A stretch of DNA of 64,000 nt, taken from contig NC_049992.1 of assembly GCF_000003815.2 (NCBI RefSeq), positions 18,116,957 to 18,180,956 of the forward strand, written 5' to 3'. Positions 1-64,000 of this stretch are shown here, piece after piece (the first letter of the stretch is position 1; every line of letters begins with the position of its first letter). Position numbers and translations under genes: made by a program. The notes below the pieces were generated by a model that worked only from the letters and a program-made list of their open reading frames with translations, did no database searches and had not been told where the DNA came from. Source of the DNA: Branchiostoma floridae (lineage: Eukaryota; Chordata; Leptocardii; Amphioxiformes; Branchiostomatidae).

Positions 1-1408
1 AATGATGTTTTATATATACAGTTACAATGTAAGTGAAAAGTTTTGAAAATGTGAATACAATATTAATAGTAGAGTAGAGTAGAGTTGAACTCTTTTGTGG
101 GTAGGGATAACAGTTACACTGAAACTAAAATAAGGTCATGAACAGGTCACAAAGAAGCTCTGTTCACACTCTGTTTGCCCAAGTGCCTGCTGGTCTGCCT
201 GTTCCCCCTTAGCATGGTTTCCTTGCCCATGGAGAATTTTATGTGGAAAGTCAGACCACCTCTGGAAACAGCCCCTACATGGAGTTAGTTCTAAAGGTGA
301 TCAAAGGTCTGTCAGGATTTGAAGTCTTGAAGTGTGTTTCCACCCAAAAGCTACTAGTACTAAGGCCATACCAATTTTATTGACTGGTTCACGGATTCGC
401 TCGCTCCTGTTTTTTGGAAAATAAAAAATAAAAATTACCACTCAGCAAATTTTCACCATTAAAGAGACCATTCACCAACTTTCTGGTGTAGCAGATTGGC
501 CTTTATATTATAAGCTCCTTAAAATGTGGGCATTGTTATTGCAGTTATATTTTTCATTCATGAAAGATGGGACAAACATAAAAACTGACACTACTTTTGT
601 AATTTTCAACGAACAGGTTCTGTTACTGTACAGTAATGGTGTTTTTGTACTTTTTTCAAGCTGAAAACTTTTTATTCCTTATGTTTTGGATTAGCCCTTA
701 TCTTTACCCCAACCATTTTACAATTTTTTTTCGCCCTGTCGCTCTCTCTATCTATTTTTTTGAAAATCCGTGAACCAAGAAATTAAATTGGTATGGCCTA
801 ATACAGGGCAAAACCCTCTACTGTCCTGGACTCCCCACTATTGAGTCTTTCCTCTGTAACTAGGTCACTTGTGGGCACATCTAAATACTTATCAGGAAAT
901 CCATCATATATCCCCTTTTCCCTTGTTAGAAATCCCTATTTACTCTGTAACCAGTCATTACTGAAAGATCATCATATATTGTACATAGGTAAAAAGAGAC
1001 TACTATCCGTAACAAACGTTAATGCTACCAACAAACTAGAGTCCGAGTGTCCATACGAAAACGGAGGTGACAGTCTAGAACAAACAAACAAACTTCCAGT
1101 TGAACTATGCATTCATAATTTGTTTTCAGACTATCCATTGCAAAAACATGTAATGGTTAAACCAGCATGAGTGAATAAAGGGACATATCCGAATTTTTTT
1201 TTTCACACATACATTCACATGTATTGTATAGAAATTATCCTTTATACATTCTATGAAAGATAAATATACAGTGATAGGGCTTGGAGGGACATAGTGTATG
1301 AAACATAATACACCCAGCTGTATGGTAACCTTTCTTTGACCTGGTTTGGCCACTCTGGTGGATGGCCTGAGAGTTCCCTGCTGGTTTCCTAATTGGGAAC
1401 ATCAGGAT
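1..1408. other. Intergenic sequence, no supported gene
   Basis: AT-rich sequence with short homopolymers and a small AGAGT repeat near 68-86. A 109-codon open frame at 841-1170 begins with TTG and has no recognisable domain or clear splice context, so I do not call it. The 5' exons of CDKAL1 must lie upstream of 6152, but I found none of them here. Confidence 0.5.
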
Positions 1409-1620
1409 TACTCTCCAAGCAGAGGTTTGGCTCTGGTTGTTTTTTTTTACATTTTTTTTAGTCGTTTTTATCAGGCTTTCTGTTTTGTATTGTATCTTGT
1501 ATTGTCAAAACCTAACTTTGGCTGGCGGACTTCAAGAAACAATACAAAATAGAAAGCCCTATAAAAGCGACTAAAAAAAGACGTAAAAACAACCGGAGCC
1601 TAACCTCTGCTTGGAGAGTA
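1409..1620. mobile_element. Foldback MITE, MULE-like, 9-bp target duplication
   Basis: The whole 212-bp unit is an imperfect palindrome. It begins TACTCTCCAAGCAGAGG and ends with the complement, CCTCTGCTTGGAGAGTA. The inner arms around 1436-1495 and 1535-1602 also pair. It is flanked by near-identical 9-bp words, CATCAGGAT at 1400-1408 and CACCAGGAT at 1621-1629. A 9-bp duplication is typical of Mutator-like elements; there is no coding capacity. Related ends occur at 15179, 31243, 58497 and 59964. Confidence 0.8.
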
Positions 1621-1992
1621 CACCAGGATGGCTATTCCCTGTGTTTACAGAAGAAACTGAATACTGTACCTTGTACAGAATTTCTTCTTTACTTTGTCAC
1701 AATAACTTGATGATGTCAAATGCATTTTAGACATGTGCAGACACACTAACTATATTTTGTAATTGATGGAGTCTCACAGAGTCTGGAAAAAAACTTTTAA
1801 GGATAAGCAGATGTAATCAAACGTTGACTCTTGCATGGATTCTAAACACATGATGGAGAAAATGGGTGAGGGTAGAGAATGGAGATTTCCTTTGTACAGT
1901 TGTCCCATAATAGTGTAGTGGTAGTATACAGTTTTGGGAAACTGGATTCTATCTGTGGGAAGCCTTTGTCCTGTTTTTATCCACTCCTTTCA

Positions 1993-2279
1993 GCTACGGC
2001 CACGTGGCGCGTTGGTACACCCGATCCCTCGATCTCGGAAGTTAAGCAACGAGCGGTCCGGACAGTACTTGGATGGGAGTCCCCCACCCAAGGACGTCCG
2101 GATTGCTGTAGCCTCACAAAGTTTTCCACGAAATCGTCTTCCGGGAGGGACGTAAAACGGGGGTCCCGTGCTCGAGGAGGTGCCTCGACCACGTTAAACA
2201 GCCTCATTACTCATACTTGGGGTACCTACTGGCTGGCAAAATACACCAGATGATTATCATTATTATTATTATTATTATG
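1993..2279 (+). mobile_element. 5S rRNA-derived SINE (SINE3-like)
   Basis: Positions 1993-2113 follow 5S rRNA from end to end: GCTACGGCCA at the start, GATCTCGGAAGTTAAGCA and GTACTTGGATGGGAG in the internal-promoter region, and TGCTGTAGC at the end. The middle is diverged, so it is not a working 5S gene. The sequence then runs without a terminator into an unrelated body (CTTCCGGGAGGGACGTAAAA) and ends in an ATT microsatellite at about 2251-2279. A 5S head, a body and a simple tail are the hallmarks of a SINE3-type element. A lone 5S pseudogene is the alternative, but the joined body and tail argue against it. Confidence 0.7.
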
Positions 2280-3178
2280 ATCAGCTTCTATACAAACTTA
2301 GACTTCGGAAGACAGAAGCTAAAACAGATCTCCAAGCAGATCTTGGGGTGAAAGATTGTAATGTTTTGAGCAGCCCAGCTCTTCACCCCAAATTGGGGTA
2401 TACTGGTAGTGGATGTCAGAGAAACCTGTCTGGTCAGAATTTTTTTTTACCAACATTCTGCAGATTAGATCTTGAATACATAGCAATGATATCTGATACA
2501 CCATGTCCAGTATGTCATGGCTGGGCATGGCTCTGCCTTGAACATCTGCTACCAATCTACCGGCATAGGAGTAGTACAGACAGTTCCAGTTGGTGGTGCT
2601 TGGAATATATGATGTTACCCCAGGGACAGGATTCTAGATCCAGCCCCCAGAGAACATTGTGTACTTAAGAGATTAGCCTAATTTCATGGCCAATTACTAA
2701 TGACAGCACTAACAGGGACAAGATGATTCTTTCTCCATGGGAGGCCAGATTAGCCTGTAGACCAGCTTGGAAACAAAATCTTTACTTTTAGGGCTCCAAA
2801 TTCTCTGAAAAGAAAGCAGCAATGATGTATTTCACATTTATTTTACAATGCTGTAGCATTATGGACAGCTTACATTTCTGTACAAATCTTTTTTGCTTTG
2901 CATTCATCCTTTCTAAGGAGTACTAAACAAGATATCAAAGATCACCAAGGAACACAAAACAAGAGTGTTTCTTGTCTCCTGCCCCTATGATTACTTTCTA
3001 AGCTAACTGAAATGACGAAATAGAAACTGTGAGCCACTTATTGGGACTGCCTTAGAACTTTAAATTTTGGAGGGATCATTTAGAAACATGGTTTTAAATC
3101 ACTTTATTGCATTTGTCACAAGATGTTTCCCTTGTGAAAGTATTGTGTCAATGGAGTGTAATTTGTGATTGCATGGAA
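2280..3178. other. Intergenic sequence with a MITE end fragment
   Basis: Near 2325-2345 there is one end of the MULE-like MITE family (TCTCCAAGCAGATCTTG) followed by wording seen again near 23320-23360. A 106-codon open frame at 2348-2668 overlaps this repeat and shows no known domain. I see nothing else. Confidence 0.4.
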
Positions 3179-3809
3179 NNNNNNNNNNNNNNNNNNNNNN
3201 NNNNNNNNNNNNNNNNNNNNNNNNNNNNNNNNNNNNNNNNNNNNNNNNNNNNNNNNNNNNNNNNNNNNNNNNNNNNNNNNNNNNNNNNNNNNNNNNNNNN
3301 NNNNNNNNNNNNNNNNNNNNNNNNNNNNNNNNNNNNNNNNNNNNNNNNNNNNNNNNNNNNNNNNNNNNNNNNNNNNNNNNNNNNNNNNNNNNNNNNNNNN
3401 NNNNNNNNNNNNNNNNNNNNNNNNNNNNNNNNNNNNNNNNNNNNNNNNNNNNNNNNNNNNNNNNNNNNNNNNNNNNNNNNNNNNNNNNNNNNNNNNNNNN
3501 NNNNNNNNNNNNNNNNNNNNNNNNNNNNNNNNNNNNNNNNNNNNNNNNNNNNNNNNNNNNNNNNNNNNNNNNNNNNNNNNNNNNNNNNNNNNNNNNNNNN
3601 NNNNNNNNNNNNNNNNNNNNNNNNNNNNNNNNNNNNNNNNNNNNNNNNNNNNNNNNNNNNNNNNNNNNNNNNNNNNNNNNNNNNNNNNNNNNNNNNNNNN
3701 NNNNNNNNNNNNNNNNNNNNNNNNNNNNNNNNNNNNNNNNNNNNNNNNNNNNNNNNNNNNNNNNNNNNNNNNNNNNNNNNNNNNNNNNNNNNNNNNNNNN
3801 NNNNNNNNN
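3179..3809. other. Assembly gap (631 N)
   Basis: This is an unbroken run of N, and its non-round length suggests an estimated gap size. Exons could be hidden here, including downstream exons of the minus-strand candidate at 3991-5060. Confidence 1.
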
Positions 3810-3990
3810 AGCTATTTCATAGAAAAATACCTCAATTTTGAAAAATACATCAATTTGAAAAATACATCAATTTTTCTTCATTGGTAGCTGTTCTTTACTT
3901 GTCTGTTCTGCAAACATGTACAAATGTACATGTAACAGTTACTATAAAAACACTGAAAAATGTCACAGGCCATTTGAAAATTTCCCTTAC

Positions 3991-5060
3991 CATATGTGTC
4001 CACACCATCATCAGTAGAGCTGACACCAACTCCAGCCTGTATCCCCACTTGTAAGCAGGCTATGATGCATGTAGTCAACAGCAGGAGCATGGTCACTAGG
4101 AACAATGAGCAAGAACAGACCTTCAGGAGAAATGTTTTGATTTTTCCTTCTAACAGGTAAATTTGCGCGTCTTGCACATGCTCAGGTGTGCTTTTTACCT
4201 CCCTTGATTAATCTGGTTTAGGCCTAGGAAAATTCAAGTGGTACTTTAAATGCAGAAATGTTCGTGGTGGTTTTATATTCGCGGTTTTCGTGGTGGCCAC
4301 TTCACCGCGAATTTCAAGCCACCGCGAACATTTTTCCAGGGCATTAAGATACTACAGTGTATGGTGCTACCACGAAATTAAAACCACCGTGAAAAGCTCT
4401 TTTTCCCACTAACACAAAATTATATCCCCACAAAATTAAATGCATTTACAGTATTTTAGATTATGGTCCTGATCAAATTAGGATCAGCGTAGGTACTAAC
4501 TTAAGGGATTTTCTCATTTGTTTAATTTTTTTATTTTTAGATGTCAGCCGGACTGATCCTAGGAATACAGTTTAACTGAAGAAAGATAATTCAGTACACA
4601 TTTTTGTTACATCAGCTGTCCACAGCCTCTTTTCATAAAGTTTTCACCACTCAGATGTCAGATCAAAAATTTAATGTCCTTTGCTAGTGGTCGACCCCCT
4701 CCCCACCCAAAAGGGCTATAGGGTTGGCAGGTTTTGATAGTCGGGAAATTTAAACCAGGGCTGTCTCCAGGACCCGTCCCTCTGTCCTGAGAAGAAAATT
4801 AAAAAGTTTGGACACAGCCCTGCTGGAAACACAACATTTTACTAACATTTTACACTTACCTTTGGATTAGTATCTGTAGTTGTGGGACAGATGTGAAAAG
4901 AGCTTGTGTTCTCAGTCTGGCTCTGGATATGCAGTGTTCCACCAGGGATAGCTGTGTCACTTTTATAGCCACAGCAAACTTGTTTTTGTACAAGATCTGC
5001 TGATTGTTGCATGTTAGGAGTTATAATTGGACATTCCTGTTGATTTAGTGGGCTGTGCAT
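3991..5060 (-). CDS. Candidate membrane-protein gene, two exons (partial)
   Basis: Two minus-strand open segments end in good splice donors. The first is complement(4860..5060): ATG, 67 codons, then AAAG|GTAAGTG. The second, complement(3991..4180), contains a strong hydrophobic stretch (FLVTMLLLLTTCIIACL) and ends at TATG|GTAAGGG. Together they would give a type II membrane protein with about 67 polar N-terminal residues, one transmembrane helix and then an outer part lost in or beyond the gap. The weak point is the second exon's acceptor. The good pyrimidine-rich site at 4149 has the wrong phase; the phase-compatible site at 4180 (CCTGAG|CAT) is poor. No family is recognised. Confidence 0.33.
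4246..4452. mobile_element. MITE rich in CACCGCGAA words
   Basis: Ends resemble TTTAAATGCAGAAATGTTC and TTAAATGCATTTACAGTA, with many inverted copies of TTCGCGGT/ACCGCGAA between. A close relative lies at 5196-5387 and a third 3' end at about 6590-6646. There is no coding capacity. Confidence 0.6.
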
Positions 5061-5195
5061 CCGTCGTACTTCGGACTTGTAAATGGTTATTATATGTGTA
5101 AGAGATGCCCTTGTTTATAGTTCATGTGACTAGAACATCTGTCAGTTATAATAAAGAGTTTGTGTTGCTGTATATCTTATAATAGATACACAGTA

Positions 5196-5387
5196 CTGTA
5201 AAAGCAGAAATGTTTGCAGTGGATTAATGTTTGCAGTTTTCGCAGTGACCACTTCACCGCGAACATTTTTCTATTATGGTATTAGACTGCAGTCTATGGT
5301 GTTACCACGAACTTAAAACACCACGAAAAGTCCCTTTTCCCGCTAACGCAAAATTAAATCCCCGCAAACTTCAATGCATTTACAGTC
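5196..5387. mobile_element. MITE, second copy of the CACCGCGAA family
   Basis: Starts TACTGTAAAAGCAGAAATG and ends TTCAATGCATTTACAG. The body matches the copy at 4246 (TTCACCGCGAACATTTTTC, ACCACGAACTTAAAAC). It abuts the tRNA-derived SINE that follows. Confidence 0.6.
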
Positions 5388-5640
5388 CCTGTGGCGCAAG
5401 CGGTAATGCAGCCCTTACTGCTTGGCCATCTGGATCGAATTCCATTGATCATAGTTGGATTCAGGGTTGACCCCAGCTTGGACATGATGCAAAGGATTGC
5501 ATTAATTTTTGTAATGATTTTGGATGGTGACATAAAGGTGGTAGCCCTGTGAAAAAAGGAGCCTCAGGCACAAGCCTCAAGCACAAAAACCTCTGCACAT
5601 AAAAGAACCCAACACTTATCAAGAAGAATTAGGGGTGACC
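5388..5640 (+). mobile_element. tRNA-derived SINE
   Basis: The head carries an A-box-like TGGCGCAAGCGG and a B-box-like GGATCGAATTCC at tRNA-like spacing. The body includes AAAAGAACCCAACACTTATC and AATTAGGGGTGACC, wording repeated near 59648-59790. It cannot be a functional tRNA because there is no matching acceptor stem. Confidence 0.5.
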
Positions 5641-5748
5641 TGGTGTGCAGAAGCCCATGTGATAACCAAAAATATCACCAGGTCCAGAACACATTATCCC
5701 AGCCAAGGTATGGCATAAGGAAGCTTCACACACTATAGTACCACGCAC

Positions 5749-6056
5749 CAGGGTTGTAGCCAGCACCCGTCCTTCCGTCCTTTGACGGAATTTTGCAGCT
5801 GGAGATGGAAAAAAATTTGCCTGTTCCATCCTTTGTGATGGACAAAAATCTCCTTTGTGTGATTTTTCACCAAAACAGATGCTGTTGAACAGCTTAGTCT
5901 ACCAGCAAAATTTACACCTCAAAATGCAGGAAATAGCATTTCAGAGGGTCTGGATTTCAAAATATTCGGACCCCCCTAGAAACGTCATGCCTTGTGAGCT
6001 CGATGGGATTCAAAATCGAAGGGACGGAAATTGATTTCAGGCTGGCTACAATGCTG
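5749..6056 (-). mobile_element. hAT-like MITE (CAGGGTTGTAGCCAGC ends)
   Basis: The terminal inverted repeats are CAGGGTTGTAGCCAGC and GGCTGGCTACAATGCTG. The flanking 8-mers CCACGCAC and CCACACAT match at 6 of 8 positions. The interior (TCAAAATGCAGGAAATAGC and a CCCCCTAGAAACGTCATG stretch) is found in the opposite orientation at 51475-51818 and more distantly at 20562-20901. CAG...CTG ends with 8-bp duplications indicate hAT. Confidence 0.65.
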
Positions 6057-6151
6057 CCACACATTAGCACACCCCCCCCCCCCCCAATTTAGCTTTACAC
6101 CTTTCAAGAGCTGCACTATGATAATGACCAATTATCATGTTCTCATTTAAG

Positions 6152-9100
6152 CTGCCTGAACCAGTGTACCTACTGTAAGACCAAGCATGCCAGAGGAGAG
6201 CTGGGCAGTTATCCACCTGAAGAGATCGTCTCCAGGGCCAGGCAGTCTTTTGAAGGTATAAAGAAGGAAAATTTGTAAATTTTCTGCAAATATATTAAGG
6301 TTCTTTTGCGTTAACCACAATACTCTTTAGATCTGTTATCGTCGACGTTCCTTTTGAAATGCCGATATGTTTGAGATGGTTTTATGTTCACTGTCTTTTA
6401 GGCAACTGCCTCACTGTAAACTGCAAAATTTTACCTTTTTGTCTTAGCAAGTGCATTGTACAGTGCTATTATGTGTTGGAGCAAGAACATTATATCCTTG
6501 GTTGGAGGCACCTGTTACGGTGAAACACAAATACTAAAAAAGTGCAAACCCATGCCCAGTCGTTAGGTTACTCAAAACCAAAGCGAACACTCCATTTTCC
6601 TCCTGCAAGGAAATTAAATCCTGTGAACTTTAATGCATTTACAGTACAATGAACTTTGAAAATGATAAAACCTAGCCAGGGCTCGAAATACCACCTGCAT
6701 ATGCAGGTTATTGCAGGTAAAATTCAAATTTGGGCTGTGCAGGTATTTCTGGTGTCTACCTGCATCTAATCTGCACTGGTCCATGTACTGGGTTTTGCAC
6801 ATAAATGTCCTATGATGTTGGTGTATGAGGATTGTTATTAGCTGCATTGACTGTTACCACCTATAAAGTATAAAAGTAAAAATAGCAATGGTTCCTGAAC
6901 AATTTTAGTATGATCCATACTTCCTAAATTCAGAGTGGTGCAGGCAAAATTTGTCTGGTTCAGGTAATTTTGAATGTTACCTGCACCAGTGCAGGTATAC
7001 AGAAAAAAAGATTTCGAGCCCTGCTAGCCCATGTTGAAAATCACAAATCAGCATTCCCGTAGAAATAAACAGTTGACCAAAGAAATTAAAAGCCTGTGTA
7101 GGAGGCTACATTACATTAGGTGGCATTCTCTACCTAGTTTGATATGTGTTTCTGTAATCATCTTGTAGAGGGAGTAGTGGAGATCTGGTTGACCAGTGAA
7201 GACACGGGAGCTTATGGGAAGGACATCGGAGTGACACTACCTGAACTTCTGTGGAGACTTGTGGAGGTCATACCAGAGGGGTGTATGTTACGTGTGGGCA
7301 TGACCAACCCACCCTACATACTGGAACATCTAGAGGTTAGTGGAACATGTACTATGTAGCGTATTTAGTGTGATGATACCAGAGTTGCTGTGGAGACTTG
7401 TGGAGGTCATACCTGAGGGGTGCATGTTACGTGTGGGCATGACCAACCCACCCTACATACTGGAACATCTAGAGGTTCGTGGAACATGTACGTATGTAGT
7501 GCATTTAGTGTGGATCTGTGGAGACTTGTGGAGGTCATACCTGAGGGGTGCATGTTACATGTGGGCATGACCAACCCACCCTACATACTGTAACATCTAG
7601 AGGTTCGTGGAACATGTACCTGTTTCACTATTATCCAGCACATACATTTGTATGTATATAGTGAATTGCTTTGAGGTTACCTATGGCATTAAAAAGTGTT
7701 TAGAAGGAATATTGACAGAATATGATTTTGTTTAATTTTCCAATTCATAAAAGTAATATTTTCATCATGTATTTTGCCAGTAAGATGTATGATGATCTTG
7801 TGGATCAGATCTAGAGTTAGACTTCCAATTGGACTTGCCCAAAGACTGGAGTTGGTCAGTAAAAAATTGGTACATTCATTTACATAATCAGAATATTTAA
7901 TGGAGATATGAGGTCTCTGAACTCTTGTTTCATCATGTATTTTGCCACCAAGATTTATTATTCTGGTTTAGATTTAAACTTCAACATGATATGAGACTGT
8001 ACTTTACTCAGGCAATGTCTGTATCATCTTCTTTGTTTGTTTGTTTGTTTGTTTCTGTCAGGAAATGGCTAAGATCCTGAGCCACCCCCGTGTGTATGCC
8101 TTCCTGCATGTGCCGGTGCAGGCTGCCTCAGACAGTGTGCTGATGGACATGAGGAGGGAGTACTGTCTGTCTGACTTCAAACAAGTCGTCGACTTTCTCA
8201 AGGAAAGGTACCAACAACATCAGCAAAGCCTTTGCATAATACAGGCTTTTAGCTACGTTTTTATTATAGGGGGTCAAAATTTCTTGAATCGCAGTAAGTG
8301 ATATATATAGAGAGAGAGACCTCCAAGCAGCTAACATCAACTGGATGGATGTAAGGAGGATAGCCGCCGACAGAGCTTGCTGGGCCAACCTGACTGCCTC
8401 ATGTGTCGGACGACACGGGAGCCCCTAAGTCTAAGTCTAAGTAAGATATAGGCATGGCTATTGTCTGGGGGCATCCACTTTCCATGGTGCAGAGATTTTG
8501 AGATTTTTAAGTTAAAATGGTGCATTATAAGGTATCCTGAGGGGCAAAATTACTGCCAAAGAGATCAAAGTAGAAGACTATGATGCCTTGCTATTTTAAG
8601 AAAAACGTGTCCAAATGACGCTTTGACGCATGCCTGGCTAAAGCATGACATAATACAAGGTTGTCTCTAATCTAAGGAGAAGAACAACTTATTCATGTAG
8701 TAGGTCTTGTGTCTAATGTGGTTAGAGTTGCTGACTTAGAATCTTAAGGATCTGGGTTCAAATCCTAAGCAAGCATCAATGTTGTAAGCAAAACAAACCA
8801 ATCAGGAAAGTAGAAAGTAAACACATGTATATGCTTAAGCAACTCTTGTACCCATAATTTTATTTGACTGTTGAAGAGTTGAATATAGTTTGGGGTTGCC
8901 CATTACAATATGGACTTCTCACGACTAGACACAACTACTGCTGTATGGGAAGGAGAATAGTTTAATTTTTTTTCTGTTAGGTGGTTAGTGCACCTGTTTT
9001 TTAGTTCTTCTGACAACCATTTTGTCCTTAATTTCACAGAGTTCCTGCTGTTACCATAGCAACTGATGTCATCTGTGGGTTTCCAACAGAAACAGCTGAG

Positions 9101-9519
9101 GTACATATACAATCATAATGGATTGTTATATATAATGTGTAGTATTTAAAGTAACAATATTGGAAATGCTGTTATTTCAAAATTATATCTTGCAATAAAA
9201 AGTATATATGTTGGTGACAGTTTCGGAGAATTAGACAACTTTTATCTTTCATTGTTTTGCGTTTTGGAAGGATAAATGTTTAATAAATTACAAACCAAAG
9301 TAGGTTACATCATCACACAAAATTCCCCAAAATGCTGTGTGATTCTTTTTGTAATTCTAACACAAGTGTTGTTTTTCAGGATTTTGAGGAGACCCTACAG
9401 CTGGTTGAAGAGTACAAGTTCCCCAGTCTGTTTATAAACCAGTTCTTCCCCCGACCAGGAACCCCGGCTGCCAAGATGCGGAGGGTTCCTCCACAGGAGG
9501 TATGTCAGCTTTCTCTCCT

Positions 9520-9581
<62 letters not shown>

Positions 9582-12524
9582 CCTCTCTCTCTCTTGCTGT
9601 GTCTCTGTCTCTCTCTCTCTCTCTCTGTGTCTCTCTCTGTCTCTCTCTCTCCCTGTCTCTCTCTCTCTGTCTCTCTCTCTGTCTCTCTCGCTGTGTCTCT
9701 GTCTCTCTCTCTCTCTCTCTTTTTTCTGTCTGTCTCTCTCTCACTGTCTCTCTCTCTCTCTCTGTCTCTCTCCCTGTCTCTCTCTCTCTCTTTTTTCTCT
9801 CTCTCTCTGTCTCTGTCTCTCTCACTGTATCTCTCTCTGTCTCTCTCTGTCTCTCATCTCTCTTCTCTCTCCCTCTTCCTCTCTCTATCTCCCTCCCTCC
9901 TTACATTTTAAATGTAACTTCTTATATACATCTTCCATAAAGTTGTGTTCAGCTACAAGTACATTTGTATCTCACTTATTATACTGTATACAATAGGTTT
10001 TGCAATGTTAAATAGTGACATATTGTACTAGAAATATAAGCTGAAATAGTCTGCTTTATTTATTTGTAGGTCAAAAGAAGAACAAAAGCAATATCAGAGC
10101 TGTTTCAGAGCTACAGACCATATGATCACAAGGTTTGTCTTCTCCTTTTTATGTTCCCTGCATTATGCACAAAATTAAAGTTTGACATTGAAAATATAAG
10201 TGTCCTCATGTATTACAGTTAAACTGTATTGTATGACTAGAGTTTTAGCCAAAGTCTAAAAAAAAATAGTGCCAACCCTATTTTTTTTCAGGAAACATGA
10301 AACACAACATTTCTTCCTAGGCCTTATTATATTGCATTTAATGAAAAGGGATATAGTCATGTTTGACAGATTCATCTGAATACTATATGTATGAACTTAC
10401 TACAATGTAGATGCGTGTTACGGTTTCTGGTGATTTATATTGACAATCACTCTATTTGCAGGTTGGAGAAATCCAGAATGTGTTAGTGACAGAAGAATCA
10501 CACGACAAGAAGTTTTATGTAGCACACAACAAGTACTATGATCAGGTGAGAAAAACCACATTGGGCATTCCTATAACCCTACATTTGAACCCAGACCTAT
10601 GAAAATGAGCAATGTTTTTGTCACATGTAAAATGATCCAAAATGAAGTTGTTTTTTTTGAGTGTTTTTTTTTTTTTCTATTTTGCTTTTGGACAGACGAG
10701 GACAATGTGGTACTGCACTCAAGTTTTGTAACTTATATTAACAGTGCCACATACACGGTACAGACAGAAGGTACCCATTTTTACACCTGGGTGAAGTGAG
10801 GAAGGTCGTGTAAAGTGCCTTTCCCAAGGGCACAACGTCGGGGCGGTGCACGGCGGGGATCGAACTCAGAACCTCTAGATTCCGAACCGAACGCTCTACC
10901 AGTTACGCCACACCCAACGCCTCTTTTTTTAGTTGTACAGGTGGAATTGCGAAGTCAGTAGAGGGCATTCTGTAGGTCGTGAGTTTGATCCCAAGCCAAG
11001 TCATTCCCAGTACTTTAAAATGTTGCATACTTCTCTCTCTGCTGAGCACTCAGCATTTGGGAAAGATTATGGATGTTGGACACACACCACTACCAGTGGA
11101 CTAGCCCCTGCTGTAGTGATTGAACATTTAAGGGCTATCGAAATGATGTTGCAATATGCTCCATCTGGTGTGGGAACAACTTGAACTTAAGGCCACACCA
11201 ATTCTATTTGTTGCCTCTCAGATTCTGTCCACCTTTTTCATTTTCAAAAAAAAAAGGTTCACAAACCTGTAAATATTACCATTCAGAGCCACATATTCAT
11301 AATTTCAGTCTAAAAACAATGTATTTTATTCAGAACATTGGTAACAAATTAAAGAAGGCTTCATTGTATAAAACGTGCCATTCAACTCCTCAGGCTGGTG
11401 TTTTTTTGTGTGTATATGAGTTGTATATCCTCACCTCAGACCTTTTTAAAAAATATCAGTCGGTCCAATTTTTTTTCACAAAAAATCAGAAAAGAAACAA
11501 ATAAATTTGGTGCAGCTTAAAGTTGTAAAAAAACATTTTTAGCTTCTCATATGGAAAAAAATTCTATCTACATTTGTAAAGGTTTTGATCATGAATATTT
11601 TAAAATCCTTTCAGGTTTTGGTACCCAAAGATGAGAAGTTGCTGGGAAAGATGGTAACAGTGGAGATCACGTCAACGGGAAAGCACTACCTCATGGGAAG
11701 GCTGCTGTCAGATGAAGTGACCAAGGTTGCCATAGCAACCCCGCTGCCCAAAGGAACCGTGTCAGGTGTACAAGACAACCTTCAGGTATGACCTTGGATA
11801 GTTTTTTTTTTTTTTCAAACTAGTAAATAGAGGGCTGTGCCCTCATACAATTGCCAAAATCACACACACACACTCACATGAGACACACACTCACATAAAA
11901 AGCACACACTCACAAACACACAAAACAGCACACAGAACCCAACATGTAACTTCTCTATGTCATACTAGCTTCGGGATAATGGTCAATATACGGGTGTTCT
12001 GGACTGGTATCTTACAGTAATACGATTTGGACATGCTTTGCGTCTGTTGTGTCATGTTCAAGGACACCAAGATTTCTCAACTTTTGGCTCATTTTGCATT
12101 GACGTGTGTGGGTTTTTTGTAAGTATTACACTAGTAATTCAAAATGATGTACTTCTCACCTGCAGTTCCAGCCCCCCATGGGTCAAAACACCACCCAGCC
12201 AATCTTACCTGCGGTCAGGCTGGTACCTTGAGCGATACAGAAATGTTGTGACTGACAAAGGTTATTGCAGCTTTGTCTAAACAAGGCTCTAAAATGGATG
12301 CATCCCACAGTAGCCTCACAGTTTATTTCTTCCGTGTTTAACAGGAAGCAACAGACAGCACAACAGTGACAGCACAATCCCCGCTGTCCTGGTGTCAGCA
12401 CCAGCTGTCCAGGGTGACTCCCGCCGGCATGCCTCGTTGGATGCAAGTGGCTGCTTTTGTTTTAGTTCTCGCTGTTGTTTTAGATTTTTGTAGGATTGTT
12501 TACAGAGTAGGGGCTAAATTCTAG
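6152..12524 (+). CDS. CDKAL1: CDKAL1, tRNA threonylcarbamoyladenosine methylthiotransferase (C-terminal nine exons)
   Basis: Exons: 6152-6255, 7169-7335, 8062-8207, 9040-9100, 9380-9499, 10070-10132, 10462-10545, 11615-11785 and 12345-12524. All have AG/GT borders and compatible phases, giving about 364 residues of the family's usual ~580. The first exon opens at the radical-SAM cluster motif CLNQCTYC (C-x3-C-x2-C), followed by [17 protein letters not shown]. Next come [13 protein letters not shown], the barrel motifs [11 protein letters not shown] and ICGFPTET, and a TRAM-like RNA-binding stretch in exons 10462 and 11615. The last exon holds a C-terminal hydrophobic anchor ([15 protein letters not shown]). 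The known family role is adding the methylthio group to t6A37 of tRNA-Lys(UUU) at the ER membrane, using SAM and two Fe-S clusters. The N-terminal MTTase domain must lie upstream. Introns hold MITEs, SINEs, a partial exon triplication and a long CT tract. Confidence 0.93.
6677..7023. mobile_element. MITE with CAGGGCTCGAAATA ends, in a CDKAL1 intron
   Basis: The termini are CAGGGCTCGAAATA and ATTTCGAGCCCTG; a short flanking repeat, CTAGC, lies at each side. Many internal copies of TGCAGGTA/TACCTGCA sit in both orientations. A second element with the same ends and length (345 bp) is at 19731-20075. Non-coding; superfamily uncertain (hAT-like ends, but a 5-6 bp duplication). Confidence 0.65.
7249..7620 (+). 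repeat. Partial CDKAL1 exon present three times in tandem
   Basis: The 3' part of exon 7169-7335 plus its donor and some intron is repeated. The units begin at 7249, 7388 and 7516 (steps of 139 and 128 bp). The second unit still codes for the exon's protein sequence but starts inside the exon and has a changed donor (GAG|GTTCGT). The third has a stop (CTG TAA) in place of CTG GAA. Only the first is joined to the rest of the exon, so only it is counted in the gene. Confidence 0.85.
8709..8775 (+). mobile_element. tRNA-like SINE head in a CDKAL1 intron
   Basis: A-box-like TGTGGTTAGAGT and B-box-like GGGTTCAAATCC are about 40 bp apart. The acceptor stem does not pair, so it is probably a tRNA-derived SINE remnant and not a tRNA gene. 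Confidence 0.4.
9518..9900 (+). repeat. (CT)n microsatellite beside a CDKAL1 splice donor
   Basis: About 380 bases of almost pure CT on the coding strand, interrupted by GT and TTTTTT. It begins 18 bases after the donor of exon 9380-9499. It makes long serine/leucine frames on one strand and Arg/Glu frames on the other, which are not genes. Confidence 0.95.
10740..10920 (-). mobile_element. tRNA-derived SINE (minus strand) in a CDKAL1 intron
   Basis: Read on the minus strand it starts GTGTGGCGTAACTGGTAGAG, with the B box GAGTTCGATCCCC about 40 bases later. The body follows with no acceptor stem. Confidence 0.55.
10931..11185 (+). mobile_element. tRNA-derived SINE (plus strand) in a CDKAL1 intron
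   Basis: A-box region TGGAATTGCGAAGTCAGTAG and B box GTGAGTTTGATCCC are followed by an unrelated ~180-bp body. It lies back to back with the minus-strand SINE just upstream, so the two heads face each other. Confidence 0.5.
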
Positions 12525-12545
12525 ATGTGTTTGAAGGAACTAGTA

Positions 12546-13016
12546 CAGTCAAACCTGTCTATAGCGGCCACTCAAGGGACTGGAGAAATATGGCCACTAT
12601 AGACAGGTGGCCACTATAGAGAAAATGTTGATCTAGATCTATTGACCATGAGAAAGCTACACATGATTTCAGTTCTCACTAATCTTTCTCACCAAGTAAA
12701 ATTGTCTTGATCGGTAAATTCACCGACAAAGACTTGCACTTTAATGCTCAAGGCATGCATACATTTTTTTGTACCTTCTGCTACCGCCAAAATGACCCTA
12801 TCAAAAAACTCCAAAGCCTCGCAAACTACAATTTCAAACTCGGTGCAGGGTGACATAAGGCTGCAGTATGGTTGCAATAGGCAGTGTTTCTGTATCAATG
12901 GGACCGGAAATCGTGTGGCCGCTAAGCCTATTTCTCAATCATTACGACCGTCAAAAAGTGGCCACTATGGCCAGGTGGCTGCTATGCAAAGGTGGCCGCT
13001 AATACAGGTTTGACTG
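12546..13016. mobile_element. pogo/Tigger-like MITE directly after the CDKAL1 stop codon
   Basis: Ends are CAGTCAAACCTGTCTATAG and ATACAGGTTTGACTG, with TA on both sides at 12544-12545 and 13017-13018. Sub-terminal GTGGCCACTATAG words repeat inside. CAGT ends with a TA duplication fit the pogo/Tigger branch of Tc1/mariner. It is 471 bp, non-coding, and starts 22 bases after the stop, so it probably lies in the 3' UTR. Confidence 0.85.
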
Positions 13017-13690
13017 TATTGGGGAGTAAATGTGTGTATACTCTGCCCCTGAATGTCATCATGCTGTAATTACATAAGTTTGCAGTGATTGTATGGCATG
13101 TACATGTAGCGCTTAGACAAGGGGGTAGGCAGACAAAGATCTTCACCGTGCAGATGTATTTACAGTACATTGTGCCTTACATAGAATCATATGTTTATAG
13201 ATTAGAGGATTGAAAATGAATCAGGAGTTCAGACCACATGTACATTGCACTGTGGTTTTAAAGAGAACTGCATGCTTTCAATTTTTAAATGATTGCAGGC
13301 CTGGAATATATCAACTAATGCTCATTAATTCATGGATAATGACCTGCCACGAGGTAAATATGGTGTCACAATGCCTGGTCATTTGCTATAACCACCAAAC
13401 GAAACAACTTATTCTATGATAATAGCGATGAGGCATTATGATACCATATACACCTTGGAACAGGCTGGTCAGGCTGAACCATATAAGAGATACAAATCCC
13501 TGTGTGACATATAGTCCATTCATACTATACATGTAAATATATTTGTCCGATATTAGAGAAATACAGTTGAAAAATTACCTTTGTACTTTTGGTTCAAAGA
13601 ATGATATATACATGTATGTTATCAAAATGAGCTTTCTCTCCATACATAGTGCTTATGTCAAACATGTCTGTCATTGTAGTACACTTGTAT
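13017..13690. other. CDKAL1 3' flank
   Basis: No gene. I do not see a canonical AATAAA close to the CDKAL1 stop, so the 3' end of the transcript is not fixed by sequence. Confidence 0.4.
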
Positions 13691-14569
13691 GACATCATGA
13701 CCAATATGACATAGAAATGCACTGATTGGTCGACGTCATTTGGCTATATAACTTCTCAGAATGTCTCTCTCTCCACTCTTTGCTTCAGATACACTTTGAT
13801 AAAATTACAAGAATACATGTATAAAACCAATATGGCATTATTATGCATCACCAGTTATTCCCCCAAAGTTTTCCTCAATGGAATCATAGTCCAGTTAGCC
13901 CCATTCAAAGTCTGCAAAGGAGGCTAAATATTCGTTCATTCAGGCTAAATATACACATATTTTTCAACCAAACATGCTTATACAACATACTTTCATATTG
14001 CATTCATTACTGCATAGTTACAATACAGTCATCAGTATGTACAGCAAGAACACATCACACAGAACGATAAAGACGCTGCAATATAGATTTCTGGATTATC
14101 TTGCATTTATGCCATGTTACGTACATGTATTATGCACAGATCTTTGACGAATACATGCGTGACATATTATTTAGATTTAGGTATAAAGTAAGCCATCTGG
14201 AGAATTTCTATACATTTCTTTGACATCTGGTTGCCAAATAGCAAGAGTTAAGTGGGTATCTCACTGCACTTCACCAAACTATGCCAGACATTTGCAAATT
14301 TGCCACCTGAAATAGTGAATATTTGGAAACCTTGAGAATGAATAGTTCAATCACTGGAAATCTCTTTTTGACGAATTTGAAGTCATATTCTTTTTACAAT
14401 TCATTGGCAAGACTGCAATTTAAAAAAAAACTTTCTTCTACAGTAACTAGTACATTACCGTTGCCAAAAAGGTAATGTTTTTGGTGGTGCTATGTGTGGA
14501 GGTTGTTTTCAACCCCCATAGTGAGAGTGAGTGTGTAGGTGAGAGAGACAGAGTGTGTAGGTGAGAGAG

Positions 14570-14574
<5 letters not shown>

Positions 14575-14659
<85 letters not shown>
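14575..14659. repeat. (GT)n microsatellite, copy A
   Basis: About 85 bases of GT. The orthologous site in copy B (19256-19289) is shorter and interrupted. Confidence 0.97.
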
Positions 14660-14660
<1 letters not shown>

Positions 14661-15178
14661 ATTGCATATTTTACCTGGTTTGTGAGAAATATTTTGCAGA
14701 CGTGTTGCTTGATAACTGGGCGAGACAAATGCACATCAAACACTAAGCTTTATTTTCAACTTTAATTGCAACTTTAAAAAGTCCAGGTATTCAAAATATC
14801 ATCAAACATGTCTATAAACAGGAAGTTCAAATAAAACAAAGGACTACTTCAAAGTACTTTCTTGTTACTGAGTTGACTATGAAATATATCTAGTTGGTTG
14901 TACAGCTACAAAGTAACAGTTATATATCATTATAGCATATAACAGTAATAACCTGGCTTTACTCTATCAGTCTTTGCAATATTTCTCCTTTCAATACTAC
15001 TATGAACTCAATCTTTGGCTAAACATAACACAACAATACAGATACGAACTGTTGAAAACACTTAACTGAATAGAAACATAAAGGACTATCAAATATATGT
15101 TGGTTAAATAGAAAGAACATATATATGATATAAAAAACTTCAAAAGGGTACAGATAAGTACATTACCTAGGAAATAAC

Positions 15179-15319
15179 TAATCTCGAACCAGATCCACGG
15201 TGCGTAATGTATAGTATCAAACTTCCGGTGCCCGTTTGACTCCCTTGGCCGGCTACACTCCTTGGCCAGCTTTGATACTACATGTATCTTATGGCACCGT
15301 AGGATCTGCTTGGAGATTA
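15179..15319. mobile_element. MULE-like MITE with 9-bp duplication, copy A only
   Basis: Ends are TAATCTCGAACCAGATCC and GGATCTGCTTGGAGATTA, flanked by GGAAATAAC on both sides. The empty site (one GGAAATAAC) is preserved in copy B near 20140. It is almost identical to the element at 58497-58635. Confidence 0.9.
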
Positions 15320-16217
15320 GGAAATAACTAGACTGGATTACATTTGTAGATCTACAGAGACCTGTAAAACATGTAGATTACTAAAAAAAAGACTACAAAT
15401 TCCTTATATTTCTAAAAACATGATTTGTAACAAGAAAACAAATCTATGAATATAAAATATGACCTAGGACAAAGGACATACTTTCTACTATTTCAAACAT
15501 TTTTTGAAATACTGTATGCTACCTAGTTGATTGTAGAACTAAAAAGTACTTATAGCTATATCATAATTGTATCTATTTTTTAGGCAGAAAATATCAAATA
15601 GTAATAACCTGGCTTTATTCTATTAATCCATGAAATAGCTTCTCCTTTCACTGCAATTCTGAACTAAAACTGTGTGTATGTCCCTAAATCTAACTATATA
15701 TTAGAACCATTACTTTTAAGAAAACTTTAACCGTTATTATGAACCATATGCTAATCAACAAAAAAGACATAAAAATGAAATGGATGCAGATATGTACTAC
15801 AAGTAGCTATTGCTAATATCACTACACTGGACTGATGATGAATAGCCTGTCAAACAAATTGTTGATTACAAAATAATCTCCATGTCATATTTTCACCAAG
15901 AAGTAGAAAATCAAAAGAAGCTTTTAGCAAAACTTATAAAGTGCTAAGAATAAGTCTCACCTCAATTCTACACTGTAAATAGACATCATTAGACATTATA
16001 GAAATAAAACAATAACAGCAACAACTTAAAACGATTCTTTTCACAAGAGCTGTTACAAAAGCAAACTATACAAAACACTATTTGCATGATGAGCTGACCC
16101 CAAAAAATATCAAAGATCCGCGACAAGGTACAATCAATGTATGGGGATGTTAGGAGTCTATTTAGCTTTTGACAATAGTCGGATGATGCGCTGGGGGATC
16201 GTGACACTCCTTTGTCT

Positions 16218-17216
16218 TTAAGAACTGTGCCCTGTGTGAGTTTGCATGTGTTTCTTCAGATGACTCCTCGTGGTGAACTGCTTGCTGCACTCCTCACACC
16301 TGTAGGGTTTCTCCCCTGTGTGAGTCCGCATGTGAGACTTCAGACTATTAAGCAGACTGAACTGCTTGCTGCACTCCTCACACCTGTAGGGTTTCTCCCC
16401 TGTGTGAGTCCTCATGTGTGTCTTCAGACTATTAAGCAGACTGAACTGCTTGCTGCACTCCTCACACCTGTAGGGTTTCTCCCCTGTGTGAGTCCTCATG
16501 TGTGTCTTCAGACTATTAAGCAGACTGAACTGCTTGCTACACTCCTCACATCTGTAGGGTTTCTCACCTGTGTGAGTCCTTGTGTGTTTCTTCAGATCAC
16601 CCAGCTGACTGAACTGCCTGCTGCACTCCTCACATCTGTAGGGTCTCTCACCTGTGTGAGTCCGCATGTGAGTCTTCAAATGACCCAGGTCACTGAAATA
16701 CTTGCTGCACTCCTCACACTTGTAGGGTTTCTCACCTGTGTGAGTCCGCATGTGAGTCTTCAAATGACTCAGCCTACTGAACTGCTTGCTGCACTCCTCA
16801 CACCCGTAGGGTTTTTCACCAGTGTGAGTTTGCATGTGTTTGTTCAGATTACCTAGCTCACTGAACTGCCTGCTGCACTCCTCACACCTGTAGGATTTCT
16901 CACCGGTGTGAGTCCTCATGTGTTTCTTCAGATTACTCAGCTGACTGAACTGCTTGCTGCACTCCTCACACCTGTAGGGTTTCTCCCCTGTGTGAGTCCG
17001 CATGTGTCCCTTAAGATGACTCAGCTGACTGAACTGCTTGCTGCACTCCTCACACCTGTACGGTTTCTCCCCTGTGTGAGTCCTGATGTGTATCTTCAGA
17101 CTATTAAGCAGACTGAACTCCTTGTTGCACTCCTCACATCTGTACCGTTTTGCAACCACAATTCTGCCAACAGACTTCCCTTCCACCACATCAGAGCTGG
17201 TTCCACTTGTTGCCAT
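16218..17216 (-). CDS. C2H2 zinc-finger protein with 11 fingers (copy A)
   Basis: A 332-residue single coding exon. The ATG at 17216 is chosen because both copies share MATSG(T) there, and a splice acceptor (TTTTTACAG) lies just upstream, so a 5' non-coding exon is likely. A 24-residue lead is followed by eleven 28-residue fingers (CEECxKxFxxLxxLKxHxRTHTGEKP) ending in HTGHSS. Each finger keeps two Cys and two His with TGEKP linkers, as in sequence-specific DNA binding. Fingers 8-10 are nearly identical (SLLNSLKT/S), a sign of recent finger duplication. No KRAB, SCAN or BTB domain is present. It is probably a nuclear transcription regulator; its target is unknown. Confidence 0.85.
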   Translation of the reverse strand: MATSGTSSDVVEGKSVGRIVVAKRYRCEECNKEFSLLNSLKIHIRTHTGEKPYRCEECSKQFSQLSHLKGHMRTHTGEKPYRCEECSKQFSQLSNLKKHMRTHTGEKSYRCEECSRQFSELGNLNKHMQTHTGEKPYGCEECSKQFSRLSHLKTHMRTHTGEKPYKCEECSKYFSDLGHLKTHMRTHTGERPYRCEECSRQFSQLGDLKKHTRTHTGEKPYRCEECSKQFSLLNSLKTHMRTHTGEKPYRCEECSKQFSLLNSLKTHMRTHTGEKPYRCEECSKQFSLLNSLKSHMRTHTGEKPYRCEECSKQFTTRSHLKKHMQTHTGHSS

Positions 17217-17265
17217 GATGGTAGTAACAGCATTAACCAATTCTGTAAAAATCAGATGAAACAAT

Positions 17266-18790
17266 ATTTTACAGCTTTCAATCTGTTAGGTCATTAAAAA
17301 AAGGGTAGGCGTCTGCTAAGGTCAAACATTAAATAATAGATAAATCAGACAATTCAGTCTGTAACACCCAATTATCATATAGCCAGGCGCTGCGGACCAA
17401 TCAGGTTCCATGTTGGCCCAAAAGCAGTTATGGCATCGGCTCCTCTCAGTTAGTTAGCAACTCTCCCGTCAAATTGTGAGTTAGCAAGTACTCTTCTCTA
17501 AGTGGGTTTGTGATAGCGTCTCTGGGGGCCTTGGCGAAAGTTTTTTTCTTTCAGGGGGTGTTGATTTGCGATTTTTATCCGTGAATGCGCCGGGAAAGGA
17601 AAGTATGCCGGGAAAGGAACACATGCCGAGAAGCCCCCAGTATTCCCGGATAAAAATCGTGAATCGAATCGATAGTTTATTCGCAACTAGTCTGTGAAAA
17701 TGAAACAAATGGAAGAGAGACCTTGCAGACAATTCTGGTTAAATGGGCACAATATAGTCTCCATACATACGTTAGTTGTATTTCAAAAATTGAACATAAA
17801 AGAATCATGGTACGCAGTTCTAACTCAGTACAAGGTAAGAATGCGGCTTTACTGCATTATAAAATATAACGTTCGACTCCAAATACTAGTAACTAGCAAA
17901 CTATTAAAAAGAAAGCTCGACGAAAAATCGTTAATCAACAGACAATAGGTGTGAACTATTCATCCCTGTCCCTCGTGTGCCACTAGATCAGTACGTGGTA
18001 ATTGGCTAGAAATCTACTGGTTGTGTTTTAGTAACGAGCCACCCCCCACCCCCTAAAGAACTTTCGCTTAGACCCCCAGAGACGCCGGTGTCCGGTAAAG
18101 GAGGCTAATATGGGAGCGCAGAAAACTCCAGTTTTCCCCTCCCCAAACGAGCACGTTTGATATACAATCATAGACGAGAGAATCTCTACGAGTAATCATA
18201 ACGGTTTACATGCTGATCTAAATGTTGTTTGCGACGGTCAGAAAAAAATGTTCAGCCAAGATGGCAAAATATCAAGGAGAGTGCTAGTCACAAACTTAAG
18301 CAGTCACGCCGCGTTCTCTGGCCTGAATACATCGACACAGTTTCTCGTACGTACCTGCAACGTATCCCAGATGAGTACGGGTCCTGGTACTGAATCTGGT
18401 ACCTGGTTTCTCCGAAAATATCGAAGTAAAACTAACAAAACTAGTAGCAAATCTTTGGACTCAAACCACGCGGAGTCTCGTCATGAACAGAATGACAGGC
18501 TACGGCACAACATCGGTATTCATCCGCGACTGGAGAACTCAGAGGGCGCGGAGGGAAAATAGTGCGGATACAGAGTATTAAAAAAATTCTGCGGAAATTA
18601 TTTATGGGTTGGATTTTGACATTTCATTTCAAATATCCGTTAAAGGTGATGTTCTTAAATTAACTTGTTGTGGAAAAAAATCTGTATACATGAATTAGGC
18701 ATTGTGCTTTCAAGTTTCCAAGATTTCGGAATGAAGAATAGGCTAGACGCTGCAGTACATTTGACTACCGCATGAGGTGATGATGACATC
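17266..18790. other. Spacer between the two zinc-finger duplication copies
   Basis: This 1.5-kb stretch is unique to the gap between copies. It is locally GC-richer and probably holds the promoter and 5' exon of the copy A gene. A 104-codon frame at 18248-18562 (+) and an 83-codon frame at 17481-17732 (-) lack known domains and are not called. Confidence 0.4.
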
Positions 18791-19253
18791 ATGACCAATA
18801 TGACATAGAAACACACTGATTGGTCAACGTCATTTGGCTATATAACGAATACATGTGTGACATATTATTTAGATTTATGTATAAAGTAAGTCATCTGGAG
18901 AATTTCTTTACATTTCTTTGACATCTGGTTGCCAAATAGCAAGAGTTAAGTGGGTATCTCACTGCACTATGCCAAATTATGCCAGACATTTGCAAATTTG
19001 CCACCTGAAATAGTGAATATTTGGAAACCTTGAGAATGAATAGTTCAATCACTGCAAATCTCTTTTTGACGAATTTGAAGTCATATTCTTTTTACAATTC
19101 ATTGGCGAGACTGCAATTTAAAAAAAAAACTTTCTTCTACAGTAACTAGTACTACTACATTACTGTTGCCAAAAAGGTAATGTTTTTGGTGGTGCTATGT
19201 GTGGAGGTTGTTTTCAACCCCCATAGTGAGAGTGAGTGTTTAAGTGAGAGAGA

Positions 19254-19291
<38 letters not shown>

Positions 19292-19730
19292 GTGAGAGAG
19301 ACAGTGTGTGTGTTTGTGTATGGATTGCATATTTTACCTGGTTTGTGAGAACTATTTTGCAGACGTTTTGGTTGATAACTGGGTGAGACAAATGCACATC
19401 AAACATTGATCACCAAACATGGCTATAAACAGGAAGTTCAAATAAAACAAAGGACTACTTCAAAGTACTTTCTTGTACTTTGACCATGTTACTGAGTTGA
19501 CTATAAGATATGATACCTTGTTGATTGTACAGCTACAAAGTAACAGTTATATCATTATAGCATATAACAGTAATAACCTGGCTTTCCTCCATGAGTCTTT
19601 GCAATATTTATCCTTTCACTACCACTATGAACTCAATCTTTGGCTAAATATAACACACCAATACAGATACGAACTGTTGAAAACACTTAACTGACTGAAT
19701 AGAAACATAAAGGACTATCAAATATATGTT

Positions 19731-20075
19731 CAGGGCTCGAAATACACACTTGCCCACTTGAAAATGGAACCACATTTTGCTTTGCGCAACTTAATTTTAA
19801 ACCCAGGTTGCACTCTGAGCAACCTGAAATTTTGCGGTTGGAACGCTGCTTTTTCCCCACCTACATGCATAAGCCCTTGTATTTAATTTTTGATAACATA
19901 AGACATATTACATAGTTACATATAACTGGAAGAAAAGATAATGGATAAGTAGCTGATTTGAAGAAAGTAACAATTTGAAAGTGGGGCAACCTGAAATGTT
20001 GATGGCGCAACCTGGCTTTTGACTCAGGTTGCCACTTGGACAACCTGGCTGAAAAAAGTATTTCGATCAGCCCTG
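19731..20075. mobile_element. MITE with CAGGGCTCGAAATA ends, copy B only
   Basis: Ends are CAGGGCTCGAAATA and TATTTCGATCAGCCCTG, flanked by TATGTT on both sides. Copy A has the empty site near 15100. The interior has repeated GCAACCTG/CAGGTTGC words where the sister element at 6677 has TGCAGGTA words. Confidence 0.85.
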
Positions 20076-20561
20076 TATGTTGGTTAAATAGAAAGAACAT
20101 ATAAAAAACTTCAAAGGGTACAGATAAGTACATTACCTAGGAAATAACTAGACTGGATTACATTTGTAGATCTACAGAGAACTGTAAAACATGTAGATTG
20201 CTAAAAAAAAGACCACAAATCGCTTATATTTCTAAAAACCAGAAAACAAATCTATGAATATAAAATATGACCTAGGACAAAGGACATACTTTCTACTGTT
20301 TCAAACATTTTGTGAAATACTGTATGCTACCTAGTTGATTGTAGAACTAAAAAGTACTTATAGCTATATCATATACATTGTATAGGCAGAAAATATCAAA
20401 TAGTAATAACCTGGCTTTATTCTATTAATCCATGAAATGGCTTCTCCTTTCACTGCAATTCTGAACTAAAACTGTGTGTATGTCCCTAAGTCTAACTATA
20501 TATTAGAACCATTACTTTTAAGAAAACAAAGAAAACTTTAACCGTTATTATGAACCATAAG

Positions 20562-20901
20562 CAGGCTTTTAGCCAGGCAGGCGTACGGGTGTGCATTGTA
20601 CACCCTATTAAAAAACAGCACAAATTGTACACCCTTACACTGGGGAGCACATCCTCTGACAAGCATGAAACTCTGATTGACCAGGGATGCTACAGGTCAC
20701 ATGTGGCCTGTCTAACAGTAAATTTGCTTCATTCCCCCAAAATTGCAACTCAAAATGTGGGAAATGGTGTTTCAGAGTTCTAAATTTCAAAACTTTCTAA
20801 GTGAGGATGTCCCCAGGCCCCCTACAATACTCGCGCCTGCAGCGCTCGCCGAGCGGCAAGAAATTTGGACACCCTATGATAAAGTTCTAGCTAAAAGCCT
20901 G
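20562..20901. mobile_element. hAT-like MITE with CAGGCTTTTAGC ends, copy B only
   Basis: Ends are CAGGCTTTTAGC and GCTAAAAGCCTG. The flanking 8-mers ACCATAAG and ACCATATG differ at one base. The empty site is in copy A near 15744. The interior is related to the elements at 5749 and 51475. Confidence 0.88.
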
Positions 20902-21467
20902 ACCATATGCTAATCAACAAAAAAGACATAAAAATGAAATGGATGCAGATATGTACTACAAGTAGCTATTGCTAATATCACTACACTGTACTGATGATGA
21001 ATAGCCTGTCAAACAAATTGTTGATTACAAAATAATCTCCATGTCATATTTTCACCAAGAAGTAGAAAATCAAAAGAAGCTTTTAGCAAAACTTATAAAG
21101 TGCTAAGAATAAGTCTCACCTCAATTCTACACTGTAAATAGACATCATTAGACATAATACTAAGAAATAAAACAATAACAGCAACAACTTAAAACGATTC
21201 TTTTCACAAGAGTTGTTACAAAAGCAAACTATACAAAACACTATTTGCATGATGAGCTGACCAAAAATAATATCAAAGATCCGCGACAAGGTACAATCAA
21301 TGTATGAGGATGTTAGGAGTCTATTTAGCTTTTGACAATAGTCGGATTATAGTCCAATTTTAAAGGGAGGGACACTAGGTTATTTTTCTGATGTTTAAAT
21401 TTATCGCAAGAATGTTTTCATAGTCCTCAAAGATGATGCGCTGGGGGATTGTGACACTCCTATGTCT

Positions 21468-22466
21468 TTAAGAACTGTGCCCAGTGTGAGTTTGCATGTG
21501 TTTCTTCAGATAACTCCCCGTGGTGAACTGCTTGCTGCACTCCTCACACCTGTAGGGTTTCTCCCCTGTGTGAGTCCTCATGTGTGTCTTCAGACTATTA
21601 AGCAGACTGAACTGCTTGCTGCACTCCTCACACCTGTAGGGTTTCTCCCCTGTGTGAGTCCTCATGTGTGTCTTCAGGCTATTAAGCAGACTGAACTGCA
21701 TGCTGCACTCCTCACACCTGTAGGGTTTCTCACCGGTGTGAGTCCTTGTGTGTTTCTTCAGATCACCCAGCTGACTGAACTGTTTGCTACACTCCTCACA
21801 TTTGTAGGGTCTCTCACCTGTGTGAGTCCGCATGTGAGTCTTCAAATGACCCAGCTCACTGAAATACTTGCTGCACTGCTCACACCTGTAGGGTTTCTCA
21901 CCTGTGTGAGTCAGCGTGTGAGTCTTCAAATGACTCAGCCTACTGAACTGCTTGCTGCAGTCCTCACACCTGTAGGGTTTTTCACCAGTGTGAGTCAGCA
22001 TGTGTTTGTTCAGATTACCCAACTCACTGAACTGCTTGCTGCACTCCTCACACCTGTAGGATTTCTCACCAGTGTGAGTCCGCATGTGATTCTTCAGATT
22101 ACTTAGCTGACTGAACTGCTTGCTGCACACCTCACACCTGTAGGGTTTCTCACCTGTGTGAGTCCGCATGTGTCCCTTAAGATGACTCAGCTGACTGAAC
22201 TGCTTGCTGCACTCCTCACACCTGTAGGGTTTCTCCCCTGTGTGAGTCCTCATGTGTGTCTTCAGACTATCAAGCAGCCTGAACTGCTTGCTGCACTCCT
22301 CACACCTGTAGGGTTTCTCACCTGTGTGAGTCCGCATGTGAGTTTTCAGACGACTCGGATGATGGAACTCCTTGCTGCACTCCTCACACCTGTATCGTTT
22401 TGTAGTCACAATGCTGCCAACAGACCCCCCTTCCACCACATCAGATCTAGTTCCACTTGTTGCCAT
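21468..22466 (-). CDS. C2H2 zinc-finger protein with 11 fingers (copy B)
   Basis: 332 residues, the same length as copy A. It has the same start context (acceptor CTTTACAG, then ATGGCAAC) and the same HTGHSS ending. Fingers 3-10 match fingers 2-9 of copy A in order. Copy B has an extra N-terminal finger (HHPSRLK) and one fewer SLLNSLK finger near the C-terminus. All zinc ligands are intact. Some fingers differ in helix positions, so the two proteins may read overlapping but different DNA sites. Like copy A, it shows no partner domain and is probably a nuclear DNA-binding regulator. Confidence 0.85.
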   Translation of the reverse strand: MATSGTRSDVVEGGSVGSIVTTKRYRCEECSKEFHHPSRLKTHMRTHTGEKPYRCEECSKQFRLLDSLKTHMRTHTGEKPYRCEECSKQFSQLSHLKGHMRTHTGEKPYRCEVCSKQFSQLSNLKNHMRTHTGEKSYRCEECSKQFSELGNLNKHMLTHTGEKPYRCEDCSKQFSRLSHLKTHTLTHTGEKPYRCEQCSKYFSELGHLKTHMRTHTGERPYKCEECSKQFSQLGDLKKHTRTHTGEKPYRCEECSMQFSLLNSLKTHMRTHTGEKPYRCEECSKQFSLLNSLKTHMRTHTGEKPYRCEECSKQFTTGSYLKKHMQTHTGHSS

Positions 22467-22877
22467 GATGCTCACACTTCTGTAAAGATCAGATGAAACA
22501 ATTTGTTATAGATCAAATAAAATATGAAAGCAGTCATTGTCTTGACCATTGTTTCGATTTGCATGAAAACATCCAGACTGGTTTTGTTTACATTTTGTGG
22601 GCCTTACCCTTCAATGCCCTTTGACATATTACCTAGAATTCATGTCACCGCATATGCTTTCAGATCTCTATGAAATGGCTTATACACAGCCTCCTACTCC
22701 CAGATCAATAAAGGGAGCGATCTTAGGTGATCTGTCAGAGGGCCTGGGTAGCTGGCTTCACCTGACTAACAATCATTGGCTGCGATGTGAATAATTTCTC
22801 AGTGTCTTCTTTTGGGCGATGGAATCCCATCCATTTCTTCCAACTACAACAAGTTCGAAACCATCAACAAATTGGAT

Positions 22878-22977
22878 NNNNNNNNNNNNNNNNNNNNNNN
22901 NNNNNNNNNNNNNNNNNNNNNNNNNNNNNNNNNNNNNNNNNNNNNNNNNNNNNNNNNNNNNNNNNNNNNNNNNNNNN
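22878..22977. other. Assembly gap (100 N)
   Basis: Exactly 100 N, the usual placeholder for a scaffold join of unknown length. Confidence 1.
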
Positions 22978-23533
22978 TACAAGGGAGAACATTCCACCGG
23001 AGGTTGGACTATACATTACCCACCGTGGATCTGGTTAGAGATTAGACAGAGACCACCTTGAATATACCCTGGGTTGTAATTTGGACACTCTAGGCAGGGC
23101 CAGGAGACAAACAAGTCAGTAGGAGTCCCCTATCTGTCTTCACAAGCCAGTAGGTTGGAAGAATGGCAGAGGTCCAGGCTTATAACTCACTGAAGTGAAC
23201 AGCAATCACAGAGATAAAGGACCCTGGCATGGCCTGATATTGATCAACAGGAGCTGAGGCAGGTCTTCATTACTCACTGGGTCTGGTAGCTATGGCCCAC
23301 CCAGGAAAAAAACAGACTAGATTTCTCCAAGCAGATGTTGAGGTTAGAAAATTGTAATATCTGTTTCCCTGTCCCTGCCTGTTATGGCTAACGAAAATTT
23401 ACCTGCTACGTACAAAAATATCTCTTAATCTTTATCTATCCATGGAGCTAATATAATATTTCAAACTACAGTATGGAAGCTATCAATGCAATTGTTTCTT
23501 GTTGAATATAACATGCATAATACAGGTAATAAT

Positions 23534-23748
23534 AAAAGATTGTATGAGGCAAGTATCAGGATAAAACACGATCTGAAATTACATGTTTATTTCATGTATT
23601 AGACTATTAATAAATTCCATCCTTTAAAATAGTCTGATCCTTAAAGGATGGAATTTATTAATAGTCTGAAACTCTAATACATGAAATAAACATGTAATTT
23701 CAGATCATGCTATACCTTTTTCTCCTGATACTTGCCGCATGATCTTTA
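23534..23748. repeat. Large palindrome (foldback element)
   Basis: Two arms of about 95 bp pair around the 13-base spacer at 23628-23640. The inner arms (CTGAAATTACATG...CATCCTTTAA and complement) are close to perfect; the outer arms (GGCAAGTATCAGG and CCTGATACTTGCC) are looser. Probably a foldback MITE. Confidence 0.85.
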
Positions 23749-24266
23749 ATATTAATCACACACACACTGTATGGCTAGCAATTCTCTAGAGGATAGGTTG
23801 CAGGGTGAAAGCTTAAACTTCAAGGGCGAGAGTCAGGGTGGGGGGATTGTTCAATAACGATGAAATTGATGAGCAATTTTTGGTACCACCTTGATCGGTA
23901 TTTTTAATCGGCAATGGCAATCAGTAAGGGGAAGTGTAAGGGAAAGAAATGACTTTTTTTTCCACTTGAAACAAAAAGCTACAAACAATTATTATTTGCA
24001 ATTAAAGGTGCGCTCATGCCCCTGTTCCCAGTGAGTTCATTAAACTGTCTAATGTTGCCACAGTAAGACATATGGGTGTTTGGACAGCCCATAGAACACA
24101 TGAAATACAGACTGCTTGAGAACTGTGAGTAGTTAGACGCCAGGTGCTATCTCAGAGCAAACTTTATGACAGAAAACGTGGCACCAGTCTTTCAGTCTCC
24201 TTGATAAATCATCCTACACAATGAGGTCAACCAATAGAAAGTCTTTTTGGCAAGTCCCTACTACTA

Positions 24267-25350
24267 ACGGGAGGTGCCCCAACACGGTACGCTTTTTCTT
24301 GCGCTCAAACTCATGGCGCTCCATCGCTAGTTGCCTGAGAGTGGTCAAATTTTGATGACTGAACTTTTTACTCATAGATTTGAACAACATACTTGAATAA
24401 GAAATGCATTCATGTGGTTCATGAACCTTTCGCGCTGCGTGTTACAAGCGGCAAACACTGAGAGACAATTTCGTGTATGTAACCTTCCAATTTTGTGCTA
24501 CGCTGGACAGTGTGCCTAACTCGGTACGCTTTTTTTATATTATGCTCACTTCAGAAGTAAGTGGTAAATCTAAGTACACAGAAAAAAAAATAATAGTATG
24601 ATATTTTAGCTTTCTTTTGACAGTAAAATCGTGACTGTATGTACTTCTTGTCTCACATGAGGAAGGCTGTACCTAGAACAATCAAGCTGATGTTTTACGG
24701 GCAATGGGCTGAATGCACTGATTGTGAATGCCCGACTAAAAAAACTATTACGAAAAAACGACACCGCCAACATCAACAAAACTCTGTCTGATTATATGAA
24801 AATATCATCTACATCTCTCTGTCAAGTCTTATTTTCATAGACAGCACGAATCATTTGTTACAGTCAAATAAATCTTTGGAGCGTTCTCTAGTCTGCCACC
24901 TTCACGGCCACACTCCCTTGGGAGTACAATGGTGGCAATGTTTATGTCGCTTCCTTTTGGTTGCTTTTCTACTCAACAAACATTTGAAGACCCATATTCA
25001 TAGTGTTTTATGGAGCTTTATTTATGTGTATCATGGCAGTTGTGTGACTGCTTGGATGAGTTCCTATAGTTAGCGACACGAGCCGCCAATACACAGAGGC
25101 CAGTGACCGCAGTGATTCAGCACTGTCAACATTACTGTTAGAATTCTGCTCTTAAAAAAACATGAAGTAAATATGTTAAAGTATACTTGGAATGCAAATT
25201 AAAGTTGTGTGCATGGACTTGGTTTATTTACCTTTGTAATCAGCATAGTCAGTGGCAACAAACACGGTGTACTTATGGATAATAAGATCAGCAAAAAATC
25301 CGTACCGTCTTACGACGGGGACCGTCTTAGGGCGGCCCCCGTTAGTACTT
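24267..25350. mobile_element. Non-autonomous DNA transposon, about 1.1 kb
   Basis: The ends are inverted: ACTACTAACGGGAGGTGCC on the left and GGCGGCCCCCGTTAGTAC on the right. Sub-terminal CGGTACGCTTTTT occurs twice on the left. The interior from about 24600 to 25330 is repeated at 40920-41660. No transposase frame is seen and the superfamily is unknown. Confidence 0.6.
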
Positions 25351-26036
25351 TCACCGCCTTTTGATTCTAACACTGAAAGCTATATTTTTTTACAAGGAAT
25401 TTACTTTTGATTCTAACATTCATGATATCTACATTTGTACACATTTTGAACAACGCGCCATAGAATCATTTCCGGTCACAGATCTGGCGGCGGACCTAAA
25501 AAAATCAGTCTTTTTGAAAGGCCGTACAAACTTTATTTCTCAATATGGCAGTTTGAAACTACAAATGTATTTCAAGGCGTTATAATTTAAGTACAGTTTC
25601 TGTGTTAACGTGTGCTTTTATACAGTTTTTCGCCTTTCACCTACGCTTCAAGCCTGTTGTAATACCTGAATTGAGACTTATTTATCACCTTCCTGTCTTA
25701 CCTGTCCACAGGTGTGTAGACAGCACCTACTTTACCTGTTGATGTCTATTGTCCAAGTTTAGACGTTCTGTTTGGCCTGCCTGGACCTGTCTGTTATTGC
25801 GGCTGTCAATTACAGGTCAGGAGGTCAGACGGATTTGTATGATGAGTCAGTAAAGAATGTGCTTCAATGTGTTTGTATGATCAAAACTTCTGTGTTAACC
25901 CCTTACTACACTTCTGACAGAGTATTGAAAAACGGTCGATTTGGCACAAATCTTATTGTAGCGCGATTGGCATTTATGTACAATATCATCACTAATGTTT
26001 ATATCAACAGTTATGTATATGAATGTAATTTCAATA

Positions 26037-26210
26037 CAGTGGAGGCCAGTTAATTGCACGTCGGATAAACGCACACTTCGGTCAATTGCACGGAATCCCC
26101 AAATCCCGTGGCGGTGCGGTCCAACTGGGTAACTTCGCATTATCGCACACGCCGGATAATTGCACGGGATTCGCTGGCAACTTGGGTGTGCAATTAAGCG
26201 GCTTCCACTG
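26037..26210. mobile_element. pogo/Tigger-like MITE
   Basis: Ends are CAGTGGAGGCCAGTTAATTG and CAATTAAGCGGCTTCCACTG, with TA on both sides. The GGATAA and TAATTGCACG wording is typical of Tigger-type ends. A decayed relative is at 35019. Confidence 0.85.
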
Positions 26211-29200
26211 TATAACACTTTTTGCTAAACTTATAGCACAGTCCACTTGATTGGCAGGCTAAAAACATGAGAATTTATCAAAGCATCTGACATAGTACAT
26301 TTGATCTGTTTTACACAAAAATTGTCAAATGATATCCTTTCTCAGTGTTGGGATTGAAAGACTGTAGTACCTGATTGACTACACTGGATAATATGAGAAT
26401 AATTGGCGAGGAGAGTTTTGCTACCAGGGTTTATATTGTCGCAGTATCATTCTGGAGAGGGAACATTAACCTAAAGCATGGATTGACTCTCCTGGCCAAT
26501 TTGTTGACTTTTCCAAAAAAAATTGGACAATCTGTACCTCGTAGGACGTCCTAGTAAGACTAGAAAGATTGCACCAGAACAACAGTTCACATCTAGAATT
26601 TGAATTATTTCATTTACGGATGCTACAACACACCAGAGTGTAACTGTAGACATTTGACATTAAGCATTCGACCAGAAGTAAAATAGGAAGGGAACTTTGA
26701 TCATTGTTTTGGCATAACAAGGACCTTTGAAAAATACTTCCTTTCTCTTTTCTCAATCACTCAGCAACGTTTAATTTTCTTGAACTGAACCGCGGGGGAG
26801 TGTCCAAATGCAAATCACAGAAACGTATAGTAAGGGGAAAAAAGAAGATATGTCATTTTCCCATAACATTCCTACATCTGTAGGAATGCATGTAGGAGTC
26901 ACCGGAAACTGTCAGTGCACCATGTCAAGAAATTTCAAAATAACTGTCATGTTCTCACACTTCTTATAGGGACATACATGTACAGAGATTGTGTGATGTT
27001 AGGATTTTTGTTAAAAGGTTGTAAAACCTAATGTTGCAAGTGGTGGTCTAGTCCTGACACTCAATTTTTTAAATCACAAGGTGCAGAAGTCAATAATTGT
27101 GCTGCCACTGGTCAACTTAATGTCATCTGATATGTGTTATGGGTAATCGGCTAAGTTATTGGTTACTTTCATTGAGAGAAATCCAAACATTTGAAATAGC
27201 GGAACATTCATTTTTCTTGGGAAGGGGAGGAAGTTAATGAAGGAATTTCTTCCATATTGCTCAAATAGCTACTCAAACTCTGGAAAAGGGATTGCCATCT
27301 TAAATGTTTCATGAGAATTCTAATTTGTTTTTTCATAGTTGATATTGTTCCAAAGGGAAAAAAATGGAGGCATTCAGTGAAAGTCCTGTAGATATTTTCC
27401 TAAAATAGTAAAGACATGAATTTTAATTTTGTTTATGGTCCAACCTGTTGCCTTGCGTTCTGACTGCACTATCTTACATCTTGCATCTACCTGACAATTA
27501 TCTGTAATACCATCGTTAGCTTCCTGTCTTTGGTGATACCACTGTTGTCTTTGTCATGCCCCGGCCTTTACAAATAACCAGAACCCATAGTTATCTGTTT
27601 TATCAAACAGCCCGGTCGCCCTAACAAAAGATGCAGGCTAATAACAAAGATCATTTACGTATGATTACCACAGGCCTGGGATTTATTTTGAAGGATAAGA
27701 ACAACAGCAAAATGTTAAAGGTTATGACATTTTACACAAACTTGGGACAACCCCCCCCCCCAAAAAAAATTGATACTTTGTGCAATACTTGAAACAGACA
27801 ATTTTGAGAGATACAATAACAATTCCCAATGACTCTTTGCTGCATACACATAGATGATGATACCTAAATTAGTGGTATATAAATTATGCTAATTGATGTA
27901 ATAAATTTCCGGGGTACAAATAAATTCAAGTTACAAGCTATGTCACGGCATGTGGACGATATATGCTTGCAACATTGTCTGAGAAATTTATTAGCAGTAT
28001 TTACAATTGATTTATTCAATCACAATTGATTCCCAACTTTCACTGGAGAGAGAGACATGGTCTTAAATTGTCTACTGTATACTAACAGTATTTTACCTCC
28101 CTTGTCTCTCCAACTACAGTACCACACATACACAGACACAGACGGCGTTTCGAAGAACGATTTCCGAGGAATTCAGATCGCCTATCTCCTTGCAGGGGGT
28201 GAAATTGGAGGCAGTGTTATTTACAAAACAATGGAGTTTAGCCCAACTGTTTCAGGAATGTTGTTGTAACTCAAGTGGAGATGATTCGGAGACAAATGCC
28301 TGCTACTGTTCACATCTGTCACAGATATTTTACTGCATATTTGGAAACAATCACAATGACATGCTGCCTTTTTTATCATTTACCAAAATATCACAAAAGA
28401 ATTTAAAAAAAATGCTCTTTGTAACTGTAGACAAGTCTCACTCTCATGGTTTAAAAACCTTGCATACACTATTCACCTAGATCTAGGTGTACAAGAAATT
28501 TTTGCATGACATTTTGAGGTCAAAACTTACGGTGCTCTGACATTTGAAAATCTAAATGTTAGGGTGGGTCTTATTTCTTGTGTGAACTGCCATAGGATTT
28601 TCTGGGACTGCTCTTAAGTTCAGAGCTATTTCTTAAAGGTGAACATGGATAAATCTTGGGTACAAAACGCAGGGCAATGATTTTATCGCTTGCTTTGTTC
28701 TTTGCTGGAGGTAGATTCTTGTGTCTATGGAAAACAACAACAACATGACATTTAAGTGCTTTGATGGTTCCCAAACATCCAGGTATGTTTACTACCTACA
28801 GTCCCAATTTTTGTAGGCTGACCCCAAACTGTTCAACACTTTTGTGAGTAGTAGCACCAAACATTTATGCCTAAACCCCACTGCATACTATATTGTTTAT
28901 TTTCCTTTTGAAAAACGTGACCCCCTTCCTGGTTTGCAGTCCCCATAAAAGAAGCACGTCCGCTCACATGTGTGCAACAGGTGGGTGAACTGGATTTCAA
29001 ACCACTAAAATTTTCCTTTCACATCGTTTTACATGCCATCAATCAAACAGAAAAAGAGGGCAAGAAAAAGGAGATTAAAAATCCATCTATACATCTTCTT
29101 TTCTAACCTTTTCAAGAAGTAGAGACACAGTTTGCAAGTACTCTTTCTTATACTAGATTCAGATTCAAATGCATTAATTCATGTTCAACTTGGTAAATGT

Positions 29201-31242
29201 TGCAATACAGTACTTCAATTGCATACAGAATTTTGCAGAACTGAAGTCTTTAAGTTTAATTTGACATGTCACATAAAACAAGGCTCAATGAAAGAAAGAA
29301 GACAATGGTGGCTTTGCAGAGGAGCTAACATATGCTACCAGAGAAAAACCATAAAATCAAACAAGGCTTTCCTACTGTGTAGGGCTGGTAGTAATAGGAG
29401 TCCAAATGGATACCCATAATTTCACGGCCAGAGACAGCGACACATTTTCTCAGCAAGCAGTCTTCTCCCCCAGGACTGTATACATTCAGGGGTCAAGGCA
29501 GGACTCTTCCATAAATTCACCTATAATGTATGCCAGAACACTCCTCTGTTGGAGTCTATTTTGGCGCCCAGTCTTTGTACTCATAATTTTAGACTTTTCG
29601 AGTGTCGTGCATTCACATCTGTCTCTCAAGTTAGCAAATTCATTAAACTTGGAGCCATTTCTCACAAGTATCTTGTCTTCAAACATACTAGTTCAGAAAT
29701 ATGAATCTGCAAAACTGCAAATTGCATTTGTGTGGCTATCATAATCAATAAATCTATCAGACCATGGATTAGATGTATATATAGTTGAAAATAGATAGCA
29801 TTTTGATTCTGTTTTCTTGGCATATTCTTAGATAGACGTCTGACCTATAAGGGGATAACCTTTGTAGCCATATCCTACAGATATCTTGTCCACAAATGTT
29901 GGACTGTGAAACAGTTATATCACAGCTAGGCTGTTATTGTGTTTCAAACAGAAGCTGTTGAAAATGAAGTGGCAATTAGTTTCTGTTTTCTTGGCTTATC
30001 CTAAGATTCCTAAGGTAGATAATCTGTATCAAGAAGATGCCCTGGAGGACTTAATAAAAGGGTAGACAGGAATGTCAGTAATCTTATCTTAAACTGCTTT
30101 AGGGCAAGTCAGGCAGACAAACGTATCAACCTAATTAATACTAATTATTCCCCAAAGATCAAAGTGTAACGAACACAACAGGCCAAAAAGGGAACTGTCC
30201 CGCCTTTGCTTTTGTCATGTAAATTTCACAAATTTTCTTGATAAGACAACAGCAACTCAACTTGGTATATGCACCCTTGGTATATGTTAGCTATATAAAA
30301 AAGGAAAACTTGGCAATCCATATTGTCGTGCTTCATTAAGTAAATGGAAGAATGAATTTTTGATCAGCCATTCAATTTAAAATGCAATTATATGGATTAC
30401 TATATGCTTTCTAATGGAAATTATGGTCCGTCATAAAAACCATTATTTTAAGTGATTTTATATAGCTGTCATGGCAAAACACCTGCGTTCTGTAGTGATG
30501 AGCAAAAAAAATCATTCGTCATATCTTTTAGTCATGACATGTTTGATTAATGTAAATCTTGGTTCTACTCTTATTACAAGATCACATGTAAATGTGGACA
30601 CCGCTGCGAAGATAGGATAACTTTTCCCTTATCTTTAGAACGTTGTAATTGGCCCTGGCAAAGGTGGAAAATTTGACTTGAGTTTGGATCCAGATATTTC
30701 CAAAAATTAATCAAGGATTTCCTAAAAAAATGTAATTAATTTTCATTTCTGGCTTTTGCATTATTCTGATAACAAAAATCAACATAAAACCAATAGAAAA
30801 ACGTCTCAACTTTTTGTACTGGTATAGAAAATACACTGTTTTCTATAAATTGAAAATATGAAATAGGAGTTTAGAAAATGATGGATCCCATTGTCATATC
30901 TAACTGTGTATGGCCACCATACAACGTCTAAACTTTGCTTGAACCCAATCTGTTGGTTGCAAACAGGGAATTTGTCAGTCGATTGAGATGATAGCATACA
31001 ACTGACCTGCCTCACTGCGTCCCATTATCGTTGTATCAGTTCTCTCGTGTTTCAAATATTTCCGACCGGCTCAAAATATCATAATGGGAATCGGGGCGAT
31101 CCTCAGGGCGGGGAAGCGAATGCCAACCCTTAACGAGACATTTCCAGCTGATTCGCCCCACGCTCCCGTGAGAATTCAAACATATGTGTCAGAACGTCTG
31201 GCCAAGGAGGCAGCCAAGCGAGCCAATTTTGTAGATTCTGAC

Positions 31243-31414
31243 TAATCTTCAAGCAGATCCTAATGTAGCATAAGCTAGTATCAAAAGCTGCCAGAGGAGT
31301 GAAGCCGGCCTGGGAGTGTGTGTGGCTCCCAGTGGCTGATGACTCCCTTTGGCCAGCTATGCTCCTTAGCCAGCTTTGACACTATCTTATGCCACTGTTA
31401 AATCTGCCTGATTA
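31243..31414. mobile_element. MULE-like MITE with 9-bp duplication
   Basis: Starts TAATCTTCAAGCAGATCC and ends AAATCTGCCTGATTA, flanked by GATTCTGAC on both sides (31234-31242 and 31415-31423). The body shares CTTAGCCAGCTTTGA with the other members. Confidence 0.88.
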
Positions 31415-34400
31415 GATTCTGACCTCAACACTGCAAAACCTACTATTGAAATTGCTTGGTTGAATGCATGTCCTTGGGCAATATCAATATGTCATCTCAT
31501 GGAGCTAATACTTATACAATTTTGAAAATGCTAGGTCTTATCTGTTGCTCATTCACATTTACGGGATACAATTCTGCAGTTGATCAAAACAATGTGGCAA
31601 CCCCGAAACAGAAGGCCTATCATACTGTATGTATGTTGCTTTTATTCAACATTCACGTTTTTCCAAAGTTGTCGCTCGTCGAACTTAATAAAATCTTCTG
31701 TGTTGTGCGTCTGCTTGGTTAACTGTTTTGTCCTGTCACCGGGAGTGGTCAAGAACTGTTTGGAGTGGTACACTGACCAATACATGATAAACCTTGCAAT
31801 ATATTTAACCAGTTAAGAATCTTTGCATTTTAGTATAATGATAGATGAAGTATTCTAACTAAAAAAAAGATTTTGAATTGATCATGAGAACCAAGACAAC
31901 TGAATAACCCCGCCTGTTCTACTGAAAGCATGTACACAGTGCCGGTATCAGTCGAACACGTGCACCACTTAATACGGAGATCCTTTCTAAAACACAAGAC
32001 CGCGCAAACAAAGACACGTCTGCTACGCCATGCACCACGTCTTAGAGTTACAACTTGACCTCGCCTTCTTCAAAGACTCCTTCACCGGTCCTTTCCGGGG
32101 CTGACTGTCTTCTCTTTCTTCCCTTGCTACGCGCTATCGAACTTTCGGAGTCATCCTCACACGCCACTTTTCCCTATGTTTACTCGAGCGTCTGCTACCC
32201 TTGTACCTCCTCTAAAATTTCCCTCCTAATTTTCCGACTGTCATAACACAAATCCCTCTGCCTTTTTGTTCCATTCATGACAGCTCTATGCTTGAGTGGG
32301 CGGCTGCCAAAGTCCAAAAGCAGGCCAGGAGAAAGTTCAAAGGGCATTTTTTCATGCTGTTTGTTACGCAACAAGTAAGAGAAACTGTACTAATAGTCTT
32401 GAAACATCGTCACGCCTTGTTAACGCTCTATTCTGGGGTGTAAGTAACCCCCTCTTCCGCAGTTCTTCGGGAAATGCAAATACAAAAGCCTGCGTGGCAG
32501 GTAACCCTTTTTCAATATTGTAAACTTTGTGATCTTCGGAGCGTGACAGGCTGTGTACTTACGTAGAATCACCAAAAACAGGATTATCTGGCACTTGATC
32601 CAAAGAAAGTTTCTCCAAAATAACAAAACTACAACCAGTAAATCACATACACTGACTGTACAATGGGAAAGGCTAGATTTTATCTTATTGATAACCTATA
32701 CCACAAGAGAGGGGAAAGTGGAAGCACCATTTCCTTTCTTTTCCTCCTTGCTTATTTTAGCAGTGAAGGGGGGGATAAAAAAGGTTCAATCATGTGTGGA
32801 GACGGAGACTGAATTAGGGCACTACAAAAGGAGCGATTTGCCCAGAGATAAACCCAATTGGTAGAACACACAGCAGAAGATTACAGGCTTTGCCTGACAC
32901 TAATAACAGTGTTCTCTTTACCCCACATATTCCCTGAAAAACAAGAACATTGTCTTCGCTATCCACACGCAACAACAAGTAAGAAACCTCTAGCTTACAA
33001 ATCTCGAATCCTGTATGGCAAATCGTTTCCGAAAGTGACAAAAAGTAAAATTTTTGACGGATTATCTAGCTTTGCGATTTGCAAGTGGCTTCCATCCACC
33101 CGCATGGATACATTGCTGGCATTTTCTCTGGCATGTATTTGTCCGATTGACAATGGGTAAAAAACAACAGGAATGGCACACAACAAATACTACACTAGTG
33201 ACACAAAGTAAGCAGTCTCACCTTTAGGTGCAGGTGGTTCTCTTGTTGTGAAGGGTTCACCTGAAGAGGCAACAAACAGAGAACATTTGGTTAGAACATT
33301 TTTTCCTTTTCTTGTCACAAATCCGACAGCAGAGAGGGAAAAAAGGCGGAGAGGTCAGCGATTGTGGCTCGGAAGCGAGTTGTTTTCCGTAGATTCCAAT
33401 CAGGATAGAGGCAATATTTACATTTTAACAGCAATGCAATTGCAAGCGCCATCCAAAAGGCAGTGAAGACAGCCCAAGCAGCATGGCAGACTCTGAGGGG
33501 TCGCACCGTCCGTTTCAGCCCGTCCTTCAAGTTTCTTAATCTTAGAAACATTTTGTCCGAAATCCTAGTCCCCTGCGCGGTAATCCAAGTGTGTGTCGCA
33601 AGTATATTCCTGGGTCGTCCCTTTTCCCTTTTAGCTGCCTGCCATACACAGAGAAGGTATACTGTGTCGCAACCCCAAGGCACACCAAGCCCCAATAAAC
33701 ATTACACACTCCAGTAAATACGGGAGATGCCACCCCACAAACATATGCAGGGGTGAGCACAAAAAAAGGGGGCTGGGCAAATACTGCATACCACCTCCCC
33801 AAGGGTTACATTCTATGGCTTCATGCTCCTTTCTTTCCTCATTAATATGTAAATATGCTAATCAGTATTCAAAGTAGGTTTCATCAATCATTTTGTCACT
33901 AATTGTCATTCATGGTGGTCTTGATTGGGCTCATTTTCCAGCCCTTCTAGTGGGGCCCGGTAATTATTCTGACTGGCTTGGTAATCGTTTTGTGCTCTGC
34001 TAAACTCAGAAAGCTCGGCTTGTGCAGTGGACAAGCCGTTTGATTGTGTATCTGTAATATGAAGAGGCGCGTAATGATGGGTACAGCTTCATTAGCCAGG
34101 GCTTGAGCCCAGTGGCGAACACCTGAGCTAGTGATCATCATTATCTGTGAAATAATAATACCTGCCACACGATTGTCAGTAGTCGCTGTCAACAAAATGG
34201 TCAGACTCAAGTATTTTGTTTCGAAGGGAAAAAAAGGATGTGATTTTATTGAATATAAGTTCATCTGCTTTGTCTATCTACATTTGTACATGTGGGTTAA
34301 AATGGTAGTAGAAGTACTGTAGTGGTACAGAGTTAAGTTAAGCATTCATTGTACATACGAAACATTACATAAACAGTAACAGAGACTGAGAGAGGAAGCA

Positions 34401-34861
34401 TTGATGCATAGTTTTTTTCTTGGACCTCCAATTTTTTATAAATTAGATGTGGTCCAGTAGTTTGGCACGGCCCAAGATACTGTATATCTAATAATCCGAA
34501 AGCTTGTGACAAAGTACAAGTCAATCACATTTACCCCCCCCCCCCACCTGCAATATCTCGTGTTTATGTTTGCTGGATCATTCGTTCCCAAATAAATAGC
34601 CTGTCTACACAGATGGCTATAGTATAGATGACAATCCCTTGTATGGCCTTATACACTGTGCGCCCTATCTCGTCCTGGCAATGCTCTTAATCTGCACAGT
34701 CCATTCTTAGCCCACAAGTTAAGACTTCGCAATCGACATAAGCCCCCAATTGGTATGCAAGCGGTGTCCTGTGGTCAGGGAATGCTTACACATCCTTGCA
34801 CACACATCGTAGAGCCCCTGACTCCAGCTATCTGCTGATAATCTTTAAACAGTGTCCTGAT

Positions 34862-34961
34862 NNNNNNNNNNNNNNNNNNNNNNNNNNNNNNNNNNNNNNN
34901 NNNNNNNNNNNNNNNNNNNNNNNNNNNNNNNNNNNNNNNNNNNNNNNNNNNNNNNNNNNNN
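34862..34961. other. Assembly gap (100 N)
   Basis: Exactly 100 N. The 5' exons of the coiled-coil/TAZ gene could lie here or further upstream. Confidence 1.
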
Positions 34962-35018
34962 AGCAAGAGATTGTGTAAGCGTAAGCTTGGTCTTAAAATT
35001 TAAACTTTGATACTAGTA

Positions 35019-35185
35019 CAGTAGAAGCCAATTAATTGCACAACGGATTACCGCACACTTCTGTTGACTGCACGGAATGCCAAAATCCCAATTCAGTGCA
35101 GTCCATTTAGATAACTTTGCATTATTGCACCAGCTGGATAATGACACGAAATTCACTGGCAAATAGGCCATGCAATTAATCAAAT
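35019..35185. mobile_element. Decayed pogo/Tigger-like MITE
   Basis: Starts TACAGTAGAAGCCAATTAATT and keeps CGGATTACCGCACACTTC like the element at 26037, but the right end has degraded (GCAATTAATCAAAT). Confidence 0.6.
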
Positions 35186-35212
35186 ATTTGGACATCATGA
35201 TGCTTATCCTCA

Positions 35213-35815
35213 GTGTCCGAAATAAAACAAAGACTAAAAGACAACTTTATTCAAAACTTCTACTCAGATCTTAACTCTCTTGGCATGACGGAAAATCAAG
35301 GAAATAAGTTAAGAACTTACAGAAAATTTAAGCATTCGTATGAAAGAGAAAAATATCTGGATATAGCAAATTTTAGATATCGCCGGGCCATGACCAAACT
35401 AAGGATCAGCGATCATCCACTGGAAATTGAAGCTGGTAAATATAACCGAACTCCCCCTGATAATAGATTTTGTATATTTTGCGATAAGAGTTTCATGTAT
35501 GTAGAAAACGAAGTACACTTTGTCCTAGAGTGTTCGCTGTACAAAGATCTGCAAAATGCATTCGCTAATGCTACACATATAGATTAAAAATATGCGCACC
35601 TGACGAAGGAAGATTTGTTCAAATACCTTATGTCATCATCTAACTACGATATACTGGAAAAACTCTGCAAGCTCGTCCACGCATATTTTAAGAAGAGAGA
35701 AGAAGCATTTAAATTTTAATATATATGTATAGCTTTCTGATTACTTACTATGTACCAAACTGACTGCATTTAGCCCCAATGGGGCATGAATATGCAATAA
35801 ACTTCATTGTCATTG
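35213..35815 (+). mobile_element. 5'-truncated LINE, C-terminal reverse-transcriptase tail
   Basis: One frame runs to about 35720, broken by a single TAA at 35585-35587. It holds the post-RT tail seen in many LINEs: TKLRISDHPLEIE, then a zinc-knuckle-like CIFCDKS...ENEVHFVLEC, and YFKKREEAF before the final stop. The 3' end (CAATAAACTTCATTGTCATT) is typical of a LINE 3' terminus. No RT core is present, so it is a dead 5'-truncated copy. Confidence 0.78.
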
Positions 35816-36162
35816 TCAGTGTTAGTGGACAGCTGCATTTTGCGGCGATTTCGTGATGTCAGTGTGATTTCAGATTTTGGAACATCTGCCTATAACAGTC
35901 AAAAAGTTGAGATCTTTCTCAGCTTGGATATGAAATTTCAGCACACTTGCAAATTAATAGTACAATTTAGAACCCTTGGCACCATCTACCATTATTACAG
36001 CTGGCTCAACTTTGTGTTACACAAGCAAAAAGTGGAAACTACAGACCAATTGAAGGCTGACAATTTGATTTTGATTAGTTTTCATTCCAACTTAAATGAG
36101 TTTCTGCTGCCCCTGGCCATAACATTCTAAATAAAATATTTTGTTTCATTTTCTGTCTACAG

Positions 36163-39100
36163 GGTGGCTCGTTCCGCTCCAGTCGTGTTGATTTGGCTGT
36201 ATTAGAGGGTAACGTTAGATATCAGCTGGAAATTGAATGCTTGCAGAAACAGTTGTCCCAGAGTGTACAAGACAACCAACGCATCCAGGAAGAGAACAAA
36301 AGATTGCAGCAAGAGTTGTCAAACAGCCAGCAGGACACTGTAAGTGCTTTAAATCACCAAATGTTTTATTCAACCGTCGTCTTGGTTACAGTGTGTGTAT
36401 CACTTCCACGGGGCAATTCTGACTGGTTCTATACTATTAGGTGTTTCAGCTTAATATTCAATAGTAGATGTGGTCCTAAACGTCGGTTGAATAAAACTTG
36501 GTTGTGTACAAAGAATGTTCCTTATCTAGCAACTTACCAACCTGGATGTATTTTTTTTTATCTTTGATTGTTGGAATCAATGTAGTGTAATGGATTCTTT
36601 TTTTTTTACTGATTAATACGTCATACATGTACATGGGCCACGATAATGTTTAGTGCAGGTGTTCCGGACCAAGTGATAACATATCACAATTGGGGTTCTA
36701 CATTACATGTACTCGATGTTGATTTGATTTGATGTTGTTGCCAGTTGTTGTTCAAAGACACTAAATCATCTCAACTTTTGGCGCATTTGGCTTTGAAACG
36801 TGTGTTTTCTCAGGTGACCATGGGTATGACATAAATGAAATACAACAGTCCGGTCATACTAGTACCTCAATGATGCAGAATACACACTGTCAGTGTTGTA
36901 TCATAATGAAGAAATACTCTGTGACAGGCACATGTGGAGCAGTTGGTCAGAGAGATGAGAGAACTGCGGGTCCAGGTGGATAAAGGGAAAGAAGCATTAG
37001 AGTTGTCTACAGGCGAGGTACATCAGCAACAGGTAACCATTATTACTCATCTGTAATGCCCTAATAAGGTAATGGTGGAAGGTGCACCCATGTATATCCG
37101 GTGTATGGGGTACATGTACTTAGTGTCATTCTGTTTTTGAGCATAACATTTCAACACTAATGATGACTTTGTTGCATAACACGTTGTGTAATATAAGCAG
37201 ATGTAGGGATAAGAAAATTTTAATTAATGTTTTTGGATTTGATGTTTTTCTGACAGCACAAGTTCATTTGAAGTTTCATTGCCTCTGTCCAACAATATTT
37301 TCTAACTTACCCCCAACATCTGTTTTGAGTATAAAATGTGGTGATGGTACATGTGTTGGAAGCGACAGACTGATAAATATAGAAATTAGGAAAGCAACAG
37401 AATACAGATTCTGTATTTTTTTGGTTATTGGTTATTTGGTTTTTATTATTAAATTATTATGCATGCAATAATAGATTTAGTCATCCGTCTTACATTAGTC
37501 ATTCTCTGTTTGTTGCTTTATGCTATAACGTCCTTGCTTTATGTCAGGGGCAAATAGAGGACCTTCAGCGGGCACTCCAAGAAGCACGACAGGAAGTCCA
37601 GGAACTGACTGCGGCAAAAGAAAACTTCGAAACTAACACACAACAAGAAACGTGCAGATTGCAAGAGCGGTTGAGGTCATCAGAACGTCTTCTCCGGGAG
37701 GAAAAGGTAAGTCACTGGCTTTGGGCACAACACAATTGTAGTTATGTAAACTTGTCAAAAGCTTAAACATGTAAGACCAAAGCTTTGATCCACCTACACA
37801 AGTGCATATCGCATGAGACCATTGTTTTTTTGCCGGCGATCACAGAGCAAACTGTGGAAGGGCGGCACATTCTTCCCTTGAAATATGTGATTATCATTAT
37901 TTATATTATGAATATTGTTAATGTCAATGTTGGTACACAGAATTATTGAGCAAAAGCTTATAACTTTACAGATTGCCAATGAAAGAGCCTTGACAGACTT
38001 TGTGTCCCTGGTGGCTGTTGCTGTGCTCCTGAAGGCTACCATTGAGAGGGCCCTGCAAGAACTACAACATCTTGCAGTGCAAGTCAGGGACCTGGAGATG
38101 CTCCTCAGGAACTGCTTCTCTTTGGTAAGAAATACCAGTCAATATATCATTCATGTCGACTAACCGCATGCCCAATATGAAAAATAGAATATGAACAAGT
38201 TATACAGTATTATATATTTAATATTTCTCTCCAAACAGCAGACAGGGTATGAAAATTATTTATGGTGCACAAATTCATTGATGAGGGGTCTTTCCTGGGG
38301 TGTGGAACCATAACCCTAACTCCCTTTTCCAGGGTATTGGGCCAGGTTGACCAGGGCATTGGGCCGAGTTGGTCTGATAAGCCAAGAGCTGATTTGGAAA
38401 AGGACTGAATCATCTTGATCACATTAAGAAACTATACACAAATATGATATGATGTGTACTCAATATACACCATATCTCCATCAGTTGATAGATGTTAGTG
38501 ATACACAATACAAAATGTATTATCTATACATACATATTTTTTTTCGAAATGACTTTGATCCATCAGCTGGTACTAAAATGCCTCCTAACATGTCATACCA
38601 TGTTGATGGCATCAATACTTTCGATCATACTAATTGAGGCTGTGCTAGATGACAGTAAATGTTGAAGACAGCATGTCACTATTCAGCCAATAATTTCATT
38701 TCCAGCTCCCTGGTGCTAAGATGGTGGAAACATGCCTTCATCACATTCCATCCCTGGCCGGTGACTACTGCATAACAGTTGATCACCTTAAGAGGTGTTC
38801 AAGCTGTCAGCTAGTGATGCCTCTGTTGTATCACATAAGGACTTGTGACAAGTTCCGTTGCGAAAAGTGTGAAAAATTAGTGACCTTGTATATCGTGCAT
38901 ATATCGCACTGCCTGGAACCAAACTGTACAATTTCATACTGCATAGACTGTAGAACACTTTCTCAGCAACGTAACTTGTCAACACAAGACCTTGAGACAG
39001 ATCGACACTTGCGTGAATACGTGCAGAGTCATCTCAGAATACTTGCGTCCCAAGCAAATGAGGTAAATGTGACTATGTCATGTAGTTTCACATGTAGATT

Positions 39101-40708
39101 AGTTGTGTAAGTTGAATCTAAGCTTCTTTCATCTGTAGTATTCTAACAACCGTGGCCTAGTATAGTTGAGGTATTTGGGACAGTTCCGACAAGCAGTGAA
39201 ATTTTGTAAATCCTGAATATTGAATTTTTGTAACCTAATTCCGGACATCAATTTCCATGATAGCTTACTCTGGAACAATTGTACCTTTTGTATGGCTGCT
39301 GTAAAATGAAACTATTAGGTTTTGATTAAGAAGTAGTCTTAGTTAGAAACAGAATTGATTATCTGAATTTACTGAATTGTCTAAACATCCTTCAAGTATA
39401 CTTTACCTGCAATGACCTCCCATTGTTTAGAATATGTTCAAATTCACTCTCTACCTGTGCTTGATGCAGTGTGTGCAATAAAATTATAATAATGTGTGTT
39501 ATTCAACTTGCAAATAAACTTGTATTCAATTTTTTCTAGGTTAATGCCATCTTTGCTCATGGTCCTGGTGATGGCAACCCCTACCACAGTCGCCAAATGA
39601 CAGCTGCATTAAGGGTACGTAATAGCTGGTTTAAACTATCAATATTTAACAGTTAGACCAAGGAGTTTATATCAGGTATTTGGTTGTAATTAGCATTAAA
39701 AGAACAGAGTCCATCATGTTTGTTTCAGGCAATCATTACCACCTAGATTAGTTTCTTGATATAATAATTGACTTGACTAACTTGTTCCAACAACTCACCA
39801 TGTGCTACTTGCTCTCTGCATGCATCTCATGATCTGTTTCATGTTCAATTGTTACTTACTGATGCAATAAAATCAATTTGTATGTTGTATTTACTATTTG
39901 TCCTTACACATGTTGCTTCCCCGTCTGTAAAAACAATGCCTGGTATATTGATACTTTTAGTCTAAACATATAGCAGCTACTCTTGTCTGTCTGACTTGTT
40001 CTGTGATTCTCTGCTTCCTATTTTGTATAGCGATGTGATGCTGTCTTTCATGATACCTTTATCTAAGTTTAATTCTACTCCTCATCATCTTTGCTTCTTT
40101 CTGACAAGCTTCATGATGACTGCGGAAAACAAGTAAAAGTGAACCTAAAAGGTATTGCATCTTAATATCATTGCTTCGCTTTATCTTTTCTGCCTTCCAC
40201 TGTTTGGTTCTTTGTATGCAGGCCTTAGCATTTGCCTGGGCGCCATCCTTTCCCATTCAGATGCTTCCTCAAAATGTATTCCCCAAGGCACAATCATAAT
40301 AGTGTCACCAAACTGCAATTAACAGAGATGCCATCCTTGTGTTTGCAGGCATTGCTGATACTGTTCCCTTCGTACGTGAGACCAGTCGAGGAGCTTGTGG
40401 TGTGGTGTTTCAAACACCATGAGGAGTGGTCCTCACTTAGTCATGAGAGGAGCTGCCCACCATGCCGTATATTCCAGCATGACCTACGCAGATGTGGCAC
40501 CTGTCGTATCGATATGTGTGAAACATGTGTGATGGCTTGCTGCGCATGTGCAAAGCACACACTGGTGTGTCACAGTGAGGGCTGTACATTTCCATTCTGT
40601 CGAGGTCCGTTTAAGACCTTAGTGGGCCACAGAGATACAACTTATCCATCTCGAGTTGTCCTTTTGCTGTTTAGGGAGTATGTGCGCCAGATTTGTTTTC
40701 CTCACTGA
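36163..40708 (+). CDS. Coiled-coil protein with two tandem TAZ-type zinc domains (5' end missing)
   Basis: Seven exons: 36163-36339, 36928-37032, 37548-37706, 37972-38124, 38706-39062, 39540-39614 and 40349-40708. Every one is in phase 0 with AG/GT borders, and together they give 461 residues to the TGA. Residues 1-198 are Gln/Glu/Leu-rich heptads (VRYQLEIECLQKQL, LQRALQEARQEVQEL), so a long coiled coil. Residues 225-277 carry ligands H225, C229, C232, H241, C245, C250, C253, H263, C267, C272 and C277. The last finger (HISHCLEPNCTISYC) has the H-x3-C-x4-C-x4-C spacing of the CBP/p300 TAZ2 domain. Residues 374-426 repeat every spacing exactly, with Arg390 in place of one His. TAZ domains bind activation-domain helices, and the coiled coil suggests oligomers. 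The start exon was not found. A phase-0 micro-exon near 40110-40133 is possible. I know no named orthologue. Confidence 0.78.
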
Positions 40709-40919
40709 TGAAATGATGAAACATGTAGATAACTTCTACTCTGTGAGCAGATGTTAGGAGGGTAAAAATCAATTTTACCATCCTAGCTAAGAATATTCTG
40801 CTTGCAGATTACATGTAGAAGTTATCTGCAATGCTGACTTTTAAACCATTTTTTTCTAATTTGAGACCATAACATAAGAACAATAACTTAATTCTATCAA
40901 CGTTATGTACATTTTTTTG

Positions 40920-41660
40920 TATTAGCTTTCTTTTGACAGTAAAATTGTCCTTGTGTGTATGCCTTGTCTCACATGAGGAGAGCTGTACCTAGTGCAATCT
41001 AGCAAATATTATCACCAGAAATGGGCTGAAAGCACTTAGAATGCAGTGACCCGATTAACAGAATCATTACAAAAAACAATACCACCAACATCAGCAAAAC
41101 TCTGTCTACTTATCGAGAAATATCTCAGACATCTCTCTATAAAGATTCATATTCAGTAGGAATCATATTTTAGAGTAGCAAATCTTTGGGGGGTTCACAC
41201 GCCTGCCACCTTCACGGCCACACTCCCAGAGGAAAACAAAATCACTGATGTTTAAGTTGTTTTTCTAAGGTCGGTCTTCTATTCAACAAACATTTGAAGA
41301 CCCATATTTGTAGTGTTTTGTGATTCTTAGCTTCTTAGAATCATTTCTTTTGTGTATGATAGATATGACAGTCACTGCTTCGTACAGGTCGACTATAGTG
41401 ACACGAGCCGCCAGTACGCAGTCATCTGTGACAGTAGTAATTCGGTACTAACAACATTGTTAAAAATTCTATTTTAAAAAGAAAATCAGGAAACGGATGT
41501 GTAAAAATGTATTTTGGATGCAAACAACATCTATGTGCATGGAAATGGTTTATTTACCTTTATAATCATCATATTCATTGCAGCCAAAAACAGAGTAGTG
41601 CCATGTAAAGGCTCATGTCATCTTAGGGCATCCCCACTATGCACTTTGAGTACTGCACCA
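40920..41660. repeat. Second copy of the 24.3-25.4 kb transposon interior
   Basis: Shares AGCTTTCTTTTGACAGTAAA, TGTCTCACATGAGGA, GCCACCTTCACGGCCACACT and the AACAAACATTTGAAGACCCA block with 24600-25330, in the same order and strand. The right end (CTTAGGGCATCCCC) is a mutated terminal repeat; the left end is unclear. Confidence 0.75.
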
Positions 41661-42169
41661 TGTTATTTCATCAAATATTCTTAAATATAGAAAGTGGCCC
41701 AAAATGATGATGATTATAAAATGAAAATATTACTACACAGTCATGCTGTGATTTAGTTTGTATCATGAAGTCTGCTCTGCATGTACATGTACAGTTACAT
41801 TGTGCCAAGTTAGGGATGTCTTTATACTTATTTTGTTCACTTAGCTCACCAGGTGTTTAATACTGAAGATGGAAAACCTAATATCATATTGTAACCTACA
41901 TTTGTACTGGCAATATGTCTTTAACTAATGTTCAAAATATGGTATTTGCTTGATCGAAGACTTTGAAGCTTGTATGATCGATGTAGCCCAGGGAAGAAGG
42001 ATAAAAGTTCAGAAGGGTTTTGATGTATGCTGCAACAATTGTTCTCTCTGTATATATGTATGAAAATCGTTATGGCATTGCTCTCTGTATAATATACAAA
42101 AATATGAAAATCGTAGGGCATTGTTCTCTGTATATACACATGTATGAAAATTGAACTGTACATAGGATT

Positions 42170-42520
42170 TGAGAATTCCGAAAGTTCAGCTACTAAGAAT
42201 CTGGGAAAAGAACATTTGCATATAGAGGTGCAGAAAGCTGGAATGCACTCCCACTAACTGTGAAAACTGCACCATCCACACAAACATTCAAAACATTGTG
42301 CAAGTACTTTGTGTGACCTCTGACCTCCATCCCCTTAACAACTTGGAACGGAAATGGATATAAGTGACATGGTTTTGATTTTGTTGTATTATGTGAATAT
42401 TGTACTGTATGTACATGTTATTTGTATGTATCCAGGGCCTCCATGGAAAGCAGTGTCAGTCACTAATGGGAGCCTACCCTGGTAAAAGAACACAGAAATA
42501 AAATGAATAAATAAATAGGA
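42170..42520 (+). mobile_element. LINE 3' end (CR1/L2-like)
   Basis: A frame ends KRTFAYRGAESWNALP...FKTLCKYFV and then TGA at about 42316, the usual C-terminus of CR1/L2-type reverse-transcriptase proteins. The 3' UTR GGGAGCCTACCCTGGTAAA and an ATAAATAAATA tail follow. Confidence 0.75.
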
Positions 42521-43914
42521 TTGGTTAGGTAAATTACCTTGACACAAATGCAAACATTGTGACTAGCAATATTGTGCATTGTTTGACATTTAACCATCAC
42601 TACAATAATTCATTATTGCTGCCAAATGTCAGCCTGTATACAACCTGAAACATTAATTATTCTAGAGCTGTACCAGATTGGTCTTAGCACTTAATCGGAA
42701 CCTTGTAAATGTATTTACTAACATGACATGTAAAGTTGTCCATAATAATGAATTCCAATAATTCACAGTTGTCCGCTTATATTTTGAGCCACATAGAGTT
42801 TTAAGGTGTGTATGTGTGCATGAACAGTTGTCACAACAAAGGGCACCTAATATATCAACTGAGACCATACATGTAGACAAAAGCCATTTGGGATGTCAAG
42901 CAACATCTTTATTGTCAAACACTTGATTTCAAACATTTTTCAGCACCTATACCACTGTACACACAACAGTGCTAAGTGCTCAATGCAGCACACATTAGAT
43001 CAATGCACGTGAAATAAAAATTACTTAACTTAAAGCATTATGAAACCACCAACCTTGCCACCAGAATAACCGTACATCATTTTAGCCCTAGGTTTACATG
43101 ATTCGATTATACACCAGCATTTGATAGCCATTTGGTTTACTGAGCAATTACGATACACAAAAGCATAAACGCACTGCATTACGTTAAGTATGTATGACCC
43201 AAGTCATTATGGCCAAGTAGTTACATACTTAACGTTACGTACTAGTATCATCAGGAATCAATTACAAGATACATTACACTAGATATATTGAGAATGTGAA
43301 TCTCTTTCCAAACACATTCGAGGAAGGAAAGCGTTTTAATAGTAGCAGTTTTAGCCTATTGTTTAATGGTTATTAAACAATTAGTGTAATAATTTTCTTC
43401 CACACCAGTTCAGTTTTTGTTTTTTTACTGGGAACAGTTGACGATCTTGAAGACCTATGTGTACATGTAGATGTAAGCATACCTCCCCAAGGATGTTCTG
43501 TGTTTAAAACTTATTATTAATATTGATAACTCTTGAAAGTCTGAAGAAATTAGTGCAGGGAGCCACAGGTAAGACTTTTTCAGACAGAAGGCCTGCTAAT
43601 TAACCATGTATGTACCTACTAACAGAACAGAAGTTGGTAATTATGATGTTCACAAAGATATTTACAAACGTCTGCGGTTCTTCAGGAAGTCACTAGGGGT
43701 ACAACGTGTAATCATTTCACCCTTGGGCCCAGACCTAATCCACATACCACATAGCACGGAAAATCTGTCTGTAACTTCTGAAATATCTTGGACAGCAAGA
43801 AATATAAAGACCAATATCTCTGAGAATATTAACCTCCTTGTACAGTTTAAAGGTACAGACACCTTTCTCTTTGACACGACGCAAATGATACTGTAAATGT
43901 ACATCTGAGAGTGC

Positions 43915-44300
43915 TTCATAGAAGTCTACATAGCTGACGGCGTCCGTTGCCTGTCAGGATTGTACACACGAAGTATTTACGTATGAGTAATACTGTGATT
44001 GGTGTACATCTGAAACTGTACACACGAAGTATTTACGTATGAGTAATACTGTGACTGGTGTACATCTGATGCTTCACAGAAGGCTACATAACTGACGGCT
44101 CCTTCGCCTGTCAGAAGTGTACATTCAGTTTTTCCATTGTACGTCGATAAAAGCTTCATAGAAGGTTACGTAGCTGACGACCTGTCAGACCTGTACATTT
44201 ATTTTTTTTGTTCCCTGAGCAGTGCGTTGGACTGTCTGATATGGGACATCTTCATAGAAGGTTACATTGAACTGACGGCCTGATTGCCTGTCAGAACTTT
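43915..44300. repeat. Diverged tandem repeat of about 70-110 bp units
   Basis: The phrase CTTCATAGAAGGTTACGTAG, followed by CTGACGGC and TGCCTGTCAGAA, occurs about four times with variation (starts near 43915, 44071, 44152 and 44250). Within it a ~53-bp unit, CACACGAAGTATTTACGTAT plus flanks, occurs twice at about 43965 and 44021. It lies 3' of the BIR-RING gene. Confidence 0.7.
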
Positions 44301-44656
44301 GTCTGGTCTTACTTGAAGAATGCTGAACGCTCGATAGCTCAAGAAGTTGCAGAATGATTTTCCTGATTTTGGCATGTGGGTAAGTCGTGGCCTCACCAAG
44401 AAATGACACAATGACTAGCCCCCTTGCGCCTTTCTTTGAAACTGCTGTTGTGTGCATTTTTCCTTGTGACCGTAATTGCCCATTTGCCTGTCTAGCTAAT
44501 TCTAATGTTGTGTTATATCTTTTATCAGTTTCCTTTGGAAAGCCAACTTGCGGGTAACGTTTAGATTTTAACTGAAAATGTTCTTACTGAATAAAGCTGT
44601 ATGAAATCAATCGTCTCTGGGAGAAAGAAAATTGATTATGGGGTCTCAAAACTAAC

Positions 44657-47600
44657 TCAGAAATATATCTTCTTTGTGACATTGATCATCTGCCTACACA
44701 TGGGACAGATTTTGTAGGCGTTCTTGACACATTTTGAGCACACAACCAAGTGACCACATGGTAAGAATGCGTATGCAATCTCTGCGTCCATGCAGATTTT
44801 GCATGATATCTTTTCTTTCACCCTTTCATGCTCCAGCCGCATTTCATTAAGTTGCTCTAGTGCTTTTGACGCATCTGGCCCAGTTTGCACAGACAATGAA
44901 CCAAACATCCCAATCTCATGCTTACTCATTGCCAGTGCGTTGCTATCATCCTTCAGGGGTATATTCCCCACATCATATCCAAGCACAAACTGACACCACT
45001 CATTCATATCTTCATGACATTGCAGTGGGTGATCCCCACACTTCCAATCACCTTTCACTCCACCGCACACAAAACACTCGACACACAGCTCCTTTCCGAT
45101 ATAAAAGAAGCCACCCTGTACAAGGCCTTTTGGAGCTATAGGTGAAGAAGGTGGCCAGGTCTCAAAGGTGCGCATCCTCACAGCCTCCCTGTGCAGTCCT
45201 CGTTTCCTCATGGTGTTGTGGAACGCTGTAGGACTTACAAATGGGATGTACCGTGGGCCATCTTGGTAAGGCAGAAGGGCTGCACCTGTTCAGGTATGAA
45301 TAAAAAGTTTATTTGTTTGATTGTTTGAACCTTTATTTACACATGAGAAGCTCAAATCGACCTGCTTTTCATTGAGGTCATGAAGGAGGTAAGGGTCAGA
45401 TAAAATATAACAGAGATACATTGAGTCCTAATAAATCTATCAACATACTAGTATATAACTACATATACATGGTACAAAACATTAGTAGAGCGAAAGCTCA
45501 GCAATCATAGTCCGTGTCCGGTTGTTTTTGTTCTTTCTTTTTCTTCAAGAGTAGGTACTTCACTTAAATAGAGATCTTTCAGCTACAGCTTGGGGGCATG
45601 TTAGGGACGAGAAGACTAGCCCATTCCAGTTGAATGTTCTAGCTAGAGAATTTGTTACATTTCCGAATAAATAAATAAATAACATTCACCATCATTGGTA
45701 ACACTTGGATTTGCATTTAACTGTTAGCACACTTACGTCGAACGATGCCGGTGGCTCCGGTGTACCGAAAGTGCGAAAAGGAACGAAAAGGAGCGAAAAG
45801 GAACGAAAAGGAACGAAAAGGAACGAAAAGGAGCGAAAAGGAACGAAAAGGAGCGAAAAGGAACGAAAAGGAACGAAAAGGAGCGAAAAGGAACGAAAAG
45901 GAACGAAAAGGAACGAAAAGGAAAGTACCGAAAGTGCGAAAAGGAACGAAAAGGAAAGTACCGAAAGTGCGAAAAGGAACGAAAAGGAACGAAAGGATTG
46001 GATAGGAACGAAAAGGAACGAAAAGGAAAGTACCGAAAGTGCGAAAAGGAACGAAAAGGAACGAAGTATGAAGCAAAGTGAAATAAAATCGATGGGAATA
46101 TAAGGTAACGGTACTGTGATCGGCAAATGCATTCGAAACGGACTTTATTTTTGTATTTTGTGGCTTGTTCCACGAAATTCCTAGAGCTCCAATGGTTCAA
46201 CGGCGAACCGGCGGGAAAGTGCACGCGTGGAAATAGCTAAATACAAATCAAAGGCGATGGGCGGAGTCACGAATCAGTGCGTCCCGGGTTCCCACGCGGG
46301 CTGTCACAGATCAAATTGGGAGGAGGGGGGGGGGCTTGAAAGCCGCTGAGTAGCGCGCTAGAAAAACGTTTGACGGGTTGACATTCTCGTGTAGGTTATT
46401 TTTCTACGGTCCCAAAAATGTCACAAAGTCGTTTTCTAGTGGTCCCGGCCTAAATTATAAGTGGCCCCGGGCAATCGGGACACCGCGTTGATTTCTATTC
46501 GAGGCCTGGTTCCAAAGAATTTTTCTGCCGAACCCGCACGGGAGACGTGAGTCGCCCGCCAGATCTCTCCGTAGTTTCCCAATATCCTTTGCACAAATTC
46601 CTCACGTTGGCCATTTCTTACCGCAAAATGATTAATATTCATGGTACAACGCGAAGAAAACTCCTTGGTACAATGTATACATGTCTATCCTTTCACAGCT
46701 TTTCTTTTGTCGTGAACGAGCAAGAAGATATGTCTCCAGTCTCCAGAAAACCATGTTGTGGGCCCTGTTGAAGGGAGCTGTCATGCTCGTGGGGCAGCAG
46801 TTTATTAGCATATCCTTCCTGACCGGACTTCTATTAGACATAAACAATCGCAGGTCATTTGCATGCGGCGCTCCCATCTTTGATCTTGGGAGAACAGAAG
46901 CCACCCAAATACAACAACAACGCTACAATCTTGCCTCATTCTGAAAATGTATATTAATCGATATTTATCCATCACCCACCAGTAACTGAATTTTAGTCCT
47001 TACTTTCTTATCTCAGTTCTGTTTCCTTGTATTTCGCTGATCTTCAGAGAATAATTTAGCCACACAAAGACAACAGCCTAAAACAGCCCCGTAAAAATTT
47101 GATATTGCCAAATTCTGAGTAAAATAAAACACGTTTCATAGGCTTCTAACGCCCGCAGTACCGGTTCCTTATATTCTCATTGATTTTATTTTAGTTTGCT
47201 TCATACTTCGTTCCTTTTCGTTCCTTTTCGCACTTTCGGTAGACCCGGTGGCTCGGGGGGCTTGAGTCGCCACTGTGGCAGCATATCCTCCCAGAGCTTC
47301 CATGATCTTGCAATGTAGATTGATATCAGTGATTACAAATACATGGTTACTATGAACTGTCTTTTTATTTGAGATGTGTGTATGGTTGACAGCAGAGTGT
47401 AGGTTCGCAGCTATTTCAGTATGTAACGCGCATTGAAATAAAAGATTGCAACAGCAATGTTCCTTTACATCTTGTCTACACCAAGGTACAATTGTGTCTT
47501 GGAAAACAGTGATTTTCTGTGTTCAAGAATGAAGCAAAAAGTCAAAATACTTCTGATGTCACCTACCTCTTGTGGACTTGTGGCAAAGCTGGGGAAGTAG

Positions 47601-50519
47601 ACCCTCCTGATGTCAGCCAGAAGTTTGTCCACGTTACAATACCTATGGCTCCCAGTCATTCTGCTGAGGTGTTCCTGTACAAAATACATGCAGTAACGCT
47701 CAGTAATCAATTTTCAAGTATCTGGAGCTGATACACAGAATAATATTAGTAGATCCACCTGTCATGAACAAATCAAAATGCATGTTGCCCAGTCAAAATA
47801 ATTGTTTGAAAAATCATGGTGTTAAAACTAATTTGTAATACCTTTTTTGCCTTTCTGATGTTGTCAATGTTAGCAGCTCTATCCCCGGTAACTCCTGCTA
47901 CCAGGACATGCTTCATTTTCTTCAAGTTGGAGTGTTCTGAAGAACCTACGATTGCTACTTGTTGCATGGTAGTGATATCCTTGCTACAATTTGGGGAGAT
48001 AAATGTCATCTGTGTAAACACATCTATGTAAATGTTCCTGACATCGAAATGTCAAAATATAGAAATAAAATAAACTGTGCTGGCATCTACTGTAGCAGAT
48101 GCTGTGGTTTGATAACAGTCTACCGAACAAGAAAGTACATTTTGTACATTATCTGTACATTACGTTATGGCCAAAGGGTTTGCAGTTTTACTCACTAGAT
48201 TGTGGCCGGTTTGAATTGCTGCGGCAGTGAAGGGTCAGGTGGACTGTTTCCTGCCAGTACCTGCCTCAACTTCTCTCCAATCGCAGCCTCCAACTCAGCA
48301 TTGTCCAAGCTGGTACAATGTAGTCGAAACAACATGTTTGAAATATTATTGATTTCAGTTTTGCTCACGTTCCTATCATTGTTAAAAATATGCTCCATAC
48401 AGTGCAATATCATTACAACTGCAAATTACTGATAATATGGGGGTTGACATCATTTTTATTGACATGTAAACTCAACACATTTAAAATCAACATACAAGAT
48501 GAGTTTTAAAAAAAGAGGAAACCTAGGCCGATCCCTTAATCAGAATAGTAAAAAATCTGGAGGGCGCAAATGCAAGGTAAAACTTTATGTGTGCATCCGA
48601 CTTTTTGATACATGTAGTATTGCACACATCTCAGCAGTTTATCAGTGTAAAAATCTCCAACACTGTACTCGCTTACATACCTGTCCTTACAAGTGATTGT
48701 GGTGGGATCGACACAGAAGTCGACGTTGTCGATGTCAACAAACATCGGCTCGTCCTCTGCGGTCCAGGGTAGACCGAACTTCCCCATGTCTTCACCAGTG
48801 ACCAGTGACACTGCCGTGCGTGTTTCCGGATGGTACAAGCAACGACACTGGTCACTTTTCCAGTTTCCAATGTGCCAGCCAGTCTGTAGGTTAACCTGTC
48901 AATCAACAGGCAGAGGGCAAATATATTTACAGATCGGAATCTAAACAGCATTTGCCTCTTGTAGAGTGTTACAGTTGGAGTCACGAAAATATTAACTTCT
49001 GGGCAAGTTCCTAACTAGTTCTGCGTGCTTACAACTCGTACAGCATGCGATATGGATATGACAGTCAATGTAACTTTAAGTCTTAAAACTCAGATTGATC
49101 ATCTGCCAAAACATGGGACAGATTTTGAAGGTGCCTTTGACACATTTTGAGCACACAACCAAGTGACCGCACGGTAAGAATGCATATACAATCTCGGCAT
49201 CCATGCAAATTTTGCAACATATTTTTTCTTTGGCCCTTTCATACACCTGTCGTATTTCATTCAGTAGCTCGAGTACTTTTAATGCATCTAGCCCAGTTTG
49301 CACTGCCAGTGTGAAAAACATACCAATCTCATCCATGAATAGTTTCATCAGTTTGGTACTAAGATAAATTGAACAACACAGCCTTCCTTTGATTCTTCAG
49401 TAATCACCTGTCGTCTCCATCTTCTTTTGTACTGATGAAGACGACAGGTGGTCGTCGAAACGTTTACTGAAGAATTAAAGGAAGGTTGTGTAACGAAGAA
49501 GACTTTGTGCAATCATGTCAATCTCATTGCATGTAGGCATCCTTCAAGTTCTAAGCTAACCTTGCGGTGTGGAGGCCAGTTCTTCACTGGGCCTGCCCCT
49601 GGTCCTCGATCTGGACGTCTGGCCACCTGCAGTTTCCGGTTAACTCCTGCTGCAGGTTTCTCCATGTCGTCCCATGTCTCCAACTCACCACGGAGTGGCA
49701 CATGGTCCCTCGGGCCTCCTACGCCTTTTTAACATGAACAAGAGGTATTTACCACTCAAAATTACCACACCATACCACTTTCAGAACGCTAAATGTCAAG
49801 CCCGAAAGTCTTGCTGCAGTACCGTAGCAAGCCGCTGAACTTGACCTTTGTCTCCCCCGATACCTACCTACCAAGTATTGTGAAGATACATCCACCGCTT
49901 CCCGAGATATGTGTTGCTTAACATACATTCGCATAATTCCACCAGGTGTCATTATACCGCCACCTCAAAAACGTTGTTATAGAGGCCTTCTCAAGATTGT
50001 CTTCAACACCTAAATATCTGAATTGTATTACATTTAGGATAATTAACATTCGGTGTTCAAGACAATCTTGGGAAGACCTCTATACTAACGTTTTTTTAGG
50101 TGGCGGTATTATGCCACCTGGTGGAATTATGATAGTCGATGTTATGAATAAACACACAAACATACAAGTCCGCTGCAGTGAACCATCAACAGCTTCTCGA
50201 GTTATGCATACACACACAGCTACTCTTCCATAGCACAACGGAAACCATAACCTTCTTGGCGTTGTTGACAAGTGCTGAGAAGCTCACAAAGACACGTGCA
50301 GCATTTTTGTATATACCGTTCTCAAGTTGGGAAAATTGAAATTTTGAATTTTATAATTTTGTGCCTAAGTGATTAAAGAATATTTTAGATTACCATTTTC
50401 ATCGTAACGAAATGAATTGAAATGTAATGAATAAAAGTCAGGATCAGAAACAAACCTGGACTTTTCATTCTCAGAACGCTCTGAGCGACGGCTGAGTTGG
50501 TGCTCGCTGCGTCTGCCAT
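44657..50519 (-). CDS. BIR-RING protein of the inhibitor-of-apoptosis family, interrupted by a transposon
   Basis: Minus-strand exons: 50519-50456, 49724-49561, 48895-48681, 48309-48196, 47983-47842, 47674-47567, 47306-45737 (transposon 45758-47244 inside) and 45285-44657. Leaving out the transposon and one target copy, phases agree at every junction and the coding length is 1509 bases (502 residues). The ATG sits in a good context (CAGCATGGC). Residues 1-293 match no domain I know. A BIR domain at about 331-397 has the exact zinc pattern C-x2-C-x16-H-x6-C (364, 367, 384, 391). A RING at 455-490 has CKIC...CGHLVVCSKC...CPMC. This suggests an E3 ligase that binds IAP partners; a caspase target is not proven. 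As assembled, exon 7 reads into a stop within the transposon. Confidence 0.72.
45758..47244. mobile_element. Foldback (FB/TU-like) transposon inside a BIR-RING exon
   Basis: The ends are inverted: GTGTACCGAAAGTGCGAAAAG on the left and CTTTTCGCACTTTCGGTAGAC on the right. The terminal repeats continue through GAACGAAGTATGAAGCAAA to GAATATAAGG. CCGGTGGCTC flanks both sides (45748-45757 and 47245-47254). The left arm is expanded by a 10-bp tandem repeat, GAACGAAAAG/GAGCGAAAAG, while the right arm has two units. Long arms built from short tandem repeats recall Drosophila FB and sea-urchin TU elements. The interior (46105-47160) shows no transposase. Confidence 0.83.
45775..46060. repeat. GAACGAAAAG minisatellite in the left transposon arm
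   Basis: 10-bp units alternate between GAACGAAAAG and GAGCGAAAAG. A higher-order unit, GAAAGTACCGAAAGTGCG, is inserted three times. Open frames across it on both strands are products of the repeat. Confidence 0.95.
49076..49348 (-). pseudogene. Degenerate duplicate of the BIR-RING gene's RING end, in its own intron 2
   Basis: Ninety codons align with the last ~95 residues of the gene at 44657, from EIGMF through KISCKICMDAE to the RING end. The last zinc pair CPMC has become CPMF and CRQMI is FWQMI, so the RING would lose a ligand. There is no BIR part. It lies between exons 2 and 3 on the same strand. It is either a dead partial duplicate or an alternative last exon; the lost Cys favours the former. 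Confidence 0.7.
49374..49494. repeat. Small foldback repeat
   Basis: CACAGCCTTCCTTTGATTC pairs with GAATTAAAGGAAGGTTGTG, and the inner CACCTGTCGTC pairs with GACGACAGGTG. Non-coding MITE-like unit in intron 2 of the BIR-RING gene. Confidence 0.7.
49932..50130. repeat. Palindromic MITE in intron 1 of the BIR-RING gene
   Basis: Arms of about 80 bp: AATTCCACCAGGTG, TACCGCCACCT and CAAGATTGTCTTCAACACC pair with GGTGTTCAAGACAATCTTG, AGGTGGCGGTA and CACCTGGTGGAATT. Looser pairing extends outside. Confidence 0.8.
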
Positions 50520-51474
50520 GCTGGCCTCAGGCTCTCTCCATCACCGCGCCACCTTCAAAAACTGAAAAATTAATGCGCAAACACATAACGTTACATTTTT
50601 AGCATACCTTACATACTGTAATTCACTTTGTCTTCTCGGTACCAAACTTTCACGGTCTGAGAAAATTTAACTTGTTCTCGGAACTAAATGTTCACTGTCG
50701 CGGCAAGTGCACATAAAAAAAGTCTGTGAATTATTTTTTATCAGTAATGATAAGTTCACGTTACAGTCGTCACTGTGAAAACCGTGAACATAACAGTACA
50801 TTGAAAAAAAAATCAGGAATTACAGTACGTATATTTGATTTGCAATCTCTTTCATTTGTCATGCCCACAAGAGAATGATGCACAATTGGATTTAGATTGT
50901 ACATTTTCCTTGTCTTTGTTCACTTCAACCACTACCACTCCTCATTATTTAAACAAAAGCCTAAAAGAGGAAGAGAAACTCCAGTTGGTTGTTAGTGTAG
51001 CCTATGGCTTGTTAGGACAAGGCCAGAAATTAAGTTAACTGGATTGTTTTACTCTGTTGGCACTAACATTACAATAAATAGGTAGAGACACTGCAAGAAA
51101 ATGCAATGAGGGATCTATGTTTCCGTCTTTCATTCACTTTCATTCAATCAATACTCCTGTCTTTCTTCGATACATTTTGCTGCTGTGCTGTTTTACCGTT
51201 CAGGTTTGTTGGATACATGTAGGTGCTTTCCAACCTTCATAGGTAATTCCCCCAGCAAGGTTAAAAGGCCTAGGAAAAATTGAATTTGTTTCCGGTTAAC
51301 CTACCATACTTATCCTGCCGACCCTAGTCTTTTTGTTTTCAACCGCTGGTAAGGGACCTAAAATCTTCAATCTGACAACTGAGTGATGAAATTCAAAACA
51401 GACTTTCTGTACTTTGCAATCTGTGAACAGATTACAGTTTTGAACGGTTGATATACAAGAATGTGTAGTTAACG

Positions 51475-51818
51475 CAGAGTTGTAGCCAGCTCTAGCCTGA
51501 AATCATTTTCAGTCCCCTTGATTTTGAATGGGAATCCTATCGAGCACCGAAGGCATGGCGTGACATTGCGCGTCATTTCTAGGGGTCTGGGTCCCAGAAA
51601 ATTTTTAAATCTAGACCCTCTGAAACACTATTTCCTGCATTTTGAGGTGCAAATTTTGCTTGTAGACTAAGCTGTTCAATGGTATCTGTTTTGGTGAAGA
51701 AGAACACATGGGTTTCAGTTTTTTTATATCTTTACATATCAATTTTTGTCTGTCCCAGGGGACGGAATGGGGTAAACTTTTTTCAGTCCCCAGCTGCAAA
51801 ATTCCTTCAAAGGACCTG
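51475..51818 (+). mobile_element. hAT-like MITE with 8-bp duplication
   Basis: Begins CAGAGTTGTAGCCAGC and ends AAAGGACCTG, flanked by AGTTAACG on both sides (51467-51474 and 51819-51826). The interior is the reverse orientation of the 5749 element. Confidence 0.88.
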
Positions 51819-53108
51819 AGTTAACGTCACACTTTTTGTTCAGCTTATCAATATAACGTGTTACTTGTTTTCTTACACTGTGTATCAGTATAATATGTGT
51901 CCTTATACAGTTCATCTTTATATCATCGTATTTGTTGGATCACTTTGGGTGCAATATATCAAAAAAGCAGAATCCCTATCTACTGTCCCTATTTTTTTCA
52001 GGACCGTAATCAAAAACACAACATTGTTTTCTTGGGCCTCGGGGAAAACCATGACAGGTCAAATTCTAGTGCCTGCCTATACACTACATTGTATGTTGAT
52101 ACGATGTGCCGTCCAGGCTTGCCCGTGCTCTACTGACGCAGGTACGTTCCATTAGTATTACACCGAAGGGTAATCCCCCAACGTGACAATGAGTCATCAA
52201 AGTCTACCCAATAGTGTACACAGGGTATTACATTACATATAAACAATTGTCTATGCATGGGCTGCATGGATGGCAACACTGTTTAACCCTTGTCCTGCTG
52301 AGAATGTTTTGCCAATTTAACCCCCTAAGTTGGTTAATTAATCAGAGTAGTAAAACTTGACCTTTCTGTGCTGCTGCTGCAGATTTACTTCCCCAATCGA
52401 TGCGGTTTGTTGCAGTATGCCACATTTAAGTGAGAAATGCTCCAAACCCACAAAGATACCGCCCCACATATAGGCATCATATATGTGCATCCCGTATATA
52501 TACGGGCTCAGCAGGACAAGCTTAAGGGTGTTCGCTTCCAATACATAATGGATTGATAGATATCCTAGAAAAATCAATGACGTCTCGCTCGCGTGCAACA
52601 TGCAACTAAAAGCTCCGATATAACGTTGTAACGTTATATAAAATCCGAGAGGCCCTTTTGTTTCCCTTTAGTGTATTGCGCCCTACTCTCAAAGCATAGC
52701 TATAGGCTGGGTTCCGGTTTGCCCCCAAAAATGCATATAGATGCCTGTGGAAAAAAATACGTCCAAAGTAAGAGGGGGCCTAACATCTGCTTGGACGAGT
52801 CGGAGAGTAATTGTGCCTCACCTCACCTCACCTCACCGGTGTCTAGGATTCCATATATCCGTCACTTTTATCGGGCACAAATTCAACAGATATTTCCGAT
52901 ATAACATAATATACTGAACATTAGAGTACATGTACAAACATGAAAGACAGTCGATATCAGTTAGTCCATCTATGTTTCCGGAAAAGATGTTGGCTTTGCC
53001 AACGGTCACAAAAGTACACTCCCATACGCTTAACGGCAAGGTATTGCTGTGAAAATCTGCACAAACGGGATGCTGGAAGACTTTGGGAAAATTCTACGAG
53101 ATCTGTTC

Positions 53109-53240
53109 CTCAAGACAGTGTCCGTAGCTCAGCGGCTGCACTTGCTGACTGAGGTCTGCTTGACCTGAACCGGATTTCCCCCGGTAATTTTTTGGTCCGG
53201 TTTTCCCCTCCAGGTAACGCAGGGTCATTTTTTTACGTAC
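53109..53240 (+). mobile_element. tRNA-like SINE
   Basis: GTCCGTAGCTCAGCGGCTGC resembles a tRNA 5' half with an A box, but the B box is poorly kept. The body (CCGGTTTTCCCCTCCAGGTA) follows. Confidence 0.38.
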
Positions 53241-53776
53241 CGGGCACAAGATACATGTAAGAACTCATTCATTTTTGCACAAACATGGTCATGAATAAAT
53301 CAATCAATATGTGAACATTTGTCTGTCCGTATCCTGAATGATATATTCATAATTGTAGCGTTTCCCCGTTACGCCTGGCAGTCTAATCGATTAATTGCTT
53401 CCCTGCCCTTTTGTGACTGCTCATAAACCGTTTTGTCCGAAGGTCGAATGCTTTCTGCAAGTCTAGTGTACCACAAACAATAGAAATACGTCACATATAA
53501 CACTTGCAGAGGACCGTCCGTATCTTCCAATCAACATTTAACCTCCTCGTTCCAACGCAGCGTGAATTGTAACCAGTTTGATTCCTGTCTACAGAACCCC
53601 CGAGACTGAGTATTCAATAAACTCTGACAATGCTACGATAAGAAAACAACCGTGAAGGCTGACCCTGTGCTCGCAGGAATGAACCGTCTCGGTGATTCTT
53701 CGTGTTTTAGTTTTATCCCAGAGTGCTTAGGGTAGGTCTGGTTTTCCCCAGGTTATTCCCCTTTCAATGGATAAGG

Positions 53777-53799
53777 TTCTAGAGGGTTCTAGAAGGTTC
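53777..53799. promoter_or_regulatory. Heat-shock-element-like cluster
   Basis: TTCtaGAAggTTC at 53787-53799 has three perfect alternating nGAAn units. A further TTC and GAG precede it at 53777-53784. No transcription start is known nearby, so its role is unproven. Confidence 0.35.
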
Positions 53800-54880
53800 T
53801 GCTGTCAAGGTTCTGAGATCTTCTGAAGTCGCATTGCGAGGTTCTAGACGTATTTTGTGCTTTGTCGTAGTTTTCAAAACAAGAAACAACAACACACATT
53901 GAACTCAAAGGATGCATTATTGCAGTGGTCTAGCATAAGTATCCTCATATGGGCAATATTGATATGACTAAGGGGAATACCCAGGCCTGCGCAGTTGGAA
54001 AGTACCTGTAGACGTGACCTAGTTCGGGACCCGTTTTGTCTGGACATAATTCGAAAGGTTGCATTGAAAATCTATGACTTTGCTGACTACCAACAGAACT
54101 AGAGTAATATTTAGTTACATTCCTTTGCACTACTATGTAACGTTTATATTGCATTATTTGTATGTATGTATGTTTATATTCAACATAGTCACTGGTTCAG
54201 GTTTAGCGGGCGTTTTGAGGTCTACTTACATGTCTTTACAGGCCCACAAATACCTAGGATATAATTACATTAGGGTCTGGTATACATTAGAGGATAGGCT
54301 ACTGCCTTTAGTATCGTCTCCCATTTTTTGCTGAGCAAGCAATACACGCACTGATGCAATCTTAATGCTCCACTGACGCCCTTCCATACCCATTGCATTA
54401 TCCATTTTTAGGGTCAAATGTACCATAACACAGTTATATTGCCCCCAAGGCACTTTCTGTCGATACCAGTTATTGATAAAAAATAAACAGTGTACAAAGC
54501 TAGCAAGACACCATCAAAAACATCCTCAAGCAAGAGTCATAAATACTTGAAAGAGGTTGAAACATACCTGTGTATTTTCAACTCCCTGTTTCTTCAGAAG
54601 TGTCATTGAAGAAATGACACCGGCTTGCAACGCGCATGTCTCTTATATAGTAGGCCAAGCATACCCTGGCTGCTTTTCCGTTGACTGACAGCAAAAAGAG
54701 GAACAGAAACTTTACCTTGTCAAAAAGAGGAACTACATTTCTTTGTTCATAGGTAAGTGGATAACATGTTTGTGCAAAACCATCCAATGGCGTTTGAACT
54801 CAAGTCATAGGGGATTCCCCTTCGCGATAAACAACCCAGCTAAAGACAGGTTGAAAAGTCTGAACGCACGTACACAGCAC

Positions 54881-56159
54881 AAAATGGGGAAGTGAAACCA
54901 TGGCAGCGAGTTTCGGAGGTGGAGCAAAAAGAGGAACTTGTTCTTCAAACGGGCGCTATCATTCAAAAGTTCACTTCATCCGCTTCGTCTGCAGTAAACT
55001 ACGATAGTAGTAGTGCTAGTGCACGTACCTGTCTGAAAGTACTGTTCAGGTACGCTCCGTTCTGGGTCCACAAGGTAGGTGGGACATTTAACGTATGCCG
55101 CTTTTCTGATTTGCCAATGATGGTATGGTGTACTGTATATGTTCACGTGCAGCAGAGCAATACGACGGCAGATAGAAACGACAAGTTTTAACAAGGGGTG
55201 CGGGTTTGATAATGCCAAATCTGCAATCGAACATGTGTATGTGAGGCTAACTACACGAACATCCAGGAGAATCTTCACAGCCCAATGTTTCTAGACTCAT
55301 CTTATATTTCATTAGTGTAGATTTCGCAATTATTCTCAGGCATGAAGTGAAACTTCTGTGATTTATTTTTATTCGGCTTGTCGATGAGTTTCAAAACATT
55401 GCACAAGATATTCGCAACCTGTAGTGCCTGTATAATCTTCTTACAAAGTGGGTATTCAGAGACACTCTCAGACACGTCTTGGTTCTGGTTTTCATCTACG
55501 TTCTGTTGTGTTATATAGCACAGGGATATATCTAGTACCAGAAAGGACGTGTTCTTCAACAGTACGTTTGCTGTGTACGTGATTGTAATACACCATAGAA
55601 TGCATTTAATATCCGGCATGTTTCAGTACGCTAAAGGTCACTTACACAACCTGTCATCGTCTTTCCTTTTTACAGTTTTGTCCGTGCATGTGCTTACCTG
55701 AAGGTGTTCTTGTTAAAGTTATTGATCAAGATTGGATTAGTCCCACGGTTTGATCTTACCGGGAAGAAGTGGGCAGTCGTAACCCATTGATGTCTCAATT
55801 GTGCGATACACATACCAATAACGCTTTTCCTTTTTTGTTGTTTTTTACAGTTGTTCCATCGTTCCTGTAAAAAAAGCTTTGCTGTGCTTTGACGTCTACC
55901 AGAGAGGTGACTGTTTGGAAACAATGATGTCTCCCGTGTACAATGCCGATCCCAACTTTGGATTTTCCATCCTGATAGCGGGTTGGAATTTTTTTCTCCC
56001 TTATGAAATATAGATTAATGAAAGCACATAACACTATTGGATTACAACAAGAAAGTAACGAGCAACTAATTTGAATGTTGCATAGACCAAACAAATTTCT
56101 ATACAGTCAAGATTTAAAATATTAGTCAAGATAATATTTATTTTTATATTTACCGACAG
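54881..56159. other. Flank of the 56.2-kb gene, possible first-exon region
   Basis: An ATG in good context lies at 54900 (AACCATGGCAGCG), with a 35-codon frame and possible donors. I could not join it to the exon at 56160 with confidence. A 105-codon minus-strand frame at 55302-55619 has no recognised domain. Confidence 0.35.
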
Positions 56160-58318
56160 GCGGCTTTCTACAAGCGTCATATGCGGGGCGTCGGATGACT
56201 CACAGCGCCAAAGAAATGTTTGGAATCCCAGAGAACGATGCAGAACTTTCCGAACACAGCGACACCGACAGTGAATACAAGACGTCAACAGATTGCTGGT
56301 CGAGTTACCTTGCAAAATGTTTGGGCGGGATACGAGGTCTGTTCGGGCAAGATCTAGAGGTCAACAAACGCAATGAGTCAAAGAGTTGGAGTCGACAAAG
56401 TTTGAGAATGGATCTAAAGAAGCTAGTCAAAGACTTTGTCGGCGCAAGGATTTCTCCTTATAGACACCTCTTATCCATGCTTAGCGATGAAGTCTCCACG
56501 AGAACGGATCGAGGAATTGGTCTCCCTCTCAGAAACAGTGCCCTTCCATGGCTGACCTGTAGCACAGCAGAGACTAAGAACAAAGATGACTGCCTTCCAA
56601 CCTTTCCTTATCATCATACTGCAACTAAGACACATACATGGAAATATGTGCCACGAAGCGGCGTATTGAAAAAAGATGTTGCGGCCATAAATGTTATCGA
56701 TCGCTCTCCCGCCGACCAAGGCAAAAAAATGGGAAAATATGGAGAACAGCAAGACAGCACTATCCAAGGGCTAGATCCAAAGAAAACAGTAGACATGGAG
56801 AATGAAGGGTCGGGAAAAATGACCTTCATCAAACAAAGCAGGGGGCAAAGGGTGGGGGCCAGATCTCTGACTGACGGATACGGGGTCGTTGCCCTGTGGC
56901 GCCCTCGAGTCGAAGTCGTCCTCATTTCAGGTCCATCTTCGCGTCAAGGTCAAATTTCGGAGGGGCCAACAGAAAGCAAGAGTTGTCAGGTAAGCAAGAC
57001 GGTTATCTGAAGTATCGTTGTTACCCGCTAGCTTGCTCGCTGGGCACGCTTCAATGATTTGGGACATCTGTCCTTGGTGCTGAAATACCTTCACATAAAA
57101 ACTGCCCTACTACCTAAGGTCAGGATAAAACGACATTGAGGACATACAGAGCAATTTAACCTGGCCAATACGAAGTGCATAGTGTACATTCAGATCAGGG
57201 CAACCTAGCGTACATTCAGGGCAAAATGTGACACTGATTGGGCATTGTATCGTAGGGCGTCCTGCACTAGTGAGGCATGGAAAAAAGTATAAGAAGAAGT
57301 GGTCCGACTCTCTGTCATTTTTAGGAGAGACGAATAATGTAAAAACCGGACAAATTTCGTCTTAGCCCTGTTATTTTTTCCTAAAGCTACGAATGATGAT
57401 TACCCTACTACCCTTTGAGTGTGTGTGTAAAATGTTGTTGTTGTGCTCTACAAATGGACATTTTCTTCTTTTATCCTCACAGAGTAAATCTTATGTTGTT
57501 CAGGACCAGCAACAGCATACAGGTGAACGGAGGGTGGCTGATCCAGACGACTGCCATGGCGATGAAGATGACGAAGACCAGGACTACTTCGCACGTATGG
57601 CTGAAGCTTACAGGAAAAATTTTTGTGAAGGTGAAACAAACAAACAAACAAACAAATAAACAAACAAACAAACGATAAATAAAGCTACGCTCGCTACATA
57701 CAATAGTTATTGAATGCAGCGTCATTGTAGAATTGCATATACTTAAATCAATACTGGCATCTTATTATCATAATTTGCATTTAGTATGCGTATGGCTATG
57801 ACGATCGGCAGTATACTATAGTTTAGTGATTGTTACGTCTTGCAACCCTGTGCGCGTTTGCCCTATGAATTATTATTATATTAGATTGTAATATTTGTTG
57901 CTTTAATGATTCATTATATATCCACGTATTGTGCGTATTGAATTTATTTCTCACTTGCTGATAGCAAAGCTCCCTCTACCAACTGTTCAACAAAGTACAG
58001 ACTGACAGCCATCGCATTTTCATCAATTTTACAGAAACAGCAGACTTGTTTAGCGGTACCATGGAGGCTGGGCGTTGGAACGAGATCGTCAGCCAGCTCA
58101 ACTTCACCAAGTCTAAAGCCGACCAACTGCTCAGTGACAGTGTTAGTGCACTGAAACAGAAGGCCTCCGAGGCGTATGACTCCCATCCTCATCACACCAG
58201 TCCTCCTGAAACCCTGTTTCGGCTGCAGGAGGTCTTAGTTAGGGAGGCTGTTTTGGCGCTTGCAAAACAGTGTCGTGAACAGAATGTTGTGTTTCCTCAG
58301 TCATTTGAGAAGAAATAG
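56160..58318 (+). CDS. Unrecognised acidic protein, last three exons
   Basis: Exons 56160-56989, 57483-57630 and 58035-58318 have clean borders (CCGACAG|, TGTCAG|GTAAGC, CCTCACAG|, GAAG|GTGAAA, TTTTACAG|) and matching phases, giving about 420 residues to the TAG. The first exon may start upstream of its ATG at 56195, since the frame is open to the acceptor. It is polar and low in order, with acidic clusters (SEHSDTDSEY). Exon 2 encodes an acidic run (DEDDEDQDYFARMAEAY). Exon 3 is likely helical (IVSQLNFTKSKADQLL, LFRLQEVLVREAVLALAKQ). No signal peptide or membrane segment is visible. I do not recognise the family, so no function is assigned. Confidence 0.65.
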
Positions 58319-58496
58319 AAAAGGCTGAAAGCAAATAACATGAAACAACACTTGAATTGTTTAGAAATTTTAAATGGTTCTCTTGATGACCGCCTTAAAC
58401 GTATTGTTCTAAATGGATGTGTGTTTTGAAATTAGCCTGATTATACAATTGTGTGTAGATCATTTGAAACACGTGTCTGTATATATGGTATAAACG

Positions 58497-58635
58497 TAAT
58501 CTCGAACCAGATCCACGGTGCGTTATGTATAGTATCAAACTCCCCTCCGGTGCCCGTTTGACTCCCTTAGCCGGCTATAGTCCCTGGCCAGCTTTGATAC
58601 TATCTTATGGCACCGTAGGATCTGCTTGGAGATTA
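58497..58635. mobile_element. MULE-like MITE with 9-bp duplication
   Basis: Starts TAATCTCGAACCAGATCC and ends GATCTGCTTGGAGATTA, flanked by GTATAAACG on both sides. The element at 15179 is nearly identical, so both moved recently. Confidence 0.9.
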
Positions 58636-59589
58636 GTATAAACGTTGATTGATTTAATATACAGTAGAACACCAAAATATGGAAATAATGTCTTCGTGAC
58701 TTTTGTCACCTACCGAGTAAAATGGAACGGCTGTTTAGATTAGTATGAAGAAATTCATTGCCAAGTGTGTGAAAAATCTCCCTTTTCTGTGACAAAATGT
58801 ACTGCGATCTAACGAAATTTAGCATTTGTGCCAATTTCTACCTACAAAATTGACAGTAAATTTTTCTGTTTTTCTTCATTCCCGTTCCCAAAATTATAAA
58901 CGTGTTATATGCACGTGTCAATTATACGGTACATATTAATTATATGTCCAAATGTAACTTTGGTTTCCGGATATAGGTGTACCAGATTACTTATAAACTT
59001 ATTATAACAATAGTAATTTTGGATTGTTTGTAAGGGATTTGGCAGGTTTGTTGTCGTTAATTTTGCGCACAGGTGATTTAGAATAATATTGTGTCTATTA
59101 TATACAGTAGGAGAGGTATTATAAGAATCGATTGCATACATAAAACATGGCAAAGGTTACTTGTAGCACTGTCCTACCAGTCAATAGCAAATATAAAATA
59201 ACTGTCATGGTAAAAATTAATGAAGATTACTATTCATAAAACGTTTTACAAAGTCACAATAATATGCTCGTATTCATTATGGAACAGTGCTTGTAACGTT
59301 ATCAGTTTGTCGTTTTCTGTGAAAATGAGCCTGTGTATTTTATCGATAGTAATAAAAGGACTTTCAAGAATATGTTTTGTTAATTTTAGCTGCTGACATA
59401 TCATGATTAGATGTCGCCCATCCATAACTTTTTAAATCATGCTGTTCAACCAGAAGTGCAAGACCACACACGCTACCGAGCACACGACAATGGCTGCGTT
59501 TACATTTAATATTCCCCTTGGCAAGAAGGTGCGGTTTTTACACACTCATGCTGAATTCGAACGTGACTCGCGTAGATGTCTAAAGCCAG

Positions 59590-59800
59590 CTGCCTAGTGT
59601 ATGAGGGAGCTTTGGGAACAGCCATAAGCATCTAGCCACTGTACGCAAAAGAACCCAACACACTTCGGGCATATCCATAAGCTTAAGCCTCAAGCATCTG
59701 ATAGTCGTGGATCTGGATAAATTCAAGTCAAGTCATACCGCTGTACGTAAAAGAACCCAACACACTTATCGAGAACATTAGGGGTGACGGCCGGTGTCCA
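59590..59800 (+). mobile_element. SINE body fragments
   Basis: AAAAGAACCCAACACACTT occurs twice (about 59648 and 59750), the second followed by ATTAGGGGTGACGG, matching the SINE body at 5388-5640. Confidence 0.4.
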
Positions 59801-59963
59801 TGGCCAAGGCAAAACGTGAACATTTTCTTAGCGAAGGAGTATAGTATAGTAGAGTAAACGTTTCATATAGTAGAGTAGAGTAGAGAGAAGAGAAGACGAG
59901 AAGACCTCAACTCCCTTGCCCTTACGTTTGCCCTTGTGGGGCTATTTGGGGGTAAAACAAGAC

Positions 59964-60285
59964 TAATCTCCAAGCAGATCATACAAATTACAATGGCATA
60001 AAATAGTACCAAACTGGCCAAGGAGTGTAGTCAGCCATCAGCTGTTTTTTTAAACGTTTTTTTAGTCGTTTTTATCGGGCTTTCTATTTCTTGCTGTATC
60101 AAAACCTAACGGCTGGCGTACTTCAAGAAAAATGACAAAATAGAAAGCCCGATAAAAACGACTAAAAAAACGTTAAAAAAACAGCCGGAGCCTAACCTCT
60201 GCTTGGAGAGTATCCTAGGCCGGCTTTACTCCTCTGCCAGCTTTTGATACTATCTTATGCTACCGTAGGATCTGCTTGGAGAGTA
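59964..60285. mobile_element. Composite MULE-like MITE with an internal palindrome
   Basis: Ends are TAATCTCCAAGCAGATC and GATCTGCTTGGAGAGTA, flanked by AAACAAGAC on both sides. The interior (60040-60212) is a palindrome, AGTCGTTTTTATCGGGC with its complement, followed by CCTCTGCTTGGAGAGTA, which is the 1409-1620 element's body. One family member therefore sits inside another. Confidence 0.85.
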
Positions 60286-61641
60286 AAACAAGACAAGAAG
60301 AGATCGAGAAGTGAAGAGTCTTCTACGGTTGGATACAGACTACAGAGACAAAGGTACTATTAAAGAAGCTGAACAAAGGAGTGCACTGTTTACTACATAT
60401 CCTCAAATTAACTGTTCAAAGTGTGAAATGCAGGAAGTCTGTTTTGAATCTCGTCACTGAGACGTCAAAATGTTATGTCCTTTGACAGCGGCCGATCAGA
60501 AGAAGGCTAGGGTCAGCTTGGTTTTTCCGTATGCTAACCGGAAACTATTATTTTCCTAGTTAGTTAGTGGTCTTCCGATACTCAACGAGATTTGCAAATG
60601 TTCACAAATGTCCGTATTCATAAATCACCCACACGTTTGATGTATTCTCATGTTAAAGTTTCATGACCAAGAAGTCGTCTGTGGAATATCTTCATCTAAC
60701 AGCCCCATCTTACGGAATTGGAGTGTACAGCAGGACGCAGCGCTAACGTCTGTTCTTGCGGTGTGGTCTACTCTCAGTGTTGTCTTCTCAGCTCCGTCCG
60801 GAAACCCTTGTGTTGTGCCCTCAAGACCCAAACACAATCCATTACAATGGAAATCAAAGCATCTTCAGTAGTCAGTAATCACCCCATCCGATTTAATTGG
60901 AGATGTAAGAAGGCTGATTTATCAGTCAGTAGATCGGATCTACAGGCGGCTTTCACACCAACTTGAATGGCAGTATTTACAAATACACATCAGACCGGCC
61001 AATCAACGACCGGAAGCTACCAATACATAGATCGGGGAGGCGTCTTGATTTAATTATTTACCTTTATTATTAAACTCAACAATGTCATCATTCGTGTAGA
61101 AGAATTGTATTTGATTTTGTAAAAGCTCGATTTTAACGTTCTTTTGAAGTTAGGCGCAGTTTATAGCTTAGAGAAGCCCTCTTGAGGGAGATTAATTTAG
61201 ACCGACCCCCGCAAATTCCTTAGCCCGCTCCCCACTCGATTTCATTCTTGCACATTTCATTTAGCCTGGCGACCAGGAGGTTGCATGTGTACACTCAAGT
61301 AGGTGGAGGTGAATTCCTTGATTCTACCTTTGTTTTTGCCAGGCGGAATCATCTGCATGCATCGGATCTAAAACCTGAAGTATCGGACTCAAGCTGCCTG
61401 GCGCTAGTACTGGAGGGGAACGTTGAAAAATCGGGCTGTAACAACAGTTGGCGGAACCTCCACTAGTGTACTTGCCCGAACGTGAGGTTTCTGGTTTGAT
61501 TCCCATTTGACGGACCGGATCAAACAAGGGACCAAAGAAAGAAAAAAAAGCAACCCTGGACCAAGTTCCGCAGGCAAGGAAAGTGTTTTGTAGGATCTTA
61601 TTGTTTTTAGGAAAAGTTTTGGTCGAGTAATTTGTTTCGCA

Positions 61642-62125
61642 ATGTCTCGGGGTCTGCTCGGGTTGTCAGCTGTGCTGCTAGCGGCCTTCCTCGTGAGGAG
61701 CGCCGAAGGACTGGACGGAGACGCTCCGGTGCGGTCGAACAGGCAGTGCCATGAAGATAACCTGATGAAGCGCGTGCGACGGGCCACCGCCATCGTGACC
61801 GGCACGGTCGAGCAGAAAATGAACGGCTACCCCGATGGAAAGTACAAGGCGAAAGTCCGAGTCTGGAGGGTTATGAAAGGTACGAACGAGATCCCCACCG
61901 CCAATAGAGTCCAGCCGCTCCGGGACCCGAGCAGGGGTGTAGCGGAGGTTATGGTGGACGGCTTCGGGGATCCCCACATCTGCGACAACGAGGTGGACCA
62001 GGGCGACACGCGGATCTTTCTCTTGGACAAGAAGCCGGCAGGCCCTCCGGACGAGTTCGAGCTGACCTCCAGTCTGATCCGAGTCACCCTGGATAACCTC
62101 ATACACGCAGAGTCCGCCGTCAAAG
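61642..62125 (+). CDS. AGRN: Agrin, first coding exon with NtA domain
   Basis: Translation from the ATG gives a signal peptide (MSRGLLGLSAVLLAAF, cleaved near residue 23). The NtA domain follows at about residues 34-155. Family motifs are TAIVTGTVEQ, KAKVRVWRVMKG, GFGDPHICDNEV, GDTRIFLLD and SSLIRVTLDNL; these align with vertebrate agrin NtA (VVLTGTVEE, KVRVWRYLKG, GFGDPLICDN, GDTRIFF). NtA holds agrin in the basement membrane by binding the laminin coiled coil. The exon probably ends at AAAG|GTCGGT, a weak donor; no better one is near before the stop at 62176. Follistatin, SEA and laminin-G exons must lie beyond the window. Base composition here is more GC-rich than around it, consistent with a first exon. 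Confidence 0.87.
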
Positions 62126-64000
62126 GTCGGTTTCACAAACACACACCTTCTCTACATATTGTTATATCTAACGGCTAAACAAATTAACGATACACGCACG
62201 AAATCCCAGATACGTAGGGAAAATTAAGACTAAAATTTCCCCCCACAACAACTTTTCCTTACTGCAATACCTTAGATTTTAGGGGCGTGAACAAGACATG
62301 TCTGTAAGAAACCCCCCATCCCCTTCTTCCAGTTTGTTATCTTCACCTATTTCAATTGGAAAGTTTTAACAGGATTTTAGGGGACATATCAGCTAAGTTT
62401 GCTCGGAAACGTTGAGGGTTTGACTTTGTGCTTTGCTGGGTGTTGATGTGTGAAAGATCTAGACTGTAAACATTTCTAATATTTCACGAGACTGAAGAGG
62501 GTGTCAAAGTAAAAACTCGAGATTCGAGAGGTTTTTGAGACAGCCTGCATGCCCCCCTCCCCACCCTTCCTGTGTTTCTCCTTTCTTGTCAAGAGGTGGG
62601 ACAGAAGGTATAGCATAACAAGACCCAACACAGAAAGGGCTTTGTAAAATCAATAAAAAGGAATATGGTCGGAGGAAGAAAGAAGTGGACAAGGCCGACC
62701 CCAGGTCACCCCAGTGAGCTCACTCGCCTCCTGCTAGGCAAAAAAAAAAATCCCCCAACTCAAAGTCCACCTAATTAGCCCAGTTGTAGCTTTCTAAACT
62801 CACCAGTTGAAGAGATAAGAGAAGAGGGGTTTGGAGATCAAAGTTGAGATACACACAGGGCTATCCCCTGGTTAGCTAGGCTGTAATCCAGGGTGGTCTA
62901 GGGCATGTTCCCCAGCCTGGCTCGACTACCCCCATGGTGAAATCCGACCCCTTAGCATCAGAACTGCGGACCCCAAGGAGAAAGAAACCCAAGTTTGTGC
63001 AGGGAGGGGGATGCTTTGTTTAGCTTCAAAACAAGACCAGTTGCCTAGCCCTAAGACACCTAGCTCCTGAAAGACCCAGCCAGTGCCCAGGATTAATTTA
63101 ACAGGGGATTTTGGTTAAAAGGAGGGTGAAAACTGTCCCGTTGTGTATGGTGGCAACTGGAGCCAGTCTGCTAGTGTGGAGTGGGCTTCAACTGAAAGAA
63201 CTCTGCTTGTGTATGGTGTATTGAGTTTCCTCCCATTCAGTCCAGAGAGGTGGTAAAAATATTTGTGTTTTGGCGTGTGCATGACTGGTGCTTGGACTTC
63301 CTAGCTGCCAAGTCTGGTAACCTATTACACCCAACCACCCCTCGACTCAACTCTAACTAGAACTGTGTCGTCACCAGCGAATAAAGGGTTTTATCCCGCC
63401 CCAAAAATAATCCGTAGGTTAAATGGGGGGCCCTATTATTTGCGTAGATACCGCCGGGCTTGTATACCAAACTTCTCGGGATGCCCTATATAACCTGAAT
63501 AAGCGGGGAGGAAAGATCAGCCAGATCTGTGTCGGAGATAACAAAAACGAGCTTGTCCAACATTTGCCATTCATATGCAACGCTTATGTGTATTAGGAAA
63601 TTAAGCTGTTCCTGAATGGAAAGGTACAAAAGAGGTGCTTTTACACCTATGGCAATTTAGGAGGGTTAGCAAGGGGCAACCCTGTAATCTAAGTGTCCGA
63701 GGGAATGATTTAGAGTCGCTCAAATTACAGGTATGACCTGGCAACACGCTAAGAATTGTTGATGAAACAGATGAGTTCTGTGATGAAAATTGTCGCCATC
63801 CGCCCATCCTGATTGATAGAGGTTGTAAGAACCGACGATACCTGTTGATCAGGGCTGTAAATCTCATTAGGTGAAACAAAAGGTTCATTTAGATAAGTGG
63901 ATGGGGTAAGAGATGGGAGGTACTGTTAGGAGAAGTTATACTGGGCTCCAAATTAAAGTTACCACTTGGTGTTGATCCTATAATGCGAAAGATGGCCTCG
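62126..64000. other. Agrin intron 1 (start)
   Basis: I find no second agrin exon before the window ends. The stretch is unremarkable apart from C- and A-rich patches. Confidence 0.55.

Follow-up and report, generated by a model that had tools for sequence, protein, structure and literature searches.

The window analysed here, a 64-kb stretch of Branchiostoma floridae contig NC_049992.1, contains a gene whose exon–intron layout, beginning with exon A and closing with the stop codon, is established at the level of sequence (Table 1). Its upstream exons encode a predicted coiled coil, and exons E and G each encode one of two related Cys/His modules. The acceptors of these two exons read TTTCCAG/CTC and TTTGCAG/GCA and the donor reads GAG/GTAAAT, both frames are open, and a TGA codon at 40706–40708 closes exon G. 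The coil exons show heptad periodicity in a shuffle test, with 11 of 300 shuffles reaching the level of exon A; the test is crude, as exon E, which has no coil, also scores high (7/300 shuffles). The same exons match Pfam coiled-coil families, all below the cut-offs among the best 25 of 34 matches. No further 5′ exons were found by scans for coil-like exons, or by comparing the window frames with 49 kb of contig C141, which carries a related gene; among 60 of the 72 matches in that comparison, those outside the modules resemble shared repeats by eye. One candidate start peptide was tried for the 5′ end without success, the upstream open pieces that were scanned gave no Pfam match above cut-off, and an NCBIfam search returned no match. 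Scans for coding potential, which relied on human codon usage, are rough.

Table 1 Exons of the coiled-coil gene in the Branchiostoma floridae window.
Feature	Position	Strand	Remarks
Exon A, coiled-coil segment, 59 aa	36163..36339	+	open frame, AG/GT, phase 0 at both ends
Exon B, coiled coil, 35 aa	36928..37032	+	open, AG/GT; alignable with paralog exon B'
Exon C, coiled coil, 53 aa	37548..37706	+	paralog exon C' of equal length, 42% identical
Exon D, coiled coil, 51 aa	37972..38124	+	open, AG/GT; alignable with paralog exon D'
Exon E, probable TAZ module 1, 119 aa	38706..39062	+	core C10 to C79 at 38733-38942
Exon F, linker, 25 aa, provisional	39540..39614	+	open, AG/GT, phase 0
Exon G, probable TAZ module 2, 119 aa + stop codon	40349..40708	+	core C20 to C84 at 40406-40600

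The two modules share 10 identical Cys/His residues at a single fixed offset (shuffle best 8, n = 3000) and align with a Smith-Waterman score of 70 (shuffle best 69, n = 5000). BLASTP pairs them at E 5e-4 with 25 of 107 residues identical, hhalign gives a probability of 44%, and identity between module 1 and module 2 copies amounts to 18–24%. When the window is translated in all six frames, a slightly widened form of the spacing first read from the sequence, C-x2-C-x8-[HRQ]-x3-C-x3..9-C-x2-C-x9-H-x3-C-x4-C-x4-C, has two matches, both at the modules, and a search with a two-module HMM found no third copy there. These comparisons bear out what an earlier note on this DNA had proposed, namely that the ligand positions recur at identical offsets in both exons and that a TAZ-type module was duplicated internally. 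The exact TAZ2 spacing it saw in finger 3 is likewise present, as H-x3-C-x4-C-x4-C following C-x2-C-x9 in the alignment with p300.

A second gene, on contig C141, contains counterparts of coil exons B–D and of both modules, the latter 34–41% identical to those of the window gene. The exon order from B to G is matched, with phase-0 GT/AG junctions. Exon B aligns with B' at a Smith-Waterman score of 46, a value reached by 1 of 2000 shuffles, while exons C and D score 103 and 54 against C' and D' (shuffle maxima 58 and 49, n = 2000 each). Exon E is 34% identical to E' (40/118 for the module 1 pair) and exon G 39–41% identical to G' (45/118 for the module 2 pair). As both like pairs are closer than modules 1 and 2 are to each other, these identities indicate that the module duplication is older than the gene duplication. 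Where exon F would be expected, the paralog carries an exon that is likewise in phase 0 but shows no detectable sequence similarity to it, and no counterpart of exon A was found in the 28 kb upstream of the paralog. Across exons C, E and G, codon positions 1, 2 and 3 are identical between the genes at 53, 60 and 31%, respectively.

Comparison with the paralog also clarifies the candidate zinc ligands. Upstream of the ligands first read for finger 1 lies an additional conserved C-x2-H (C10/H13 in module 1 and C20/H23 in module 2), and these two further positions give finger 1 five candidate ligands instead of three. The five stand in a non-standard order, and finger 1 departs from TAZ2. TAZ domains carry three zinc sites, each with four His/Cys ligands. 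The candidate ligand sets of fingers 2 and 3 are complete in module 1, whereas finger 2 of module 2 has four candidates only if C49 replaces the His. R48 occupies the sixth position of module 2 and corresponds to a Ser in the paralog, while the adjoining C49 is conserved; C49, rather than R48, is thus probably the candidate ligand at this position. The paralog module 1 has x9 where the window modules have x8. In each module 13 of 13 candidate ligands are kept in the paralog, compared with 0 of 6 and 1 of 9 of the other Cys and His residues. The ligand pattern originally proposed holds for the spacing common to both modules, but not for the number of candidate ligands in finger 1, and probably not for Arg as a ligand.

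The divergence of module 2, the lack of detectable similarity in exon F and the missing counterpart of exon A are what would be expected of a decayed, non-functional gene, or of a chimera of two adjacent genes created when the exons were joined by eye, and false domain combinations are described for lancelet gene predictions (PMC4967905). Nevertheless, the paralog keeps the exon order, phases, ligands and coil at its level of module identity, and change is commoner at third codon positions. We consider decay or chimerism very improbable, since conservation in the paralog largely refutes it. Chance resemblance was rejected on the shuffles together with the ligand conservation, and a gene-model artefact on the matching exon order. 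Because the coil, both modules, the phases and the ligands are all conserved, coiled coil–TAZ–TAZ is with high confidence a real architecture as judged from the two genes; the modules lie behind the coil, to which the earlier note had them attached, and the second gene has an equal layout.

The kinship of the modules was examined with profile and structure-sequence searches. Module 1 matches Pfam zf-TAZ (PF02135) at 23.2 bits (E 9.9e-5), under the cut-off of 25 bits, and at 18.5 bits in the joined protein model; module 1 of the paralog reaches 17.2 bits, also below the cut-off. Module 2 has no Pfam match of any kind in the window gene and none to zf-TAZ in the paralog; the HMM search proposed as a check stays short of the threshold for the first module and has no zf-TAZ match for the second. 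A whole-genome zf-TAZ search yielded 9 matches, with neither the window gene nor the paralog among them. Against PDB sequences, module 1 matches p300/CBP TAZ2 best (E 7.4e-6; TAZ2 in 14 of the 15 matches listed), and adding the paralog copy left the p300 match no better (E 8e-6; 15 of 15 listed). Module 2 as a single sequence finds TAZ2 in all six matches listed, at non-significant E values of 4.9 to 6.8. The two module 2 copies together match p300 TAZ2 best at E 2.8e-4 (13 of 14 listed), although this match, 6fgn, is helped by its fused p63 part and the next TAZ2 chain stands at E 0.015. Both window modules combined give a best E of 4.3e-7 (TAZ2 in 15 of 18 listed) and all four modules 4.9e-10 (15 of 17 listed). 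With hhalign, the four modules align to a set of five TAZ2 domains from this genome at E 3.7e-7 and a probability of 92.9%, and module 2 alone aligns to the genome's TAZ2 at E 3.2e-4 and 39%. TAZ descent is thus very likely for module 1 and likely for module 2. The suggested relatedness to TAZ domains, specifically of the TAZ2 type, stands: zf-TAZ or p300/CBP TAZ2 came top in each search, so that the better match to TRAF or B-box that the earlier note had set as a refuting outcome did not appear.

These searches also bear on whether the protein is instead a coiled-coil adaptor in signalling or ubiquitin pathways, of the TRIM or TRAF kind, the zinc modules of which only resemble TAZ. Coiled-coil oligomers presenting zinc modules of other folds are typical of TRIM and TRAF adaptors, and the coil and paired zinc modules found here are shared with them. 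The C-x2-H start of finger 1 is presumably B-box-like, Midline chains, which we take to be TRIM/B-box proteins, match weakly (2dja, E 0.36; 2jun, E 1.8), Pfam lists IBR_1 at E 0.97, and a RING could lie in a 5′ part beyond exon A. However, in the search that lists the Midline chains, TAZ2 is ahead of them by some six orders of magnitude, and no RING, B-box, TRAF or MATH appears among the Pfam matches listed, with E values of up to 10, for the sequence between exon A and the stop codon (best 25 of 34 for the coil). The order here is coil then zinc, whereas in TRIM and TRAF proteins it is zinc then coil. In the four-module PDB search, HERC2 ZZ chains were found at E 0.028 and 0.079. As the listed matches include no family model for TRAF, B-box or RING, and TAZ2 led every PDB search, we give these readings little weight; a TRIM- or TRAF-like adaptor is accordingly improbable.

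In animals, TAZ domains are known mainly as activation-domain hubs of CBP/p300. The four HAT_KAT11 matches found in the genome all lie on contig C7, between TAZ2 and TAZ1 matches (the CBP gene), and the genome search found none on C14 or C141. The protein from exon A to the stop codon has no Pfam match to HAT, bromodomain, KIX or ZZ, and its two TAZ2-type modules behind a coil set it apart from CBP/p300. CBP-like TAZ2 copies also occur away from the HAT-bearing CBP contig, as the window modules do, with two each on C215 and C2; unlike the window modules, which fall below the Pfam cut-off and which they resemble weakly, they are 63–84% identical to CBP TAZ2 and exceed it. Genome searches with both modules of both genes found, the two genes aside, weak places only: C8 (E 0.016), C7 at the CBP TAZ2 locus (0.069) and a C215 TAZ2 (0.12) in one search, and C8 (0.42), C4 (0.21 and 0.68), C212 (0.21) and C9 (0.27) in the others. 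When translated, the stronger C8 match (L011, E 0.016) contains many stops.

TAZ2 is described as a four-helix bundle with zinc in its loops (PMC9870903). The window modules keep fingers 2 and 3 in order with nearly the same spacing, exact in finger 3, and have TAZ2 of CBP/p300 as the best PDB match for both; they differ in a remodelled finger 1, in a finger 2 loop of x4 versus x7, and in lacking the activation-domain groove and the positive charge. The net charges of the four modules are +1, -1, +3 and +5, as against +13 for the genome's CBP TAZ2. PMC9870903 names ten residues of the groove, of which eight were mapped, all but two in helix 1; the four modules keep 2, 1, 0 and 1 of the 8, with the helix 2 mapping uncertain for paralog module 1 owing to its x9, whereas the genome's CBP keeps 8/8. 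K1760 and R1763, which touch the bound peptide in p300 (PMC9870903), are replaced by Leu/Pro, Arg/Thr, Ile/His and Ile/Thr. Such loss also occurs within the CBP-like set, in which the charge of one TAZ2 copy, L004, is reduced to +5 and K1760/R1763 are missing.

A HAT-less CBP relative acting as a transcriptional adaptor, with binding of activation-domain helices preserved and transcription factors titrated or clustered by it, would fit the TAZ2 kinship of both modules and the two hydrophobic groove positions, L58 and L61, kept in window module 1, given that p300 TAZ2 is described as recognising hydrophobic motifs (PMC12312386). It is at odds with the low net charge, acidic segments being reported as important for TAZ2 binding by MITF (PMC10522771), and with the replaced peptide contacts; there is also no HAT match near the window gene. 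We regard such an adaptor as unlikely. With the basic charge and nearly all mapped groove residues lost, p300-like activation-domain binding by these modules is unlikely, and the binding of activation-domain helices envisaged earlier is not supported.

The explanation we favour, an oligomeric scaffold with a coil and two TAZ2-derived modules, is as a whole about evenly balanced between right and wrong. In it, a coiled coil of roughly 200 residues at the N terminus would gather chains, each displaying two putatively zinc-stabilised modules derived from a CBP/p300-type TAZ2. Fingers 2 and 3, the zinc-binding core, would be retained in each module, finger 1 being remodelled and the basic activation-domain-binding groove lost. 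The module pair may bind helical segments of partners other than activation domains, with avidity from the coil; this scaffold mechanism with a non-activation-domain partner is put forward tentatively, at somewhat under even chances.

Plant BTB-TAZ (BT) proteins also combine a TAZ module with an oligomerisation domain and lack a HAT. Likened by description, they share this combination with the window gene and differ in having BTB rather than a coil and one TAZ rather than two. The BTB-TAZ architecture is named in the title of PMC7324939. A genome survey gives TAZ-HAT-ZZ as the consensus layout (PMC5560861); it collected only TAZ genes with a HAT and is therefore silent on coiled coil–TAZ–TAZ proteins. 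No such protein was found among the literature matches listed, at the level of titles and abstract openings, with subscription papers and protein databases outside the scope.

Given a second gene of equal layout, the TAZ module has apparently found another use, with a different binding target, beyond CBP/p300. More speculatively, it is possible that these genes belong to a family, lancelet-only or of wider invertebrate distribution, in which TAZ2 parted from the transcription machinery, underwent duplication and shed the surface for activation domains. It would now serve a coiled-coil oligomer as its recognition end, giving a scaffold like those of TRIM and TRAF proteins but based on a TAZ fold, whose partners would be of a new class and whose first zinc site would be rearranged. 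If so, the TAZ module would be recruitable to other settings, and if conserved without the groove, these modules would form a natural experiment in which the requirements of the TAZ fold (the zinc core) are separated from those of activation-domain binding (the basic groove).

On the + strand of the window, which lies on contig C14, seven open exons fit together in phase 0, bordered by AG and GT. Exons A–D likely form a coiled coil of 198 residues, which is followed by a TAZ module in exon E (module 1), a linker in exon F and a second module in exon G (module 2). Proline is absent from the 198 residues, and the heptad scores of exons A, B, C and D were matched by 11, 18, 1 and 1 of 300 shuffles, in a crude test in which the module-bearing exon E also scores high (7/300). 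Pfam returned weak coiled-coil family matches to this part of the protein, the best 25 of 34 all below their own cut-offs. The 5′ end of the gene was sought in the window upstream of exon A and was not found. An assembly gap (34862–34961) is located upstream of exon A, and an open frame between the two (35201–35587, +), without a Pfam match, resembles by eye the C-terminal remnant of a retroelement.

Exons, other features of the window and further TAZ loci of the genome
Feature	Position	Strand	Remarks
Exon A	36163-36339	+	open, phase 0, AG/GT; coil
Exon B	36928-37032	+	open, phase 0, AG/GT; coil
Exon C	37548-37706	+	open, phase 0, AG/GT; coil
Exon D	37972-38124	+	open, phase 0, AG/GT; coil
Exon E	38706-39062	+	open, phase 0, AG/GT; module 1
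Exon F	39540-39614	+	open, phase 0, AG/GT
Exon G	40349-40708	+	includes stop, AG at border; module 2
BIR (inhibitor of apoptosis) domain ORF	44810-45283	-	Pfam BIR, 56.5 bits; downstream of the gene, opposite strand
Exon with N-terminal agrin (NtA) domain	61648-62130	+	88.2 bits; signal-peptide-like start by eye
Two C2H2 zinc-finger arrays	16272-17204, 21504-22442	-	closely alike by eye; Pfam scan covers first
5S rRNA family match	1992-2114	+	52.9 bits
Arg/Glu/Asp-rich simple repeat	9398-9900	-	open in several frames
CBP-like TAZ2 pair	C215: 473137, 503139		zf-TAZ genome search; contig other than HAT-bearing CBP locus
CBP-like TAZ2 pair	C2: 30519349, 30527699		zf-TAZ genome search; contig other than HAT-bearing CBP locus
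zf-TAZ matches	C16: 6976419, 6977625; C19: 16662018		away from CBP contig; 2/3 translated, TAZ1-like by eye

The recurrence of one ligand spacing in exons E and G, reported in the earlier note, is real: the pattern, slightly widened, occurs twice in the six-frame translation of the window, at modules 1 and 2, and a single offset brings ten Cys/His residues of the two into register, against at most eight in 3000 shuffles. Their alignment score of 70 is barely above the shuffle maximum of 69 (n = 5000). A stronger test against chance than shuffling is the second gene, or paralog, found on contig C141 in the 513-Mb genome. Besides itself, module 1 matches C141:52660-53004 (34% identity, E 3.7e-19) and module 2 matches C141:54232-54552 (41%, E 5.5e-18), and in reverse searches the best other match of the C141 modules is the window gene. 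Counterparts of exons B, C and D (Smith–Waterman scores of 46, 103 and 54, equalled by 1, 0 and 0 of 2000 shuffles) come first, then E′, then an exon F′ that is also in phase 0, and finally G′, which includes the stop; the borders are AG/GT and in phase 0. F and F′ do not align (1576/2000 shuffles score as high), and no counterpart of exon A was detected by alignment around the paralog. In exons C, E and G, the three compared, codon positions 1, 2 and 3 are 53, 60 and 31% identical, as would be expected under purifying selection. Spurious domain combinations are described as a known hazard of lancelet gene annotation (PMC4967905); because the paralog repeats the coil-TAZ-TAZ layout with constrained codon positions, an annotation accident seems unlikely here. 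Same-position modules of the two genes (40/118 identical for module 1, 45/118 for module 2) are closer than modules within one gene (26/108 and 20/113), so duplication of the module preceded that of the gene. The proposed internal duplication behind a coil is thus borne out by the alignable modules and the equal layout of the paralog.

Module 1 matched Pfam zf-TAZ (PF02135) at E 9.9e-5, its 23.2 bits falling just below the cut-off of 25, while module 2 alone had no Pfam match. Against the PDB, p300/CBP TAZ2 accounted for 14 of 15 sequences matched by module 1 (best E 7.4e-6), whereas module 2 alone reached six p300 sequences without significance (E 4.9 to 6.8). The best E was 4.3e-7 for modules 1 and 2 jointly, 4.9e-10 for all four modules of the two genes, and 8e-6 for the two module-1 copies, no better than module 1 by itself. 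When the module-2 copies of both genes were used by themselves as a profile, p300 TAZ2 ranked top (TAZ2 in 13/14 sequences), the top match (E 2.8e-4) being a fusion chain to which the fused part contributes and the next chain scoring E 0.015. In profile–profile comparisons with five TAZ2 sequences from the same genome, the four modules scored E 3.7e-7 (probability 92.9%), module 1 E 4.7e-6 (86.4%) and module 2 E 3.2e-4 (39%). The TAZ-type reading also survives comparison with other cysteine families: Midline (E 0.36 and 1.8 only; modules 1 and 2 against the PDB) and the HERC2 ZZ domain (E 0.028 and 0.079; four modules against the PDB) trail TAZ2, and IBR_1 (E 0.97; Pfam) trails zf-TAZ. Fingers 2 and 3 carry the TAZ kinship, with finger 1 altered.

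Residues C10, H13, H27, C31, C34, C47, C52, C55, H65, C69, C74 and C79 (module-1 numbering) are invariant in the four modules. H43 is confined to module 1, and module 2 has R or S there, followed directly by C49 (module-2 numbering), which is present in both copies. All eleven ligand positions of the earlier note are kept in module 1 and ten in module 2, the R/S position being lost. With C10, H13 and C49 chosen post hoc from alignments, candidate ligands are conserved between the paralogs at 13/13 positions in each module, compared with 0/6 and 1/9 for other Cys/His. In finger 2, the residue after the initial Cys is Glu in the four modules (C-E-x-C) but Pro or Arg in the five TAZ2 sequences used for comparison.

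All four HAT_KAT11 matches found in the genome are located on C7 between TAZ2 (20284748) and TAZ1-like (20307936) matches, and this locus is therefore the genome's CBP gene. The window gene lies on a separate contig (C14), and Pfam matched neither HAT nor bromodomain, KIX or ZZ in its protein from exon A to the stop; judged from this part of the sequence, it is not a CBP. A genome-wide zf-TAZ search gave nine matches, neither the window gene nor its paralog among them. The C2 frame at 30519349 partly repeats its TAZ2 stretch. Among the matches listed, titles and abstract openings in the open literature revealed no coiled-coil TAZ protein and no lancelet TAZ outside CBP; the word TAZ is absent from the main text of two lancelet papers (PMC12373286, PMC6071037), and a jellyfish gene list includes a CREB-binding protein-like zf-TAZ gene (PMC8748825).

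Ten residues are named as lining the p300 TAZ2 groove for an activation-domain helix (PMC9870903), of which eight were mapped by offset from the ligands (K1760, M1761, R1763, V1764, I1781, Q1784, L1785 and L1788), the other two being on helix 1. The genome's own CBP keeps 8/8, whereas the four modules keep 2, 1, 0 and 1, the helix-2 mapping being uncertain in paralog module 1, where the spacing is x9. Over the same stretch, net charge is +1, -1, +3 and +5 in the four modules, +13 in CBP and +14, +5, +12 and +14 in the four CBP-like TAZ2 copies. Since the groove residues are mostly lost (0–2 of 8 kept) and the basic charge is lost (-1 to +5 versus +13), p300-like binding of acidic activation domains seems unlikely; the earlier note had tentatively suggested a scaffold binding activation-domain helices. 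In the CBP-like copy at C215:473137 (L004), the charge is lowered (+5) and Ser replaces K1760 and R1763; this copy possibly represents a halfway state in the loss of the groove.

We infer zinc binding, fold, oligomer state and a partner for the window protein. The best reading is that its coiled coil would assemble the chains into an oligomer, which would display paired, zinc-stabilised modules of changed surface toward that partner.
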